Origin: Nitratireductor sp. XY-223 | GTDB taxonomy: Bacteria > Pseudomonadota > Alphaproteobacteria > Rhizobiales > Rhizobiaceae | Length of the DNA: 64,000 nt | Assembly: GCF_004959855.1 (NCBI RefSeq) | Contig: NZ_SPNT01000003.1 | Coordinates: forward strand, 186,001 to 250,000 | Direction: 5' to 3' | Notes under the pieces: model-generated | The model's database searches: none | What the model saw: the letters and a program-made list of their open reading frames with translations, nothing else | Told to the model about the DNA's origin: nothing | Program-made: the position numbers and the translations under genes | Part shown: piece by piece, positions 1 to 64,000 of the stretch | Layout: each line of letters opens with the position of its first letter | How positions within the stretch are numbered: the stretch's first letter is position 1

Positions 1-132
1 GTGTGTGTATCGCCGGCGCCACGACGCGGCCGGCGGCCATAGTTCTCGATCAAACGGACACCGAAATCATCTCGAGAGATCGCGGCGGGGGGCTGCATTT
101 GTGCAGAAAGGCCCGTTGCGCGGTGAAGGCAA

Positions 133-975
133 ATGAACTGGGACGACCTTCGAATTGCACTGGCGGTTCAGCAGACCGGCACCTATCTGGCGGCCGCTGC
201 GCGGTTGCAGATCGACGAGACGACGGTGTCCAGGCGCATGGCAAGACTGGAAAAAAGCATCGGATTTACGCTTTTCGACGCGGTCGACGGCGTCCGCCAG
301 CCGACACCCAGGGGCGCCGAGATGCTGCGGCACGCGGTGCGGATGTCCGGCGAGGCCGCAAAGATCGCAGGGCTTCGCGACAAGGTCGGACTTCCGACGG
401 CGACGTTCCGGCTGGCGACGACCGATTCCATCGCGGTCGAACTTCTCGGCGCCGCTGTCCCGCCGTTTCTTGCGAAGAATCCCGGCCTGCGCGTCGAACT
501 GCTCGCCTCCACGGAGAACGTCAATTTTTCGCGCTGGGAGGCGGATTTCGCAATCCGTCCGCGCAAGCCGGAGAAGGGCGACTTCATCATAACGAAGCTT
601 GGCGATTGGGTCTTTTATCTGTTCACGCCCAAAGAATTGCGGGACATCGACGAACCCCTGCTTTGCGCCTATCCGGAGGGATTGGACGCTTCGCCGGAGT
701 CGCAGTTTTTGATCGCCGCGGGACTGAAGGACAAGGCCCGTTGCCTGTCGAAGAACCTGCTTGTCATCAGGAAAATGCTGGAGACCGGCCTGTGCAGTGG
801 CATTCTTCCTAGCTTCGTTTGCCAGGATCTCGTCGAGGACGACCGCTTCGATGCGCAGAGGCTGGAAATCACCCGGGAAATCTGGCTGCTGATGCAGCCG
901 CATCTGAAGCAAGAGCCGTCGGCGCGCGCGTTCGTCGACTGGATAAAAAAGTGCTTTGCCGAAATCAGGGTGTAA
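133..975 (+). CDS. LysR-family transcriptional regulator
   Basis: A 280-residue protein with an N-terminal winged helix-turn-helix of LysR type (residues 1-60; DETTVSRRMARLEKSIG is the recognition-helix region) followed by a periplasmic-binding-protein-like effector domain from about residue 90. Length is normal or slightly short for the family. The effector is not predictable. It is transcribed in the same direction as the carboxyl methyltransferase and monooxygenase genes that follow within 70 and 60 bases, so it may control them, although LysR genes are more often divergent from their targets. The ATG at 133 fits the conserved N-terminus (MNWDDLRIALAV). Confidence 0.9.
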   Translation: MNWDDLRIALAVQQTGTYLAAAARLQIDETTVSRRMARLEKSIGFTLFDAVDGVRQPTPRGAEMLRHAVRMSGEAAKIAGLRDKVGLPTATFRLATTDSIAVELLGAAVPPFLAKNPGLRVELLASTENVNFSRWEADFAIRPRKPEKGDFIITKLGDWVFYLFTPKELRDIDEPLLCAYPEGLDASPESQFLIAAGLKDKARCLSKNLLVIRKMLETGLCSGILPSFVCQDLVEDDRFDAQRLEITREIWLLMQPHLKQEPSARAFVDWIKKCFAEIRV

Positions 976-1042
976 CCGGCGCCCCGATTCCGGACGAAGG
1001 AGACCTTATGGCGATTGAATGCGCTTGTTGGGAGAATGTCCG

Positions 1043-2143
1043 ATGAAACACAGCCCGCATTATCCCATGAAGTCCACGGAGGGCATGGTTGACTACGACA
1101 GGAACTCCGCCGCCCAACAGCAGATAGTCAATACACAGTCGGCGCGCATCCGAGAACTTGTGGAGTGCCTTTCGCCCGCCGGTCCCGAGGTGACGGTCGT
1201 CGACTACGGATGCGGTCCCGGTTCGAGCGCCGTCGAGGCGGTGAGGCCTTCGATCGAGGTCTGTCGCGCCCGCTTTCCGGACCTTCCCGTGTCCGTCGTA
1301 CACGCGGACCAGCCCGGCAACGACTGGAATGCCCTGTTCGAGCTCGTATACGGAACCACAGGATACCAGGGCGAAGCGGGAGGAATACGGACCTCGGCGG
1401 CTGTCGGAACCTTCTACGGGCAGATGGTTCCGGCGAACTCGGTCGATATGGCCACGTGCTTTGCCGCCAGCCACTGGCTGAGCCGGGCCGTGGACGTCCA
1501 TTTGCCGGGATCGATCTGGTTTGCGGATGCCGCGGGTGAGGCGAGGGCACAATTGTGGGACCAGGCCCGTCAGGACTGGGTTGCCTTCCTTAGCCGCCGG
1601 GCGGATGAGCTGCGTAGCGGCGGACACCTGCTTGTCGCGACTCTGGGGTCCGTTCCCGAAGACGACGAGATCAACGGCACGGCGGCATCCGGCCGCGGCA
1701 TTTACCGTGCAATCCAGGTCGTCGCCCAGTCGATGGCGGACGACGGGCTGATCGACGCGGCAATTCTGGACAATTTCGTCTTCGCCTTGTGGTTCATGAC
1801 CGAAATCGAGGCCCGAAGGCCGCTGGAGGACGATGCGGTTCTGTCCGAGGCGTTTGATATCCTGGAAATCAGCGTCGCCCCGGCGCCCGGCAATTACCGC
1901 GATGTTTTCGGCGCCTTTGCGGGCGATCCGGATGAATATGCGAAACGCTATCGCGGCTACATCCGCGCCTTTGCAGATTCGACCCTGCGCAAGCAGCTCC
2001 TCGAACCGAGCGCAAAGGACGCGAAGGATGCCGATAAACTGGCCGATGAATTCTTCGACCGCCTCGAGGAACTCTATCGCACCGAGACAAGCAAATACGC
2101 ATTTGAACTCTGGCATTTGCTGGTTGTTTTGAAGAAGACATAA
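1043..2143 (+). CDS. SABATH-type SAM-dependent carboxyl methyltransferase
   Basis: A 366-residue protein resembling the SABATH family (salicylate/jasmonate/indole-acetate carboxyl methyltransferases, best known from plants). The family blocks appear in order: a SAM-binding VVDYGCGPGSS, then ADQPGNDWNALF (plant NDLPxNDFN), then VGTFYGQMVP followed by a CFAASHWLS block (plant PGSFYGRLFP and SSYSLxWLS), then FLSRRADELRSGGHLL. It probably methylates a small carboxylic acid using S-adenosylmethionine in the cytoplasm; the substrate is unknown. The start at 1043 is preferred over 1019 because GGGAGA lies about 8 bases upstream. It lies between a LysR regulator and a small monooxygenase, so a small-molecule modification cassette is possible. 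Confidence 0.8.
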   Translation: MKHSPHYPMKSTEGMVDYDRNSAAQQQIVNTQSARIRELVECLSPAGPEVTVVDYGCGPGSSAVEAVRPSIEVCRARFPDLPVSVVHADQPGNDWNALFELVYGTTGYQGEAGGIRTSAAVGTFYGQMVPANSVDMATCFAASHWLSRAVDVHLPGSIWFADAAGEARAQLWDQARQDWVAFLSRRADELRSGGHLLVATLGSVPEDDEINGTAASGRGIYRAIQVVAQSMADDGLIDAAILDNFVFALWFMTEIEARRPLEDDAVLSEAFDILEISVAPAPGNYRDVFGAFAGDPDEYAKRYRGYIRAFADSTLRKQLLEPSAKDAKDADKLADEFFDRLEELYRTETSKYAFELWHLLVVLKKT

Positions 2144-2205
2144 AAGATATGGTTGCGGCAATGCCGTATACTTCCGGCGACGCAATTTACCGAAGGGAGC
2201 AAGAA

Positions 2206-2565
2206 ATGACCGCAACCGTTGGCTGGTTTATCGAGGCCGAGATCAAAGAAGGGCAGCGTGACTCCCTGAAAGAGCTGATCGTCGAGATGTCCGACCGGTC
2301 TGAGAACAATGAACCCGGCACGCTGGTTTACGAGTGGTCGATCAGCGAAGACGGCACCACCGGCCATTTGTACGAGCGCTACGCGGACTCCGAAGCCGCG
2401 TTGACCCATCTCGCCTCGTTCGGCGAGAATTTTGCCGACCGGTTCATGCCGCTCGTCGGCACGTTGCGCATGAGTGTCTACGGAGCGCCCAGCGCCGCGC
2501 TCAGGAAGGAACTGGCGGGTATGGAGCCCCGGTTTTTCGAAAGGGCCGGCGGTTTCGCCCGATAG
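2206..2565 (+). CDS. ABM-domain protein (putative quinol monooxygenase)
   Basis: A 119-residue single-domain protein of the antibiotic biosynthesis monooxygenase fold (dimeric ferredoxin-like barrel, YgiN-like). The pattern GWFIEAEIKEGQRDSLKELI ... EPGTLVYEWSISEDG ... YERYADSEAALTHL is characteristic: a first strand with the 'parameter' helix, then the 'E-P-G-x-L-x-Y' strand. Such proteins oxidise quinols or small aromatics without a cofactor, or act as heme or methylglyoxal-associated enzymes; the specific role is unknown. ATG 2206 has GAAGGGAG 6-8 bases upstream and is preferred to the upstream in-frame start at 2149. It probably shares a transcript with the methyltransferase 62 bases upstream. 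Confidence 0.8.
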   Translation: MTATVGWFIEAEIKEGQRDSLKELIVEMSDRSENNEPGTLVYEWSISEDGTTGHLYERYADSEAALTHLASFGENFADRFMPLVGTLRMSVYGAPSAALRKELAGMEPRFFERAGGFAR

Positions 2566-2592
2566 GCCGAACACATCTGGTGATCAAATACG

Positions 2593-2659
2593 AGCGGCCG
2601 GCCTCGAAGGGCCGGCCGCTGATTGAGGACACGCTTGCGAAAGGCCGCTAAGCGGCCTT
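2593..2659. terminator. Two GC-rich hairpins between convergent genes
   Basis: An 11-bp perfect stem (2593-2603 with 2610-2620, 6-base loop) lies between the converging ABM and EF-G-like genes. A second 8-bp stem (2641-2648 with 2652-2659) overlaps the stop codon of the EF-G-like gene. Neither has a strong U tract, so they are plausible but not certain bidirectional terminators. Confidence 0.5.
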
Positions 2660-4720
2660 CTTCCCGTATTTCTGCAACACCTGGTCGGCTTGCTTGCCGG
2701 TCACCTCGGCCAGGTGATCGAAGGCCTTGCGGAAGCTCGCCACACCGGCGGTCGCGGAACGCAGCTCGATGATCAGGTCCTGGATCTCGGATTCCGGCAT
2801 GATGGCGTTGACGACGTCCCATCCGTCCCATCCGGGACGTGCGTCGAAGCCGAGAAGCTGTCCGCGCCGTCCCGACACGATGGCGTTGATGCGCGCGGTC
2901 GCGTCGTTGGGGCAGAAGATTTCCACCTTGCACATGGGTTCAAGCAGCACCGGCTTGCAGTTCGGCATGCCTTCGCGCATGGCAAGCTGGCCGGCCATGC
3001 GGAACGCCTGATCGGACGAATCCACCGTATGGTAGGAACCGTCGGAAAGGTTCACCGAGATATCGACGACCGGAAAACCGAGCGGTCCCTCCTGAAGATA
3101 GTCGCGAATGCCTTCGCGCACCGATGGAATATACTGCTTCGGCACCACGCCGCCGGTGATCGTATCGGAAAAGACGAAGCCTTCACCGCGCGGCAGCGGC
3201 TTGATATCGAGGACGACATCGCCGAACTGGCCATGGCCGCCGCTTTGCTTCTTGTGACGTCCGCGCACATTCGTCGACTGCCGGATCGTCTCCTTGTAGG
3301 GCAGTGTCGGATTGCCGGTTTCGGCTGTGATGCCGTACTTTCCGGTCAGCCGTTCGAGCGCCACCCGCAGGTGCATCTCGCCCTGACCCTCCAGCAGCGT
3401 TTCGCCCGTGTCCTGAATGTGCGTGAAGCGCAGCGAAGGATCTTCCTCGACCGAGCGCTGCAGGGCCGCTGACAGCTTGACTTCGTCCTTGCGCTCCGTC
3501 GGCTGAACGCGCATGGCGATGACCGGTTCGGGTATGTCGAGATCGCACAGATTCTCCGGCTGCTTGCCGTTTGCGGAAAGGGTCTCGCCGGTGATCACGC
3601 CGTCGACCTTGTTGAGCGCGACGGTCTCGCCGACGCCGGCCTCGCCGCGCCGTTTGCCCTGCTGTCCGACGAGATCGAGGACGCTGGACACCCGCGCCTC
3701 GGAGCCGTCCGGCCGGGTCACCGTGTCGCCTTCCGAAATGGTTCCCGAAAGCACGCGGGCAACCGACAGCTTGCCGCCATGCTCCGAATAGAAGGTCTTC
3801 AGCACCTGCAGGAGCGGCTCCTTGCCCGCCTGTGCCGGCAGACCGAGGCGCTCACGGGTTTGGGAAATGCCAGGAGCCTCGTGGCGCAGCGCCTTGAGGA
3901 GCCGCCAGACACCGTTGCCATGTGCGGCCGAACCGATAAATACCGGACAGATATCGCCGGTCTGCATTTCCTTGACGAGATCGCTGAACACCAAGTCCCG
4001 CTCCGGATTGATGTCTTCCAGCAACTGCTCCATCAGGACGTCGTCGTAATCGGCGATCTGCTCGAGCATTTCGAAGCGGGCCTCGACTTCGCGCGCCTGC
4101 TCCTCGTCCGGAATATCAATGACCTCGCTGGTGGCGTGCTCCTTGTAGACATAGGCCCTTTCCAGAGCGAGATCGATGAAGCCGGTGGCGATCCCGTTCT
4201 GCCAGATGGGGATCTGCCGGACGACAAGCGGCGCCTTGGACGCCGGCTGCACGGACTTGAGGAGATTGCGGATACTGCCCTGGAACTTGTCGATCTTGTT
4301 GATGAACAACATGTGCGGGATGCCGCGGTCCTCCAAAGACCGCATGATCATTTGCAGCGCCGGCATTTTCTTTTCGTCGGCCTCGGCCACGACGATGGCC
4401 AGATCGACGCCTCCGAACACCCCGTTTGCCTCGCTCAGAAATTCCACTGAACCCGGGCAGTCGACAAACGTATAGCGGTCGCCCAGATATTCGGTGCTTG
4501 CGATATTGGCTTCAACGCTCATCGCATGTGCGCGTGCCTCGGCGGATGCATCGCCGACCGTGTTGCCCTGATCGACATTGCCCTGTCTGGCTATGGCCCC
4601 CGCGCGCGCCAGGAGGGCTTCCAAAAGGGTTGTCTTACCGCTTCCAAAAGGCCCGACCAGCCCAATGCACCGGGGCCCAGCTTCTCTGCCGCGTGCGGTT
4701 CCTCCTTCACCGTCACCCAT
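2648..4720 (-). CDS. Elongation factor G-like GTPase paralogue
   Basis: A 690-residue protein with the EF-G architecture: G domain with P-loop GPFGSGKT (23-30) and NKID, then domain II, and domains III-V including the domain IV motif SGGHGQFGDV and the C-terminal SGRRGQLLGFD region. It differs from housekeeping EF-G in the P-loop (canonical AHxDAGKT) and in the G3 motif, which reads DCPGSVEF where EF-G has DTPGHVDF, so the catalytic His is replaced by Ser. This places it among the EF-G-like paralogues (EF-G2-type) rather than fusA. Its role on the ribosome is not established. Start 4720 is supported by GGGAGGTG five bases upstream; the frame stays open to 4786 but lacks such support. Confidence 0.85.
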   Translation of the reverse strand: MGDGEGGTARGREAGPRCIGLVGPFGSGKTTLLEALLARAGAIARQGNVDQGNTVGDASAEARAHAMSVEANIASTEYLGDRYTFVDCPGSVEFLSEANGVFGGVDLAIVVAEADEKKMPALQMIMRSLEDRGIPHMLFINKIDKFQGSIRNLLKSVQPASKAPLVVRQIPIWQNGIATGFIDLALERAYVYKEHATSEVIDIPDEEQAREVEARFEMLEQIADYDDVLMEQLLEDINPERDLVFSDLVKEMQTGDICPVFIGSAAHGNGVWRLLKALRHEAPGISQTRERLGLPAQAGKEPLLQVLKTFYSEHGGKLSVARVLSGTISEGDTVTRPDGSEARVSSVLDLVGQQGKRRGEAGVGETVALNKVDGVITGETLSANGKQPENLCDLDIPEPVIAMRVQPTERKDEVKLSAALQRSVEEDPSLRFTHIQDTGETLLEGQGEMHLRVALERLTGKYGITAETGNPTLPYKETIRQSTNVRGRHKKQSGGHGQFGDVVLDIKPLPRGEGFVFSDTITGGVVPKQYIPSVREGIRDYLQEGPLGFPVVDISVNLSDGSYHTVDSSDQAFRMAGQLAMREGMPNCKPVLLEPMCKVEIFCPNDATARINAIVSGRRGQLLGFDARPGWDGWDVVNAIMPESEIQDLIIELRSATAGVASFRKAFDHLAEVTGKQADQVLQKYGKKAA

Positions 4721-4843
4721 TTTCACCTCCCTGTTCGAACTCGTACCACGCTTTCTTACCCGCCAAAGGCGGCATAATACGAACATGGTCCGACGTCGCT
4801 CGGTGGTTTGTCAAATTTTTTAAGCGGCCGGGCGGGTGGCACG

Positions 4844-5878
4844 TCAGGGCGCGTGGGTCCGCATGGCGATCACACCTGACGTCCGGGCCCGGATTTCGGG
4901 CGCTGCGAGGCAGGTCGCGACGGCTTCGTATCCCGGAGCGCCCGGATAGGCGGCGACAGGGGTCGGCGGGCTGTGATTGGCTGGGCACAGAATGATGGTC
5001 TCGTGGATGCCCACGGATTTCAGGTCGAGGATTTCATTCGAGCGGGTGATGACGAACAATGGCCTTGCATCCGCTCCGCGGCCGCGCAGATACGCCAGCA
5101 GCGCCCGCTGGGAAACCTGGTCCAGCCCCTGTTCGATTAGGTCGATGACAAGAATGTCGGGCCCGTCGTCCTTGAGCGCTGCAAGCAGGGCGACGAGGGC
5201 CTCCGATCGGTCAGCGCCGCGTGCAACCAGTTCGGCGAGAGCGCCGTCGACACGCGCCGCCAGTGCCGGGTCGGCGGCCAGCCGCGCCAGGCTTTCGGAG
5301 GCACCGTCCGCCAGCCGGTCGAGGCCGATGAAGGCCGCACCCGGCAGCGTTTCGGCGAGCCGCTTGGCGAGCTTGGTCTTGCCGCTAAAAAGGGGCCCGA
5401 TCAGGTAGTTCAGGGGCCGGATGTCGCAGAGCTCGAACCGCTCACCGCCCCAGGGCCACGGAAGATCGAAGGCAACGGCAGGACGGGCGGCGCCTGGTTG
5501 CCGATCGGTGCCGCCGGGCGCGGTATCCGTTTGGCGACGTGACAGCTCGCTTCGGCGGCGTCGTACCCGCTCGTTCTTTTCCGCGAGCTGCCGCATTTGT
5601 TCTTCAAGCCTGGACTGATGCGCCGAGAGGAGTGCGTCGAGGTCCGCATCATCGCCGCGAACGGCCTGCTCAATCTCGGCAAGTCCGAGGCCCAGCGACC
5701 GCAGCGCGACGATTTCGGCTGCACGCGCCATGGCTTGCGGTCCGTAGGTGCGCCAGCCGGCGGCCGTGCGGGTCGGCGCGATCAGGCCCCGCTGCTCGTA
5801 GATGCGCAGCGCCTTGACCGAGACGCCGAGTTTCCGGGCGGCTTCGGACGGATTCAGATATTCAGCCGGAGCGTTCAT
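4844..5878 (-). CDS. MerR-family regulator fused to a P-loop NTPase domain
   Basis: A 344-residue two-part protein. Residues 8-75 form a MerR-type helix-turn-helix and wing (LNPSEAARKLGVSVKALRIYEQRGLI, then GWRTY). Residues 85-115 look like the usual dimerisation helix. From about 150 onward there is an NTPase-like domain with Walker A GPLFSGKT (161-168) and a Walker B-like DILVID (241-246). Ordinary MerR proteins are 120-280 residues with a small ligand or metal pocket, so the ATPase-like module is the unusual part. ATG 5878 has GAGG five bases upstream; the GTG at 5884 is the alternative. The gene follows chaC on the same strand with its own MerR-type promoter. Confidence 0.8.
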   Translation of the reverse strand: MNAPAEYLNPSEAARKLGVSVKALRIYEQRGLIAPTRTAAGWRTYGPQAMARAAEIVALRSLGLGLAEIEQAVRGDDADLDALLSAHQSRLEEQMRQLAEKNERVRRRRSELSRRQTDTAPGGTDRQPGAARPAVAFDLPWPWGGERFELCDIRPLNYLIGPLFSGKTKLAKRLAETLPGAAFIGLDRLADGASESLARLAADPALAARVDGALAELVARGADRSEALVALLAALKDDGPDILVIDLIEQGLDQVSQRALLAYLRGRGADARPLFVITRSNEILDLKSVGIHETIILCPANHSPPTPVAAYPGAPGYEAVATCLAAPEIRARTSGVIAMRTHAP

Positions 5879-5908
5879 GACCACCTCGCGATTCGCAATG
5901 ACGCATCC

Positions 5909-5939
5909 CTTATAGGGGCGGCCTCAGGGACCGGGTCAA
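5909..5939 (-). promoter_or_regulatory. Candidate MerR-type long-spacer promoter
   Basis: Read on the minus strand: TTGACC (5939-5934), a 19-base spacer, then TATAAG (5914-5909), about 30 bases before the MerR-fusion ATG. A 19-base spacer is the hallmark of promoters remodelled by MerR proteins. An imperfect dyad GGTCCCTGAGGCC (5932-5920) sits almost at its centre. This suggests autoregulation. The -35 overlaps the chaC stop codon. Confidence 0.45.
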
Positions 5940-6676
5940 CCGTGCTCCCGCGCCACGGCATACCGGCGCGCCGCATCGAGCAGACCGGATACTTCCGCGT
6001 CGTCGATGTCCAGCGCCGCCAGCTTGTCTGCAAGGTTCTCGATATATTCAAGGCTCGAGCCGAGGACGCCTTCTCCGGTGGCGATGTAGCGGACCTGCTC
6101 CTCATGCGTCAGGTCGCTGCGGATGCGGCTGGCATCATGGTTGGCAACAAAGGTGACGGCCTTGAGGGGCCCTTCGTCGGAAACGGCGTCCACAAAGGCC
6201 GCGATATAGACCCCCGTCGCCATTTCGCGGCGCCACAGGATGGCCGTTTCTTCCTCGATGCGATCGCTATCGATGCGGAAGACCAGGCCGGTGCAGCCCG
6301 GCCCCTCATCGAGCGCGGCCATCAGTCCCGGCGCTTCGCGCGTGCCGCGCGCGCCGAGTTCGTCCTTCAGGCAGAACGCCCGTGCATAGCCGCCGACATG
6401 GGCCTTGCGCACCTCGACGAAGTCAAAGCCCGGGTCCCACATCAGCGAGCCGTATGCGAACACCCACAGTTCGCCGTCGGGCCGCCCGGCAAGCACGCGC
6501 CTGCGCATCGCCTCGCGCTCCTCGTCGCTCAGCCGCCAGTGCGGCGGCAGGCCGAGCGCTTTCATGCGATCGTCGAAATCGGACGGCTTGAAGTTGCGGA
6601 AGAAAGAGTGCTGCGGATCGATGATCTTGCCGCGCAGCTCCGGGTGGTGGGCGAAAGGATCTTTGTCGGCGCTCAT
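5936..6676 (-). CDS. ChaC-type gamma-glutamylcyclotransferase
   Basis: A 246-residue protein of the ChaC family, cytosolic enzymes that cleave the gamma-glutamyl bond of glutathione to give 5-oxoproline and Cys-Gly. The diagnostic VFAYGSLMWDPGF loop binds the substrate. The later GGYARAFCLKDE, CTGLVFRI and VTFVANHDA blocks are also typical. An N-terminal extension of about 70 residues (FFRNFKPSDFDDRMKALG) precedes the core, as in many proteobacterial ChaC proteins. It precedes the MerR-ATPase gene on the same strand with 57 bases between, so the two may be linked in redox control, though this is inference. Confidence 0.88.
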   Translation of the reverse strand: MSADKDPFAHHPELRGKIIDPQHSFFRNFKPSDFDDRMKALGLPPHWRLSDEEREAMRRRVLAGRPDGELWVFAYGSLMWDPGFDFVEVRKAHVGGYARAFCLKDELGARGTREAPGLMAALDEGPGCTGLVFRIDSDRIEEETAILWRREMATGVYIAAFVDAVSDEGPLKAVTFVANHDASRIRSDLTHEEQVRYIATGEGVLGSSLEYIENLADKLAALDIDDAEVSGLLDAARRYAVAREHG

Positions 6677-6743
6677 GGGCTGCGATCCTAGACCGTTTCA
6701 TGGTTAGCTTGAAACATTTGATGGTGGAAAATCGGCGCAAATG

Positions 6744-6770
6744 AAAAGGCACCGCCACGAAGGCGGTGCC
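6744..6770 (-). terminator. Rho-independent terminator of the efflux operon
   Basis: On the minus strand GGCACCGCC (6770-6762), loop TTCGT, GGCGGTGCC (6756-6748), then TTTT, 15 bases after the RND pump stop codon. Nine perfect base pairs plus a U run make a convincing intrinsic terminator. Confidence 0.85.
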
Positions 6771-6784
6771 GGTTCTTGTCAGAC

Positions 6785-9700
6785 CTATTCGGCTGCGTCT
6801 GGGCGGGCCACGGGCAGGTCGTCATTATCCGCCCGCTTGCGCTCTTCTTCCTCGCTCGCAGCAACGGGCTTGGCCTCGGCCGTTCTGTCCGCAACCTGCG
6901 CATCCTCGCCGGCGCGGTCCCTCCGGCCGCGCCACAGGCCGCGCACATTGGTCGGCAGCGTCAGCATCGACGGGATCAGAACAAGTGTCAGCATGGTCGA
7001 ATAAGCCAGGCCGAAGATGATCGCCGTGGATAGCTGGACCCACCAGATCGATGTGATACCGCCCACGGAGATGGTCTGCGTGAAGAAGTTCATGTTGATC
7101 TGCAGCGCCATCGGAACGAGGCCGAGGATCGTCGTGATCGTCGTCAGCAGGATCGGACGCAGCCGCTGGGCAGCGGTTTTCAGCGCCGCCTGCCTTATGT
7201 CCGTCACACCCTCGGCGCGCAGCCGGTTGAACGTATCGATCAGAACGATCGCATTGTTCACCACGATACCCGCCAGGGCCACGATGCCGGTTCCCGTCAT
7301 GATGATCGAGAAACGCTGTCCCGTAACCGCCATGCCGACCAGCACGCCGGATACGGCGAGAATGACAGTCGAGAGCGTCAGCACCGTCTGGTAGAAGGAG
7401 TTGAACTGCGTCAGCAGGATGATGAACATCATGAACAGCGCGGCAATCGCCGCCCGTCCGAGGAATGCCGCCGATTCCTGCTGTTCCTCGTCGGCGCCGC
7501 GGAATTTCAGGAAGATATTCTCCGGCCATTCCTGCGTGTCGAGCCAGGCCTGGACCTCCTGCACCGCGTCGACCGGCGTTGCCGCCCGGCCGTCGACCAT
7601 CGCGCCGTCCGCGACGCTGGCCTTGACGTCCATCGCGTAGAGGCCGTCGCGCCGGGTGATCGAGGAGACCTTCGGCTGGGCCGTGCGTTCGATGAAGTTG
7701 GACAGCGGCACCTGGCCGTTGGCGGTCCTGAGCTTCAGCAGTTCGAACTGGTCAAGGGTGCGCTGGTCTTCCGGCAGGCGCACGCGGATATCCACCTCGT
7801 CTTCCGAATCGTTCGGCCGGTAGGTGCCGATGAGCACGCCGTTGGTGACGAGCTGGACCATCGAGCCGACGCCGACGATACCGGCATTGTAGCGGCCGGC
7901 CTGTTCGCGGTCGACGTCGATCTGCCATTCGATGCCGGGCAGGGGACGTCCGTCCTCCTGGTCGGAAAGGATCTCGACCGTGTCGACGAAATCGCGGATG
8001 CGGGCAACGGCTGCGACCATGGTGTCATAGTCGGTCGACTTGACTTCGAGCTGCAGGTCCTTGCCGGTCGGCGGGCCGCCCTCGATCTTGCGGACCTCGA
8101 CCTTGATGCCGGCCATGCCCGCGGTACGCTCGCGGATGTCCTCGAAGATCTCGACCGCTTTGCGGCGGCAGCAATAGTCCGCCAGTTCGATCTGCAGTTC
8201 GCCGACAACGTCCGCCGGCTTGTCCTGGACGCCACCGAGGATCTGCGGACCCCCGCCGCCGGCGGCCGAAGCGGTCATGACGACATTGTCGATGCCGGGA
8301 ACCTGCAGCACCTCGGCTTCGACCTCGCCGACGAGATCGCGGATCTCGGCTGCCGACATGTTGCCGCGCGCCGAGACCATGACGATGGCGACGTCCGGTT
8401 CCTCGTCGACGAAGAACTCGACGCCGGTGCTGTTGGCGGCGAAGAACATGAAGCTCGCGGTCGTCATCCCCAGGATGGCGAGGATCACCAGGATATTGCC
8501 CCACAGCGTTCCGGCGGCGTAGCGCAGGAAGCGCAGATAGCCGCCCGTGATGCCGGGGACCTTCTTCACGTCAAGCTCGGCACGCGAAGACAGCATGAGC
8601 GCCACCTCGTCGGCCTTTGCCTCCGCGACCGGTTCGCTCTTGCGCCGCGAATTGATGAAACCGGTGGCGTAGTAGCTGAGCATGAACGCGATCACACCCG
8701 TCAGCACGCCGCCGCCGACACGCAGCGGCGCGTCCAGCCCGGCCAGCGGGGCGGCAAAGGCAAACACACCGGCAATGGCGCCGACGAAAATTCCGGTCGT
8801 CTTTTGCGAATTCCTCGACGCGAAGGCGGCAATCCGCGCGAAGGCGGTGCCGGTGACCGGCAGGAACACCAGCGCTGTCAGCAATGACGCGGTCAAGACG
8901 ATGATGACCATCTTCGGCAGATAGCTCATGAACTCGCCCGGAACGCCCGGCCACAACAGCAGCGGAAGGAAAGCGGCAAGCGTCGTCGCCGTCGACGACA
9001 CGACCGGCCAGAACATCAGCTTCGACGCACGCTTGTATGCATCGGCCGCGTTCATGCCTTCAGCGATCTTGCGGTCCGCGTACTCGGTCACCACGATGGC
9101 GCCGTCGACGAGCATGCCGACCGTCAGGACCATGCCGAACATGACCATCATATTGACCGTCATACCGAGGCCGGCGAGGATCAGGAAGGCGAGCATGAAC
9201 GAGCCCGGAATCGCCAGGCCGACCAGCAGCCCGGAGCGGACGCCGAGCGTTCCGACGACGGAGATCATCACCAGGACGATGGCCGTCATGATCGACGACT
9301 GCAGCGACCCCAGGACTTCGAAGATGAAGCTCGACTGGTCGAGCAGGTAGTTGACCCGGATCGATTCCGGCCAGTCCTTGGTGAAATCCTGCACCACGGC
9401 CCGCACTTCATCATTGTTCTCAATGATGTTGGTGCCGATGCGCTTGGTCACCTCGATGGAGATGGCCGGCTGGCCGTTGACGCGCGTGAAGGCGGAGGGA
9501 TCCTTGTAGGTCCGCCGGATCTCCGCCACCTCGCCGAGGGTCACGACCCCTTCGCCGCTCTGCTTGATCGGGATCTCGTAGACATCCTGCGCCGTCTCGA
9601 CAAGGCCGGGAACCTTGACGTTGAACCGGCCGTTGCCGTCGTCGATGAAGCCAGCCGCGACAAGCTGGTTGTTCTGCGTGAGCGCGTTCAGGAGCTCGTC

Positions 9701-10297
9701 CTGCGTGATGTCGTAGGACTCCATCTTCATCAGGTCGAGGACCACCTCGAGGAGCTCCTCGCGGTTGCCGGAAAGGCTGGCCTCGCGGACCGATGAGATG
9801 GCCTCGATCTCGTCCTTCAGGCGCCGCGCATGCGTGGTCAGCGTGCGTTCGGGAACATCGCCGGAAAGGGTGACGATGATCGTCGGCTGCAGCGCGAAAT
9901 TGGTTTCCGTGATCGACGGCTCGTCCGCCTCGTCCGGCAGCTCAGCCTTGGCCTCGTCGACCTTGTCGCGCACGTCGGCGAGCACCTTGTCGCCGTCCGT
10001 CTCGATGTTGAACTCGAGCACGATGCCGGCATGGCCCTCGGAAGCGATGGCCGTCAGTTCCTTGAGGCCGTCGAGGCCGCGCAGCGACGTTTCCATCGGC
10101 CTGATCAGCAGGCGCTCGGCATCCCGCGGGGAGATGCCCTGCTGGCTGATCGACACGTAGTACACCGGAACGTCGATATCCGGATTGGCTTCCTTCGGAA
10201 CGCTGATATAGGACATGATGCCCGCAGCGATCATGAAGACCATCAATGTCAGGACGGTCTTGGGACGCGAGATTATGGTTTGAAGCGCGGAAGTCAT
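6785..10297 (-). CDS. RND-family efflux transporter, inner-membrane pump
   Basis: A 1170-residue inner-membrane pump of the AcrB/HAE-like RND superfamily, with a short N-terminal cytoplasmic piece, TM1, a large periplasmic porter loop, a TM2-6 block, a second half with its own loop, and a final TM block. It exports toxic compounds using the proton gradient with an MFP adaptor and an outer-membrane channel; no channel gene is adjacent. The TM4 motif reads LVDGAIVV, so only one Asp of the AcrB D407-D408 pair is kept, and the TM10 motif reads VVNNAIVLID instead of one with Lys. It is over 100 residues longer than AcrB: an insertion between the halves (about 490-600) carries two extra hydrophobic segments and a charged stretch. 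The start overlaps the upstream adaptor stop by four bases. Confidence 0.93.
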   Translation of the reverse strand: MTSALQTIISRPKTVLTLMVFMIAAGIMSYISVPKEANPDIDVPVYYVSISQQGISPRDAERLLIRPMETSLRGLDGLKELTAIASEGHAGIVLEFNIETDGDKVLADVRDKVDEAKAELPDEADEPSITETNFALQPTIIVTLSGDVPERTLTTHARRLKDEIEAISSVREASLSGNREELLEVVLDLMKMESYDITQDELLNALTQNNQLVAAGFIDDGNGRFNVKVPGLVETAQDVYEIPIKQSGEGVVTLGEVAEIRRTYKDPSAFTRVNGQPAISIEVTKRIGTNIIENNDEVRAVVQDFTKDWPESIRVNYLLDQSSFIFEVLGSLQSSIMTAIVLVMISVVGTLGVRSGLLVGLAIPGSFMLAFLILAGLGMTVNMMVMFGMVLTVGMLVDGAIVVTEYADRKIAEGMNAADAYKRASKLMFWPVVSSTATTLAAFLPLLLWPGVPGEFMSYLPKMVIIVLTASLLTALVFLPVTGTAFARIAAFASRNSQKTTGIFVGAIAGVFAFAAPLAGLDAPLRVGGGVLTGVIAFMLSYYATGFINSRRKSEPVAEAKADEVALMLSSRAELDVKKVPGITGGYLRFLRYAAGTLWGNILVILAILGMTTASFMFFAANSTGVEFFVDEEPDVAIVMVSARGNMSAAEIRDLVGEVEAEVLQVPGIDNVVMTASAAGGGGPQILGGVQDKPADVVGELQIELADYCCRRKAVEIFEDIRERTAGMAGIKVEVRKIEGGPPTGKDLQLEVKSTDYDTMVAAVARIRDFVDTVEILSDQEDGRPLPGIEWQIDVDREQAGRYNAGIVGVGSMVQLVTNGVLIGTYRPNDSEDEVDIRVRLPEDQRTLDQFELLKLRTANGQVPLSNFIERTAQPKVSSITRRDGLYAMDVKASVADGAMVDGRAATPVDAVQEVQAWLDTQEWPENIFLKFRGADEEQQESAAFLGRAAIAALFMMFIILLTQFNSFYQTVLTLSTVILAVSGVLVGMAVTGQRFSIIMTGTGIVALAGIVVNNAIVLIDTFNRLRAEGVTDIRQAALKTAAQRLRPILLTTITTILGLVPMALQINMNFFTQTISVGGITSIWWVQLSTAIIFGLAYSTMLTLVLIPSMLTLPTNVRGLWRGRRDRAGEDAQVADRTAEAKPVAASEEEERKRADNDDLPVARPDAAE

Positions 10298-11421
10298 GAG
10301 CGGACGTCATCCTTGCTCGTCGTTGCGGCGATATCGGCTGCGACGGGTTCGACCGTCTGACCGGCGATCACGTAGTCCTGGCCGACGGAAATGACCTTGG
10401 TGCCGGGCTCCAACCCGGTCACCCACATCGTGTCGGGCGTATGCGCGATGATCGTGAGCGGCTTGAAGGCCACGGTATCGTTGTCTGCGACGACCCGCAC
10501 GCCGATCGTGCCGTCGTCGTTGAGCGTCAGCCAGGAGGGTCGGATGCGGTAGGCTTCCGTTCCGTCCAGTTCGATCTGCGCCGCCGCCGTCACGCCGTCG
10601 CGCAGCATGTTTTCCGGGTTGGGCAGTTCGACTTCGATCAGGAAGGTGCGCGTTGCCGCATCGGCCGAGGGTGAGAGATAGCGGATATTGCCGGATACGG
10701 TCTCGCCGGAGATCGGCTGCACGGCAGCCCGGTCGCCCACGTCGATGCGGCCGATCTGCCGTTCGGAAACCTGGCCGACAAACAGCATCGGATCGGCGTT
10801 GATCAGCGTGATGCAAACATCGCCACTTTTCAGATTATCGCCGATTTCCGCAATCGGGTCCTGGACGATGCCGTCGGCCGTTGCCGTAATGTCGGTGCGC
10901 GAAAGCTCGTGGCGGGCCTCGTCGAGGGTCGCGGATGCGCCGTCCATTGCGGCCTTCAGCGCCTTGATCCGCGTTTCGGACGCGAAACCCTTCTTTTTCA
11001 GTTCCACGGCGCCTTCGTAATCGAACACGGCCTGATCATGGGCCGCCGTGGCGCGGTCCACGGCGCGCTCGCGCACGCCCCGGTCAAGCTGACACACGAG
11101 ATCGCCCATCTTGACGTGATCGCCCTTCGAAACGAGCCGTTTTTCCAGCGTTCCGTCGGTTTCGGCGCGCACCGGCACAATGGCATCGGCCTGGGTGCGA
11201 CCGCGCACGAGCAGGATGTCCGGACGGATTTCCGGGTTCACGGTGACGTAGCGGACCTTGAACAGCGCGTCTTCGCTGTTTTGGCGCTCGGCCGGCGGCG
11301 GCGTCGCATTGGCCGAACCTGCCTGGCCGCCGACAACGATGTTGCCGGTTCCCATCCACCCTATGACCGCGCCGGCGATGACCAGCGCGGCAACGTGAGA
11401 TCCCTTGATGCGAAATGCCAT
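10294..11421 (-). CDS. RND efflux periplasmic adaptor (MFP/HlyD family)
   Basis: A 375-residue membrane-fusion protein that links the RND pump to an outer-membrane channel. A single N-terminal hydrophobic segment (about 7-25) anchors it or acts as signal. A lipoyl half-motif follows (VPVRAETDGTLEKRLVSKGDHVKMGDLVCQLD), then a helical hairpin (about 120-165), the second lipoyl half (ITATADGIVQDPIAEIGDNLKSGD), a beta-barrel and a membrane-proximal domain. Translationally coupled to the pump by a 4-base overlap and 24 bases downstream of the padR gene, so the three genes form one operon. Confidence 0.92.
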   Translation of the reverse strand: MAFRIKGSHVAALVIAGAVIGWMGTGNIVVGGQAGSANATPPPAERQNSEDALFKVRYVTVNPEIRPDILLVRGRTQADAIVPVRAETDGTLEKRLVSKGDHVKMGDLVCQLDRGVRERAVDRATAAHDQAVFDYEGAVELKKKGFASETRIKALKAAMDGASATLDEARHELSRTDITATADGIVQDPIAEIGDNLKSGDVCITLINADPMLFVGQVSERQIGRIDVGDRAAVQPISGETVSGNIRYLSPSADAATRTFLIEVELPNPENMLRDGVTAAAQIELDGTEAYRIRPSWLTLNDDGTIGVRVVADNDTVAFKPLTIIAHTPDTMWVTGLEPGTKVISVGQDYVIAGQTVEPVAADIAATTSKDDVRS

Positions 11422-11445
11422 GATCTGGCTCTCCTGTCGTCGTTC

Positions 11446-12000
11446 TTATTCAGCGGCTTCGCTGGCGTGGTCGGGAGCCCGCGTCAGCGATTCCAGCTTG
11501 TCTCTGTTTTCCAAAAGGTATTTGAGGCTGGCCTCGTGGACGAAGCGGCCGTATTCAGCCACCCAGCCGAGGCCCGCGGGTCCGTTCTCCGCACAGGTCT
11601 CAGCCTCGTCAAACATTTCAAGATCAGCTTTCAAGTCGTTGATTCGCTTGTCAATTGCCCGAACAATGGTTTCCCGATCCAGCAGCCCGGCACAAAGCGC
11701 GATCAGCAAGAATTCCGATTTGAAAGTGTCCGGGCGCGGCAGTACCTGGAGCGATTCGATCAACTCAGCGCGGCCCTTGTCGGTAATGGAGTAGATCTTT
11801 CGCGGCGGCTTGCCGGATTCATATTCCTCGCGCACGGTGACACAGCCATCGTCCTGCAGCCGCGAAAGCGCCGGATAGATGGAGCCGAAACTGGCGTCGA
11901 CGAAATAGGAAAAGCGCTCCTCGGTCGACATCTTCTTGATCTCGTAGCCGGTCGCGTCCGAAAACTGCAAAATAGCCAGGCAGACAGTGCGTACGTTCAT
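11446..12000 (-). CDS. PadR-family transcriptional regulator
   Basis: A 184-residue PadR regulator: N-terminal winged helix (MNVRTVCLAILQFSDATGYEIKK ... FGSIYPALSRLQDDGCVTV ... RKIYSITDKGRAEL) followed by a C-terminal helical dimerisation region. PadR proteins usually repress a neighbouring detoxification or efflux gene and are released by a small ligand. As first gene of the padR-MFP-RND operon it most likely autoregulates and represses the pump. A dyad about 80 bases upstream is a candidate operator. Confidence 0.92.
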   Translation of the reverse strand: MNVRTVCLAILQFSDATGYEIKKMSTEERFSYFVDASFGSIYPALSRLQDDGCVTVREEYESGKPPRKIYSITDKGRAELIESLQVLPRPDTFKSEFLLIALCAGLLDRETIVRAIDKRINDLKADLEMFDEAETCAENGPAGLGWVAEYGRFVHEASLKYLLENRDKLESLTRAPDHASEAAE

Positions 12001-12081
12001 GAGCAGGTCCCTTGCCCCACGTTCACCCGATACGTTCCGGACGGCCGGTTGGATCAGGGCGCAATGGTATGGTTGGTGAGC

Positions 12082-12100
12082 ATATAGTCACTCAATATAT
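12082..12100. promoter_or_regulatory. Candidate PadR operator (AT-rich dyad)
   Basis: A 19-bp imperfect palindrome, ATATAGTCACTCAATATAT, 82 bases upstream of the padR start. The outer five bases match on both sides and alternate inner pairs match too. AT-rich dyads of this kind in front of padR genes are typical PadR binding sites. The rest of the region between padR and the hydrolase gene (12001-12251) is AT-rich and holds no gene I can support. Confidence 0.4.
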
Positions 12101-12251
12101 ATCAAACAAGAATATGACGTAAATTAATATGAACAAAAATCATAATCCTCGAGCGGGTGGGATATAGTTCGAATTCGGGGTAATTGCAGCGTACGTATCG
12201 CTTGGGCCGCTACAGCTCCGCCAATGGAAGCGCGATGGATTGGAGATCACA

Positions 12252-13331
12252 ATGCGGGAACGCCTGGTTTGCATGATTTCGGCATGCCTGGTCGCGGTCT
12301 TCGCCTTTTCTGGGGTCGCGGCAAGCGCCGATGCCGAACTGAACCGGAAGCTGCAGGATGCTTTTGCGGCCGGCGAGCTGGAAGGACTGCACGGCGTCCT
12401 CATCATTCACGAGGGCGAGGTCATAGCGGAAACCTATTTCGAAGGGCCTGACCAGCGCTGGGGCGCTCCGCTTCCGAATGTCAAACACAGCGAAATTTCG
12501 CTGCACGATCTGCGTTCCGTCACCAAATCCGTGGTGGGGCTCCTCTACGGTATCGCGCTAGGGGAGGGGATCGTGCCGCCGGTCGACGCGCCGCTGATCG
12601 CACAGTTTCCGCAATATGGGGACCTAGCCGGCGAACCGCTGCGTGACCGGATCACGGTCGGCCATGCCCTTTCGATGAAAATGGGCACCGAGTGGAACGA
12701 GGATCTTCCCTATACGGACAGGCGCAACAGCGAGATCGCCATGGAATACGCCGCCGACCGCTACCGGTTTATCCTCGACCGGCCGATGGTGGCCGAGCCG
12801 GGCCAGGAGTGGCGGTATAGCGGCGGGGCGACGGCGATCGTCGCGAAGCTGATTTCCGACGGCGCGGGAATGCCGATCGATGTCTATGCGCGTGAAAAGC
12901 TGTTCGGTCCGCTTGAAATCAAAAGCTACGAATGGATCAAGGGATCGGACGGCGTTCCCTCGGCGGCGTCCGGGCTGCGCCTGACACTGCCGGATCTCGG
13001 CAAGATCGGCCGGCTCATTCTCGATGGCGGCGTCTACAACGGTCAGCAGGTGGTGCCCGAAGCCTGGCTGCGGGAGTCTTTCCGGCCGCGCGCCGAACTG
13101 CACCAGCTGCGCTACGGCTACTTCTGGTGGCTGGCCTCACGCGGCGATCCGCCGAGCTGGGTGGCCGGTTTCGGCAACGGCGGACAGCGGCTGACCGTGC
13201 AACCGGAATTCGACCTGGTCGTTGCGATCTTTGCCGGCAACTACAACGATCCCGATGCCTGGCGGCTGCCGGTCAAGGTCATTGAAGAGTTCATGGTTCC
13301 AGCCGTGCGCGCCCGTATCGGGAACAACTAG
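12252..13331 (+). CDS. Secreted serine hydrolase of the beta-lactamase (class C / PBP-like) family
   Basis: A 359-residue protein with an N-terminal signal sequence (about 1-26, ending VAASA) and the penicillin-recognising fold. The SxxK nucleophile motif is SVTK (Ser89, Lys92), the second motif is YSG in EWRYSGGAT, and GNGGQRL takes the place of the third-strand KTG/HxG motif. This makes it a class C-type esterase or D-alanyl-D-alanine peptidase relative rather than a proven beta-lactamase. It acts in the periplasm or outside. ATG 12252 has GGAG six bases upstream; the in-frame TTG at 12240 does not. Confidence 0.85.
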   Translation: MRERLVCMISACLVAVFAFSGVAASADAELNRKLQDAFAAGELEGLHGVLIIHEGEVIAETYFEGPDQRWGAPLPNVKHSEISLHDLRSVTKSVVGLLYGIALGEGIVPPVDAPLIAQFPQYGDLAGEPLRDRITVGHALSMKMGTEWNEDLPYTDRRNSEIAMEYAADRYRFILDRPMVAEPGQEWRYSGGATAIVAKLISDGAGMPIDVYAREKLFGPLEIKSYEWIKGSDGVPSAASGLRLTLPDLGKIGRLILDGGVYNGQQVVPEAWLRESFRPRAELHQLRYGYFWWLASRGDPPSWVAGFGNGGQRLTVQPEFDLVVAIFAGNYNDPDAWRLPVKVIEEFMVPAVRARIGNN

Positions 13332-13356
13332 CCCGCAATATTCGGTGCGCCAGCCT

Positions 13357-14094
13357 TCATTCCGGGTGCCGGAAGTCCTTCCAGCGATCGTCCGGAACAT
13401 CGTAAAGCATCCCGGTCTTCTCGAGCGCCGGGTCGGCGAGCTTAACGATCTTGGCGGCAACCTCCGACGGGTGCGGCACGGTCATCGGGTCCTCGCCGGG
13501 CATGGCAAGCGCCCGCATCGCCGTGCGGGTCCGTCCCGGATTGACGCAGTTGACCCTGAGCGGGGTATTGACGGTTTCGGCGGCCCAGCACCGGGCAAGC
13601 GCCTCGAGCGCCGCCTTGCTGGCGGCATAGGCGCCCCAGAAGGGTCGGCAGTTATGCGCTGCACCGGATGACAGGACAATGGCTCTGCCGGCATCGGAAT
13701 TGTGCAGCAGCGGCTCGACCGACCGGATCACGCGCCAGGTCGATGTCACGTTCTTGGTCATAACCCTTTCGAATGCCTTGGCCTCGAAATGGCCGATCGG
13801 CGAAAGCGGACCGAGAATACCCGAATTGGCGACCAGGATATCGAGCTTCTGCCAGCGCTCGTTGATCGCCGCCCCCAGCTTGTCGATCGCCTTCATGTCC
13901 ATCAGGTCCTGGGGCACCAGCGTCGCCGTTCCACCTTCCTCGCGGATGGCATCGTCCAGTTCCTCGAGCCCGCCCACGGTACGCGCGACGGCGATGACGT
14001 GCGCGCCGGCCCGCGCCAGTTCAAGCGCCGTGAAATAGCCGATGCCGCGCGATGCGCCGGTCACCAGCGCGACGCGGCCGTTAAGGTCTAGCAT
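13357..14094 (-). CDS. Short-chain dehydrogenase/reductase (SDR)
   Basis: A 245-residue classical SDR. The nucleotide-binding motif TGASRGIG (13-20), the variant NSG in place of NAG, the catalytic serine in LSSGAAH and the YAASK active-site motif are all present. The substrate is unknown. It starts five bases after the purF stop codon, so it is probably the last gene of the dnaB-alr-radA-cvpA-purF unit. I recall an SDR following purF in several Hyphomicrobiales, which supports a conserved though uncharacterised association. Confidence 0.88.
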   Translation of the reverse strand: MLDLNGRVALVTGASRGIGYFTALELARAGAHVIAVARTVGGLEELDDAIREEGGTATLVPQDLMDMKAIDKLGAAINERWQKLDILVANSGILGPLSPIGHFEAKAFERVMTKNVTSTWRVIRSVEPLLHNSDAGRAIVLSSGAAHNCRPFWGAYAASKAALEALARCWAAETVNTPLRVNCVNPGRTRTAMRALAMPGEDPMTVPHPSEVAAKIVKLADPALEKTGMLYDVPDDRWKDFRHPE

Positions 14095-14099
14095 ATTGA

Positions 14100-15566
14100 T
14101 TATCCGTGTTTGGCGAGCAGTGAGAGGGTACGGGTTGTCTCGGTGCCGTCGCGGTCCGTCAGCGCAGTCGGGTAGTCGCCGGTGAAACAGGCGTCGCAGA
14201 ACTGCGGGCAGGCACTGTCGCGTCCGGGCTCGTTGACCGCCCTGTAAAGACCGTCGATCGACAGGAAGGCGAGCGAATCCACTTTGATGTAGTCCTTCAT
14301 GTCCTCGATCGACATGCGCGAGGCGAGGAGCTTCGACTTTTCGGGCGTGTCAACGCCGTAGAAACACGAAGCAGCAGTCGGCGGCGAGGCAATGCGCATG
14401 TGCACCTCTGCGGCGCCGGCATCGCGCACCATCTGCACGATTTTCTGGGAGGTGGTGCCGCGCACGATGGAATCGTCGACCAGCACGACCCGCTTGCCCT
14501 CGATGGCCTTCTGGTTGGCGTTGTGCTTGAGCTTGACGCCCATGTGGCGGATCGAAGCCGTCGGCTGGATGAACGTCCGCCCGACATAGTGGTTGCGGAT
14601 GATGCCGAGATCGAAGGGCAGGCCCGCCTGCTGTGCGAAGCCGATGGCCGCGGGCGTTCCGGAATCGGGCACCGGCACGACCATGTCCGCGTCGACCGGG
14701 CTTTCCTTGGCCAGCTGCTCGCCGATCATCTTGCGGGTCTCGTAGACGTTCCGCCCCTCGAGGTTGGAATCCGGGCGGGCGAAGTAGACGTATTCGAAAA
14801 TGCAGAAGCGCGGTTTCAGTTCGCCCCACGGGAAATAGCTGCGCAGCCCGTCATTGGTGATGACCAGGACTTCGCCCGGCTTTATGTCGCGCACGTAGTG
14901 GGCGCCGATAATATCGAGAGCGCAGGTCTCGGAGGCCAGGATATAGGCGCCGTCCAAGTCGCCGAGGATGAGCGGGCGGATACCGAGCGGGTCGCGCGCG
15001 CCGACCATCTTCTTGCCGGAAAGGCCGACCAGCGAAAAGGCGCCCTCGAGCTGTGTGATGGCATCGATGAACTTGTCGATGAACAGTTCCCGCTCGCTCA
15101 TGGCGATCAGGTGAAGCAGGGTCTCCGTGTCGGATGTCGACGAGAAGATGGCGCCGCGTTTCTGGAGCTCCCGCTGCTTGGTCAGCGCATTGGTGATATT
15201 GCCGTTGTGTGAGATAGCGAAACCGCCGCCGGCGAACTCGGCGAAGAACGGCTGGACATTGCGCAGGCCCTCTCCACCGGTGGTCGAATAGCGGGTGTGG
15301 CCGATCGCCCGGCTGCCCGGCAGGCGCGCCAGCACGGAGGGTTTGGTGAACGTGTCGCCGATCAGGCCGACATGCCGCTCGACGGAGAACTGGCTGCCGT
15401 CATAGGAGACGATGCCGGCGGCTTCCTGTCCGCGATGCTGAAGCGCATGCAGGCCGAGCGTGACGACCGCCGCTGCGTCGGCCTTGCCGAATATCCCGAA
15501 GACGCCGCATTCGTCGCGAAAGGCGTCGGCTTCGCCGTCAAGATCGGTGCTGGTGAGTTCTGTCAC
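14100..15566 (-). CDS. purF: Amidophosphoribosyltransferase
   Basis: A 488-residue glutamine PRPP amidotransferase, the first committed enzyme of purine synthesis: PRPP plus glutamine gives phosphoribosylamine. The N-terminal glutamine amidohydrolase nucleophile is Cys20 (DECGVFGIFG) after a 19-residue leader that would be removed as in the B. subtilis-type enzyme. The C-terminal phosphoribosyltransferase domain has VVLVDDSIVRGTTS. The C-terminal CDACFTGDYP carries the Cys-x-x-Cys pair expected of the Fe-S cluster form. The start is GTG at 15566 with GGAGG nine bases upstream, inside the end of cvpA (29-base overlap). Confidence 0.96.
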   Translation of the reverse strand: MTELTSTDLDGEADAFRDECGVFGIFGKADAAAVVTLGLHALQHRGQEAAGIVSYDGSQFSVERHVGLIGDTFTKPSVLARLPGSRAIGHTRYSTTGGEGLRNVQPFFAEFAGGGFAISHNGNITNALTKQRELQKRGAIFSSTSDTETLLHLIAMSERELFIDKFIDAITQLEGAFSLVGLSGKKMVGARDPLGIRPLILGDLDGAYILASETCALDIIGAHYVRDIKPGEVLVITNDGLRSYFPWGELKPRFCIFEYVYFARPDSNLEGRNVYETRKMIGEQLAKESPVDADMVVPVPDSGTPAAIGFAQQAGLPFDLGIIRNHYVGRTFIQPTASIRHMGVKLKHNANQKAIEGKRVVLVDDSIVRGTTSQKIVQMVRDAGAAEVHMRIASPPTAASCFYGVDTPEKSKLLASRMSIEDMKDYIKVDSLAFLSIDGLYRAVNEPGRDSACPQFCDACFTGDYPTALTDRDGTETTRTLSLLAKHG

Positions 15567-16119
15567 GGAGACGGGCCTCCTGATCGCTGCCTGCGTTTTC
15601 GCCGCCCAGACCTTTCAGCCGGTCCAATATGGTCGCATCCGCGTCCTCCGGCAGAATATTGACGAGCTGCTCGCCGATCGAGTCCAGCAACGGCTTCGAC
15701 TTGGCGTCCGCCACCCAGGTCGGCTGCTGCGGGCCAGCGACCAGCCAGTTGAAGAACAACATCGCCACGGCCACGAGCAGTATACCGCGCGCCGCGCCGA
15801 ATACGAAACCAAGCGTGCGGTCGAGCGCGCCGATGCGGCTGTCGATCACGAAGTCGGCGATCCGCATTGTCAGCACGGAAACAACAACCAGCGCCACCAG
15901 GAATATGATGCCGGCCGACACGACCATCGCGATCGTCTCGCGCTCCGTATATTCGAGGATATAGGGCACGAGCAGCGGATAGAAGTAGTAGGCGGCAGCC
16001 GCGGCGGCGATCCACGAGGCCACCGAAAGTACTTCGCGCGAAAAGCCGCGGACCATGGCCAGGATCGCCGAAAACAGGGTGACGCCGATGAGTATTCCAT
16101 CAAGTATGGTGATTGGCAT
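15538..16119 (-). CDS. cvpA: CvpA family membrane protein
   Basis: A 193-residue inner-membrane protein with four predicted transmembrane segments (about 5-25, 30-50, 65-88 and 103-125) and a hydrophilic C-terminal tail. CvpA proteins were named for colicin V production and usually precede purF; their biochemical role is still debated (envelope stress, bile tolerance). The gene overlaps purF by 29 bases, which indicates translational coupling. Its ATG has GAGG ten bases upstream. Confidence 0.92.
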   Translation of the reverse strand: MPITILDGILIGVTLFSAILAMVRGFSREVLSVASWIAAAAAAYYFYPLLVPYILEYTERETIAMVVSAGIIFLVALVVVSVLTMRIADFVIDSRIGALDRTLGFVFGAARGILLVAVAMLFFNWLVAGPQQPTWVADAKSKPLLDSIGEQLVNILPEDADATILDRLKGLGGENAGSDQEARLRDRTHQHRS

Positions 16120-16170
16120 TGTGACTGAACCTCGGGGATGCCGGTCGGGACGGGCCGGCCTACCATGTTT

Positions 16171-17571
16171 CTATTCGTCTTCGCCTTGCGTTAGCGGTGT
16201 TTTGGATCCGGCTATTTTCACAACAAGATCGGCCAGGGCGTCGACCGTGTTCCAATTCCCACTTGCGTTCTTCGGCATGTCCGCTGACCCCTTCGGCAAT
16301 ACGGCTTGCCCGAAACCCAATTTCTCAGCTTCCTTCAGGCGCTGCGCGGTGTGCGCGACGGGCCGCACGGCGCCAGACAGGCTGATCTCGCCGAAATAGA
16401 CGCAATCCGCGGGAAGAGCAAGACCGGCGAGCGATGAAACCAGTGCAGAAGCCACGGCAAGGTCCGCAGCCGGCTCTGAAATCCTGTAACCGCCTGCAAC
16501 ATTGAGATAGACGTCGTGTTGGCCGAGCCGCACGCCGCAATGGGCCTCCAGAACGGCAAGGATCATCGAAAGGCGCGCCGAATCCCAGCCGACGACCGCG
16601 CGCCGCGGCGTGCCGAGCGGCGAGGGCGCCACCAGCGCCTGGACCTCGACCAGAACCGGCCGTGTGCCTTCGATGCCGGCAAAGACCGACGCGCCCGGTG
16701 CCTTGTCATTGCGCTCGCCGAGAAAAAGCTCCGACGGGTTTGCCACTTCGCGCAGCCCGCCGTCGGACATTTCGAACACGCCGATCTCGTCGGTCGGGCC
16801 GAAACGGTTCTTGACCGTGCGCAGGATGCGGTAGTGATGGCCGCGATCGCCCTCGAAATAGAGAACGGCGTCGACCATATGCTCGACGACCCGCGGACCG
16901 GCGATCTGGCCCTCCTTGGTGACATGCCCGACGAGCACCACGGCGGCGCCGGTCTTCTTGGCAAAGCGGATCATCGCCTGTGCGCCGGTGCGTACCTGTG
17001 TGACCGTTCCCGGCGCCGATTCGGCAATGTCGCTCCACAGCGTCTGTATGGAGTCGATAATGACCAGATCCGGCCGTTTCTCGTGGGCAAGGGTCGCCAG
17101 GATATCCTCGACATTGGTCTCGGCCGCCAGCTTGACGTCGGTGTCGGCCGCGCCCAGGCGCTGTGCGCGCAACCGGATCTGCGCAATCGCCTCCTCGCCC
17201 GACACATAGATGACATTGTGCCCCTGCCGGGCGAGCGCCGCCGCGGCCTGCATCAGGAGCGTCGATTTGCCGATCCCCGGATCGCCGCCGACGAGCAGGG
17301 CCGAACCGCGCACGAAGCCGCCGCCGGTCACCCGGTCAAGTTCGGCAATGTCGGTGCGTATGCGCGGGGCGTCCTCGATGTCGCCGGCGAGCGATGTGAG
17401 CGCCACGGGCTTGCCCTTGCTCCGTGAACGCGCTGGCCCGCTGGCAACACCGCCGGCCGCGTTTTCCTCGACGATGGTGTTCCACGCGCCGCATCCGTCG
17501 CATTTGCCCGCCCACCGCGAATGGACGGTGCCGCAGTTCTGACAGACGAATTGGGTTTTGGCGCGTGCCAT
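16171..17571 (-). CDS. radA: DNA repair protein RadA
   Basis: A 466-residue RadA/Sms protein that drives branch migration in recombinational repair. An N-terminal C4 zinc finger (CQNCGTVHSRWAGKCDGCG, about 10-28) is followed by a RecA-like ATPase core with Walker A GGDPGIGKST, Walker B LVIIDSIQT, and the RadA-specific VKNRFGPTDEIG motif. A C-terminal Lon-like domain covers the last 150 residues. It lies 11 bases after alr and 51 bases before cvpA in the same operon. Confidence 0.96.
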   Translation of the reverse strand: MARAKTQFVCQNCGTVHSRWAGKCDGCGAWNTIVEENAAGGVASGPARSRSKGKPVALTSLAGDIEDAPRIRTDIAELDRVTGGGFVRGSALLVGGDPGIGKSTLLMQAAAALARQGHNVIYVSGEEAIAQIRLRAQRLGAADTDVKLAAETNVEDILATLAHEKRPDLVIIDSIQTLWSDIAESAPGTVTQVRTGAQAMIRFAKKTGAAVVLVGHVTKEGQIAGPRVVEHMVDAVLYFEGDRGHHYRILRTVKNRFGPTDEIGVFEMSDGGLREVANPSELFLGERNDKAPGASVFAGIEGTRPVLVEVQALVAPSPLGTPRRAVVGWDSARLSMILAVLEAHCGVRLGQHDVYLNVAGGYRISEPAADLAVASALVSSLAGLALPADCVYFGEISLSGAVRPVAHTAQRLKEAEKLGFGQAVLPKGSADMPKNASGNWNTVDALADLVVKIAGSKTPLTQGEDE

Positions 17572-17582
17572 CTTCTCTCCCG

Positions 17583-18782
17583 TCAGCCGTCGGTCCGGGC
17601 GGGCAGATAGTGCCTGCGATAGCGCCGGCCGAGCAGCGTCAGAAGCTCGTAGCCGATGGTCCCGGCAGTGGCCGCGACATCATCAAGCGCAACGTTCGGA
17701 CCGAACAGTTCGATGAAGTCGCCCGATTTGAGCGAACCATCGGCAAGGTCGGTGATGTCGAAGGCCGTCATGTCCATCGTCACGCGCCCGAGTATCGGCA
17801 GTTTCTGCCCGTGGGCGAAACCGTGCCCGCCCTCCGGGTGGTGCCCGCGCAGCGTCACGCCGGTCCCCGACAGCGATCGCATGTAGCCGTCGGCGTAGCC
17901 GATCGAGCAAACGGCGATGCGGCTGTCGCGCCTGAGCGTCATGGTTCCGCCATAGCTCACCGTTTCGCCGTGCTTCGCCTCGCGCACCGTGATGATCCGG
18001 GCCTCGGCGGTGACTACCGGTTGCGTCACCGGCCTGACGTGATCGCCGACGGCGCCTCCGAACAGCGCGATGCCGGGACGCGCCAGGTCGAAGAGGTAGT
18101 CGCCGCCGAGCATGACCCCGGCCGAGTTGCACAGGCTGGCTTCGATGCCGTCGAAGGCTGCGACCACGTTCTGAAACGCTTCAAGCTGTTGACCGTTGAG
18201 CGGATGCTCGGGTTCGTCCGCACAGGCAAGGTGGCTCATGATCAGCACGGGCGAGAAACCCTGCGGCCGCGTCACGTCGTCGGCCAGAGCCATGGCCTCA
18301 CCGGTCGACAGGCCGAGGCGGTTCATGCCCGTGTCGACCTGCAGGGCACAGGGATGCTCGCCATTGGCGATACAGGCCTGTGTCCACAGGGCCACGTGTT
18401 CCATCGATGCCAGGACCGGCACCAGTTCGGCGACCCGGCAGGTCTCCTCGATGCCCGGCAGGATGCAGTTCATGACGTAGATGCGGGCGTCGGGCGCGTG
18501 CTGGCGCACGAACGCACCCTCGCGCGCGGTGGCGACGAAGAAATCCCTGCAGCCGGCGCCATAGAGCGACGTCGCCACCGGCTCGGCGCCGAGACCATAG
18601 CCGTCCGCCTTGATGACGGCGGCGCAGCGGGCCGGCGAGGAGAGGGCGCGCATCTTGCGCCAATTGTCCACAAGTGCCTGCAGATCGATGGTCAGGCGCG
18701 CGCCGAAGCCTTCGTCTATGTCGAATTCTGTGCTGTCGTGCGGTTCGTTCAATGAGCCGGTCTGTTCCGTTGACGCAATCAC
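17583..18782 (-). CDS. alr: Alanine racemase
   Basis: A 399-residue PLP enzyme that interconverts L- and D-alanine for peptidoglycan. The PLP lysine is Lys58 in AAVIKADGYGLG. Later motifs HLACADEP, NSAG, ARPGIALFGG, the catalytic-tyrosine block VSYGGT, GYADG and GRVTMDM are canonical. The N-terminal 25 residues are a variable extension. The start is GTG at 18782, whose last three bases are part of the dnaB TGA stop (4-base GTGA overlap), so it is translationally coupled to dnaB. Confidence 0.95.
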   Translation of the reverse strand: MIASTEQTGSLNEPHDSTEFDIDEGFGARLTIDLQALVDNWRKMRALSSPARCAAVIKADGYGLGAEPVATSLYGAGCRDFFVATAREGAFVRQHAPDARIYVMNCILPGIEETCRVAELVPVLASMEHVALWTQACIANGEHPCALQVDTGMNRLGLSTGEAMALADDVTRPQGFSPVLIMSHLACADEPEHPLNGQQLEAFQNVVAAFDGIEASLCNSAGVMLGGDYLFDLARPGIALFGGAVGDHVRPVTQPVVTAEARIITVREAKHGETVSYGGTMTLRRDSRIAVCSIGYADGYMRSLSGTGVTLRGHHPEGGHGFAHGQKLPILGRVTMDMTAFDITDLADGSLKSGDFIELFGPNVALDDVAATAGTIGYELLTLLGRRYRRHYLPARTDG

Positions 18783-20305
18783 TCATGGCTGTATTGCAGG
18801 TAGGAGTTATCCGCAAGGTCGGAGAAGCGGGTATATTCCGCCTGGAAGCCGAGTGTCACGGTGCCGGTCGGGCCGTGGCGCTGTTTCGCGATGATGACAT
18901 CCGCCATGCCGCGGACCTTGGTCATCTTCTCCTCCCAGCGCAGATACTCCTCCGTCTTGATGTCGCTGGCGACCTCCTCCGGGGAGCGGCGCGGCTCCGT
19001 GTTCTTTACGTAATATTCCTCGCGATAGACGAACAGCACCACGTCGGCATCCTGCTCGATGGAGCCCGATTCGCGCAGGTCCGAGAGCTGCGGCCTCTTG
19101 TCGTCGCGGTTTTCAACCTGGCGCGAGAGCTGCGACAGGGCGATGATCGGCACATTCAGTTCCTTGCCAAGCGCCTTCAGTCCGGTGGTGATCTCGGTGA
19201 TCTCCTGGACCCGGTTGTCGCCGGCCTTCTTGGATCCGGTCATCAGTTGGACATAGTCGACGACGAGCAGGTCGAGCCCGCGCTGGCGCTTGAGGCGCCG
19301 CGCCCTGGCGGCGAGCTGGGCGATGGAGATGCCGCCGGTCTGGTCGATATAGAACGGGATCTTCTGCATTTCCTGGCTGCAGCCGACCAGCAGCTCGAAA
19401 TCCGCCTCGGTGATTTCGCCGCGGCGGATCTTGGACGACGAAATCTCCGTCTGCTCGGAGATGATGCGTGTGGCCAGCTGTTCGGAGGACATTTCAAGTG
19501 AGTAGAAGCCGACGACGCCGCCATTGACCGCCTTGGCGGTACCGTCCGCCTGAACTTCCGGCTGGTAGGACTTGGCGATGTTGTAGGCGATGTTGGTGGC
19601 AAGCGATGTCTTGCCCATGCCAGGACGGCCGGCCAGGATGACAAGGTCCGAGGGCTGCAGGCCGCCCATGCGCGCGTCGAGCGACGTGATGCCGGTCGAG
19701 ATGCCGGACAGTCCGCCGTCGCGCTGATAGGCGGCGCCCGCCATATCGATGGCCAGTGCTACAGCATCGTTGAAGGATTGGAAGCCGCCGTCATAACGGC
19801 CGGTCTCGGCCAGTTCGAACAGCCTTCGTTCGGCATCCTCGATCTGGTTTTGCGGCGGCATGTCGAGCGGCGCGTCATAGGCGATGTTGACCATGTCCTC
19901 GCCGATGGTGATCAGCGAGCGGCGCAGCGCCAGGTCGTAAATCGCGCGGCCGTAGTCCTCCGCGTTGATGATGGTGACGGCCTCGGCGGCGAGGCGGGCC
20001 AGATACTGGGCGACCGTCATGTCGCCGACCTTCTCGTCCGCCGGCAGGAAGGTCTTGATGGTCACCGGGTTGGCGGTCTTGCCCATGCGGATGATGTCGC
20101 CCGCGACCTCGAATATCTTGCGGTGAAGCGGCTCGTGCAGATGGCCCGGCTTCAGGAAGTCCGATACGCGGTAATAGGCATCGTTGTTGACGAGGACGGC
20201 GCCGAGCAGGGCCTGTTCGGCTTCTATGTTTCCGGGTGCTTCGCGATATAGTCCGCTGCCTTCCTTGCCGATTGCCTCGCCTATCGGTCTCGCCGGATCG
20301 CTCAT
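18779..20305 (-). CDS. dnaB: Replicative DNA helicase DnaB
   Basis: A 508-residue hexameric replicative helicase that unwinds DNA ahead of the polymerase. The N-terminal domain (about 20-125, starting NIEAEQALLGAVLVNN) binds primase. The C-terminal RecA-like domain has Walker A GRPGMGKTS, the LEMSSEQLATR motif, Walker B LDLLVVDYVQLM and the arginine-finger region. No intein interrupts it. It heads the dnaB-alr-radA-cvpA-purF-SDR unit; about 180 bases upstream hold its promoter and a DnaA-like 9-mer. Confidence 0.97.
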   Translation of the reverse strand: MSDPARPIGEAIGKEGSGLYREAPGNIEAEQALLGAVLVNNDAYYRVSDFLKPGHLHEPLHRKIFEVAGDIIRMGKTANPVTIKTFLPADEKVGDMTVAQYLARLAAEAVTIINAEDYGRAIYDLALRRSLITIGEDMVNIAYDAPLDMPPQNQIEDAERRLFELAETGRYDGGFQSFNDAVALAIDMAGAAYQRDGGLSGISTGITSLDARMGGLQPSDLVILAGRPGMGKTSLATNIAYNIAKSYQPEVQADGTAKAVNGGVVGFYSLEMSSEQLATRIISEQTEISSSKIRRGEITEADFELLVGCSQEMQKIPFYIDQTGGISIAQLAARARRLKRQRGLDLLVVDYVQLMTGSKKAGDNRVQEITEITTGLKALGKELNVPIIALSQLSRQVENRDDKRPQLSDLRESGSIEQDADVVLFVYREEYYVKNTEPRRSPEEVASDIKTEEYLRWEEKMTKVRGMADVIIAKQRHGPTGTVTLGFQAEYTRFSDLADNSYLQYSHE

Positions 20306-20416
20306 CTCGTTCTTCTTCGTTTCTTACGGATCTCTGTTGTGCCGGGCAGATATAACGCCTGCTGCATAGCGTCGTGCGTAAATCGCGCGGCCATGCTCGA
20401 TCTCCACAACACACAA

Positions 20417-20425
20417 TGTGGAAAA
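20417..20425 (-). promoter_or_regulatory. DnaA-box-like 9-mer upstream of dnaB
   Basis: TTTTCCACA on the minus strand, 112 bases before the dnaB start. It matches the DnaA-box consensus TTATNCACA except at position 3 and is identical to one of the two tandem boxes at 62021-62038. Its position in the dnaB promoter region suggests possible DnaA control, but single 9-mers with a mismatch are common by chance. Confidence 0.25.
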
Positions 20426-20485
20426 ATGAATCTTAACTGATTCTGTTTGACTTCCGAACGGGAATCGAAATGCGGCTCGCCGGAT

Positions 20486-21760
20486 TTACTTGGCCTTGGC
20501 CTCGCGTTTCTTGCGCGCCGATTCGCTGGCCTTTTTCGCCCGGTGCGGCGCCCGGTCGCTCCTGCCGATATAGTCGCGGGTCAGCGGCACGGCGTCCGGC
20601 CGGTGGGCGAGCTGGATCTGGAAGACCACCAGGTCCTGCCAGCGGAAGGCGACCTCGCTCGATGCTAGATAGAAATCCCACATGCGGCAGAACCGCTCGT
20701 CGTAGAGTTCGGCGGCCTTGTCCCAGTTTTCCAGGAAGCGGGCCCGCCAGGCCTTTAGTGTCTCGGCATAGTGGAGCCGCAGCACCTCGATATCGGTAAT
20801 GACGAGGCCGGAGCGTTCGATGGCGACGACCATTTCCGACAGCGACGGGATGTAGCCGCCCGGGAAGATGTGCTTCTTGATGAACGGATTGGTCGGCGTC
20901 GGCGGTTCCGACTGGCCGATCGTGTGCAGGAGCATGACGCCGTCGTCATTGAGCATCCGCGCGCACTTGTTGAAATAGGTGCCGAAATGCTTGCGCCCGA
21001 CATGTTCGAACATACCCACCGACACGATGCGGTCGAAGGTCTCGTCAAGCTTGCGGTAGTCGAGCAGCTTGAACTCGACCTGACCGGCGAAGCCGTCCTC
21101 GCGCGCCCGCTGCTTGGAGACGGCGTGCTGTTCGTCGGAGAGCGTGACGCCGGTGACCTTGGCATTGAACTGGCGCGCCAGGTGCAGGCCCATGCCGCCC
21201 CATCCCGAGCCGATATCGAGAACCTTCAGATCCTCGCGATCCATGATCAGCTTTGAGGCGATGTGACGCTTCTTGGCCATCTGCGCCTGCTCCAGGTCCA
21301 TCGATGGATCCTCGAAATAGGCGCACGAATACTGCCGGTCGGGATCTAGGAACAGGTCATAGAGCGCGCCTGACAGATCGTAGTGGTGCTGTACATTGGA
21401 GCGCGAGCGGCCCAGCGTGTTCCATTCAAGCAGCTGCGCCGGAACGCGCCGCAACTGCTCGATCAGCTTGACCCACCGGGCCGGCACGGTCCTGTGCTGG
21501 CGCACGTTCTTGAAGACAATCTCGAGCAACTGGTAGATGTCGCCGACCGGCAGTTCGATCTCGCCGTCCATGTAACACTCGCCGAGTTTCAGGTTCGGAT
21601 CGAGCGCCACGGCCCACTCAGCCCGGCTGCTGTTGAACCGCAGCGTGACCGGCGTTCCGGTTCCGTCGCCAAGCCGCAGATCGGTTCCGTCGGCGAATGT
21701 GATTGTCAGATCGCCGGTCTTGACCAGCCGGCGGACAAGATAGGAAAGAAAACGGTTCAC
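20486..21760 (-). CDS. cfa: Cyclopropane-fatty-acyl-phospholipid synthase
   Basis: A 424-residue enzyme that transfers a methylene group from SAM to unsaturated acyl chains of membrane phospholipids, typically in stationary phase. An N-terminal lipid-binding domain (about 1-120) is followed by NVQHHYDLSGALYDLFLD and the SAM motif VLDIGSGWGGMG. EHVGRKHFGTYF and HIFPGGYIPSL match the active-site blocks. A Lys/Arg-rich tail ends the protein. GTG 21760 is chosen because GAGG lies nine bases upstream and the encoded start (MNRFLSYLVRRLV) matches the family; TTG codons at 21775 and 21778 are alternatives. Confidence 0.92.
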   Translation of the reverse strand: MNRFLSYLVRRLVKTGDLTITFADGTDLRLGDGTGTPVTLRFNSSRAEWAVALDPNLKLGECYMDGEIELPVGDIYQLLEIVFKNVRQHRTVPARWVKLIEQLRRVPAQLLEWNTLGRSRSNVQHHYDLSGALYDLFLDPDRQYSCAYFEDPSMDLEQAQMAKKRHIASKLIMDREDLKVLDIGSGWGGMGLHLARQFNAKVTGVTLSDEQHAVSKQRAREDGFAGQVEFKLLDYRKLDETFDRIVSVGMFEHVGRKHFGTYFNKCARMLNDDGVMLLHTIGQSEPPTPTNPFIKKHIFPGGYIPSLSEMVVAIERSGLVITDIEVLRLHYAETLKAWRARFLENWDKAAELYDERFCRMWDFYLASSEVAFRWQDLVVFQIQLAHRPDAVPLTRDYIGRSDRAPHRAKKASESARKKREAKAK

Positions 21761-21936
21761 GATCAAAAACCTCAACAACCAAAGGACTTAGGGAGTTTCC
21801 ATCGCTGATAAAAAGTGTATCAGCCTTTACGGAATAGTCCAGTACGTTGTTTTTGCTGAGGAAAACGTGAACCAAATCCCCCAGAATTGTTGGGGTGCGT
21901 GGCCATTTACCGCTTGGCCTTCCGGGCGCGCCGCGC

Positions 21937-21963
21937 AAAAAAAGCCCGGCGCGGGGCCGGGCT
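21937..21963 (-). terminator. Rho-independent terminator of the rpsF-rplI operon
   Basis: On the minus strand AGCCCGGC (21963-21956), a 5-base loop, GCCGGGCT (21950-21943), then a run of T (to 21937), about 20 bases after the rplI stop. Eight base pairs and a run of seven T make this a clear intrinsic terminator. Confidence 0.9.
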
Positions 21964-21982
21964 TTCCGTGTTCGTTGACCGG

Positions 21983-22723
21983 TCAGGCTTTGGTCTCGTC
22001 CTCTGCCTTGCTCTCTTCTTCGGCGACGGTCTCTTCCTCCGCGGCCACCTCTTCCTCGGCGGCCTCGGCTGCTTCCTCGGCGGCTTCGACTTCTTCCTCG
22101 GCGGCCTCGACAGCTTCCTCCGCGTCCGCTTCCTCCTCGACCAGTTCCTCGGTCTCGAATTCAACGCCTTCGTCGAACAGGTCTTCGGCCTTCACCTCTT
22201 CTTCCTGCTCTTCTTCGGTGCCGTAGATCGCGTCGGCCGAGGTCAGATCCTCGCCCTTCGCCTGGCGCTCGGCCTCATCGACCGAGCGGGCGACGTTGAG
22301 CTGTATCGTCACTTCGACTTCGGCGTGAAGCGAAATGATGACCTCATGCAGGCCGATGGCCTTGATCGGCGTGCGCAATTCGACCTGGCTGCGCCCTACG
22401 GTGAAGCCTTCTTCCTCCAGAATGGAGACGACGTCACGGGCGGCAACCGAGCCGTAGAGCTGCCCGGTCTCGCCGGCCGCGCGAACAACGATGAAGGACT
22501 TGCCTTCCAGCTTGTCCGCCACCTGCTGCGCTTCGCCGCGGCGTTCGAGGTTGCGGGCCTCGAGCTGGGAGCGCTCCTTTTCGAAGCGGGCCTTGTTGGC
22601 GTCGTTGGCGCGCAGTGCCTTGCCCTTGGGCAGAAGGTAGTTGCGGGCAAAGCCGTCGCGGACTTTGACGACGTCGCCCATCTGTCCGAGCTTGGCGACG
22701 CGTTCAAGAAGTATGACATCCAT
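21983..22723 (-). CDS. rplI: 50S ribosomal protein L9 with long acidic tail
   Basis: A 246-residue bL9. Residues 1-150 are the normal protein: the N-terminal rRNA-binding domain ([19 protein letters not shown] ... [13 protein letters not shown]), the connecting helix and the C-terminal domain ([18 protein letters not shown]). Typical L9 is about 150 residues, and some Hyphomicrobiales have short acidic tails. Here residues 169-246 are roughly half Glu, in Ala-Glu-Glu-rich near-repeats. The reading frame stays open upstream to 23809, but the true start is ATG 22723 with AAAGGA seven bases before it. Last gene of rpsF-rpsR-DUF2232-rplI. Confidence 0.96.
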
Positions 22724-22743
22724 TGTGGTTTCCTTTCGTAAAA

Positions 22744-23742
22744 TCAGTCCGGTTTGTTGTTGGAATTCGAGGGATCGTTCGGATCGTTCGGTGGCGGGCC
22801 GGTGGCGGACAGCGGCGACGTGCGCGCTGTTTCGAACAGGCCCGCGAACAAAAACACGATCAGCGGCAGCGGGAAGAGAAAGAACGTTGCCACATAGGCG
22901 AACCAGAGGGCGACGAACCGCCAGGCGCGCCCCAGTGTGCGGTGGTGAAGCATGGCGATGCCGGCCAGCATGAAGCCGCCCGCGAAGGCGCCGGAGACAA
23001 CTGAACCGATGAGGCCCGCCGCGCCGCCGACGAAGCTCAGCGCCAGCCCGGCGCCGAAGACCAGCAATCCGAGCCGCGACATGCGCAGTGCCGCCGGAAT
23101 GAAATCCGCCGGGCGCCTGGACCGCCCGGAAACGCGCACGATGCCGCACGCCAGATACCAAGCGGTGAACAGGATGATCACCCACATGGCTGACTGCAGC
23201 GCCGGCAGGACCCGGGTCATGAAGGCGACCATCTCCGTAGTCACCTCGGCGTCCACCTGGGCTTCGGGGTTCTGTTCGGCGAGAATGGCAAAGACGTTCT
23301 CGACCACGGGCCGGATGATCTCTTCGCCGTAGCCGACGGCGTAGCCCAGGATGATCAGCGACAGCGACACCAGCCCGCAGATATGCAGCATGATGTCCGA
23401 GAGCGGGTACCAGGCCAGCTTGCCCTGTGGGCCGCCGATTTCCTCGGCGGGCCGCGCCAGATTGCTCAGATGCGCGATCCAGGCGGCGGGCAGGAGCGTG
23501 GTCACGGCGACCATCAGCGCGCCGAGCGGCGATATCGCCGCCGCGATGACGATCGATCCCGTCAGCACCGCAACGGCGCCGGCGAAATTCGACCAGCCGA
23601 GACCGGCGATCAGGACGGGCAGGGTGGCGCAGGCCGACAGCAGTACGGACAGCGGCGACAGATCGCCCGAACCCAATATGAGAAGGGCCGAGGCGACACC
23701 GCCCGCCAGTCCTACCAACAATGATTGCGTCTTGCTGTTCAT
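22744..23742 (-). CDS. DUF2232 family membrane protein
   Basis: A 332-residue polytopic inner-membrane protein with about eight hydrophobic segments and a Pro/Asn/Asp-rich C-terminus ([13 protein letters not shown]). A DUF2232/YybS-like gene between rpsR and rplI is standard in Hyphomicrobiales, and that position is the main reason for the call. Its function is unknown. It starts 154 bases after rpsR and ends 20 bases before rplI, so it is almost certainly cotranscribed with ribosomal protein genes. Confidence 0.82.
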
Positions 23743-23896
23743 CGGTTTCGCTGTCCTGCTTGCTCAAGCAGTTAGGGGTGATGCGGACGTCGTGTCTTCC
23801 GCCTGACACCCCAACTCGGGATTTTCATGTTCCGCACCGTGCCCATCACGGCGCGACGCGGCCGGGTTCTTCCCGACCGCCCAGTTTTGTCAGCGC

Positions 23897-24145
23897 CTAC
23901 TTCACGAGGTAGGGCAGCAGGCCGAGGAAACGGGCCCGCTTGATGGCGCGCGCCAGCTCGCGCTGCTTCTTCTGGCTGACCGCCGTGATGCGCGACGGAA
24001 CGATCTTGCCGCGCTCGGAGATGTAGCGCTGCAGCAGGCGAACGTCCTTGTAGTCGATCTTCGGTGCGTTGGCGCCGGAGAACGGGCAGGTCTTGCGGCG
24101 ACGGTGGAACGGGCGCCGGGTCGGAATCTGATTAATATCAACCAT
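23897..24145 (-). CDS. rpsR: 30S ribosomal protein S18
   Basis: An 82-residue bS18, the usual length. The sequence [23 protein letters not shown] ... [31 protein letters not shown] is the complete family signature. S18 binds S6 and 16S rRNA in the small-subunit platform. It starts 11 bases after rpsF stops, as in most bacteria. Confidence 0.98.
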
Positions 24146-24156
24146 GACTGGGCTCC

Positions 24157-24549
24157 CTATTTACGGTCTTCGCGCGGACGGCGCGGGCGGTCGTCGCGAT
24201 CGCCGCGGCGCGGACGGTCGTCGCGGTCGCGCTTCTGCATCATCACCGACGGGCCTTCCTCGTGCTCGTCGACGCGGATCGTCATGTAGCGCAGCACATC
24301 CTCGTTGATGCGCATCTGACGTTCCATTTCCTGCACCGCATCGGCGGGCGCATCGATATCCATCAGTGTATAATGCGCCTTGCGGTTCTTGTTCATCCGG
24401 TAGGCCAGGGACTTCAGTCCCCAGTTCTCAACCCGCCCGACCGATCCGCCATTGGATTCGAGAATACCCTTGAACTGCTCGACAAGGGCCTCGACCTGCT
24501 GGCTGGAAACGTCCTGCCGGGCAAGGAATACATGTTCGTAAAGAGCCAT
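24157..24549 (-). CDS. rpsF: 30S ribosomal protein S6
   Basis: A 130-residue bS6: [53 protein letters not shown] and [21 protein letters not shown] are canonical. The C-terminal 25 residues form an Arg/Asp-rich tail ([14 protein letters not shown]) common in this order. It is the first gene of rpsF-rpsR-DUF2232-rplI. A promoter about 230 bases upstream and a small leader hairpin carrying CCG triplets precede it. Confidence 0.98.
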
Positions 24550-24590
24550 GGTAGCTTGCCTTTCTTGGTCAAAACATGTTCTGACACCAC

Positions 24591-24609
24591 GGCTTCCGGC
24601 GGCTAAGCC
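24591..24609 (-). promoter_or_regulatory. Candidate S6:S18-binding leader hairpin
   Basis: On the minus strand GGCTT (24609-24605), loop AGCCGCCGG, AAGCC (24595-24591), followed by GTGGTGTCAG, about 40 bases before the rpsF ATG. S6:S18 autoregulatory leaders are known in many bacteria as a hairpin presenting a CCG motif that mimics the 16S site. The position and CCG-containing loop fit, but the fold was judged by eye. Confidence 0.35.
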
Positions 24610-24772
24610 TCAACAACCCTCTTTGCGCCGCGATGCGGCGTTCAAGAAAGGCGTTGGATACGAGACGGTCGAGAGCGGAGACACGGGAGGCCGGAAATCT
24701 ACATTTCCTGTCGCCGGATGGCGGCCCTCCGTTCAGCCCCCAGCCAGATGACCGGGCGTTTCGAACAGCGCG

Positions 24773-24800
24773 CTTATACGCCATTTTCAGGCCGATGCAA
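24773..24800 (-). promoter_or_regulatory. Candidate rpsF operon promoter
   Basis: On the minus strand TTGCAT (24800-24795), a 16-base spacer, TATAAG (24778-24773), then a GC-rich start region. This is a reasonable housekeeping promoter for an alphaproteobacterium and gives a 5' leader of about 215 bases, long enough for ribosomal autoregulation. The remainder of 24550-24924 contains no gene I can support. Confidence 0.45.
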
Positions 24801-24924
24801 GATATTTCGCGCACCCGTCGCATGGATCACGTTTGCCGGATCCGGCCGCCGTCGTTTCCAGGGGAAAAAATAGCTGGTTTGAACGGGCCATGAAGCCCGC
24901 GACACGGCGGACAGGACGGTCGCG

Positions 24925-25974
24925 CTACTGCTTGCGGTAGAGCAGCCAGTCCTTGAACGCCTTGCCGTTGCCCGGCGGTATCTCGGAAAAGCGCGTGACC
25001 CGGTTGCGCCCGCTGTTCTTCGAGGCGTAGAGCGCCTGGTCCGTCTTGCGAAAGAGATCGGTCGCATCGTCCGCCTCGGAACCCATGCATACGCCGAGCG
25101 ATACGGTCACGGGTCCGTAGTCCACGCCGGACTTGTTGTTGATGAACTTCTTTTCCTCGACCGCGACCCGAACCTGCTCGGCGACGTCGCACGCCGCCTT
25201 CTCCGTCGTATCCGCGTGCGCGATGGCGAATTCCTCGCCGCCGATCCGCGCCACGAAGGCGTCGTCGCCGCTGGTCCGGCTCAATATGCCGGCAACGTAG
25301 GACAGGATCTTGTCGCCGACGATGTGGCCATAGGTGTCGTTGATGCGTTTGAAGTGATCGATGTCGGCGAAAATGAGGCTTGAATACATGGCGGCTTTCT
25401 TGTCGCCGTGGACCTCTGCGATGTGGGAATCGAAAGCGCGCCGATTGGCCAGTTTCGTCAGCGGATCGGTATTGGCCAGTTTCTTGTAGCGTTCCAGTTC
25501 GCTGTTGATCTTCTTGATCTCCGCCGACTTTTCGTTCATCGACACCACGACCTTCTTGCCGTGGTCGATCGTCGAATGCGTCGCTTCGGACAGGAGCTTT
25601 ACGATCTGGTCGAGGAGCGCGTCGCTCCCGCCGTTGGGCTTGCCGATCTTCACCGAGGTATCGCCCAGAACCTTGCCGTATTGCTGCAGGGATGTCTGTT
25701 CATCGCGAAGCAGGGTCAGTATGTCCTTTACCTGCGATGCGATGCGGTCCTGCGCTTCCTCGAACACGCCCTGTCCGTGATGGTGGGCGAAATAGCGCCG
25801 CCCGAGCTTGTCCAGATCCTCCTGGGATGCGCCGCTGCCCAGACGGGACAGTTCCTTTGTCAGATCCTGGTTGGTGCCGGTCACCGCCTCGTAAAAGAGT
25901 TCGTAGTTTCGCGGCAGGCCTGCGACGCCTTGCTCGCTCATCATCATGACGATCTTCTTGGCGACATCTGTCAT
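24925..25974 (-). CDS. Diguanylate cyclase (GGDEF domain)
   Basis: A 349-residue soluble protein that likely makes cyclic di-GMP from two GTP. The N-terminal half (1-160) is helical with no transmembrane segment and no recognisable PAS or GAF motif. The catalytic domain begins with DPLTKLANRRAF (170-181), has metal-binding Asp in FADIDHFKRIND and the active-site GGEEF (245-249). The usual inhibitory RxxD site before it is not present: the residues are RTSGDDAFVA. It lies between the ribosomal operon and an AT-rich regulatory region shared with the coiled-coil gene on the other strand. Confidence 0.93.
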   Translation of the reverse strand: MTDVAKKIVMMMSEQGVAGLPRNYELFYEAVTGTNQDLTKELSRLGSGASQEDLDKLGRRYFAHHHGQGVFEEAQDRIASQVKDILTLLRDEQTSLQQYGKVLGDTSVKIGKPNGGSDALLDQIVKLLSEATHSTIDHGKKVVVSMNEKSAEIKKINSELERYKKLANTDPLTKLANRRAFDSHIAEVHGDKKAAMYSSLIFADIDHFKRINDTYGHIVGDKILSYVAGILSRTSGDDAFVARIGGEEFAIAHADTTEKAACDVAEQVRVAVEEKKFINNKSGVDYGPVTVSLGVCMGSEADDATDLFRKTDQALYASKNSGRNRVTRFSEIPPGNGKAFKDWLLYRKQ

Positions 25975-26264
25975 AGGCGAAGTAATTCCGGTGCGGAGGC
26001 TGGATGGCGGTAATGTTTCTGATCAACTAAGCCCATTATGAGAGTTTGGGTAAATTTTTCGCAAAGATTGATTAGTACTTGCAGAATGTAAATTAAGCCC
26101 GTTCTGGCCGCTGCGGAGCGACGACCCGGGTCGACCATCACGATTCTGTTGATAAGGCTGCGCGAGCCGATTGCGGGGATTCTGGATAAGTATTAAAAAG
26201 TAGAAAGAGATCTATACATTAAAATTTGAATGAAATTTTCAATACTAACCGGCATACCTAAAAA

Positions 26265-26279
26265 TTAACGTTAACTTAA
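26265..26279. promoter_or_regulatory. CtrA-type binding site (TTAA-N7-TTAA)
   Basis: TTAACGTTAACTTAA is a perfect match to the alphaproteobacterial CtrA consensus TTAA-N7-TTAA and is followed by C as in the extended consensus. It is about 160 bases upstream of the coiled-coil gene and 290 bases upstream of the diguanylate cyclase. CtrA is the master cell-cycle response regulator in this class, so one or both genes may be cell-cycle controlled. Confidence 0.5.
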
Positions 26280-26302
26280 CGAACGAATTGATCGCTCGTT
26301 AA
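26276..26302. repeat. 27-bp near-palindrome overlapping the CtrA box
   Basis: TTAACGA (26276-26282) pairs with TCGTTAA (26296-26302) as perfect 7-base outer arms, and three further inner pairs match. It shares the last TTAA of the CtrA-type box, so a second dimeric regulator could compete with CtrA here. Confidence 0.4.
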
Positions 26303-26393
26303 ATATTCATTAGCTAATTTGCGGGGCAGAAACGAATAGCCTCACTGCGATCGGATTCAAAACTCCCGATAGTAAGGTGCTGTGAGATTTAAC

Positions 26394-26417
26394 ACTGGTG
26401 ATGTGGTGGTGACCAGT
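26394..26417. repeat. Inverted repeat just upstream of the coiled-coil gene
   Basis: ACTGGT (26394-26399) and ACCAGT (26412-26417) flank 12 bases. It ends 21 bases before the start codon, so it could be an operator or a 5'-UTR hairpin limiting access to the ribosome site GAGGAG. Confidence 0.3.
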
Positions 26418-26438
26418 ATTCACCGAGGAGAGCAACGA

Positions 26439-26924
26439 ATGAACGCAACGACAACAACCAGCAACGTGATTCGGGCAGCGCGCTCGGTGGATCGCGCCGA
26501 CAAGGCTGGACACGCGGGCAACCCCGCGGAGAAGGCGGTCGTAAGCAGCTTGAACGACGTCGTCGAGCGTATGATGACCACGAACCGCACGATGCCGACC
26601 AGCAAGTCCGATCACGCCGTCAATCTCTACGACGCGGCAATTCGCGATGCGGTTTCCGATATCGAGAGAATGGAAGCGGAGCGCGAAGCCGCCCAGCAGG
26701 TGCTTGAAGAAAGCTTTGCGGAGCGCGAGAGCAAGGTGCGCAACGATATCCTGTTTCACGAACAGGGGCTCGAAGCGGCGCGCGAGGAGCTCAAGCAGCT
26801 CGGCGCCGAGCACAAGCTGCAGGGCGAAGAACTCGTCGCCCGCTACGACAGTCAGATCAGCGCCGCGATGCGCATGAAGGAGGCCAACAAGGCCGCACGC
26901 GACATCCTGCTGGGAGACATGTAG
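26439..26924 (+). CDS. Hypothetical coiled-coil protein
   Basis: A 161-residue protein I do not recognise. It has no signal peptide or membrane segment. Residues 1-65 are Thr/Asn/Ala-rich and probably disordered. Residues 66-150 are strongly heptad-like and charged (IERMEAEREAAQQVLEESFAERES ..., EQGLEAAREELKQLG), suggesting one long coiled coil. ATG 26439 has GAGGAG nine bases upstream, so the in-frame upstream ATG at 26382 is rejected. It has its own promoter region with a CtrA-type box and its own terminator. A structural or cell-cycle-linked protein is conceivable but unproven. Confidence 0.75.
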   Translation: MNATTTTSNVIRAARSVDRADKAGHAGNPAEKAVVSSLNDVVERMMTTNRTMPTSKSDHAVNLYDAAIRDAVSDIERMEAEREAAQQVLEESFAERESKVRNDILFHEQGLEAAREELKQLGAEHKLQGEELVARYDSQISAAMRMKEANKAARDILLGDM

Positions 26925-26984
26925 CAACGCCATCCGGCCGGCCGGCAACACGGCCGGCAATCAAATCTGATATCTTCATGAGAG

Positions 26985-27011
26985 CGGGCGCAATATTGGC
27001 GCCCGTTTTTG
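26985..27011 (+). terminator. Rho-independent terminator after the coiled-coil gene
   Basis: CGGGCGC (26985-26991), loop AATATTG, GCGCCCG (26999-27005), then TTTTT, 60 bases after the coiled-coil stop. Seven perfect pairs plus a U tract. It isolates the upstream gene from fabD. Confidence 0.85.
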
Positions 27012-27165
27012 CGTTTCCATCCGAATTCAGCAGTCCATGGCCGCGGGACCGGCGGCATGCATTTGCCCGAAAGCAAATGGTGCGGGCGCTCAATAATGAG
27101 CGTCGAAAGCTTGACTTGCAGCCTATTCGATGGTGAGAGGCGGCAAAACAATTTGGGAATTTCGC

Positions 27166-28101
27166 ATGAGCATCGCTTTCACGTTTCCGGGCCAGGGCAG
27201 CCAGGCCGTCGGCATGGGCAGGGATCTTGCCGAGGCCTTTCCCGAAGCAAAGGCTGTATTTGACGAAGTCGACGACGCGCTGGGGCAGGACCTTTCCGCG
27301 CTGATGTGGGGCGGCCCGGAGGAGGAACTGACCCTGACCGCGAACGCCCAGCCGGCATTGATGGCGGTCTCGCTCGCCGCGTTGCGGGCGCTCGAAGCAG
27401 GCGGCTTTTCGCTGCCGGACAAGGTTGCCTACGTTGCCGGACACTCGCTCGGCGAATATTCGGCGCTGGCGGCGGCCGGCGCACTGTCGGTCGGCGACAC
27501 GGCCCGGCTGCTGCGCACCCGCGGCAACGCGATGCAGGAAGCAGTTCCGGTCGGCGAGGGCGCCATGGCGGCGATCATCGGCCTGGACGAGGCGGATGTC
27601 GAAACGGTGTGCGGCGAATGCGCCGGAGACGGCGTGTGCCAGATCGCCAACGACAATGGCGGCGGCCAGCTCGTCATCTCGGGCACGCGCGCCAATGTCG
27701 AGCGGGCTGCGGCCCTGGCCGGCGAGAAAGGCGCGCGCAGGGCGCTGCTGCTGCCGGTTTCCGCGCCGTTCCACTCTGCGCTCATGCAGCCGGCTGCCGA
27801 CATCATGGAGCGGGCATTGGGAGCGGTGGATCTTCAGCCTCCGGCGGTTCCCTTGGTAGCCAATGTCCTGGCCGGGCCCGTGAGCACTCCCGCCGAGATC
27901 AAGGATCTTCTGGTGCGGCAAGTGACCGGCCGGGTGCGCTGGAGCGAGACCGTGTCCTGGTTCGCCGCGAACGGTGTGACGGAAATCTGCGAGATCGGTG
28001 CCGGCAAGGTACTGACCGGGCTTGCCCGCCGCATCGACCGGTCGCTCACCGCCAAGGCCATCAATACGCCACAGGATGTTGAGAGTTACCTGCAGGGCTG
28101 A
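27166..28101 (+). CDS. fabD: Malonyl-CoA:ACP transacylase
   Basis: A 311-residue enzyme that moves malonyl from CoA to acyl carrier protein for fatty acid synthesis. The opening TFPGQGSQ, the nucleophile motif GHSLGEYSA (Ser94), the QxxI-type block CQIANDNGGGQLVISG and the catalytic-His block VSAPFHSALM are all present. ATG 27166 is chosen over 27130 because the protein then begins with the conserved MSIAFTFPGQG. First gene of fabD-fabG-acpP-fabF. Confidence 0.97.
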   Translation: MSIAFTFPGQGSQAVGMGRDLAEAFPEAKAVFDEVDDALGQDLSALMWGGPEEELTLTANAQPALMAVSLAALRALEAGGFSLPDKVAYVAGHSLGEYSALAAAGALSVGDTARLLRTRGNAMQEAVPVGEGAMAAIIGLDEADVETVCGECAGDGVCQIANDNGGGQLVISGTRANVERAAALAGEKGARRALLLPVSAPFHSALMQPAADIMERALGAVDLQPPAVPLVANVLAGPVSTPAEIKDLLVRQVTGRVRWSETVSWFAANGVTEICEIGAGKVLTGLARRIDRSLTAKAINTPQDVESYLQG

Positions 28102-28139
28102 TTTCCCATCCGTTATCGAATTCGACAATAGGAATTATC

Positions 28140-28877
28140 ATGTTTGAACTGACTGGCCGCAAGGCACTGATAACCGGGGCATCCGGGGGTATCGGCGAGG
28201 CGATCGCCCGCATTCTGCACGCCAATGGCGCCGTTGTCGGGCTTCACGGAACCCGGGTGGAAAAACTGGAGGCCCTGGCCGGCGAGCTCGGCGGCAATGC
28301 GCATGTGTTTCCGGCAAATCTCTCCGATAGCGCGGAGGTCAAGGCGCTGGCCGAAAAGGCGGAATCGGACCTGGAGGGTGTCGATATTCTGGTCAACAAC
28401 GCCGGCATTACCAAGGACGGCCTGTTCGTGCGGATGTCCGACGAGGACTGGAACACGGTCATCAATGTCAATCTGACCGCGGTGTTCCAGCTCACCCGTC
28501 AGCTCACGCATCCGATGATGCGCCGCCGTCACGGCCGCATCGTCAACATCACCTCCGTCGTCGGCGTGACCGGCAATCCCGGCCAGGCGAACTACTGCGC
28601 CGCCAAGGCCGGCATGATCGGCTTTTCCAAATCGCTGGCCCAGGAAATCGCCACGCGCAACGTGACCGTCAACTGCGTCGCGCCCGGCTTCATTGAATCG
28701 GCCATGACGGACAAGCTGAACGACAAGCAGAAGGACGCCATCATGAACGCCATTCCCATGCGCCGCATGGGAACCGGCGCAGAGGTTGCCTCGGCGGTTT
28801 CCTTCCTGGCGTCCGAGGAGGCTGCGTACATCACCGGCCAGACCATTCATGTGAATGGCGGAATGGCGATGATCTAG
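28140..28877 (+). CDS. fabG: 3-oxoacyl-ACP reductase
   Basis: A 245-residue SDR that reduces beta-ketoacyl-ACP with NADPH. Cofactor motif TGASGGIG (12-19), NNAG, catalytic Ser139, Tyr152 and Lys156 (NYCAAKAGM) are in place, and the C-terminal YITGQTIHVNGGMAMI is typical FabG. It starts 38 bases after fabD. Confidence 0.97.
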   Translation: MFELTGRKALITGASGGIGEAIARILHANGAVVGLHGTRVEKLEALAGELGGNAHVFPANLSDSAEVKALAEKAESDLEGVDILVNNAGITKDGLFVRMSDEDWNTVINVNLTAVFQLTRQLTHPMMRRRHGRIVNITSVVGVTGNPGQANYCAAKAGMIGFSKSLAQEIATRNVTVNCVAPGFIESAMTDKLNDKQKDAIMNAIPMRRMGTGAEVASAVSFLASEEAAYITGQTIHVNGGMAMI

Positions 28878-29157
28878 GTCGAAAGGCGGCGAATTTGGTG
28901 TTTATCGGCAACTTTGGCCGACTAAGACACTTTACCGGAAAATTCGGGCTTTGCGGTTGACATAAACCGTGATAAGGCCCGCAACCAATGCCGATGACAG
29001 CCTTGCGTCGTCGAGGCAGGCCCGTCGAACCGGGTAATCCACAGGTCCGTTTTTTGACGGAGCAGGTGCGCCGAATTATAAGGCGCTTGAACTTGATTGA
29101 GTGACTGCATGCCGCTATCCAAGGCATTGCAAAAGGATAAGGGTCGAGGATAACGAC

Positions 29158-29394
29158 ATGAGCGATATCGCAGAACGCGTTAAGAATATTGTTGTCGAGC
29201 ATCTTGGCGTCGACGCCGAGAAAGTAACGGAAGGCGCCAGCTTCATTGACGATCTGGGTGCCGACTCTCTCGACACTGTGGAACTTGTCATGGCGTTCGA
29301 GGAAGAATTCGGTGTTGAAATCCCCGACGATGCAGCCGACACGATCCTGACCGTTGGCGATGCGGTCAAATATATTGAAAAGTCACAAAACTAA
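29158..29394 (+). CDS. acpP: Acyl carrier protein
   Basis: A 78-residue acidic carrier protein. Ser37 in [10 protein letters not shown] is the 4'-phosphopantetheine attachment site. ATG 29158 gives the normal length and the conserved start [12 protein letters not shown]; the in-frame ATG upstream at 29109 lies in the leader. The 280-base gap before it probably contains its own promoter (a TTGACA at 28957-28962 is a candidate -35), in keeping with the high expression of acpP. Confidence 0.98.
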
Positions 29395-29470
29395 GTTCAA
29401 TCTGCGGGGCGGCATGAGTCCCGCATTGCCGTATTGGCATGTGGACTTTCGATCATAATACGACGTGTGC

Positions 29471-29493
29471 CAGCCCGGGAATTTTCCGGGCTG
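29471..29493 (+). terminator. Hairpin between acpP and fabF
   Basis: CAGCCCGG (29471-29478), loop GAATTTT, CCGGGCTG (29486-29493), then AATAATT. Eight perfect pairs but no real U tract: it may be an attenuator or an RNA-stabilising 3' end for the abundant acpP message. Confidence 0.5.
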
Positions 29494-29588
29494 AATAATT
29501 GTGGCGGCACCGTTTCCCCGATGTTCGGACAAGTCGGGGATACGCAATGCGAAAAATCGCCGAGTGAAGGCACTAGGATGGGAACACC

Positions 29589-30851
29589 ATGAGGCGTGTA
29601 GTTATCACGGGAACCGGCATGGTTTCTCCCCTTGGTAACAGTACCGAGGTGACGTGGAAGAGGCTGCTTGAAGGCGCCAATGCGGCCGACAGGATTCGCG
29701 AATTCGAAACGGAAGACCTGGCGGCCAAGATTGCCTGCCGCATACCCGTCGGCGACGGCAGCGACGGAACCTTCAATGCCGACATCCACATGGAACCGAA
29801 AGAGCAGCGCAAGGTCGATCCGTTCATAACCTATGCCATGGCCGCGGCCGACCAGGCGCTCGAAGATGCGGATTGGAAGCCCGAAAGCGATGAAGACCAG
29901 ATTTCCACCGGCGTGCTGATCGGCTCGGGCATCGGCGGACTGCAAGGCATTATCGACGCCGGCGACACGCTGCGCGAACGCGGCCCGCGCCGCGTCTCGC
30001 CCTTCTTCATTCCGGGGCGGCTCATCAATCTCGCGGCGGGACAGGTCTCGATCCGCCACAAGCTTCGCGGTCCGAACCATTCCGTTGTGACCGCCTGCTC
30101 GACGGGTGCCCACGCCATCGGCGACGCCAGCCGCCTGATCGCACTCGGCGACGCCGAGGTCATGGTCGCCGGCGGTACGGAATCGCCGATTTGCCGTATC
30201 GCGATGGCCGGCTTCGCCGCCTGCAAGGCGCTTTCCACCAGCTATAATGACGATCCGAAAAGCGCCTCGCGCCCCTATGACGAGGCAAGGGACGGGTTCG
30301 TCATGGGCGAGGGCGCCGGTGTCGTGATTCTCGAGGAACTCGAGCATGCAAAGGCGCGTGGCGCGAAGATCTACGCCGAGGTGATCGGCTACGGCCTGTC
30401 CGGAGACGCGTATCACATCACCGCGCCGTCGGAAGACGGGGAAGGGGCCTACCGCTGCATGCAGTCGGCCATGAAGCGCGCGGGAATCACGGCGCACGAC
30501 ATCGACTACATCAACGCCCACGGAACCTCGACCATGGCGGACACGATCGAACTCGCCGCCGTCGAGCGTCTCGTCGGCGATGCGGCGCCGGATATTTCGA
30601 TGTCTTCGACCAAATCCGCCATCGGCCACCTGCTCGGCGCCGCCGGCGCGGTCGAAGCGATTTTCTCGACGCTTGCGATCAGGGACAACATCGCGCCGCC
30701 GACACTCAATCTGGACAATCCGTCTGTCGACACGGCCATCGATCTCGTTCCCAAGGCCGCCCGCGAGCGTGAGATCAATGTCGCGCTATCGAATTCGTTC
30801 GGCTTTGGCGGCACGAATGCCTCGCTGGTGCTGCGGCGGTTTGAGGGTTAA
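29589..30851 (+). CDS. fabF: Beta-ketoacyl-ACP synthase II
   Basis: A 420-residue condensing enzyme that elongates acyl-ACP with malonyl-ACP. The catalytic triad is Cys170 (VTACSTGAHAIG), His in NAHGTST and His in SAIGHLLGAAGA. The ending SNSFGFGGTNASLVLRR is characteristic. Length is normal. Confidence 0.98.
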   Translation: MRRVVITGTGMVSPLGNSTEVTWKRLLEGANAADRIREFETEDLAAKIACRIPVGDGSDGTFNADIHMEPKEQRKVDPFITYAMAAADQALEDADWKPESDEDQISTGVLIGSGIGGLQGIIDAGDTLRERGPRRVSPFFIPGRLINLAAGQVSIRHKLRGPNHSVVTACSTGAHAIGDASRLIALGDAEVMVAGGTESPICRIAMAGFAACKALSTSYNDDPKSASRPYDEARDGFVMGEGAGVVILEELEHAKARGAKIYAEVIGYGLSGDAYHITAPSEDGEGAYRCMQSAMKRAGITAHDIDYINAHGTSTMADTIELAAVERLVGDAAPDISMSSTKSAIGHLLGAAGAVEAIFSTLAIRDNIAPPTLNLDNPSVDTAIDLVPKAAREREINVALSNSFGFGGTNASLVLRRFEG

Positions 30852-30947
30852 AAATGTTTCGTATATGAACCGGGCTGCCATCTGTTGCCATATTCGTGTT
30901 CATAGTGGCATGTCAGGCAAGGATGAATCCGGGAATTGGGGTAGATT

Positions 30948-32105
30948 GTGAGCGACGGCAATATATCTGACGATCAGAGCGGCTTTGGACGCTCGAGGTC
31001 CAACGGGCCGATAGTCCCGCAATCCGCCCGGCAGGCGCTCAAGCCCGAGGAAGCTCCGCAGCCGCCCAAACGGTCGGAGCGCGCACGCAGCCAGTTCGTC
31101 GTTTTCATGAACTTCATGCTGTCCCTCGTCGTCTTTCTGATGCTGGCGGCGGCCGGGGCGGTCTATTTCGGCAAGATCCAGTTTGACGGCGCAGGGCCGC
31201 TGGCGCGCAATACGCTGGTGACCGTGCGTGAAGGTTCCGGCGTCAACACGATTGCCGAGATGCTTCAGAACCGTAATGTCATCTCGAGCGCGACGATCTT
31301 CAAGTTCGGCGTCAGTGCCTACATGCCGGACGATACGCTGAAGGCCGGCGAGTACGAAATCAAGGCCGGCGCCTCGATGCGCGACGTAATGGAACTGCTG
31401 CGTTCCGGCAAATCGATCCTGCACTCGATCACCCTCGCCGAGGGGCTGACGGTCGAGCAGATTTTCAACCGCATTTCCTCCAACAGCGAATTGACCGGCG
31501 ACCTGCCCGAGGAGCTTCCGCCGGAAGGTTCGCTGCGTCCGGAAACGTATAAGTTCACGCGCGGCACCACGCGTGCCGAGATCGTCGATCAGATGCGCGC
31601 CGCCCAGGCCAGGCTGATCGACGAGATCTGGGAGGACCGCCGCGCGGACCTGCCGATCAAGACCAAGGAGGAATTCGTCACCCTTGCCTCGATCGTCGAG
31701 AAGGAAACGGGCAGGGCCGACGAACGGACGCTGGTCGCGTCCGTGTTCCTCAACCGTATTGAGCGCGGCATGCGCCTGCAGAGCGACCCGACCATCATCT
31801 ACGGCCTGTTCGGCGGCAAGGGCAAACCGTCCGACCGACCGATCTACCAGTCGGATATCAAGAAGCCGACACCCTACAACACCTATGTCATCGACGGACT
31901 GCCGCCGACCCCGATCGCCAATCCCGGTCGTGCCGCGCTGGAGGCCGTTGCCAATCCCTCACAGACGAATAATGTGTATTTCGTGGCGGACGGCACAGGC
32001 GGCCATGTGTTTGCCGAAACGCTGGAGCAGCACAATCGCAACGTCCGCCGCTGGCGCCAGATCGAAGCCGAGCGCGCCAAGCAGGATGAGAAGGCGGCCG
32101 AATAG
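30948..32105 (+). CDS. mltG: Endolytic transglycosylase MltG
   Basis: A 385-residue inner-membrane lytic transglycosylase (YceG family) that cleaves nascent glycan strands and terminates their growth. A Pro/Arg-rich cytoplasmic N-terminus (1-50) precedes one transmembrane helix (about 51-73), a LysM-like periplasmic domain and the catalytic domain with Glu251 in ASIVEKETGRADER and the MRLQSDPTIIYGLFG block. The start is GTG 30948; no closer ATG fits. MltG after fabF is usual in this order. Confidence 0.95.
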   Translation: MSDGNISDDQSGFGRSRSNGPIVPQSARQALKPEEAPQPPKRSERARSQFVVFMNFMLSLVVFLMLAAAGAVYFGKIQFDGAGPLARNTLVTVREGSGVNTIAEMLQNRNVISSATIFKFGVSAYMPDDTLKAGEYEIKAGASMRDVMELLRSGKSILHSITLAEGLTVEQIFNRISSNSELTGDLPEELPPEGSLRPETYKFTRGTTRAEIVDQMRAAQARLIDEIWEDRRADLPIKTKEEFVTLASIVEKETGRADERTLVASVFLNRIERGMRLQSDPTIIYGLFGGKGKPSDRPIYQSDIKKPTPYNTYVIDGLPPTPIANPGRAALEAVANPSQTNNVYFVADGTGGHVFAETLEQHNRNVRRWRQIEAERAKQDEKAAE

Positions 32106-32150
32106 AACCGGCCGCGGCAGCGGTTGCACGGCCGCTGGGAGGGTGCTGGC

Positions 32151-33038
32151 ATGACCTTGCAATCGATGACCGGCTACGCCCATCAGGACGGAAGTCTCGG
32201 AGCTTTGCGCTGGACATGGGAATTGCGCAGCGTCAACGGCCGCGGCCTCGATACGCGCGTGCGGGTCCCCGCGGGTTTTGAACGGCTGGAGCAGGACATA
32301 AAGAAGAAACTGTCGGCTGCGTTCCGCCGTGGCAGCATCCAGGCCACGCTCAACGCCGTTCGCCAGGAAAAACAGGTCGAGGCCGTCGTCAACCAGGACG
32401 TCCTCGATGCGGCGCTGGCGCTGGCGAAAAAGCTGAGCAAGGAAATCGACGCCGAACCGCCGCGGATCGACGGCATACTCAATATCCGCGGGGTCCTCGA
32501 GTTCAGCGAACCGGCGCCGGACGACAAGACGATCAAGGCCGAACAGGCTGCAATTCTGAAGAGCCTTGATGCGGCGATCGCCGCGCTGGCCGCGATGCGG
32601 CAGGCGGAAGGCGAAAAAATCGGCGGCTTCGTCGGCGCTCAGATCGACGGTATCGAGGCCCTGGCGCGCAAGGCCGACGACGATCCCTCGACAGATCCGG
32701 AAAGCATTGCCGAGCGGCTGGGCACCCAGGTCAGGATGCTCCTGGAAACCGGTGTCGAGCTTGATGAGGACCGTCTGCACATGGAAGCCGCCATCCTCGC
32801 GGCCAAGGCGGATATCAGGGAGGAGATAGACCGCCTGCACACCCATGTCGCCGCGTGCCGTGCGCTGATCGAGGAGGGTGGCGCCGTTGGCCGCAGGCTG
32901 GATTTTTTAGCACAGGAATTTAACCGGGAATCGAATACCATCTGTTCAAAGTCCAATGCGTCGTCGGTCACGGCGGTGGGATTGGACCTCAAGGTGCTGA
33001 TCGATCAGTTCCGCGAGCAGATACAGAATCTGGAATAG
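32151..33038 (+). CDS. yicC: YicC/YloC family endoribonuclease
   Basis: A 295-residue YicC-like protein. The N-terminal SMTGYA motif followed by LRWTWELRSVNGRGLDTRVRVP, and the C-terminal GRRLDFLAQEFNRESNTICSKS, are the family signatures. YicC-type proteins are reported endoribonucleases acting on small RNAs. ATG 32151 has GGGAGGG seven bases upstream; it lies 45 bases after mltG and 17 before gmk. Confidence 0.93.
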   Translation: MTLQSMTGYAHQDGSLGALRWTWELRSVNGRGLDTRVRVPAGFERLEQDIKKKLSAAFRRGSIQATLNAVRQEKQVEAVVNQDVLDAALALAKKLSKEIDAEPPRIDGILNIRGVLEFSEPAPDDKTIKAEQAAILKSLDAAIAALAAMRQAEGEKIGGFVGAQIDGIEALARKADDDPSTDPESIAERLGTQVRMLLETGVELDEDRLHMEAAILAAKADIREEIDRLHTHVAACRALIEEGGAVGRRLDFLAQEFNRESNTICSKSNASSVTAVGLDLKVLIDQFREQIQNLE

Positions 33039-33055
33039 GAAAAGCGTAGGCCGAC

Positions 33056-33700
33056 ATGCCGTCAACGAATGTCAAGCGCAGGGGACTCATGCTGGTCCTC
33101 TCGTCACCCTCGGGAGCCGGCAAGTCGACGATTGCCAGAAACCTCCTGGAAAATGACAACGATCTGAACCTGTCTGTCAGCGTGACGACCCGCAAGCGGC
33201 GCGGCAGCGAGATCGATGGCGTGCACTACCATTTCCTTTCCGATGTCGAATTCCAGCGGCTGCGTGACACCGATGCGCTGCTCGAATGGGCCGAAGTGCA
33301 CGGCAACCACTACGGTACGCCGCGCGAGCCGGTCGAACGCAGCATGGCCGCGGGAAACGACATGCTGTTCGATATCGACTGGCAGGGGGCGCTTCAGCTG
33401 CAGGAAAAAATGCCTGCCGACGTGGTTTCGGTCTTCATTCTTCCGCCCTCGCTTGCCGAGCTTCGCTCGCGCCTGCATCGGCGGGCGGAGGACAGCGAGG
33501 CGGTCATCGATAAGCGCCTGGAAAACTCCCGGGAAGAAATGGAACACTGGCGCGACTACGATTACGTCGTCATCAACGACGATCTGGACCGTGCCTATTC
33601 GGCGGTCCGCTCGATTGTTCTCGCCGAACGGTTGCGCCGGGACCGCAGGCCGGGATTGTTCGACTTCGTCTCCGGTCTGCTGGACGAAAAACTGGAGTAG
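33056..33700 (+). CDS. gmk: Guanylate kinase
   Basis: A 214-residue kinase that phosphorylates GMP to GDP. P-loop [10 protein letters not shown], the GMP-binding block [19 protein letters not shown] and the later [11 protein letters not shown] are canonical. It closes the fabD-to-gmk run, convergent with the glycerophosphodiesterase gene. Confidence 0.97.
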
Positions 33701-33752
33701 ACCCTGCGTCCTCCGCCCCGCGTCCCAGTTTCTGTCTTCTGGTGATGCGCCG

Positions 33753-34526
33753 TTATGCCCTGGCCCGATCGGCACCGGAAAGCCGCTCCGTATCGAACAG
33801 CAGCGGATCGTCCGTAAGCACCGATTCCACACCTGAGCGCAGCAGGTAACTTGCCCGCTCGGCGTCGTTGATCGTGGCGACTCCGAACTCGGTGTCGGAA
33901 GCGCGGATGAGCTGAAGGGCATGGTCGTCCACGAACTTGTCCTGCACGTGGATGATCTGAACGCCGACCTCCTCGGCGTAGGCGTCGGGATCGTCCGGCA
34001 CGCAGATCAGTGCGATCGCGCGCGGCACATGCGGCAGGTTTTCGGCCACCCGGCGCATGCAACGGGCCGAGAATCCGGAGACAAACAGCTTCCGTTCATC
34101 AAACGGCCATAGCGCGGCGAGTGCCTCGCAGGCGCGGTCCGCAAGCTGGTACTCCCTGCCGGAAAGCTCCTTGAGCTCGAGTTGCAGGTTCAGACCATGT
34201 TCCGTGACGCAGCGGATGAACTCCTCAAGCGTCGGAATCCGGCAGTGCCGGAAGCCGTCGCCGAACCAACTGCCCGCATCGAGTTGTCTGATTTGGTCGA
34301 GCGTGTGCTGGGCAACGAAACCGGAACCGTCCGTCGTGCGATCGAGTTCCAGATCGTGAATGATCACCAGTTCATTGTCGGCGGTGAGCTGCACGTCGGT
34401 TTCTATCCACTTGGCGCCCATCCGGGCCGCGCGTTCGACGGCCGGCAAGGTGTTTTCAGGCGCATAGAGCGATGCGCCACGGTGTGCCAGCAGCGGCGCA
34501 TCCACGATCGGAAATTCAAACGGCAT
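33753..34526 (-). CDS. Glycerophosphodiester phosphodiesterase
   Basis: A 257-residue enzyme of the GDPD/UgpQ family, which hydrolyses glycerophosphodiesters to glycerol 3-phosphate and an alcohol. LAHRGASLYAPENTLPA holds the catalytic His-Arg, followed by ETDVQLTADNELVIIHD (metal-binding Glu/Asp and catalytic His) and LQLELKE. There is no signal peptide, so it is cytosolic like UgpQ. ATG 34526 with AGGAAG upstream is preferred; the frame stays open to 34640. It lies about 120 bases after the solute-binding protein gene on the same strand and may act on what that transporter brings in. Confidence 0.9.
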   Translation of the reverse strand: MPFEFPIVDAPLLAHRGASLYAPENTLPAVERAARMGAKWIETDVQLTADNELVIIHDLELDRTTDGSGFVAQHTLDQIRQLDAGSWFGDGFRHCRIPTLEEFIRCVTEHGLNLQLELKELSGREYQLADRACEALAALWPFDERKLFVSGFSARCMRRVAENLPHVPRAIALICVPDDPDAYAEEVGVQIIHVQDKFVDDHALQLIRASDTEFGVATINDAERASYLLRSGVESVLTDDPLLFDTERLSGADRARA

Positions 34527-34547
34527 ACAGCTTCCTTTTGAGCTTTC

Positions 34548-34569
34548 GCCGCGGACTTTTGCCCGCGGC
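34548..34569 (-). repeat. Hairpin upstream of the GDPD gene
   Basis: GCCGCGG (34548-34554) and CCGCGGC (34563-34569) flank an 8-base loop, ending about 20 bases before the GDPD start. There is no U tract, so it may be an RNA processing or stabilising hairpin between the binding-protein message and GDPD rather than a terminator. Confidence 0.35.
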
Positions 34570-34647
34570 GTGCGAGGCTTTGATGTTACCCGGACCGGCC
34601 GTCGCAGCGATCTGCGCGGCGGCCGGGCATATCGAATCACCGGCAGG

Positions 34648-35754
34648 CTAGCGGTTCAATATGACATTCTCGATGAAGTGGTCCTTCAACTCCTTGTAGA
34701 ATGGATCCTTGGCCGGGTCGACCCGGTGGGCACGCTGATCGTTGGACACCAGCGCGTAGGAGTCGTCCGCCTTGCCGTGCATGGGCGCCGTGCCGAAGTC
34801 GCGGTTGAACGCGCTCTGCGTGTCGGCGCTCGTCAGCCAGTTGATGAACACGAGAGCAGCGGCCTTGTTGCGGGCGTTGTTGGGAATTGAAACGCCGTTG
34901 CCGCCGCCGCTCATGCCCATGGCGGGGATGTAGAATTTGATGTCGGAACGCACTTCGCCGCGCTTTTGAAGACCGGCAAGATGGTCTTCCCAGGCCGGAA
35001 CCATCCACAACTCCCCGTCGCTCACGCGGATAATGCTGTCGGCATTGGATGCCGTGATGACGTAGTTTTCACCGTGCTCGTTGAAGAATTCGATACCCGG
35101 CTTCAGCTTGGCCAGTTTTTCGGGCGAACTGTCCGGCGAGGAGAAGTCGACATCCGAGAGGTTGCGCATGACATTGCTGTGGAATGACGGGCCGGAACCG
35201 CCCTTCTCGAAGTTGAAGCCGAACTTTCCGGGATTGGAAGCCCAGAATTCGGCAAATTCCGTCGGGGTCTGGGGAAGGGCGGAGGCATCCACCTTTGCCG
35301 GATCGTAGGCGATACCGGTCTGGTTGCCCCAGAATGCCAGGGCACGGCCCTTTGGGTCGATCCCGACCAGGCTGCCGACCCTGTCGTCATCCTTCGGCAG
35401 ATAGCCAGAAAGGTCCATGAACAGGGCTTCCATATCCTTGCTTGCCATGGCGTCGTAGCCGAGGGCCATCACATCGATGTCGCCCTCTTCGCGGTCCCTT
35501 TCGGCAAGCAGCTTGTCCTGGTTTCCCTGGTTGGTGCCTTCCGGAATGGTGACCTTGATGCCGTATTCTTCCTCGAATGGTTTTACGGCGTTGCGCAGGT
35601 CGTCGCGCAAGTACCAGACATACCAGGCCACCTGGCCTTCTTCCTTTGCCTGGGCGACGATTTCGTCCCAGGACTTGTTTTCAAGATCGCCGGCAAAGGC
35701 GAGCGAGATTGACGCGGTCAGCGCCGCCGATGCAAGAGCCAGTTTCTTCAGCAT
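34648..35754 (-). CDS. ABC transporter periplasmic solute-binding protein (PotD-like)
   Basis: A 368-residue secreted binding protein: signal peptide MLKKLALASAALTASISLAFAG (cleavage near 21-22), then a cluster D fold with WDEIVAQAKEEGQVAWYVWY near the N-terminus and NNARNKAAALVFINWLTSAD near the C-terminus. It resembles the spermidine/putrescine, thiamine and iron(III) binding-protein group. The ligand cannot be read from sequence. It is placed after the permeases, and the GDPD downstream hints at a glycerophosphodiester or other phosphate-ester ligand. Confidence 0.9.
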   Translation of the reverse strand: MLKKLALASAALTASISLAFAGDLENKSWDEIVAQAKEEGQVAWYVWYLRDDLRNAVKPFEEEYGIKVTIPEGTNQGNQDKLLAERDREEGDIDVMALGYDAMASKDMEALFMDLSGYLPKDDDRVGSLVGIDPKGRALAFWGNQTGIAYDPAKVDASALPQTPTEFAEFWASNPGKFGFNFEKGGSGPSFHSNVMRNLSDVDFSSPDSSPEKLAKLKPGIEFFNEHGENYVITASNADSIIRVSDGELWMVPAWEDHLAGLQKRGEVRSDIKFYIPAMGMSGGGNGVSIPNNARNKAAALVFINWLTSADTQSAFNRDFGTAPMHGKADDSYALVSNDQRAHRVDPAKDPFYKELKDHFIENVILNR

Positions 35755-35783
35755 TGCTTTGTTTCCTCCGGTTCATGGGGCAT

Positions 35784-36617
35784 TCACGCCATGCCCTTGC
35801 CGGAACTCATACTGGGATTTGCCGAACGCAGCAGCTTTTCCAGAAACAGCATGAGTATGACGTTGGGAACGACGAGAATCAGGGACAACACCGCCGCGTT
35901 GGGTCGCACGAAATCCTGCCCCAGCGACCCGAACAGAAGTGTCGGGATGGTGACGAAATTCGGCGAGCCGACAATAAAGGCGATGGCGAATTCTTCGATG
36001 GACTGAATGAAAACGATCAGCAGGGAAGCCAGGATGCCTGGCTTCAGCGCGGGGAGGTATGCAACGCGCCACCGTGCGATTGTCGACGCGCTGAGGTCGC
36101 GCGCCGCATCGATATGGTCCTGCCGAACCTGCTCGAAGCTGACGGTCATGATGCGGATTGCGTACGGCAGAAACAGCACGCTGTGCGCAAACAGGATGGC
36201 ACCGAAGCGCCAGGCGTGGAGACCGAGGCTGAAGAGCAGCGAGGTAAAGAAGATCGCGGTCACGAAGGGTGGCACCACGAGCGGCAGCAGCGCGATCACC
36301 TTGGCGACCTCCCGGCCGGGAAAACTGATCCTGCCGAGGGCAAATGACGTCGGGATCGCCAGAAGCAAGGTCAGGATCGCCGCGCTCGGCGCCAGTGTGT
36401 AGGAGTTGAGGAGTGCCTCTTTCAACGAGGAATTCACCCACATATTGTGCCAGCGATAAAAGGACACAACCGGCGGCATCAGCTTGTCGGCCGTCCACGG
36501 CTCTGCCGGATCGACCAGAGACCACAGCACCGCCATGGTGAAGGGGATTATCAGCCAGAGCGTACAGACGGCGATCAGCAGGTAGATGAGAAAGCGGTTG
36601 ATCAGTTCGCGGGTCAT
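35784..36617 (-). CDS. ABC transporter permease (PotC-like)
   Basis: A 277-residue permease with six transmembrane segments. The cytoplasmic EAA-like loop reads DAARDLSASTIARWRVAYLPALKPGI, which contacts the ATPase. It overlaps the preceding permease by four bases and ends 29 bases before the binding protein gene. Confidence 0.93.
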   Translation of the reverse strand: MTRELINRFLIYLLIAVCTLWLIIPFTMAVLWSLVDPAEPWTADKLMPPVVSFYRWHNMWVNSSLKEALLNSYTLAPSAAILTLLLAIPTSFALGRISFPGREVAKVIALLPLVVPPFVTAIFFTSLLFSLGLHAWRFGAILFAHSVLFLPYAIRIMTVSFEQVRQDHIDAARDLSASTIARWRVAYLPALKPGILASLLIVFIQSIEEFAIAFIVGSPNFVTIPTLLFGSLGQDFVRPNAAVLSLILVVPNVILMLFLEKLLRSANPSMSSGKGMA

Positions 36618-37471
36618 CGGAACCGCCTCCCGCTGAGGATGAAGCGCGCCGCGAAGGCCAGCAGTGCGGAACCGACGAGGGCGACGACCATGAGCGAGAC
36701 GCCGACCACGGCGGCGTCGTGCCAGCGGCCTCCGTCCTTGTAGAAGACCATGAGCTGGGCCATCGACTGTCTGTTGGTCGGTCCGGCAATGACCTGGAAC
36801 GAGAAATCCGCTACCGCGCCGATGAAGATGATCACCAGGGCGGCCTGCATCGCCGATATGGTCAGCGGCGCAATCACCTTGCGGAACCGCGCCATGCTGC
36901 CGGCGCCAAGGTCACGCGCGGCGTCAAGCACGTCGTCGCTGATACCCTGCACGGCGCCGGTGAGGATCAGCAGCGCAAACGGCATGTTCTTCCAGGTCTG
37001 CAGTATGAGAACGCCGATGGCGTTGGAATCGTTCTGCAGGCGGCGCGGGCCTTCCCAAAGCCCGATCCATTGCATGAACTGGTTGAGGACACCGTGATAG
37101 GCGATCACGTTGATGAACAGGAAAGCCGCGACCAGCCCGTGCACGAGCAGCGGCGCTTTCAATATGGCCCCGACGGCGACGGAACCGGTGAAGGGCTTTC
37201 GCAGCCACAGCGCCAGCGGATAGGCGAGCGCCACGGAAAACAGCGCGCTCAAAATGCCGATATAGAGCGAATAGCGCACTGCGCGCCCATAGGCTCTGCG
37301 CTCGAGCACGCCGGCCCAGTGTTCGGCGCTGAGGAGGCTTTCGCCGGTCAGGTTGTAAAGCCCGAAGGACTGGACGATGGCGATGTAGACCACCGTTCCG
37401 ATGAGCGCGACGATCAGGCCGAGACCGGGCGTCAGGAGCAGAATAACCTGTAGCCAGCGCCGCCAGGTCAT
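36614..37471 (-). CDS. ABC transporter permease (PotB-like)
   Basis: A 285-residue permease with six transmembrane segments and the coupling loop DAARDLGAGSMARFRKVIAPLTISAM. It starts inside the ATPase stop codon (4-base overlap) and overlaps the next permease by four bases, so the three are translationally coupled. Confidence 0.93.
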   Translation of the reverse strand: MTWRRWLQVILLLTPGLGLIVALIGTVVYIAIVQSFGLYNLTGESLLSAEHWAGVLERRAYGRAVRYSLYIGILSALFSVALAYPLALWLRKPFTGSVAVGAILKAPLLVHGLVAAFLFINVIAYHGVLNQFMQWIGLWEGPRRLQNDSNAIGVLILQTWKNMPFALLILTGAVQGISDDVLDAARDLGAGSMARFRKVIAPLTISAMQAALVIIFIGAVADFSFQVIAGPTNRQSMAQLMVFYKDGGRWHDAAVVGVSLMVVALVGSALLAFAARFILSGRRFR

Positions 37472-38520
37472 TGCATCGACTCCAGCATCACGATGTCCTG
37501 GGGCCGGATGGAAAAGGCGAGGTTCTCGCCGGACCGGACCGTCGGCTCCGGAAGCTGGACCCTGAAGGTCTGCTCGGCGGCGGTAAAGAAAAGGTCCGTG
37601 AAACTGCCCTGGAACGACCGTTCGGAAATCTGCGTCTCAATGCGGTTCGGTCCGTTGCCGTCCGGCTGGACCACCTCCGGACGCCAGCAGATCTTGATCT
37701 TCTTTGATTTCGGTTCGGTGCCGCTTGCCGCAACGAGTTCGCCAAGCGGGGTCGAAAGGACCCAGTGATCCTCTCCCTTGCCACCGATCACTTCGGCATC
37801 CAGGACATTCGCCCCGCCGATGAAATCCGCGACGAAACTTGTCCTGGGGGACCAGTAGAGTTCCTCCGGCGAGGCGATCTGCTCGATCCGGCCGCCATTC
37901 ATGATCATCACCCGGTCCGAAAGCGCCAGGGCCTCCGACTGGTCGTGCGTGACGTAGATGGCGGTGAGATTGTAGTCCTTCTGGATCCTGCGTATTTCCA
38001 TGCGCACCGTGTCGCGCAGCTTCGCGTCCAGATTCGAGAGCGGCTCATCGAACAGAATCACTGTGGGGCGCATGATCAGCGCCCGTCCAAGGGCCACGCG
38101 CTGCTGCTGGCCGCCGGAAAGCTGGTTGGGCAGTTTTTCCAGTTGCGGCCCGAGCTTGAGCTGTTCGGCGACGCGATCCAGCCGCTGGTCGCGTTCGGCT
38201 GCGGCGATGCGCTTCTGTCTGAGACCGAACTCGAGGTTTTCGCGTACGCTCAAATGCGGAAACAGCGCATAGGACTGGAAGCACATTGCCGTATCACGCG
38301 TCTCCGGCGGCACATGCGTGACCTCCTTGCCGGCGATATGAATGGTGCCCGCCGTTGGCTTCAGGAAACCGGAAATCAGCTTGAGCAGTGTCGTCTTGCC
38401 GCAGCCGCTGGGACCCAGAAGGGTAACGAATTCTCCTTCGTCGACACTGACGGAGATGTCCGGCAGTGCGAGAAAATCGCCGAAGCGCATCTGCAGCCCG
38501 TTGACCTGTACCGTGCCCAA
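37468..38520 (-). CDS. ABC transporter ATP-binding protein (PotA-like)
   Basis: A 350-residue ATPase: Walker A GPSGCGKTT, Q-loop FQSYALFPHLSV, signature LSGGQQQRVALGRAL, Walker B ILFDEPLSNLD, H-loop THDQ, and a C-terminal TOBE regulatory domain from about 250. It powers the importer with the two permeases. The start is TTG at 38520, with GGGAGGG 4-6 bases upstream; an ATG seven bases upstream lies in another frame. First gene of the transporter operon. Confidence 0.93.
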   Translation of the reverse strand: MGTVQVNGLQMRFGDFLALPDISVSVDEGEFVTLLGPSGCGKTTLLKLISGFLKPTAGTIHIAGKEVTHVPPETRDTAMCFQSYALFPHLSVRENLEFGLRQKRIAAAERDQRLDRVAEQLKLGPQLEKLPNQLSGGQQQRVALGRALIMRPTVILFDEPLSNLDAKLRDTVRMEIRRIQKDYNLTAIYVTHDQSEALALSDRVMIMNGGRIEQIASPEELYWSPRTSFVADFIGGANVLDAEVIGGKGEDHWVLSTPLGELVAASGTEPKSKKIKICWRPEVVQPDGNGPNRIETQISERSFQGSFTDLFFTAAEQTFRVQLPEPTVRSGENLAFSIRPQDIVMLESMQ

Positions 38521-38865
38521 TTCATCCCTCCCTTTCGCTCTGGTCGGAAACGGTCGATGCCTGAAAACGGTCGGGGTGACCGCTCTCAATCAGTTCACCC
38601 TCTGGCATTTTATTATTACTCATTATATGTAATATTTATGACATCCGATGCCACATCGTCAAGTGGCTCTGTGTCACGCCTGTCGGTAGGCGTCCGGAAG
38701 GCCTTTCCGGCGCCGAATATCCGGCGGTCGCGTCACAACAGCCGGCCGGGGCGTAAAAGTGCCGGGAAGGAGCAGTACTCGCCCGGCAGATTGTTAGTAA
38801 CGCGTCGAAGGGACTTGGAATTACTGTCCGTCAGACGCTAGTCTTGTGGTCTGATTCAGGAACTT
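38521..38865. other. Intergenic region between transporter operon and ROK gene
   Basis: A 345-base divergent promoter region. The part 38605-38645 is AT-rich and contains the dyad described separately. I see no gene in it. Confidence 0.6.
38614..38634. promoter_or_regulatory. Candidate ROK operator upstream of the transporter
   Basis: TATTAC (38614-38619) and GTAATA (38629-38634) flank nine bases in an AT-rich stretch, about 95 bases upstream of the ABC ATPase start. AT-rich dyads are typical of NagC/Mlc-type ROK repressors, and a ROK gene is divergent here. Confidence 0.35.
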
Positions 38866-38871
38866 GTGCGG

Positions 38872-40008
38872 ATGGACTCAGTCGCAAATACGGAAAGACT
38901 TGTGCTGTCGGACAGTGAGCGCGAGATCCTGAACATCGTGCGTCGGCACGGATCCATCTCGCGCGCCGACATAACCGACTTCACCAATCTATCTCAGCAA
39001 TCCGTCTATCGCCTCGTCGACAACCTGCTGCAGGCCCGCCTTCTGAAAACGCAAAAGGCGATTGTAAAGGGCCGCGGAAAGCCGAGCCCGCAGATTACGC
39101 TCGATACGTCGTCAACGACGTCGATCGGCGTATCGGTCAGCACCAACGCCGTTGAGTATATTGCGGTCGATCTTTCCGGCAGTCCGGTGTGCAGCGGCAT
39201 ATTGGCGTCCCGGCCCAATGATCTAGAGGCCGTTCTGATTGAACTGTCCGAGCTGTTATCCGGTCTTTCAATGGATGGGCCGCTATCCAAGCGCCGTTTC
39301 ATTGGAATCGGCGTTGCGGTTCAGGGCTACAGGACCACGCATCGCAATCGCTTCACGACGCCGGTGCCGATTGACAGCTGGGCGCGCATCCCGATTGACG
39401 AGATCGTGGAAGAGCGTTTGAACCACGCGTCATTTGTTGAGAACAACGCAACCAGCGCCGCCATTGCGGAACTTTATTGCGGCGGCGGAAAACGGCACCG
39501 GTGCTTCGGGTATCTCTCATTCAATCTGGGCTTCGGCAGCGGCGTCATTTGGGACGAGAAGCCGATCTTCGGGGGCCACGGCAATGCCGGCGAAATCAGC
39601 TCGATCTTCCTGGATGAGGAATCCCACCACAGGCCCGCGCTCGGAGAGCTTTTGAAGCGTCTCTCGGATCGCGGCCGCGCACTCACTTTCCAACAGCTGC
39701 TGGATGAATTCGACCCGAGCTGGGACGGAATCACGGAGTGGGTCGATGAGGTCAAGCCGAGCCTGGATCTGTCGATCCGGGCGCTTTCGGCAATACTGGA
39801 TCCGAATGCGATCTTCTTCGGCGGGGAAGCGCCGGCGGCGCTTCGCAGGCTGCTCATCGAAGCTTGCGAGCCGCCGGAAAAGGACCGGTTCGGCACGCCG
39901 AAGCCGTATCCCGAACTGTTGCTGAGCGAACTTGACGGAGATGCTGCGACGCTTGGTGCTGCCATGTTGCCGCTGCAGCAGATCGTCTTCCGCAACCACG
40001 CATTTTGA
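38872..40008 (+). CDS. ROK-family transcriptional regulator
   Basis: A 378-residue ROK repressor. An N-terminal MarR-like helix-turn-helix (about 12-75: ILNIVRRHGSISRADITDFTNLSQQSVYRLVDNLL) is followed by a ROK sugar-kinase-like domain with GYLSFNLGFGSGVIWDEKPIFGGHGNAGEI. The cysteine zinc motif of active ROK kinases (CxCGxxGCxE) is absent, so it is a regulator, not a kinase. ROK proteins usually sense sugars or sugar phosphates. Divergent from the ABC operon, which it probably controls. GTG 38866 is an alternative start closer to the AGGA ribosome site. Confidence 0.88.
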   Translation: MDSVANTERLVLSDSEREILNIVRRHGSISRADITDFTNLSQQSVYRLVDNLLQARLLKTQKAIVKGRGKPSPQITLDTSSTTSIGVSVSTNAVEYIAVDLSGSPVCSGILASRPNDLEAVLIELSELLSGLSMDGPLSKRRFIGIGVAVQGYRTTHRNRFTTPVPIDSWARIPIDEIVEERLNHASFVENNATSAAIAELYCGGGKRHRCFGYLSFNLGFGSGVIWDEKPIFGGHGNAGEISSIFLDEESHHRPALGELLKRLSDRGRALTFQQLLDEFDPSWDGITEWVDEVKPSLDLSIRALSAILDPNAIFFGGEAPAALRRLLIEACEPPEKDRFGTPKPYPELLLSELDGDAATLGAAMLPLQQIVFRNHAF

Positions 40009-40017
40009 TCTCGGCCA

Positions 40018-40848
40018 TCACCCGAGCGCTTGGGCCAGCCTGCAGAACTCGGCAACCGTAAGCGTTTCGGCGCGTCGTTGCGGATCGATGCCGGCGCCGA
40101 CGAGCAAGGGCTCGCCGCCGACGGCCTTGAGGCTCTGCCGCAGCATCTTGCGGCGCTGCCCGAACGCGGCCTGCGTAACCCTGGCGAGGTTTGCCGCCGA
40201 ACAGGCAAGGGGCGCTGCGCGTGGCGTCAGGTGAACCACCGAGGACGTCACCTTGGGTGGCGGGGTGAAGGCCTGGCGCGGCACGTCGAAGGCGAGACCG
40301 GCCTCGGTGCGCCATCCGGCGAGAACGCTCAGCCGGCCATAGGCGCCCGAGCCGGGGGCGGCGACGATGCGCTGTGCCACTTCCTTCTGGAACATCAGGG
40401 TGAGGGAGTCGAAATAGGGCGGCCATGGCTCCGTCAGCAGCCAACTGACGAGAAGCGGCGTTCCGATATTGTAGGGAAGGTTCGACACGATCCTGATCCG
40501 CTCGCCTGCCGCAAGCACGGAGAAATCCACCTCCAGCGCATCGCCCTCGACGATATCGAGGCGGTCCGGATAGTGTTCGCCGATTTCATGAAGCGCCGGC
40601 AGGCAGCGCTCGTCCCGCTCGACGGCAATCACCTTTCGGGCGCCGCAGGCAAGAAGGGCCCGCGTCAGCCCTCCGGGTCCGGGGCCGACTTCGAGGACGA
40701 CGGCATCCTCGAGATTGCCGGCCGCCCGTGCGATTTTCTGCGTCAGGTTGAGATCAAGCAGGAAGTTCTGCCCGAGCGACTTTTTGGCGTTGAGACCGTA
40801 CCGGCTGATCGTCTCGCGCAGCGGCGGAAGCCCGTCGATTGCAGGCAT
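40018..40848 (-). CDS. rsmA: 16S rRNA dimethyladenosine transferase
   Basis: A 276-residue RsmA/KsgA enzyme that dimethylates A1518 and A1519 of 16S r[14 protein letters not shown], the SAM motif [15 protein letters not shown] and the catalytic NLPYNI are present. Its start codon shares one base with the pdxA stop (TAATG), so it is coupled to pdxA. Converges with the ROK gene. Confidence 0.97.
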
Positions 40849-41879
40849 TAGTCCGGCTCCCCGGCGTTTGCTGCCGTCATTGCCGCGGCAAGCCTGATGG
40901 CTGCGATCAGACTGTCGGGACGGGCCGCGCCCGTGCCGGCGATGTTGAATGCCGTTCCATGGTCAGGTGATGTGCGAATGAAGGGCAGTCCGAGCGTCGT
41001 GTTGACCGTGTCGTCGAAACCAAGTGCCTTTGCCGGAATCAATGCCTGGTCGTGATACATGCAGATGGCGGCGTCGTAGCGGCTTCGTGCTGCATCGTGA
41101 AACATAGTATCGGCGGGCAGGGGGCCGAAGGCATCGATGCCGGCCGACCTCAGCCTCGACACGGCCGGTCGGACAATGTCGTTGTCTTCGCTGCCGAGCG
41201 CGCCGTCTTCGCCGGCATGCGGATTGAGGCCGGCGACAGCCAATCGCGGTTCGGCGATGCCGAAGCGCCTCTTGAGATCGGTCGCCGTGATGGTCGCGGT
41301 TTCGACAACCAGCTCGGTCGATAGCGCATCGGGAACGGAACGGAGGGGAATGTGCACGGTCACGGGTACCGCACGCAGCCTTGGGCCGGCCAGCATCATG
41401 ATCGGCCGGTGGCTGGTCTTGTAGTGCCGCAACGCGAGTTCGGCGAGAAACTCCGTGTGCCCGGGAAAGGCAAATCCAGCCGCATAAAGCTCCGATTTCG
41501 CTATCGGGTTGGTAATCACGGCGTTGGCTGAGCCGTCAACGGTCATCGACACGGCCCGCTCGATGGACTCGATGATCGCCGCGGCATTTGCCCGGTCCGG
41601 TTTACCGGCCTCGGCATCCACCGGATTGGTCAACGGCAGGACTGGCAGTCCGTCGCCCACGGAACCCGCGTCGGCGGCGCTGTCGATCCGGTCGATCGTC
41701 AATTCGATGCCAAGGCGGTCGGCCCTCTGTAGAAGGGTCGCCGGGCAGGCGATGACCAGCAGGGGCGGGAGCTTTAGCTCCGCCCGCCGGCTCCACATCG
41801 AGACCGTGATATCCGGGCCGATCCCTGCGGGATCGCCCATCGTCAGCGCCAGGGGCGCGGCGTTCCGGGCTTGGGCCAT
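40848..41879 (-). CDS. pdxA: 4-hydroxythreonine-4-phosphate dehydrogenase
   Basis: A 343-residue enzyme of pyridoxal phosphate synthesis. [14 protein letters not shown], the metal-binding histidines in [11 protein letters not shown] and [16 protein letters not shown], and [15 protein letters not shown] are diagnostic. ATG 41879 is chosen because the frame upstream to 42050 lacks homology features and overlaps the surA gene. Confidence 0.96.
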
Positions 41880-41898
41880 GGTCCGAAGGCTCAACGGG

Positions 41899-42849
41899 TC
41901 ACTTGTAAATGACCCGGGCCCTCTCGCGCAGTTCCTTAAGGTACTTTTCGCTGTTTTTGTTCCGGCTGCCCGCATCCGCAGACTGTTCCGAACGGAAGAC
42001 CATCTCGGCCGCAAGATCGTCTGAGACCTCCCTGCTTGAGCAAATGGCAATGAACTCGACGCCGCGATCCGTGACCCGCGTGGCCGTTGCTTTGCCGGAG
42101 GGCGTCTTCTCGATCAGCGCCTTCCAGTCCGGAGGCAGCGCAGGCTGCATGACACGGCCGAGATCCCTCACGGAAACGTCCCTCAGCCCCTTGGCAAACT
42201 GCCGCGTACTGTCACAGCTCACAAACCGCCCGCGCATGGAGTCGGCCTCGCGTTTGCGGCTGTTCAGGATCGATTTGCGCTTGGCTGCCGGGACCACGAA
42301 GATCACCTGCTGCAGAATGTACTCCGTCGTCTTCGGTTTCTCGCCACCGCGTTCCAGCATCTTTGCGACGAGATCCTCGGTGCTCATGCGCCCGCCCGAG
42401 TTGAACCGGGCGTTGACAACGCGCGGCCACGACATTTGCACGCGGATGAACTCCTTGAAGTGGTTGGCGCCCACGCCGGCCTGATTGAGCATTTGCGAGA
42501 GCTGCTTGCTGGACAGCTTGTTGGCTGAGGCAAATCGGGCAAAGGACTGATTGACCTGCGCGTCGCTCACGGCTGCACGCAGCCGCGAGATCTCGGTCAT
42601 CTTGATGGCCTCCTCGACCAGTTGTTCACGTGCCTTTTTCTTCAGGTCGCCGCGTTCGCGCTGCAACTGCAGGAGCTTGACCCGCCTTTGGACGTCGCCC
42701 GAAGTAATCGCCTCGCCGTTCACGACAATGGCGATCCTCGCGGCAAGCGCAGGGTTGGCGTATGCGGTGGCTGCTGCGATGGCCATAGCCACTATGAGTA
42801 CGAATTTTGCAATCACCGGAATTGGCAATCTGCTAAGACCGCTGTTCAT
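41899..42849 (-). CDS. SurA-like periplasmic chaperone / peptidylprolyl isomerase
   Basis: A 316-residue exported protein: signal peptide (about 10-35, ending PALAA), then a SurA N-terminal chaperone core ([25 protein letters not shown] ... [13 protein letters not shown]) and a C-terminal region of parvulin type that looks degenerate. SurA helps fold outer-membrane proteins including LptD, and its gene lies directly after lptD as in many proteobacteria. It is shorter than the two-parvulin E. coli SurA (about 430), as is usual in this class. ATG 42849 has GAGGAA eight bases upstream. Confidence 0.85.
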
Positions 42850-42992
42850 TGTTCCAGTTCCTCGTTCCCCCTCAGGTGGACATTTTCGCAAAACTAAGCG
42901 TCGCGGTAAATCCCACCGATATTTTGGCAAAATAAAGGCTTTTGCCGTACCGAACGCCGAGATGCACCGCCCGAATCGCCCGGCCCGATCAA

Positions 42993-45329
42993 CTAGTTGT
43001 TATTTGTGAGTTCACTGAAACTGCTGGAGCCGAAATTGACGGAACCGAGTGTGCGCAGGCTGATCTTGGCGCCGACGCTCCAGTCAATGGCGGAGTCCAC
43101 ATCGCGCTGTTGCGTGTACGAAAGCGTAATGGCGAAACATTCGTCGGCATAGCCGAAACCGATGGTGTTGTCCGCCATGAATTTGTTCTCGATGTCGTAG
43201 CTGATCGAACCAAAGGCGCGCCAGTATTCGGCAAATTTTACCGAGGCCGCGCCCTTGAGCTCGTTCCGGCTGGTTGTCGAACCGTATCCGGGCTGCGGTT
43301 TCACCGTGGTGTGCGCAAATGACGTGCTGACGATCTTGCCGCTGTAGGAGACGCCGACATCGGAGCGTTGCAGGGTGAATGACGTTTCGTCGAAGCGGCC
43401 TTCCGCGGTCATCGAAAAGCCGTTGGGAAGATCGACCCCCACACTGCCGACATAATCGGAGCGGTCCGTTTCAAGTCCGGAAAACGCGCCGACATTGACA
43501 AGATCGTCCGTTGCGAAGGAATTCAGACCGGCGATCTGGTAGGACTGGCCGAAAATGCCGCGCAATGAGACACCGTTGCGCATGGTCCCTGTGTAGCGCA
43601 CGCCGAGATTGGCGCGGGTGCCGCCTTCCATGCGGTCATAACCCGAGAACTTGTCCCTTTCGAACAGCGTGCTGGCGTCGAACACGAAGCTCTGTGCGTC
43701 CTCATTGGGAAGGCCGCCGGCGAGCTGTTCGTCGTTGCGTGCAAAGATCTGGCCGATCGGCTCCAGGATGTGCGAGGCTCCGCTCGTCACGATCTGGATC
43801 GGGTAGCGCGCCTCGAGGCCGGCGGTCAGCAGGCCGCGCGCCGGCGTGGTCTGCGTGGTGAACGGCCCGGTGTAACCCATCGGCGCATCGACATCGAGGT
43901 GATAGAGATCGCCACGGGCGGCCGCGATCGGGGTGATCAGCAGGCCCTGATCCGTGACGATTGTCCGTTTCCACTCGAGTTCGGTCGTCAGCCGGGTACT
44001 CGTGCCTTCGACGCCCGGATATTTGTCGTTGGTGGTATCGACCTCGGCCTCATCGCGGGTCAGGCTCAATAGGTTGGCGTTGAGCGTAAGCTCGCCGCCG
44101 GCCACCGGCCTGTCGAAGGTCCGCGTGTAGTCCATCGAAGGGTGCACGATCGGCTGCTCTTCCTCGGCGGTGCTCGTGGCGAGAGTCGACTGGATGTCGA
44201 AGTAAAAACCCCTGAGATCGAAGAAATTACGCCCTGAAAGGCCTGTCAGATAGACCTGGGAGGTCTGGGTTACCTGATTGTAGCCGCTGATGTCGTATGT
44301 GTTGGAGAAGCTGTTGTCGCTCTGGACCATCACGTCCCAGCCGAACATCCAGCGCGGATTGATCTTGAATTCGCCCTGCGAAGCGATCATGCCGCGGTTT
44401 TCCACACCGGCGTCCACGGAGCCCGCATCGAAGGCGTCGGGCGAAAGCTGGTGGATGCCGGCGATCTTGAGGATGTGCTTGCCGGATTCGAACTGCTGGC
44501 GGAACTCGGCTTCTCCAAGGAAACCCTGCCTGGTGTAGCCCGACACCGTCACGGTCAGATCGTAATAGGGGCTGAGGGCGAAGTAGTATGGAACGCCGAC
44601 CTTCGCCCCAAGCTGCTTGCTGTAGCTGAAGGAGGGGATCAGGAACCCGCTTTTGCGTTTAACGGTATGGTCCGGAACGACAAGGAAGGGAAGATAGGCG
44701 ATCGGCCGGCCGAACAGCTCGAAATGCGCGCCTTCAAGGCGGATCGTTTGCGTTCTCCCGTCCTGGGTGACCCGCCGCGCCTTGATTTGCCATAGCGGCG
44801 GCTTGCTCGGATCTTCCTCGCAGATTTCGCAGGCCGTGTAGACGCCGTTGTTCAGGGTCGTTCGCTCGCCGTCGAACCGCTGCGCGCTGTCGGCGACGAT
44901 CCGCGTGTTGTCCGGACGTTCGATGCGCAACGCGTTGACGAATCCGTCTCCGAAATCGTCCGTAACATCGAGTTCCTGGGCATAGATGATATTGCCGTCC
45001 GGCTCGATCATCTCGATGTCGCCATAGGCCTTCAACCGCCCCGTCCGCTGATGGTACTCGAGCCGGCGCGCCACCATGCGGTAACCATCGAATTCGACCT
45101 GAACCGCACCCGTGGCTATGACGGTCTGGTTGTCCTGGTTGAAGACCAACTCATTCGCGGTGAGCAGCAACTGGGCGTCGGGGGAAGCCTGTATATTTAT
45201 GTCGGTCCCGTTGACGGACTGCGCGTGGGCGCGCGAAACGGCGGAATCCAGCGCCGAACTTGCCGTGAGGGCAGCGATAAGACCTGCGATACGCAACATG
45301 TTATTTTTGCAGATCGCCCCCGATCCCAC
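42993..45329 (-). CDS. lptD: LPS-assembly protein LptD
   Basis: A 778-residue outer-membrane protein that inserts lipopolysaccharide into the outer leaflet. After a signal sequence (ending AHAQ) comes an OstA/LptA-like domain (ANELVFNQDNQTVIATGAVQVEFDGYRMVARRLEYHQ) and a large beta-barrel to the C-terminus. GTG 45329 is chosen as start: it shares one base with the lptG stop (TAGTG) and has a perfect AAGGAGG seven bases upstream. An internal ATG at 45299 has no such site. Confidence 0.95.
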   Translation of the reverse strand: MGSGAICKNNMLRIAGLIAALTASSALDSAVSRAHAQSVNGTDINIQASPDAQLLLTANELVFNQDNQTVIATGAVQVEFDGYRMVARRLEYHQRTGRLKAYGDIEMIEPDGNIIYAQELDVTDDFGDGFVNALRIERPDNTRIVADSAQRFDGERTTLNNGVYTACEICEEDPSKPPLWQIKARRVTQDGRTQTIRLEGAHFELFGRPIAYLPFLVVPDHTVKRKSGFLIPSFSYSKQLGAKVGVPYYFALSPYYDLTVTVSGYTRQGFLGEAEFRQQFESGKHILKIAGIHQLSPDAFDAGSVDAGVENRGMIASQGEFKINPRWMFGWDVMVQSDNSFSNTYDISGYNQVTQTSQVYLTGLSGRNFFDLRGFYFDIQSTLATSTAEEEQPIVHPSMDYTRTFDRPVAGGELTLNANLLSLTRDEAEVDTTNDKYPGVEGTSTRLTTELEWKRTIVTDQGLLITPIAAARGDLYHLDVDAPMGYTGPFTTQTTPARGLLTAGLEARYPIQIVTSGASHILEPIGQIFARNDEQLAGGLPNEDAQSFVFDASTLFERDKFSGYDRMEGGTRANLGVRYTGTMRNGVSLRGIFGQSYQIAGLNSFATDDLVNVGAFSGLETDRSDYVGSVGVDLPNGFSMTAEGRFDETSFTLQRSDVGVSYSGKIVSTSFAHTTVKPQPGYGSTTSRNELKGAASVKFAEYWRAFGSISYDIENKFMADNTIGFGYADECFAITLSYTQQRDVDSAIDWSVGAKISLRTLGSVNFGSSSFSELTNNN

Positions 45330-46417
45330 TATCCATCCTCCTTGTGGAGAAGCACCGTTATCCCCAGTGCCGACGCGACAATCGCAGGCAGCCATGCAGC
45401 CACGAAGGGCGGCACGGCGCCGGCAGTCCCGAATGATTTCGCCAGCACTGACACGACATAAAGCAGAAACCCGGCCAATATGCCAGCCAAAATCACCGCT
45501 CCGGACTGACCAAATCTCACAAATTTTAAAGACACTGTTGCAGCAATCAGCGTCATCGCGACCAACAGCAAAGGCAGGGCGAGAAGCGACTGATATTGCA
45601 TCGCAAATGCATTGGCGCCGAGGCCGAAGGACCGGGCGACCTCGATTTTTCGGGGCAACTCGAAAAACGAGATGGATTGGGGCGAGGCCAGCGTCTCTTC
45701 AACGAATTCGGGGCGCAGGTTGGTTTTGACCGTCGTTTCCGCCACAAAAACGGGCTTCTCGCCCCGGTCGATTCGGGTCGCGTTCTGCAGCGACCACTGG
45801 CCGTCCTGCAACAGGGCTTTCTCGGCGTCCAGCCTTGAAGTTATGCCTCCATCCTCGTCGAAGCGAAGGAACGTCGCACCGCCCAGAAGCAGGCCCCTGC
45901 GGGCCACGGATTCGGCGCCGATTATCGTAACGCCGTCTGCCGTACGCTGCCGCAGCCAGGGCGGGCGTTCGATTGTTCCCACGGTTCCGCGCTTGATACC
46001 AAGTCCGAGCTCCAGTTCCTGCACCTTTGAAAGCGCGTAGGCTGAAAACGGATTGACGACCGTGATCATGACCACCCCGATCAGGAAACTCGCGGCGCAA
46101 AGCGGTGTGAGGAACTGCCAGGCCGAAATGCCGGCCGAGCGGGCGACGACCAGTTCATATTTCCGGTTGAGAACCAGAAGAACCGATATCGAGGAGAACA
46201 GGATCACGAAGGGGACCGTCTCCTGGATGATGTTGGGAAGTCGCAACAGGGAGAGCAGCGCCCCAAGGCCGAGCGTGTAGTCCGGTAGGCGCGACGCACG
46301 GCTCGAAAACTCTGTAAAATCAACCATGTATATGATTGCGAGAACACCGAGGATGAACCAGCAGGTCATCACGACGTAGCGTCTGAAGAGGTATCGCCAG
46401 AGCGTGAAGCCGATCAT
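45329..46417 (-). CDS. lptG: LPS export ABC transporter permease LptG
   Basis: A 362-residue inner-membrane permease of the LptB2FG complex that extracts LPS from the inner membrane. It begins with MIGFTLWRYLFRRYVVMT, has three N-terminal transmembrane helices, a periplasmic beta-jellyroll domain (about 130-260) and three C-terminal helices. Its stop overlaps the lptD GTG by one base and its start overlaps lptF by four. Confidence 0.95.
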   Translation of the reverse strand: MIGFTLWRYLFRRYVVMTCWFILGVLAIIYMVDFTEFSSRASRLPDYTLGLGALLSLLRLPNIIQETVPFVILFSSISVLLVLNRKYELVVARSAGISAWQFLTPLCAASFLIGVVMITVVNPFSAYALSKVQELELGLGIKRGTVGTIERPPWLRQRTADGVTIIGAESVARRGLLLGGATFLRFDEDGGITSRLDAEKALLQDGQWSLQNATRIDRGEKPVFVAETTVKTNLRPEFVEETLASPQSISFFELPRKIEVARSFGLGANAFAMQYQSLLALPLLLVAMTLIAATVSLKFVRFGQSGAVILAGILAGFLLYVVSVLAKSFGTAGAVPPFVAAWLPAIVASALGITVLLHKEDG

Positions 46418-47625
46418 TGCGCGCTCCTTCTTCCGTTGCCCGTCAATTCGGACAGCCAGTTTCGCAGATGCGCCATGGCCGGTTGCTCATCGGAAAACAC
46501 GCGGCTCGACAGGTCGAGCAGGAAACGCGGCGTCCTGAACGTCCAGTTCGTGATCATCAGCAGCGTGCAGATCGCGATCGCCCCGAGCGGCACCGCGTAG
46601 CATAATATGCTGAATATGCGGCTGCTGGACGATTCATCCACCGCGTAGAACCCGAATCCGCGCAGCAGGAAGGCAATCGAGGCCGCTGTGACCACGCTCC
46701 AGACCTGCTCGTGCCGGTTGGAGTGGGCCTTTCCCAGGAAATAGACGGTGATGAAGCCGAATGTGAGCGGATAAAGCCATTCCGACAGCCGTTTGTTGAT
46801 GCGTTTTATGAAATCGCGCGGATTGCGCTCGTAATAGGGATCCTGCGGATCCGGATTGAACAGGTAGCTGGTTGGCCTTTCCTTCGGCACCGGGGCGCCC
46901 GTTTGGCCGGAGCCGCCGCCGATCAGGCTGAGGTCCAGGGCGTAGGTCGCAAAGCGTATGATCGACACATTGCCGCTGCCGTTTTCCCTCCGGTGCAATT
47001 CGCCGTCGGAAAGGACCAGCAGGTCCTTGCCGCCGCTTTCCGTAAATGCTCCGTGCTTGGCGTAGTAGAGCAGATCGAAATCCTCGTCGCGTTCATCGGC
47101 CAGGAAGATGCCGCCGAGCTGTCCGCCCGGCAGTTTGTCGGCAACGCTGACATAAAGGTTGTTTTCCACCTTGTGGAAGGTGCCCGATTGGACGGCCGCC
47201 GAGAAAAGATCGGCGGATGCCTGGTTCACCAGGATCTTGATCTGCTTGTTCACCCAGGGCTCGACATAGTTGCTCTCGGCAAGGCTGAGCAGCGACATCA
47301 ACGCTGCGACAAGCAGGATCGGACGGGCAATCAGCGCGCGCGATCCCCCCGATGCTTCGATGACCGCGAGCTCGGAATCCGAATTCATCGTACTGAGCGT
47401 CTGCGCCGCTCCGATCATCAGCGCGAAAGGCATCACGATGACCATCATGGTCGGCATGACCAGGCCGGCCAGCCTGAGAAAGGCAAGCAGGGACTGGCCC
47501 GTCGAGCTGAGCAGATCGACACGAAGCAGCACCTGAGTAGTCATGGCGATCGTGGCCGTCGCCAGCAGCGTGCCGATGGACAATACGAGCACCCTGCGCA
47601 GTATGTAGCGTTCAATCTGGTTCAT
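46414..47625 (-). CDS. lptF: LPS export ABC transporter permease LptF
   Basis: A 403-residue partner of LptG with the same 3 + jellyroll + 3 helix layout, beginning MNQIERYILRRVL. The conserved SELAVIEASGGSR coupling helix contacts LptB. ATG 47625 matches the family start; the frame upstream to 47682 is not supported. First gene of the lptF-lptG-lptD-surA-pdxA-rsmA unit. Confidence 0.95.
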   Translation of the reverse strand: MNQIERYILRRVLVLSIGTLLATATIAMTTQVLLRVDLLSSTGQSLLAFLRLAGLVMPTMMVIVMPFALMIGAAQTLSTMNSDSELAVIEASGGSRALIARPILLVAALMSLLSLAESNYVEPWVNKQIKILVNQASADLFSAAVQSGTFHKVENNLYVSVADKLPGGQLGGIFLADERDEDFDLLYYAKHGAFTESGGKDLLVLSDGELHRRENGSGNVSIIRFATYALDLSLIGGGSGQTGAPVPKERPTSYLFNPDPQDPYYERNPRDFIKRINKRLSEWLYPLTFGFITVYFLGKAHSNRHEQVWSVVTAASIAFLLRGFGFYAVDESSSSRIFSILCYAVPLGAIAICTLLMITNWTFRTPRFLLDLSSRVFSDEQPAMAHLRNWLSELTGNGRRSAQ

Positions 47626-47944
47626 GCAGCAAAGTTCCGGCCGACCACCACACCGGCCGCGAATTTCCGCGACCGGAGCCACCCACTATTTGCTTATACC
47701 TAACACGGGGTGAGCAGGGATAGTAAACACTTCATTAACTCCTTGTACCAACCGGCAAGGTCCGGCGATTTCGCCGAATCACTGCCCGGCAGCCGGATTA
47801 TTCCTTGTCTGAGCGGCGCCGTTTCTTAAACCCGTCAAATTCTGGACTTGTTATTGCGTACGAAAACGCCAACATGTTCATCTGACCGTTGTCGTTCCCC
47901 TCATGGACTTTCGTCCCAATACCCACTGAAATTGCGGAGCTTTT
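47626..47944. other. Divergent promoter region between lptF and pepA
   Basis: A 319-base gap that must hold promoters for both the LPS export operon and pepA. I could not pick out a convincing -35/-10 pair, regulatory RNA or gene in it. Confidence 0.5.
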
Positions 47945-49438
47945 ATGTCGCGGAAAATCACAATCAATTTCTCGAAGTCGTCGGCGATCGATGGTGGGCT
48001 GGTCGTTCTGCTGTGCCCGGAGGGCGGAGAACTTCCGCAGAGCGCGGCACAGGCCGACCCGGAAGGTGTCCTGAAACGTGCCATGGACGTCGCCGAATTC
48101 GAAGGCAAGAAATTTGCCGCGCTTGAGATGCTTGTTCCCCAGGGAAGTTCTGCGGATCGGATCGCGGTCGTCGGTATAGGCGATCCGGCGGAGCTGAACG
48201 GCAAGGACTGGCTGCGAATCGGCGGTGCGGTTTTCGGACAGGTCAAGAAATCACAGAAGGTGACCGTCTTTGCCGATGCGGGGGATTCGGAGGTTCCGGC
48301 GGACGAGATTGCCAACATTGCCCTGGGGATCCTGCTGCGCAGCTACCGGTTCGATGCCTACAAGACAAAGAAGAATGACAACGGAAAAAGCGGAAAGAAC
48401 GACAGCGTCGCCGTCACGCTGGTCAGCGGCAACGCGGCATCGGCCAAGAAGGCATTCGCATCCGCGCGTGCGGTGGCAGACGGTGTGGCGCTCGCGCGCG
48501 ACCTCGTCAATGAACCGGCAAATGTTCTCGGTCCCGTCGAATTCGCGAAAAAGGCCAGCGCGTTGGAAAAGCTCGGCGTGGAGGTGGAGATCCTGACCGA
48601 GAAGGAGATGAAGAAGCTCGGCATGCACGCGCTGCTCGGCGTGGCGCAGGGCTCGGTGCGCCCGCCGCGGCTGGCCGTCATGCAGTGGAAAGGCGGCAAA
48701 CAGAAACAAAAGCCCATCGCCTTCATCGGCAAGGGCGTCGTTTTCGACACCGGCGGCATCTCGCTGAAGCCGGGCGCCGGGATGGAGGACATGAAAGGGG
48801 ACATGGGCGGAGCCGCCGCGGTTCTGGGGCTGATGCACGCCCTTGCGGCGCGCAAGGCCAAAGCCAATGTGATCGGCATACTCGGCCTGGTCGAAAACAT
48901 GCCCGACGGCAATGCCCAGCGGCCGGGCGACATCGTGACGTCCATGTCCGGCCAGACAATCGAGGTCATCAATACCGACGCGGAAGGGCGCCTGGTCCTG
49001 TGTGACGCGCTCTGGTATTGCCGGGACCGTTTCGAGCCGCAGTTCATGATCAATCTGGCGACCCTGACGGGTGCCATCATCGTCGCGCTTGGCCACCACC
49101 ATGCGGGATTGTTTTCCAACGACGATGAGCTGTGCGACCGGCTTTCGCAAGCCGGCAACACCACCGGCGAGCAGGTGTGGCGCATGCCGCTCGCACCCGA
49201 ATATGACAAGCTGATCGATTCCAAGTTCGCCGACATGAAGAATGTCGGCGGACGATGGGCGGGCTCGATCACCGCGGGACAGTTCCTCCAGCGCTTTGTC
49301 AACGAAACGCCGTGGGCGCATCTCGATATCGCCGGAACGGCGATGGGCTCCCCGCAAACGGAGATCAACCGTTCCTGGGCGTCGGGATTCGGAGTGAGGC
49401 TGCTCGACGAACTCGTGCGCGCCCATTACGAGCGCTGA
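47945..49438 (+). CDS. pepA: Leucyl aminopeptidase
   Basis: A 497-residue M17 cytosol aminopeptidase that removes N-terminal residues using two metal ions. The N-terminal domain (1-170) is variable. The C-terminal catalytic domain has [18 protein letters not shown] (metal and catalytic Lys region), MKGDMGGAA and the signature NTDAEGRL (343-350). Divergent from lptF and followed 52 bases later by holC. Confidence 0.96.
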
Positions 49439-49490
49439 TCCACACCCTGGCGGTTGTCCCTCAACGGCGTCCGGGTGTAGCTTCGCTCGA

Positions 49491-49940
49491 ATGACGGACG
49501 TGCTTTTTTATCATCTGACCGAGTCGCGCCTCGAGGATGCGCTTCCGCCGCTGCTTGAAAAGAGCCTGGAGCGCGGCTGGCGTGTCGTGGTGCAGGCCGG
49601 CAGCGAGGAACGCCGCGATGCGCTGGACCAGCATTTGTGGACCTATCGCGACGAGAGCTTCCTGCCGCACGGGACGGATGCGTCACTGCAGCCGGACCGC
49701 CAACCGGTTCTGATCTGCGCGACGCAGAGCAACGCCAATTCCGCGCAGGTGCGCTTTCTGGTCGACGGCGCCGAACCTTCCGGTCTGGACGAATACGAGC
49801 GGGCGGTCTTCATGTTCGACGGCCACGACCGGGCGCAGGTCGAAACGGCGCGCGCCCACTGGAAGGCGCTGAAGGACGCCGGTCACGAGCTGACCTATTG
49901 GCAGCAGACCGAGGACCGGCGCTGGGAGAAAAAGGCTTGA
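49491..49940 (+). CDS. holC: DNA polymerase III subunit chi
   Basis: A 149-residue HolC protein that links the clamp loader to SSB. MTDVLFYHLTESRLEDALPPLLEKSLERGWRVVV, the LWTYRDESFLPHG block and FMFDGHD match the family. Its TGA overlaps the TTG start of the next gene. The pepA-holC order is widespread. Confidence 0.94.
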   Translation: MTDVLFYHLTESRLEDALPPLLEKSLERGWRVVVQAGSEERRDALDQHLWTYRDESFLPHGTDASLQPDRQPVLICATQSNANSAQVRFLVDGAEPSGLDEYERAVFMFDGHDRAQVETARAHWKALKDAGHELTYWQQTEDRRWEKKA

Positions 49941-51445
49941 CGGAATTAATCCGGCAAAGCCGTCTGCCGGTCGCGTTCATCCTGTTGCTGTTAGCCTATT
50001 TCCTGGTTCAGTCGCTGTCATTTTCCGCTTTCAAGAGCGGCGCCGATATCGATACCACCGAACTGATGATGTACAACCAGTTCTGGTCGCTGGGATATTG
50101 GGGCAGCCAGCCGCCGCTCTACAACTGGCTGACGCATCTTGCGGCCGATATTTTCGGCACATCGGTCTTTGTCTATGCAGCAGTCAAATTCATGCTGTTG
50201 TTCCTGGCCTTTGCGTGCGTCTATCTGTCGGCGCGGGAACTGGGCTTTCGCACCGGTCCGGCCATTGCCTCGACACTGGGCATCTTTGCGGTGCCGGAAA
50301 TCGCCTGGGAGGCCCAGCGGGCGCTGTCCCACAGCGCCGCCGTCAACGCGTTTTGCGCGATGAGCCTCTTTGCATTCGTCCGGCTGAGAAACCACCGCCG
50401 CATTGCGGACTACGGGTTCTTCGGTCTCGCGGCCGCCGCGGCAGTGCTGTCCAAGTACAACGGGGTCCTTTTCGTTGCTGCCCTGTTGCTGGCCGCCCTG
50501 ACGATAGGCAGCTTTTCCCGGCCCATCCGCGACAGGAAGATCGTCGTGTCGGCGGTCGTGTTCGGCGCAGCCATTCTCCCGCATCTGTTGTGGGTACTGG
50601 CAAATCTGGACATTGTATTCCACAGGCAAATCAAGTTTGGGATTGGCGACGGCATCGCTTCGGCCGGGGACCGGCTGTCCGCGTTTCTTTCGTGGGCCGG
50701 GTCGACTGTCCTGACCTCGGCCGTTGTCATGGTCGCCGTGGGAGCGGCCTTCGTTGTCGACAGGTTCCGCGGCCGTGCCTGGACGGTTGAGATCGGCGAT
50801 GCAAGCAGATTGCTGGTGTGCCTCATCCTCATATTCCAGCTTGTATTGCTTGGAATGTTGCTGGTCTTCGGTGCCACCAGGATGGAGAACCGCTGGCTGC
50901 AGCCGGTCCTGCTCATTCTGCCGTTGACCGTGTTGGCGCTTTTTGGCAGCGGTCCGCGACCTGCGTCTTCCGAAGAGCCAATCGGTAATCCCGGATTGAC
51001 AAGGACTTTTTCCGTTCTTGGCTTGGTCGTCATGGCAGTTACCCTTGTCGCCCTGCCGGTCTCGGAGACGGTCATGGGCAGGATCAAGGGGAACGAGACC
51101 CACTATGCCTACGACGTATTGTTGAATGAACTCGAGACGCGCCTGTCAGGGCCGGTCGGCACGGTCGTGTCCAATGAGTCGGACGTGTTCGGAAACATTC
51201 TTCTCTATGAACCGGGCATAGGATTCTACAACGACAATCTGGTTCGCGCCGGTCACCCGGTCCAGGCGCCCGCCGTGCTGATGTGGTCAGGACACGGTGA
51301 TGTTCCCGGGCACCTGTCGGCCGTCGCCAGAGAACTGGGATTTACCGGCAATGACAGCCGGGTTTTCCGTTCAAGCATGCCGGTCAACGGCAATGAGAGG
51401 ACGGTTGACTACAGCTATATCGTACGCGAGGAAACTGACCGATAG
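49937..51445 (+). CDS. GT39-like membrane glycosyltransferase (first copy)
   Basis: A 502-residue polytopic membrane protein of the GT-C fold (dolichyl-phosphate-mannose mannosyltransferase/ArnT-like group). After the first transmembrane helix comes the periplasmic loop motif ADIDTTELMMYNQFWSLGYWGSQPPLYNWL, where the acidic residues take the catalytic DE position, then about ten further helices. Such enzymes transfer a sugar from a polyprenyl-phosphate carrier to a lipid or protein. The start is TTG 49937, inside the holC stop (TTGA), with GGGAG about eight bases upstream. Confidence 0.82.
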   Translation: MTELIRQSRLPVAFILLLLAYFLVQSLSFSAFKSGADIDTTELMMYNQFWSLGYWGSQPPLYNWLTHLAADIFGTSVFVYAAVKFMLLFLAFACVYLSARELGFRTGPAIASTLGIFAVPEIAWEAQRALSHSAAVNAFCAMSLFAFVRLRNHRRIADYGFFGLAAAAAVLSKYNGVLFVAALLLAALTIGSFSRPIRDRKIVVSAVVFGAAILPHLLWVLANLDIVFHRQIKFGIGDGIASAGDRLSAFLSWAGSTVLTSAVVMVAVGAAFVVDRFRGRAWTVEIGDASRLLVCLILIFQLVLLGMLLVFGATRMENRWLQPVLLILPLTVLALFGSGPRPASSEEPIGNPGLTRTFSVLGLVVMAVTLVALPVSETVMGRIKGNETHYAYDVLLNELETRLSGPVGTVVSNESDVFGNILLYEPGIGFYNDNLVRAGHPVQAPAVLMWSGHGDVPGHLSAVARELGFTGNDSRVFRSSMPVNGNERTVDYSYIVREETDR

Positions 51446-51575
51446 CCGCTGATACCGGTGCCGCTTCGTTTTGCCCGCAGGGTGTGTGCCGATTGCGATT
51501 TAAATCCTGTTCCATTCCTGCTAAGAGCCGTTTGGAGCTGATCACAACCGCTCTAGACTCCAAGACAGCCAGGCA

Positions 51576-53069
51576 ATGTTCGTGCGCGCCATTCTCAGTC
51601 CCCTGAAAAACCTTGAACTTGACCCGGCCTCGCAGGACTGGCGGCGCGCCGGCCTGGCAGCCTGCACCATCCTGACACTGTACCGGATCGTCCTGTTCCT
51701 CTTCGACCAGACCGATCTGTTTGTCGACGAATCGCAGTACTGGCTTTGGGGTCAGAATCTCGATTTCGGCTATTATTCGAAGCCGCCGCTGATCGCCTGG
51801 ACGATAAGGCTGTTCACGGAACTCGGGCAGAGCGACTCGATATTCTGGGTGCGTCTGCCGGTGCCGCTTTTTCATTTCGCGACGGCTCTGATCCTGGGTT
51901 CGCTTGCCCGATATCTGTACGATGAACGCATCGCCTGCTGGGTGATGATCTCCTATATCACCATGCCCGCAGTGACGCTGGGCAGCGCGGTGATTTCGAC
52001 CGACACGATCATGGCGCCTTTCTTTTCGCTGGCGCTGCTTTTCTATTTCCGGCTTCTGAACGAGGACAAGGCCCGCTACGCGCTGCTGGCCGGGGCCATG
52101 GCCGGTCTGGCCTTCCTGGCCAAATATGCCGGCATTTACTTTGTCGTCTGCGCGGTACTCGCAGCCGTCTTCATGTCCAAGGCGCGGCCTTCATTGCGCA
52201 ACGGACTGCTGGTGCTGGTGACGTTCGTCATTGTCGCCATGCCCAACCTTGTCTGGAACTATCTGAACGACCTGTCGACCTTCGAGCACACCCTCGACAA
52301 TGCCGACTGGGTGCGCCGCAGTTCCAGTGATCTGGACCTGAAATACCTCAAGCTTGCCGAGTTCTTTTTCAGTCAGTTCGGCGTTTTCGGCCCGATCCTG
52401 TTCGGATCGCTGATCGCCAGCGTCTACAAGGCGCGGGAAACGGATGCCCGCATCCTGTTGTTCTTCTCGGTACCGATTATCCTCATTGTCTGCGTCCAGG
52501 CCCTGCTGTCGAAGGCCTATGCCAACTGGGCCGTCGCCGCCTATTTCGGCGGCACGGTCCTGGTCGTCGCGGGGCTGTTGCAGGAACGCTTCTATCGCCT
52601 GCTCAGTCTGTCCGTCTGGATCGGTGTCGTCGTAGCCGTCGGCTTGCCGATCCTGACGGCCATTGCCTACCACGTCAGCGTCGATGGCGAAAAACCGGCA
52701 CTCAAGCGCCTGCTCGGACGCGAGCGGCTGAGCCAGGAACTGATCGAGGCTGCGAAGGAGAACAATGCCGACATCATCCTTGCCGCGGGCCGCGATATCC
52801 TCGCGGACCTTTTCTATACCGGCCGTGATGCGGGTTTTGTCATCCGCTCGATAAGGCCGCGCGGCCGCCCGACGAACTACTACCAGCTCAACTACGCGCT
52901 GGATGAGAGCACGCCCGGACAGGTGGTCCTGTGGGTGGCGGGGCGTCCGACCGTCGAGTGCGACGGCGAGACGATCGAGCCGGTGAGAACGCTGACCACT
53001 CAGGGCGGCGCCTACCACGGCGGCGCCATGTATGCGTTCGTGATGGACCGTGGATGTTTCGATGGCTGA
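51576..53069 (+). CDS. GT39-like membrane glycosyltransferase (second copy)
   Basis: A 497-residue GT-C membrane protein with the canonical first-loop motif FVDESQYWLWGQNLDFGYYSKPPLIAW (the Asp-Glu pair is the presumed catalytic base) and about eleven helices. It is distantly similar to the preceding gene but not a recent duplicate. Polyprenyl-phosphate sugar transfer to lipid A, a glycan or protein is likely. The downstream PAP2 gene starts within its last codons. Confidence 0.85.
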   Translation: MFVRAILSPLKNLELDPASQDWRRAGLAACTILTLYRIVLFLFDQTDLFVDESQYWLWGQNLDFGYYSKPPLIAWTIRLFTELGQSDSIFWVRLPVPLFHFATALILGSLARYLYDERIACWVMISYITMPAVTLGSAVISTDTIMAPFFSLALLFYFRLLNEDKARYALLAGAMAGLAFLAKYAGIYFVVCAVLAAVFMSKARPSLRNGLLVLVTFVIVAMPNLVWNYLNDLSTFEHTLDNADWVRRSSSDLDLKYLKLAEFFFSQFGVFGPILFGSLIASVYKARETDARILLFFSVPIILIVCVQALLSKAYANWAVAAYFGGTVLVVAGLLQERFYRLLSLSVWIGVVVAVGLPILTAIAYHVSVDGEKPALKRLLGRERLSQELIEAAKENNADIILAAGRDILADLFYTGRDAGFVIRSIRPRGRPTNYYQLNYALDESTPGQVVLWVAGRPTVECDGETIEPVRTLTTQGGAYHGGAMYAFVMDRGCFDG

Positions 53070-53778
53070 ATCGGCGCACGGCCAGCTCACCAAGAGGATA
53101 CTGCTGGCGCTTGGAATCCTCTTTCTGGTGTTCAATCTCTTTCCCGGCGTCGATATCTGGGTTTCCACGCTGTTTTACGACGGGGTCACCGGCAGCTGGA
53201 CGGCCAACAACGCGTTGTTCCATGCCTATCGCAGTTCCTTCAACGTGGTCAGCATCGGGCTCGCCGTAACCTGTCTCGCGCTTTGGGTTGTTTCGGTCTG
53301 GCGTGGGCCGGTGTTCTCGGTGCCGGGGCCCATATGGGGTTTCGTTCCGCTTCTTTACATCCTCGGGCCGGGTATTCTGGTGAACGTTGTTTTGAAGAAC
53401 ATGTGGGGCCGGGCACGGCCGGGTGATGTGGTCGAGTTCGGCGGCGACAGGACGTTCTCTCCCGCCTTCATCCTTTCGGATCAGTGCGAGAGCAACTGTT
53501 CCTTCGTTTCGGGCGAGGGCTCCGGCGCGACGGCGTTCTTCATCTCCGTGCTGGTATTGAGCGCCTACATCCCGCATCCGTCGCTGCGGCGCTGGGTGGT
53601 CGGACTTGCGCTGGTCTGTGCGTCGCTTGCCGCGTTCCTTCGCGTCCTCAAGGGACGGCATTTTCTTTCCGACACGCTGGGTTCGGTGCTGTTCGTCTCG
53701 CTGGTCGCGGTGCTGCTTCACTGGTTGCTGGTCGGCAGGGCGGGCGGGAAGCAGAAGGGCGCCACGGGCGAACTCTGA
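53062..53778 (+). CDS. PAP2-family membrane phosphatase with altered motif 2
   Basis: A 238-residue protein with about six transmembrane segments and the phosphatase triad of the PAP2 superfamily: KNMWGRARP (K-x6-RP), then SFVSGEGSG, then RVLKGRHFLSD (R-x5-H-x3-D). In motif 2 the usual PSGH is VSGE, so the His that protonates the leaving group is replaced by Glu. It could dephosphorylate lipid A, undecaprenyl diphosphate or another lipid phosphate in the periplasm. ATG 53062 overlaps the glycosyltransferase by eight bases; GTG 53050 is an alternative start. Confidence 0.85.
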   Translation: MAESAHGQLTKRILLALGILFLVFNLFPGVDIWVSTLFYDGVTGSWTANNALFHAYRSSFNVVSIGLAVTCLALWVVSVWRGPVFSVPGPIWGFVPLLYILGPGILVNVVLKNMWGRARPGDVVEFGGDRTFSPAFILSDQCESNCSFVSGEGSGATAFFISVLVLSAYIPHPSLRRWVVGLALVCASLAAFLRVLKGRHFLSDTLGSVLFVSLVAVLLHWLLVGRAGGKQKGATGEL

Positions 53779-53793
53779 AACCGGAGGCCGGGG

Positions 53794-55554
53794 TCAGGCC
53801 GATTTCGACCTTGAATGACGTTTGCCTGCCGGCGTCTTGCGGCGCTTCGCCGTCTTGCGGCCTTTCGCGTGGCGGGGCTTTTCGCCGTTGCGCGGATGAT
53901 TTCGGTTCCCGCGGCGGGGCTTGGCCGAAACCTTCGCGGCCGAGGCCCCGTCATCCGCGTTCTCCTCGAGGTGCATTTCGCCGACATGCTCGATCGTGAG
54001 GCCGGGTTCGACGCATCCGGATTCATTGACCGTGCTCCAAAACGCCGAGACGCTGTCCGGATGGATTTCGAAGAGTGTGTCGGAATTGCGGATCAGGATC
54101 GATCCGACGGACTTGCGGTTTATGCCGCCCGAACGGCAGATGACCGGCAGCAGCCAGCGCGGTTCGGCCTTCTGCTTCTTGCCGGCGCTGATGCGGAACC
54201 AGATGCCGTTTTCGAATTCCTGGCGACGGCTTTTCCTGGGCTCGGAACCGGAAATCTCGGTCATCTCTTCGGCCGCCGGCAGCAAGGACCGGTGCATTCG
54301 GCAGAAGGCGGCCGCGATCTGTTGAGCCGAGTGCTGCTCGAGCAGTTCCGTTACGAGGTCCTGCTCACCGTTGTTCGGTTCGCCGGCGAGAAAGGGACTG
54401 TCCAGCAGCCGGTCCCGGTCGCGCGCGGCAATCTGCTCGATGCTGGGCGCCGGCGCCCAGGTCAGCTTGACCTTCGCCGCGCGCGCCAGACGCTCTGCTC
54501 CGCCGCGCCGGTTCTCGCCGATCACCAGGGCGCATACGCCCTTGCGCCCGGCACGCCCGGTGCGGCCGCTGCGGTGCAGCAGCGTCTGCGGATCGGCCGG
54601 CAGGTCGGCATGGATGACGAGATCGAGCTCCGGCAGGTCGATCCCGCGCGCCGCCACGTCGGTGGCCACGCAGATGCGGGCGCGCCCGTCGCGGATCGAT
54701 TGCAGGGCGTGCGACCGTTCGCCCTGGGTCAGCTCGCCCGAAAGGGCGACCGCGGAGAAGCCGCGATTGGCGAGCCGGCTGGACAGGCGCTTGACCTCGC
54801 TGCGGGTGCCGCAAAAGACGATGGACCGTGGTGCGTCGTGAAAACGCAGTAGATTGATGACCGCGTTCTCGCGTTCGTTCGGGAAAACGACGTGTCCGAA
54901 ATAGGTGATGTCGGCGTGCTGTTTCTTTTCACTATCGATCGAAACACTGTGCGCATCGCGCTGATAGCGTTTTGCCAGGAGCGTCACGTCGCGCGGCAGG
55001 GTCGCAGAGAACATCAGCGTGCGACGCTCTGCCGGCGACCCATCGAGGATGAACTCCAGATCGTCGCGAAATCCGAGGTCGAGCATCTCGTCGGCCTCAT
55101 CGAGCACGACGGCCCGCAAATCGGCCAGATCCAGTGCGCCCCGCGTGATGTGATCGCGCAGGCGCCCCGGCGTGCCGACGACGACATCCGCCCCGCGCTC
55201 CAGCGCACGCCGTTCACTGCGCGGATCCATCCCGCCGACACAGGATGACACGCGCGCGCCGGTCAGCGCGTACAGCCATTCGAACTCACGGCGCACCTGC
55301 AGCGCAAGCTCGCGCGTTGGCGCGATGACAAGCGCCAGCGGCGCGCCTGGCCGATCTCTGACGGCAGTATCGAGCACGGCGCGCGCAATGGCGAGGCCGA
55401 AGGCCACCGTCTTGCCCGATCCCGTTTGCGCCGAGACAAGAAGGTCCTCATTCTGCTTTTCCAGAACGGCGGACTGTACGGGTGTGAATTGCGTAAAACC
55501 GCGCTGGGTCAACGCGTCGGCAAGCGCCGGATCGGCGCGCTCGAAGGCAGACAT
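53794..55554 (-). CDS. DEAD-box RNA helicase, DbpA-like
   Basis: A 586-residue helicase. The core has SAQTGSGKT (motif I), PTRELALQ (Ia), LDEADEML (II), FSATLP (III) and the HRSGRTGRAGR (VI) block. About 100 residues from 455 form a DbpA-type RNA-recognition domain (LLPVICRSGGINRKSVGSI), which in E. coli DbpA binds 23S rRNA hairpin 92. The last 45 residues are extremely Lys/Arg-rich. It probably assists ribosome assembly or RNA folding. ATG 55554 gives the conserved MSAFERADPALADALTQRGF start. Confidence 0.92.
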   Translation of the reverse strand: MSAFERADPALADALTQRGFTQFTPVQSAVLEKQNEDLLVSAQTGSGKTVAFGLAIARAVLDTAVRDRPGAPLALVIAPTRELALQVRREFEWLYALTGARVSSCVGGMDPRSERRALERGADVVVGTPGRLRDHITRGALDLADLRAVVLDEADEMLDLGFRDDLEFILDGSPAERRTLMFSATLPRDVTLLAKRYQRDAHSVSIDSEKKQHADITYFGHVVFPNERENAVINLLRFHDAPRSIVFCGTRSEVKRLSSRLANRGFSAVALSGELTQGERSHALQSIRDGRARICVATDVAARGIDLPELDLVIHADLPADPQTLLHRSGRTGRAGRKGVCALVIGENRRGGAERLARAAKVKLTWAPAPSIEQIAARDRDRLLDSPFLAGEPNNGEQDLVTELLEQHSAQQIAAAFCRMHRSLLPAAEEMTEISGSEPRKSRRQEFENGIWFRISAGKKQKAEPRWLLPVICRSGGINRKSVGSILIRNSDTLFEIHPDSVSAFWSTVNESGCVEPGLTIEHVGEMHLEENADDGASAAKVSAKPRRGNRNHPRNGEKPRHAKGRKTAKRRKTPAGKRHSRSKSA

Positions 55555-55659
55555 GAAGGCAAATCTTTCGTGAGGCGCGATCGGTTCCACTGCGCCGTTG
55601 TCGGTGCCCGCCGGTGCGGGCAAAATCTGCCGGTGCTCTAACGCGTTCCGCGCTGCGCG

Positions 55660-57048
55660 TCAATCGGACCAGTTGTTGGTCACGACAATGAAGTCTGTGC
55701 CCTTGTGGGCCTCGTCATTGATGCCTCCGTCGGCAATGACGATCGATGACCCGGGGACGGTCATCGCCAGCAGGCGCGAGCGCACGTATTGCGGCAGATG
55801 GATCCGGTCCAGCGTTGCGTGTATCGCCGACGACCAGGAGCCGCTGTATTCGTCGATATCGAGCAGTGCCGATGAGGCGACAATGTCATCGAGCCGCATG
55901 TGCTGCCACTGCAACTTGTCGCTCTCGGTGCGGTGGGCGATGGCTGTGAGGAAATGTGTGCCCAGCGGCTGTGTCGGGTTGTCGACAAAGACCGGCGCGT
56001 CGAAGAGCGGGTTGAATCCCTGCCGTACATAGATGTGCCCCGTCGAGAAACCGCCGCGACCGGTGTCCCGGTAAAGCTGCCGCGCCAGCGCTACCGAGAC
56101 GGCGCCGGTCGGCTCGATCGCCTTGTCCCGCTGGTAGCGCAGGATGGCTTCGCCGGTCTCGCTGCCGATCAGGCCGTCCGCATCGCCGGCCTCGAATCCC
56201 AGCTGATTGAGCATCGACTGGATGTCGCGTACCAGCTCCCGGCCGGTTCTCTGTGTAATCAGGATACGGATGGGTTCGCGCGAACTCGGCATGATGAAGC
56301 CGTCATCCCCATCCACGAGTTCCATATCCGCATCGAAACCGCTGCGAAGCTCGAGGCCGTCGGAACCCGGGGCGCTCGTGCCGGATTCGGTCTGCTCGGG
56401 ATTGCTTGCTCCGAAGACGACCACGGATCCCGTCGACTTGCGCTGCATGGGTTTCACGACGACCGGTGTGATCGCCGCCGACCGGGCAACGGTCCGCGCC
56501 GGCTTGCCGCCGGGATAGATCAGCTTGTCGTGGGTTACCGGCCGTGGGGTCCGTTCGTCGTCGGTGATCAGCACATGCGCGCCGGTCCCGGTAAAGCCGA
56601 AGAGCTGTTTGGCGAAACTGCCGGGCATGCGGATGCATCCGTGCGAGGCCGGATAGTCGGGAACATGGTCTGATTCGTGCAGGGCGATCCCGGACCAGGT
56701 CAGCCGCTGCATGAAAGGCATGGGCGCCTGGCTGTAGATGTTGGAATGGTGGTGACGTCGCTTTTCCAGCACGCTGAAAATGCCGGTCGGCGTATCGTGG
56801 CCCGCCTTTCCGGTCGAAACGTGCGAGCGTGCGACAAGCCTGTCGCCGACAATCACCCGCATCGACTGGTTGTCCAGCGAGACGAGCATGAGCACCGGCT
56901 CCGTCGGGCGGTCTTCCGGCAGGACGGACGATACCTCACCCGAATTCAACGACTGGATGCTTGTGGCCTTCGCCGGTTCGCCAGCAAACGGCGCGATCGC
57001 GGAGAAAGCAACCGCAGCGGCGACATTTTTCGAGGGCAGCAAACGCAT
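55660..57048 (-). CDS. L,D-transpeptidase with peptidoglycan-binding domain
   Basis: A 462-residue exported YkuD-family enzyme that crosslinks peptidoglycan or attaches proteins to it. Signal sequence about 1-25. The catalytic domain (about 50-160) has GIALHESDH and the nucleophile motif SHGCIR (135-140, Cys138). A PG_binding_1 domain follows at about 270-310 (DIQSMLNQLGFEAGDADGLIGSETGEAILRYQ). The C-terminal 150 residues have a repeated transpeptidase-like look (LGTHFLTAIAHR) without a second catalytic Cys. Independent of its neighbours. Confidence 0.9.
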   Translation of the reverse strand: MRLLPSKNVAAAVAFSAIAPFAGEPAKATSIQSLNSGEVSSVLPEDRPTEPVLMLVSLDNQSMRVIVGDRLVARSHVSTGKAGHDTPTGIFSVLEKRRHHHSNIYSQAPMPFMQRLTWSGIALHESDHVPDYPASHGCIRMPGSFAKQLFGFTGTGAHVLITDDERTPRPVTHDKLIYPGGKPARTVARSAAITPVVVKPMQRKSTGSVVVFGASNPEQTESGTSAPGSDGLELRSGFDADMELVDGDDGFIMPSSREPIRILITQRTGRELVRDIQSMLNQLGFEAGDADGLIGSETGEAILRYQRDKAIEPTGAVSVALARQLYRDTGRGGFSTGHIYVRQGFNPLFDAPVFVDNPTQPLGTHFLTAIAHRTESDKLQWQHMRLDDIVASSALLDIDEYSGSWSSAIHATLDRIHLPQYVRSRLLAMTVPGSSIVIADGGINDEAHKGTDFIVVTNNWSD

Positions 57049-57169
57049 GACAATACCCGCCTCCTGAGCCAGAAAACCGTAAGCCGACAGGATTAGAATT
57101 CCGTAAACCGGTTGTGCCGCATGGTCCGGGCTCGCGCAAGCCGGTCGGGCGCCGAGGATTTCATTGCCT

Positions 57170-57185
57170 TTTACGTAAACGTTAT
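57170..57185. promoter_or_regulatory. LiuR-like palindromic operator candidate
   Basis: TTTACGTAAACGTTAT lies 74 bases upstream of the DsbA-like gene. It contains the perfect palindrome TTTACGTAAA and matches 14 of 16 positions of TTTACGTAAACGTAAA, which as I recall is close to the MerR-family LiuR operator controlling branched-chain acid and fatty acid catabolism. Confidence 0.35.
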
Positions 57186-57258
57186 TTATCCCTAAGTGGA
57201 TGGACAGGGCAGGGTGTGCGGCATCAATGCCGCAAGCGATCGATCCGGGAGGTGTGAA

Positions 57259-57858
57259 TTGTCAAAAACCGTTGATTTTTATTATGATTTCGTAAGCAGT
57301 GCGTCCTATATCGCCTACAAGCGGCTTCCTGAAATGATCGAAAAGGCGGGCGGTACCATCAACTGGAAACCGATGGTTCTGGGTGGGGTTTTCAAGGCCG
57401 TCGGCAATTCCGGACCGGCGAACATCCCGGCCAAGGGCAAGTGGATGTTCGACGATTTGCAACGGATTTGCAGCCGGCACGGGTTCAGGTTCTCGGTCAA
57501 TCCGAAGTTTCCGCTCAACACGATCATGGTGCTGCGCGGCGCCGTAGCGGCCGAAAAACTGGGCGACGACGTGCGCAAGAAGTACATGGATGTCATGTTC
57601 GACGGTGCGTGGGCCAATGACGATGACCTGTCGGACCCGGCGGTCGTCATGGAGCTCATGGACAATGCGGGCCTGCCGGCGCAGGAAATCGCCAACATGG
57701 TACAGGACCAGGCGATCAAGGACGAACTGCGCACCAATACCGAGGCCGCTGTCGAGCGCGGCGCATTCGGCGCACCGACTTTCTTCGTCAACGGCGAGAT
57801 GCATTGGGGCCAGGACCGGCTTGACGACGTCATGGAAGCTCTCCACAGGCAGAAATAA
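57259..57858 (+). CDS. DsbA-like isomerase (2-hydroxychromene-2-carboxylate isomerase family)
   Basis: A 199-residue thioredoxin-fold protein of the kappa-GST/HCCA isomerase group. It opens KTVDFYYDFVSSASYIAYKRLP, with Ser residues where DsbA has its CxxC, and ends with the cis-Pro motif GAFGAPTFFVNGEMHWGQDRL. HCCA isomerases use glutathione in naphthalene breakdown; most homologues have unknown substrates. The start is TTG 57259 with GGGAGG six bases upstream, which beats other in-frame starts. Confidence 0.87.
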   Translation: MSKTVDFYYDFVSSASYIAYKRLPEMIEKAGGTINWKPMVLGGVFKAVGNSGPANIPAKGKWMFDDLQRICSRHGFRFSVNPKFPLNTIMVLRGAVAAEKLGDDVRKKYMDVMFDGAWANDDDLSDPAVVMELMDNAGLPAQEIANMVQDQAIKDELRTNTEAAVERGAFGAPTFFVNGEMHWGQDRLDDVMEALHRQK

Positions 57859-57931
57859 GTCAGGATTGACCGGGCGGGGTTGCTGTCCGTAACGTCATGT
57901 CCGGCGTTGCGGAGGAAAAGGATGCGGTTCC

Positions 57932-60607
57932 ATGTTTGACCTGTTGGTGCCGGCCCTGCTGCTGGCGGCGCTGCTGATCGTCGGACCTATTCTGGGAACC
58001 ATCGCGTTTTTCAAGGTGCGGTCGCTGCGGCGCGAGGTCGACGAGCTGCGTGCCCGGCTTGCGGGGCCGGTGCCGGAAATTTCCGCTGCGACATCGGTGC
58101 CGTCCGTCAAGCGCCCGTCCGAAAGACCGGAACCTCTAGAGTCCGAGGCGGAAGCCGGCGCAACGGAACCGTCAGCGACGCCCGCGCCCGACGACGCCGG
58201 AGAGGGGGGCGAGCAGCAACAGCCGCCCGCTGCAGCCCCGGGCAGGGCCGGTGGCGGATTGGAGGAAACGGTCGGCGCCAAGTGGGCGGTCTGGGTTGGT
58301 GGTCTCGCACTGGCGCTCGGGGCCGTGTTTCTGGTGCGATATACCATCGAGCAGGGCCTTCTCGGACCGGGTGCCCGGATAATCGCCGGATTGCTGTTCT
58401 CGGCGGCCTTGTGCGCCATTGGCGAGTGGACGCGCCGGCGCGGCGCTGCTTTTTCCGTCGGCGGATTTGAGAGTGCCAATATTCCCGCGATCCTGACGGC
58501 GGCGGGAACGCTGGGTGCCTTCGCGTCTATCTACGCGGCCTACCAGCTTTACGGATTCCTTGCCTCCGCGACGGCCTTTGTTGCGCTCGGTCTTGTTGCG
58601 GTGGCCACGATGGTTGCCGCACTGCTGCACGGCCCGTTGCTCGCCGCCCTCGGCATCATCGGCAGCTATCTCGTCCCGTTCCTCGTCAGCTCGCAGGAGC
58701 CGAACACGGCGGGCCTCGGCCTTTATGCCTTTGCCGTCTCGGTCGCGGCATTCGGCGTCGGGCGCCTGCGTCTGTGGCGCTGGCTGGCGGTGATAGCGGC
58801 GCTCGGCCTGGTGTTTTTCGGAGCCGTGCTGTTCGTCCTCGCATCGGCCGGGGAACGGCCGATCGTCGGGATTTACGTTCTCGCTGCCTGGGCGGCCATC
58901 TTCTACGTGTTCGTCTACAGCCTCTATGAACGGTCGGTGTCCGAACGGACGGCCAACGACCGGGTCGCCGTCTTGATGCTGTCCGCCGCGCTCCTGCTGG
59001 CGCTGGGGTTCGTGTTGGCCGAAACGGACGCCGCCACCGTCGTCGGGCTGCTGTTGCTGGTCTTCGTTCCCTTCGTTTCCGCCTTCTACTATTCCGCCGT
59101 CCGGTTCATCGTGCCGGTTGCCGGCATCATGGTCGTGGTCGGCTATGCGGGTTGGGATCTGTCGAGCGAGAGCTGGGCGCCCCTGGCCAACGGCTTCGAT
59201 GCGCTCGATCCGGTCGATCCTAACATCCTGCCCGGCTATCAGCAGAAGGCGTTGTCGCTCTTCGGCCTCCTCGGCTTTGCGGTTGCATTGCTGGCTGCCG
59301 CGACGGGCTTCCTTGGCGCCATGCGCTCCGCCGCACGTGTTCCGCTCGCCTTTGGCGGTGCCTTCGTTCCGGTCCTCGTCCTGGCGGTCTGCTACGCCCG
59401 CACGGACTTCCTCGATGTCTCGGTGCGCTTCGGTTCCCTTGCCCTGATTTTGAGTGTCGCTTTCTATTTTGCAGCCCTGTTCGCCGATCGCCGGCTTTCG
59501 GACCGGGATGACGGCCAGACAGGCGTGACGGCCAACTACCTGATCGCGGCGCTGTCGGCCCTGACGCTGTGCCTCTGCATGCTCCTTGAGCAGGGCGTGC
59601 TCACGGTCGCGCTTGCGCTGATGTCGCCGGCAACGGCCTATGTCTACAGCCGGCGCCCCCTTGCGGCGCTGCGGCCGCTGACGCTTGTCCCGGCGGTCCT
59701 GTGGGCCGCGCGCATCGCCTGGGACCCGGCGGTCGTTGGCGCTGACCTCGGCGATATGCCGGTCTTCAACTGGCTGCTCTACGGATATGGCGTACCGGCG
59801 GCCGGCTTCGCGGCCGCCGCCTGGTTGCTCGGCCGCCATGGCCGTGACCGCTGGCTGGAGGCCATGGAAGCCGTTGCCGTCGCGGTGGCAACGGCGGCAG
59901 TCGCGCTCATCGGCCTGCACGCACTCGACCCGGATTCGGTGTTCACGCCCATCGAAACACTGCCCGAGGCGGCAATGCTGGCGCTCGTCGGCGGGGGAGT
60001 GGCGCTCGGTCTCCTGCAGTTGAAGCTGACTGAGACAAGTGCGACGCTGCGCACTGCAGCCGATGTACTCGGCTATGCCGGAATGGTCGTCGCGGTGCTG
60101 GGCCTGCTGGTCGTCTTCAATCCGCTGCTGACCGGCGAAGCCATCGGGTCCGCGGCGATATTCAACAAACTTACGTTCAGCTATCTGCTGACCGGTCTGC
60201 TTTACGGAGCGCTCGGCTATCGCAGTTCTGCGCAGCGGCCCGCCTATTCGAGGGCCGCATACGCGCTGAGCGGTGTGCTGTTCTTTGCCTGGGTCAGCCT
60301 TTCCATCCGCCATTGGTTCCATCCGGTGGCTCTGAATGTCGGGCCGACCGGGGACCCCGAACTCTACACCTATTCGGCAGCGTGGCTGGCCATCGGCATC
60401 GCAATCCTCGCCGCCGGGATGGCAAGCGGTGTCAGGATGCTGCGGCTGTTGTCGGGCCTCATCATCGTGGCCGTGGTGGCCAAGGTGTTTGTTGTCGATA
60501 TGTCCAGCCTGACGGGTTTTCTGCGGGCTCTGTCGTTTATCGGTCTCGGCGCCGTGCTGGTCGCCGTCGGCCTCGTCTACCAAAGGCTGCTGCGCAGGCA
60601 GGCATAG
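57932..60607 (+). CDS. DUF2339 family large membrane protein
   Basis: An 891-residue protein with one N-terminal helix, a Pro/Glu/Ala-rich linker (about 40-115), a short basic coil region and then more than 20 predicted transmembrane segments from 115 to the end. The entry sequence GAKWAVWVGGLALALGAVFLVRYTIEQGLLGPG is typical of DUF2339. Function unknown. A 5-codon open frame (57922-57939) with a good ribosome site overlaps its start and might tune initiation. Confidence 0.85.
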   Translation: MFDLLVPALLLAALLIVGPILGTIAFFKVRSLRREVDELRARLAGPVPEISAATSVPSVKRPSERPEPLESEAEAGATEPSATPAPDDAGEGGEQQQPPAAAPGRAGGGLEETVGAKWAVWVGGLALALGAVFLVRYTIEQGLLGPGARIIAGLLFSAALCAIGEWTRRRGAAFSVGGFESANIPAILTAAGTLGAFASIYAAYQLYGFLASATAFVALGLVAVATMVAALLHGPLLAALGIIGSYLVPFLVSSQEPNTAGLGLYAFAVSVAAFGVGRLRLWRWLAVIAALGLVFFGAVLFVLASAGERPIVGIYVLAAWAAIFYVFVYSLYERSVSERTANDRVAVLMLSAALLLALGFVLAETDAATVVGLLLLVFVPFVSAFYYSAVRFIVPVAGIMVVVGYAGWDLSSESWAPLANGFDALDPVDPNILPGYQQKALSLFGLLGFAVALLAAATGFLGAMRSAARVPLAFGGAFVPVLVLAVCYARTDFLDVSVRFGSLALILSVAFYFAALFADRRLSDRDDGQTGVTANYLIAALSALTLCLCMLLEQGVLTVALALMSPATAYVYSRRPLAALRPLTLVPAVLWAARIAWDPAVVGADLGDMPVFNWLLYGYGVPAAGFAAAAWLLGRHGRDRWLEAMEAVAVAVATAAVALIGLHALDPDSVFTPIETLPEAAMLALVGGGVALGLLQLKLTETSATLRTAADVLGYAGMVVAVLGLLVVFNPLLTGEAIGSAAIFNKLTFSYLLTGLLYGALGYRSSAQRPAYSRAAYALSGVLFFAWVSLSIRHWFHPVALNVGPTGDPELYTYSAAWLAIGIAILAAGMASGVRMLRLLSGLIIVAVVAKVFVVDMSSLTGFLRALSFIGLGAVLVAVGLVYQRLLRRQA

Positions 60608-60641
60608 GTTTTTTGGGAAAGGCAACGCGCCGTCAGGGCGA

Positions 60642-61193
60642 TCAGACGGGATAGCCTTGCTTCAGGATCAGTCGCCACGCATCGTGGTTGATCTTCTCGA
60701 TCGTGCGAATGGAATTCCGGATCTTTCGTACTTCCGCCGCGTCGAGATCCTGGGTCTTGCCGAATTTGATGTCGCTCTTGGTTTCTGCGATGCGCATCAG
60801 GATCGTCTTCGCGTTCCTTCCCTGGTCATCGAAGGAATACAGGCAGTGATTGTAGCGGTTCTTGTGCTTGAGCACCTTGTGCATGGCGCCGGTCAGCTCA
60901 AGTATTTCATCTTTCGCCGAGGCCTTGACCCGTCCCATCTTGGCAAGCCGGTCGACGAGGTCGAGTCGCGCCCTTGTCGTGTTCAGCGTCAGGAATATGA
61001 CGATGGCCGTTTCCTTGTCGACACCGGCCAGTCCCGCGATGAAGTGAATGAGCAGGGTTTCTGTGTTGGTCCACGAATAGTTCATCTGCCCGACGAGCAG
61101 GAGAATCTCGTGGAATTGCGGCGTTGGCGCAGCCGCTCGGGCTTCGGCCGTCGCGCCGGGATTGCACGGCTCTGGTGGGCGGTCGGGTTTCAT
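60642..61193 (-). CDS. Hypothetical protein coupled to LuxR-type regulator
   Basis: A 183-residue soluble, helical, basic protein I do not recognise. Residues 25-80 (FHEILLLVGQMNYSWTNTETLLIHFIAG) and 100-125 (LELTGAMHKVLKHKNRYNHCLYSF) are the most ordered parts. The latter resembles the (R)NxxxH element of HEPN-like and 'non-processing RNA-binding' helical domains, but too weakly for a call. The start overlaps the LuxR stop by four bases (ATGA), so the two are made together. Confidence 0.7.
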   Translation of the reverse strand: MKPDRPPEPCNPGATAEARAAAPTPQFHEILLLVGQMNYSWTNTETLLIHFIAGLAGVDKETAIVIFLTLNTTRARLDLVDRLAKMGRVKASAKDEILELTGAMHKVLKHKNRYNHCLYSFDDQGRNAKTILMRIAETKSDIKFGKTQDLDAAEVRKIRNSIRTIEKINHDAWRLILKQGYPV

Positions 61194-61927
61194 CGGGCCG
61201 GCTGCCCGCTGCCGGCACCGTCGGCGAATTCTTCGAAATAGATCGCCGCTGCCTCGGTCCTGTTGCTAACACCCAGTTTCGCGATGATGTTGTGCATGTG
61301 CAGCTTCACCGTGTGCTGCGACAGGTTCAGTTCCGCTGCGACGATCTTGTTCTGGCAGCCCCGTGCAACGAGCGCGAGCACGTCGATTTCCCTGGCCGTC
61401 AGCTTCGCTCCGGTGCCGGGATTGCCGCTATGCCGGTGACCGCCGCCATTGACGTGATCGCCGGAATGTCCGTTGACCTGTTTTTGCTTGCCGCTGGCCT
61501 TCAGGAATTCCGGCGGCATGTAATCGCCGCCATTGATCATCAGCTGGACCGCGGACAACCAGATGTCGAGGCGCAGGTTCATTGGCAGGAAACTGCGCAC
61601 TGTGCCGTCAAGGGCCAGTTTGCGCGCGCTGTCCGGAAGCGTCTCGTACTGGTTGAACGCCATGCAAATGACCTGCGTCGGAAACACCCGGCGCAGCCTG
61701 CCAAAGGCGTCTGCCACGTGCTCGCACAGCGTTTCGTCAACAACAAGCAGAACAGCCCGATGTTTCAAGTCTTCAATGCTGTGAAACACGTCCTGGAAGT
61801 CGTTTTTCTTGACGACATCCAGTTCTTCCAGTTCTTCCACCAGCGCTTTTGCCAAACACTGGGCAAATTTCTGTTGCGGGCCGATATAGATCACGGCACG
61901 CAAGTATTCCTGAACTGCTGTACCCAT
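61190..61927 (-). CDS. LuxR/CsgD-like transcriptional regulator
   Basis: A 245-residue regulator. The N-terminal 125 residues look like a degenerate response-regulator receiver (RAVIYIGPQQKFAQCLAKAL ... AVLLVVDE) without the normal acidic pocket and phospho-Asp. A Gly/His/Asn-rich linker follows (about 145-170). The C-terminal LuxR helix-turn-helix is complete (LTAREIDVLALVARGCQNKIVAAELNLSQHTVKLHMHNIIAKLGVSNR). This layout matches CsgD-type biofilm regulators. It is divergent from the low-complexity protein gene across a 705-base AT-rich region. Confidence 0.85.
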   Translation of the reverse strand: MGTAVQEYLRAVIYIGPQQKFAQCLAKALVEELEELDVVKKNDFQDVFHSIEDLKHRAVLLVVDETLCEHVADAFGRLRRVFPTQVICMAFNQYETLPDSARKLALDGTVRSFLPMNLRLDIWLSAVQLMINGGDYMPPEFLKASGKQKQVNGHSGDHVNGGGHRHSGNPGTGAKLTAREIDVLALVARGCQNKIVAAELNLSQHTVKLHMHNIIAKLGVSNRTEAAAIYFEEFADGAGSGQPAR

Positions 61928-62632
61928 CGCTACCCCCGTGAGGAGGTCCCAGACCGGATAGGCTGTATCGGAGGCGTTTTGCTCGGCAAAGCATCACCGC
62001 CTCGCTGCAATTATTGAATGTTATCCACATTTTCCACAGGCGTATATAGATCATTCGATATATCTGCCTTTACTCGGCTGGAAAACGGTAACATACTGTT
62101 TGGCTTGTTTATTTTACGTGTTGTTTCGGGTTGCATTTCGCCGGGCCGGTGCCCGGGCGCCGAAATTCGGCCCGGAATACATAATTCGATCAGGTAAAAC
62201 TGACTAATTTCTTGGATTGATGCCAAAAGATAACAATACGAATTCATTTCAGATTCGTCTAAATATTGAAATAAAAGAAATTTTTGATTGCTTTCGAGTA
62301 TTTTGACAGTAGTTCTGAGCTAGTAGCAATTATCAGCTTATCAGCCCGCTCATTTCTTCTAAGAATATAAATTGCCGCAACGGGCGGGAATTCTAAGTCA
62401 AGAACAGTGTCACGAACGACGACTGGCGACGTGTCGCCATTTGTCGGAGCGGGCCTGTCTGCGCTGTCCTGCACCCGGCGGTTGTGTGCAACGAAGCAAA
62501 AAGGAGCAGTTCGAACGGGAAGACCGGGACGCATTACGCGACCGGCCTTCCGGATTTCAACGCAAGCAGCCGAGTACCGCTTTGTAGAAGAATGGCGGTG
62601 AGGCTGTCCTTCATTCATGTGAGGACAAACTC
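61928..62632. other. Long AT-rich intergenic region
   Basis: A 705-base divergent promoter region between the LuxR-like gene and the low-complexity protein gene. The stretch 62040-62400 is the most AT-rich part of the window's right end. It contains tandem DnaA-type boxes near its left end. Short open frames on both strands have no ribosome sites and uneven codon use, so I call no gene. Confidence 0.7.
62021..62038 (+). promoter_or_regulatory. Tandem DnaA-type boxes
   Basis: TTATCCACA (62021-62029), a perfect consensus DnaA box, is directly followed head to tail by TTTTCCACA (62030-62038). They lie about 95 bases upstream of the LuxR-like gene at the edge of AT-rich DNA. Confidence 0.5.
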
Positions 62633-63601
62633 ATGTCTGGAAAGAGAAACACAGCATACGACTGGAATGACAACCACGATTATCGCGACAAGGATTCCGG
62701 CGGCCATAAGGGCGGCAGGAAAAAGGGCGATGACAAGGACGGCAAGGACTATGGCGGCGGCCACGGCGGCCACGGCGATGGCAAGGACCACGACAAGGAC
62801 ATTGACATCGACATCCACGCCAAGCTGAAAGGTCAGGCGCAACTTCAGGGTCAGGGCCAGTTCCAGGCTCAGGTTCAGAAGAGCGTCAACAAGAACGACA
62901 ACGACAACAGCAACTACAACAAGAATGTAAACATCAACAAGTCCGAGAGCACGGCCACGGCGACTGCCAACGTGAACATGGACGGCGTGCTTCCGGAAAA
63001 AGACAATGATGGCGTCGACATCGATCTTTCCAAGGGTGTCAAGGTCGAGAACCTCCTCGTAAGCCAGAAGGGCGACATCGACTACAACCCGGGCAACGAT
63101 GTGTCGTTTGAAGACATCCTCAACAAGTCCCTGGACGGCAAAGGCAACGACACGGGAATCGTGTTCAGCCAGAGCAACTCGCTTGAGGACAACGACTACA
63201 TCAAAGATCCCGATGTCACCAACATGGGCAGCGGTGGCTTCAAGATTACCGGCAATGCCAAGGGCGGCAAGGCGTCCTCGGACGACGGTATCGACGCCGG
63301 CGGTAATGGCGGCGATGGCGGTGGCCACCCGTACTACTACTACAGAAAGCCGTACCACAAGAACGAAGAAGGCGCCGGTGGTGACGGTGGCGCAGGTGGT
63401 ACGTGGGGATCCAACAACAAGGATGACGGTTTCGTCGAAGGGATCTCAAGTGCAACGGCAGACGGCATCATCAATGCCGAGGCATTCAACCAGACCCTCG
63501 TCCAGGGTGCCAATGTTCTTGGCAACACGGTCGACATGACGGTGGTTGGCGGTGATTACACCCAGACCATGACCGGCGAAGACGCCGACGGTACGGCCTA
63601 A
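62633..63601 (+). CDS. Asp/Asn/Gly/Gln-rich low-complexity protein, possible surface or matrix protein
   Basis: A 322-residue protein without cysteines or an N-terminal signal peptide. Residues 1-60 are Asp/Lys/His/Gly-rich (GGHGGHGDGKDHDKDIDIDI). Residues 62-83 alternate Gln or Gly with hydrophobic residues (KGQAQLQGQGQFQAQVQK), an amyloid-like beta pattern. Residues 84-117 are Asn/Asp-rich. Middle segments look like short beta repeats. Residues 200-265 are Gly-rich with a YYYY run (234-237). The C-terminus is acidic (TMTGEDADGTA), as in type I secreted proteins. ATG 62633 has GAGGA seven bases upstream. The function is unknown; a secreted biofilm or adhesive protein controlled by the divergent CsgD-like regulator is my inference. 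Confidence 0.75.
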   Translation: MSGKRNTAYDWNDNHDYRDKDSGGHKGGRKKGDDKDGKDYGGGHGGHGDGKDHDKDIDIDIHAKLKGQAQLQGQGQFQAQVQKSVNKNDNDNSNYNKNVNINKSESTATATANVNMDGVLPEKDNDGVDIDLSKGVKVENLLVSQKGDIDYNPGNDVSFEDILNKSLDGKGNDTGIVFSQSNSLEDNDYIKDPDVTNMGSGGFKITGNAKGGKASSDDGIDAGGNGGDGGGHPYYYYRKPYHKNEEGAGGDGGAGGTWGSNNKDDGFVEGISSATADGIINAEAFNQTLVQGANVLGNTVDMTVVGGDYTQTMTGEDADGTA

Positions 63602-63617
63602 TTACTCCCAGGACCAA

Positions 63618-63644
63618 GGAGCCGGGCGGGTTTCGCCCGGCTCC
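63618..63644 (+). terminator. Hairpin after the low-complexity protein gene
   Basis: GGAGCCGGGCG (63618-63628), 5-base loop, CGCCCGGCTCC (63634-63644), then TCACTT, 16 bases after the stop. Eleven perfect pairs make a strong terminator-like hairpin, although the U tract is poor. Confidence 0.7.
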
Positions 63645-63739
63645 TCACTTCCCAAAAGCAGGCGCGCGACAGGCAGTTCGAACGATCTTGAAACATCAAA
63701 CGCGGCAATTCGGTTCAGTCGGGAGGCGCGTGCGGACCA

Positions 63740-64000
63740 ATGGATCAAGTCACAGAGATCATCGCGCACTTTATCGGTGTATTTAACATAACAGTAGAGC
63801 AGCAGCGGGCGCGTATCGATTACGACTCGTTCGTTGCGACAAAGAACAATCTGGAGCACGAGGAGGACCTTCCTTCTTCGGGGCACCGGTTCAAGGAAAA
63901 CCACGTTCACAAGGATTTTGACCCCCATGTGAGCTACAAGCCGGGGTCCCACTACCTGGAAACCGTCGATGTTCCGCGGCTGTATGACGGATTGTATCTT
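63740..64000 (+). CDS. Unrecognised protein, N-terminal part (runs off the window)
   Basis: An open frame from ATG 63740 to the window edge encodes at least 87 residues: MDQVTEIIAHFIGVFNITVEQ, then an acidic and His-rich stretch (EHEEDLPSSGHRFKENHVHKDFDPHV), then YKPGSHYLETVDVPRLYDGLYL. GGGAGG lies 13 bases upstream, which is a little far. I do not recognise it. It follows the low-complexity protein on the same strand across a strong hairpin, so it may be a separate transcript of the same locus. Confidence 0.55.
   Translation, partial: MDQVTEIIAHFIGVFNITVEQQRARIDYDSFVATKNNLEHEEDLPSSGHRFKENHVHKDFDPHVSYKPGSHYLETVDVPRLYDGLYL

What the first reader, a model, noticed from the sequence alone, without database searches (positions are those of the whole stretch)
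60642..64000. Possible undescribed surface/biofilm locus: CsgD-like regulator, coupled unknown, low-complexity Q/N/D-rich protein
A LuxR-type regulator with a degenerate receiver is translationally coupled to an unknown helical protein and divergent, over 705 bases of AT-rich DNA, from a 322-residue protein with an alternating Gln/hydrophobic segment (residues 62-83), Asn/Asp-rich and Gly-rich blocks and no cysteine. This composition resembles functional amyloids or type I-secreted matrix proteins, and CsgD is the classic regulator of curli. Another unknown gene follows. The link between regulator and protein is inferred from position only.
Basis: partly seen in the sequence, partly recalled or inferred. 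Interest (0 to 1): 0.75.

Follow-up and report, generated by a model that had tools for sequence, protein, structure and literature searches.

The report
Undescribed type I-secreted matrix protein system
The flagged genes are the first part of a six-gene block, shared by many soil and marine bacteria, that appears to export two unusual proteins, one of them usually packed with glutamines and asparagines, probably to build a surface coat or fibre; neither the export nor the fibre has been tested.

Summary
The module is HEL-LUX divergent from QND-P650-ABC-HlyD. Of 65 named P650 loci with enough flank, 65 hold HEL, QND, ABC and HlyD, and 43 also LUX. In 297 genomes drawn from the family, HEL and P650 occur in exactly the same 66. 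The module recurs in Rhodobacterales. HEL, QND and P650 match no Pfam or NCBIfam family above its cut-off.

The window's QND is a reduced form. Most aligned relatives have long (xQ)n and (xN)n tracts, a Gly-rich block and a conserved C-terminus. P650 has five homologous, beta-rich units. Best reading: a type I system exporting two extracellular matrix proteins, possibly a functional amyloid. Export is inferred; amyloid, biofilm and regulation are untested. It is not curli: no CsgG, no curlin repeats above chance, LUX far below the CsgD cut-off. The constant partner is HEL, not the regulator.

The parts
60642..61193 (-). HEL, 183-aa helical protein of an unnamed family; present in exactly the genomes that have P650
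61190..61927 (-). LUX, LuxR/GerE-type regulator with a degenerate receiver-like half; overlaps HEL by ATGA
61928..62632 (.). 705-bp AT-rich divergent intergenic region; no sigma-70 promoter or terminator pattern and no long conserved block with three relatives
62633..63601 (+). QND, 322-aa low-complexity protein, a reduced member of a family with alternating Gln/Asn tracts and a Gly-rich block; presumed exported
63740..64000 (+). start of P650 (650 aa, five beta-rich units), which runs to L002:6692; ABC exporter (L002:6707-8863) and HlyD adaptor (L002:8870-10207) follow outside the window (L002 position = window position - 59000)

Best explanation
The locus is a dedicated PrtD/HlyD type I secretion module for two extracellular proteins. 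QND has, in most relatives, alternating Gln and Asn tracts, a Gly-rich block and a conserved C-terminus; P650 has a conserved N-terminal helix and five beta-rich units. ABC and HlyD would use a TolC encoded elsewhere. Outside the cell QND most likely polymerises or gels into a matrix or fibre, with P650 as anchor, nucleator or partner. LUX is the likely local regulator where it is present. HEL is a cytosolic partner that the system seems to need, most likely a post-transcriptional regulator or a substrate-handling factor. Shown: gene content, order, conservation, co-occurrence, exporter families, repeats, composition. Inferred: export of QND and P650, polymerisation, regulation, HEL's role.
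For: Exporter families above cut-off (TIGR01842 687.8 of 510.15 bits, TIGR01843 381.6 of 208.65); two TolC-type proteins above cut-off elsewhere in the genome. In 65 of 65 complete named loci QND and P650 stand next to ABC and HlyD. HEL and P650 in the same 66 of 297 genomes. Profiles of single P650 units find other units, with 1 reversed decoy hit over five profiles; beta-rich model. 48 of 60 P650 end in an acidic-then-hydrophobic tail, by a pattern I wrote after seeing them. 32 of the 32 ORFs with 30 or more Q+N in 80 residues, out of 686, are QND. Exporter core at least 73% identical in 78 of 78 ABC ORFs against 24-52% for P650 and QND: constant machine, changing cargo. Polysaccharide genes adjoin it on two Sulfitobacter plasmids.
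Against: No secretion, fibre or biofilm was observed. QND ends lack an acidic-hydrophobic tail. The window's own QND has only 22 Q+N in 80 residues, and 6 of 25 aligned QND are below 30; 7 of 25 have no alternating Gln run of 6. Fold search of P650 gives no significant match; its two best of 16, CsgA (E 0.24) and FapC (E 0.64), have TM-score 0.04 and prob 0.01 and prove nothing. P650 units and QND are not shown to be related. LUX is missing near 22 of 65 complete loci.
Confidence: 0.62

Rival explanations
1. The secreted proteins make a non-amyloid coat or soluble adhesin (surface layer, metal-binding or carbohydrate-binding matrix protein); the Q/N tracts are flexible linkers or spacers.
For: Conserved D-x-D motifs after each Q in P650; no significant fold match to amyloids; Q/N tracts vary greatly and are weak in several relatives.
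Against: Strict alternation of up to 25 Gln and 34 Asn in relatives is odd for a mere linker.
Confidence: 0.22
2. Contact-dependent toxin system of the Cdz type: QND and/or P650 act on neighbouring cells from the surface and HEL is the immunity protein.
For: Type I exporter, two secreted proteins and one obligatory small partner, as in Cdz (PMC5380434, passages); HEL-P650 co-occurrence is complete in 297 genomes.
Against: CdzC/D are about 85 aa and CdzI is a small transmembrane protein; P650 is about 640-710 aa, QND mostly 300-1000 aa, and HEL shows no membrane segment by eye. HEL is the slowest-changing of the three unknowns, unlike typical immunity proteins (general knowledge).
Confidence: 0.1
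3. QND stays inside the cell as a condensate-forming protein; only P650 is exported.
For: QND's C-terminus lacks the acidic-hydrophobic end seen in most P650.
Against: QND is the first gene of the exporter operon in the 65 complete loci; no cysteine in 20 of 25, usual for type I cargo (general knowledge).
Confidence: 0.05

Closest known systems
PrtD/PrtE-type type I secretion (rhizobial PrsDE class, name recalled)
   Same: ABC and HlyD adaptor pass the NCBIfam cut-offs TIGR01842 and TIGR01843; TolC unlinked
   Different: Two cargo families without Pfam or NCBIfam match; Gly/Asp-rich N-terminal extension of about 160 aa on the ABC; obligatory HEL gene
Curli (CsgA/B, CsgD, CsgEFG)
   Same: LuxR-type regulator, divergent operons, Q/N-rich candidate subunit and a second repeat protein
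   Different: No CsgG in the genome, curlin repeats not above shuffles, type I export instead of Sec plus CsgG; LUX below the CsgD cut-off. PMC3521004 (passages) says Alphaproteobacteria with curli lack csgD
Fap functional amyloid of Pseudomonas
   Same: Repeat protein with Q/N positions; FapC is among the non-significant fold hits of P650
   Different: Fap genes were not searched for; exporter here is type I
Cdz system of Caulobacter
   Same: Alphaproteobacterial type I system with two secreted, aggregation-prone proteins; PMC5380434 passages
   Different: Cargo size, Gly-zipper peptides with leader-like N-termini, transmembrane immunity protein
BapA of Paracoccus denitrificans
   Same: Type I-dependent surface adhesin needed for biofilm (PMC13235738, passages); a P. 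denitrificans record also carries P650
   Different: BapA's sequence was not compared here; recalled as a much larger protein. Its own paper was seen only as a citation

Membership tests
PrtD-type type I secretion system | ABC exporter of the PrtD subfamily | tested here: met
   TIGR01842 687.8 bits, cut-off 510.15
PrtD-type type I secretion system | HlyD-type periplasmic adaptor | tested here: met
   TIGR01843 381.6 bits, cut-off 208.65
PrtD-type type I secretion system | TolC-type outer membrane channel in the genome | tested here: met
   two proteins above the TIGR01844 cut-off on other contigs
PrtD-type type I secretion system | cargo with C-terminal secretion signal | tested here: inconclusive
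   48 of 60 P650 match a tail pattern written after seeing them; QND tails do not look alike; export not assayed
CsgD | NCBIfam equivalog model NF007505 | tested here: not met
   38.4 bits against a cut-off of 250
Curli | CsgG secretion channel | tested here: not met
   PF03783: no match in the window's genome; found in 4 of 14 control genomes
Curli | curlin repeats (X6QXGX2NX10, from PMC3521004) | tested here: not met
   11 in 25 QND (0.44 each, shuffled 0.47) and 2 in 28 P650 (0.07 each, shuffled 0.09)
RTX adhesins/toxins | RTX nonapeptide repeats | tested here: not met
   no RTX family among Pfam hits of the window QND, the window genome's P650 or 60 P650; other QND copies not scanned
Functional amyloid (any) | cross-beta fibre with dye binding and SDS resistance | not testable with these tools
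   composition and repeats only
[quoted passage not shown]
   cargo sizes; definition from passages of PMC5380434
HEPN superfamily (considered for HEL) | R-x4-6-H motif (recalled) and HEPN fold | tested here: inconclusive
   R-N-x3-H: N and H invariant, R in at least 90% of 51; no HEPN family among Pfam hits; no significant fold match
Fap | FapF porin and FapC/FapB repeats | not tested
   no search made for Fap genes

The most novel reading that the evidence does not exclude
A further, so far undescribed route of functional-amyloid biogenesis: a type I exporter delivers a Q/N-alternating, polar-zipper subunit (QND) and a beta-rich five-unit partner (P650) straight to the outside, with a dedicated cytosolic RNA- or substrate-handling factor (HEL), across Rhizobiaceae-level bacteria and Rhodobacterales.
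Probability: 0.36. Interest if true: 0.86.

Novelty: new variant of a known kind. Interest (0 to 1): 0.69.

Why it matters
If right, many rhizobia (Sinorhizobium/Ensifer, Mesorhizobium, Neorhizobium) and marine Rhodobacterales share a matrix or fibre system built from three protein families that Pfam and NCBIfam do not name. It would make testable how a type I machine handles an aggregation-prone protein and whether alternating Q/N tracts form fibres outside the cell. It also gives a handle on HEL, a conserved protein without recognised relatives that goes where the system goes.

Tried and rejected
Rejected: curli membership; CsgD membership; RTX adhesin; HAD-like hits of HEL in Pfam and NCBIfam (E 0.0081 and 0.0011, far below the cut-offs). 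HEPN for HEL is left open. A shared origin of P650 units and QND was not established: hhalign probability 4.8%, and no unit profile hit QND at i-E 0.01. Promoter and terminator scan of the intergenic region: nothing found. Alignment of the intergenic region with three relatives: no long conserved block. Foldseek against the PDB for both models: no match at E 0.001. Sequence search of the PDB: HEL profile best E 0.42, P650 profile none at E 1; QND was not searched there. PADLOC: only weak hits of the LUX HTH. Papers: ten answered searches listed none that I recognised as describing this locus. I saw listings, plus passages of PMC5380434, PMC3521004, PMC13235738 and PMC9399729. The library holds open-licence papers only.

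Fisher's test ignores relatedness. QND's 61 of 297 came from one low-complexity query: it misses 7 of the 66 P650 genomes and adds two weak ones (E about 6e-4). In the class draw HEL has one partial match in a genome without P650.
Full report
What is there. The features of the finding are in the sequence at the stated places. HEL (60642-61193, -) and LUX (61190-61927, -) overlap by ATGA; 705 bp separate LUX from QND (62633-63601, +), and the AT-rich dip lies in this gap. QND has no cysteine and a strict alternating run of eight glutamines from residue 68; 0 of 20000 shuffles reached eight, the maximum being four.

Beyond the window. The window is G000:C33:186001-250000. Reading on (L002 position = window position - 59000), the 'other unknown' from 63740 is a 650-aa protein, P650. 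It is followed 14 bp later by a PrtD-type ABC exporter (TIGR01842, 687.8 bits, cut-off 510.15) and then an HlyD adaptor (TIGR01843, 381.6 bits, cut-off 208.65). Two TolC-type proteins above the cut-off lie on other contigs. The unit is HEL-LUX divergent from QND-P650-ABC-HlyD.

Conservation by locus. Of the 65 loci with at least 5.2 kb before and 4.5 kb after P650, 65 hold HEL, QND, ABC and HlyD, 61 have a HEL on the opposite strand, 43 have LUX and 38 have LUX touching HEL; the 17 complete Rhodobacterales loci have all six genes. Thirteen loci cut by contig ends were left out; over all 78 the numbers are ABC 78, HlyD 78, QND 74, HEL 70, LUX 46. One of the cut loci, L167 (Paracoccus), has HEL and LUX behind HlyD instead.

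Conservation by genome. These loci were selected by P650, so the fairer test is genome-wide. In the same 297 genomes drawn from the family, HEL and P650 were searched separately and occur in exactly the same 66 genomes; in 60 of the 66 the two best places lie on one contig with starts within 6.2 kb, in 6 on different contigs. Within the genus 2 of 8 genomes have P650. In 385 genomes drawn from the class P650 occurs in 2 and HEL in 3, the window's genome included in both; the extra HEL match is partial. Of 72,556 plasmid records 32 carry a P650 relative, among them Ensifer, Sinorhizobium, Paracoccus and Sulfitobacter. That the window's genome belongs to Rhizobiaceae in the broad sense is my inference from such relatives; the organism was not identified.

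QND. In Rhizobiales loci 47 of 54 QND ORFs have 500-740 aa (four of the other seven are cut by contig ends); in Rhodobacterales they reach 1005 aa. Typical members begin with (xQ)n, up to 25 Gln in strict alternation, then (xN)n, up to 34 Asn, then a V-D-V segment, a conserved block (DDDFADID, DILN, DND), a Gly-rich block and a conserved C-terminus near NQSIVMGANLQGNTVDMTVVGG. Of 25 aligned members 18 have an alternating Gln run of at least 6, 20 an alternating Asn run of at least 6, 19 reach 30 Q+N in 80 residues and 20 lack cysteine; of 686 ORFs of 250 aa or more in the first set of loci, 32 reach 30 Q+N in 80 residues and all 32 are QND by profile. The window's copy (22 Q+N in 80) is a reduced form that lacks most of the Gly-rich block; other short forms occur in L079, L103 and L105, and two tandem short copies in L083.

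P650. It has a conserved N-terminal helix, a variable linker, five homologous units and mostly an end such as DVMQTMLA. A profile of unit 1 finds unit 3 in 55, unit 4 in 53, unit 5 in 33 and unit 2 in 5 of 60 proteins, with no hit among 60 reversed decoys; the unit-3 profile hits one decoy. AlphaFold gives a beta-rich model, mean pLDDT 76, 65-98 per ten-residue block over the units. It was made from the Oricola relative L154, 43% identical to the window genome's P650. Foldseek has no significant match; its two best of 16, CsgA and FapC, have E 0.24 and 0.64 and TM-score 0.04, which proves nothing. I see no Sec signal in P650 or QND (by eye).

HEL. It is the best conserved of the three unknowns: 50% mean column identity over 51 sequences in two orders, against 36% for P650 and 30% for QND. 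It stays when LUX is missing, or moves behind HlyD (Nitratireductor and related loci). AlphaFold: helices plus a small sheet, pLDDT 85; no relative by fold or PDB sequence and no Pfam family matched by more than 5 of 51 members even at E 0.1. R-N-x3-H recalls HEPN RNases, which no tool confirmed. I read HEL as a cytosolic factor for making or handling the cargo; this is inference.

Mechanism. Shown: gene set, conservation, exporter type, repeats, composition. Inferred: LUX controls the divergent operon where present; HEL acts on the message or the new cargo; ABC-HlyD-TolC moves P650 and QND out in one step; QND assembles through its Q/N tracts with P650 as partner. Polysaccharide genes next to it in two Sulfitobacter plasmids fit a matrix role. 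The ABC core is at least 73% identical to the window genome's in 78 of 78 ORFs, while P650 and QND relatives are 24-52% identical to its copies: a constant machine with changing cargo, as expected for surface proteins.

Relation to known systems. The exporter is an ordinary PrtD-type type I system. The locus is not curli (no CsgG; curlin repeats not above chance; CsgD model far below cut-off), shows no RTX repeats in what was scanned, and differs from Cdz in cargo size and immunity gene. It may still work like curli or Cdz. Ten paper searches in the open-licence library listed no description that I recognised.

Verdict. A real, widespread and apparently undescribed module: a known export machine with new cargo and a new constant partner. 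Amyloid and biofilm roles are plausible and untested.

Noticed in passing
window 57932-60607 (+): 891-aa predicted membrane protein of family DUF2339 (PF10101, 331.9 bits), convergent with HEL; not part of the module in relatives as far as seen.
   Followed up: no
L062 14998-17106 (Sulfitobacter sp. W074 plasmid): P650 is annotated there as 'type I secretion protein ATPase', which it is not.
   Followed up: partly
L002 6707-7186, N-terminus of the ABC exporter: About 160 residues rich in Gly and Asp precede the PrtD core; the 78 relatives also have extensions (56-525 aa by longest ORF), so it may be a cargo- or HEL-binding part.
   Followed up: partly
L137, L139, L141, L142, L147, L155 (Nitratireductor, Aquamicrobium and related): HEL has moved behind HlyD, on the operon strand, and no LUX is found beside QND in the five of these loci that hold a QND.
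   Followed up: partly
L109 (Ensifer aridi) 6117-6599 and 14740-15246: Two HEL copies flank one module.
   Followed up: no
genomes G267 and G325: Two P650 copies per genome; in G267 the second scores far lower (492.8 against 891.8 bits) and has a HEL on the same contig.
   Followed up: no
Sulfitobacter indolifex and Sulfitobacter sp. W074 plasmids (H15/H16, H20/H21): P650 lies on two plasmids of the same strain, in two strains; polysaccharide genes adjoin the copies looked at.
   Followed up: partly
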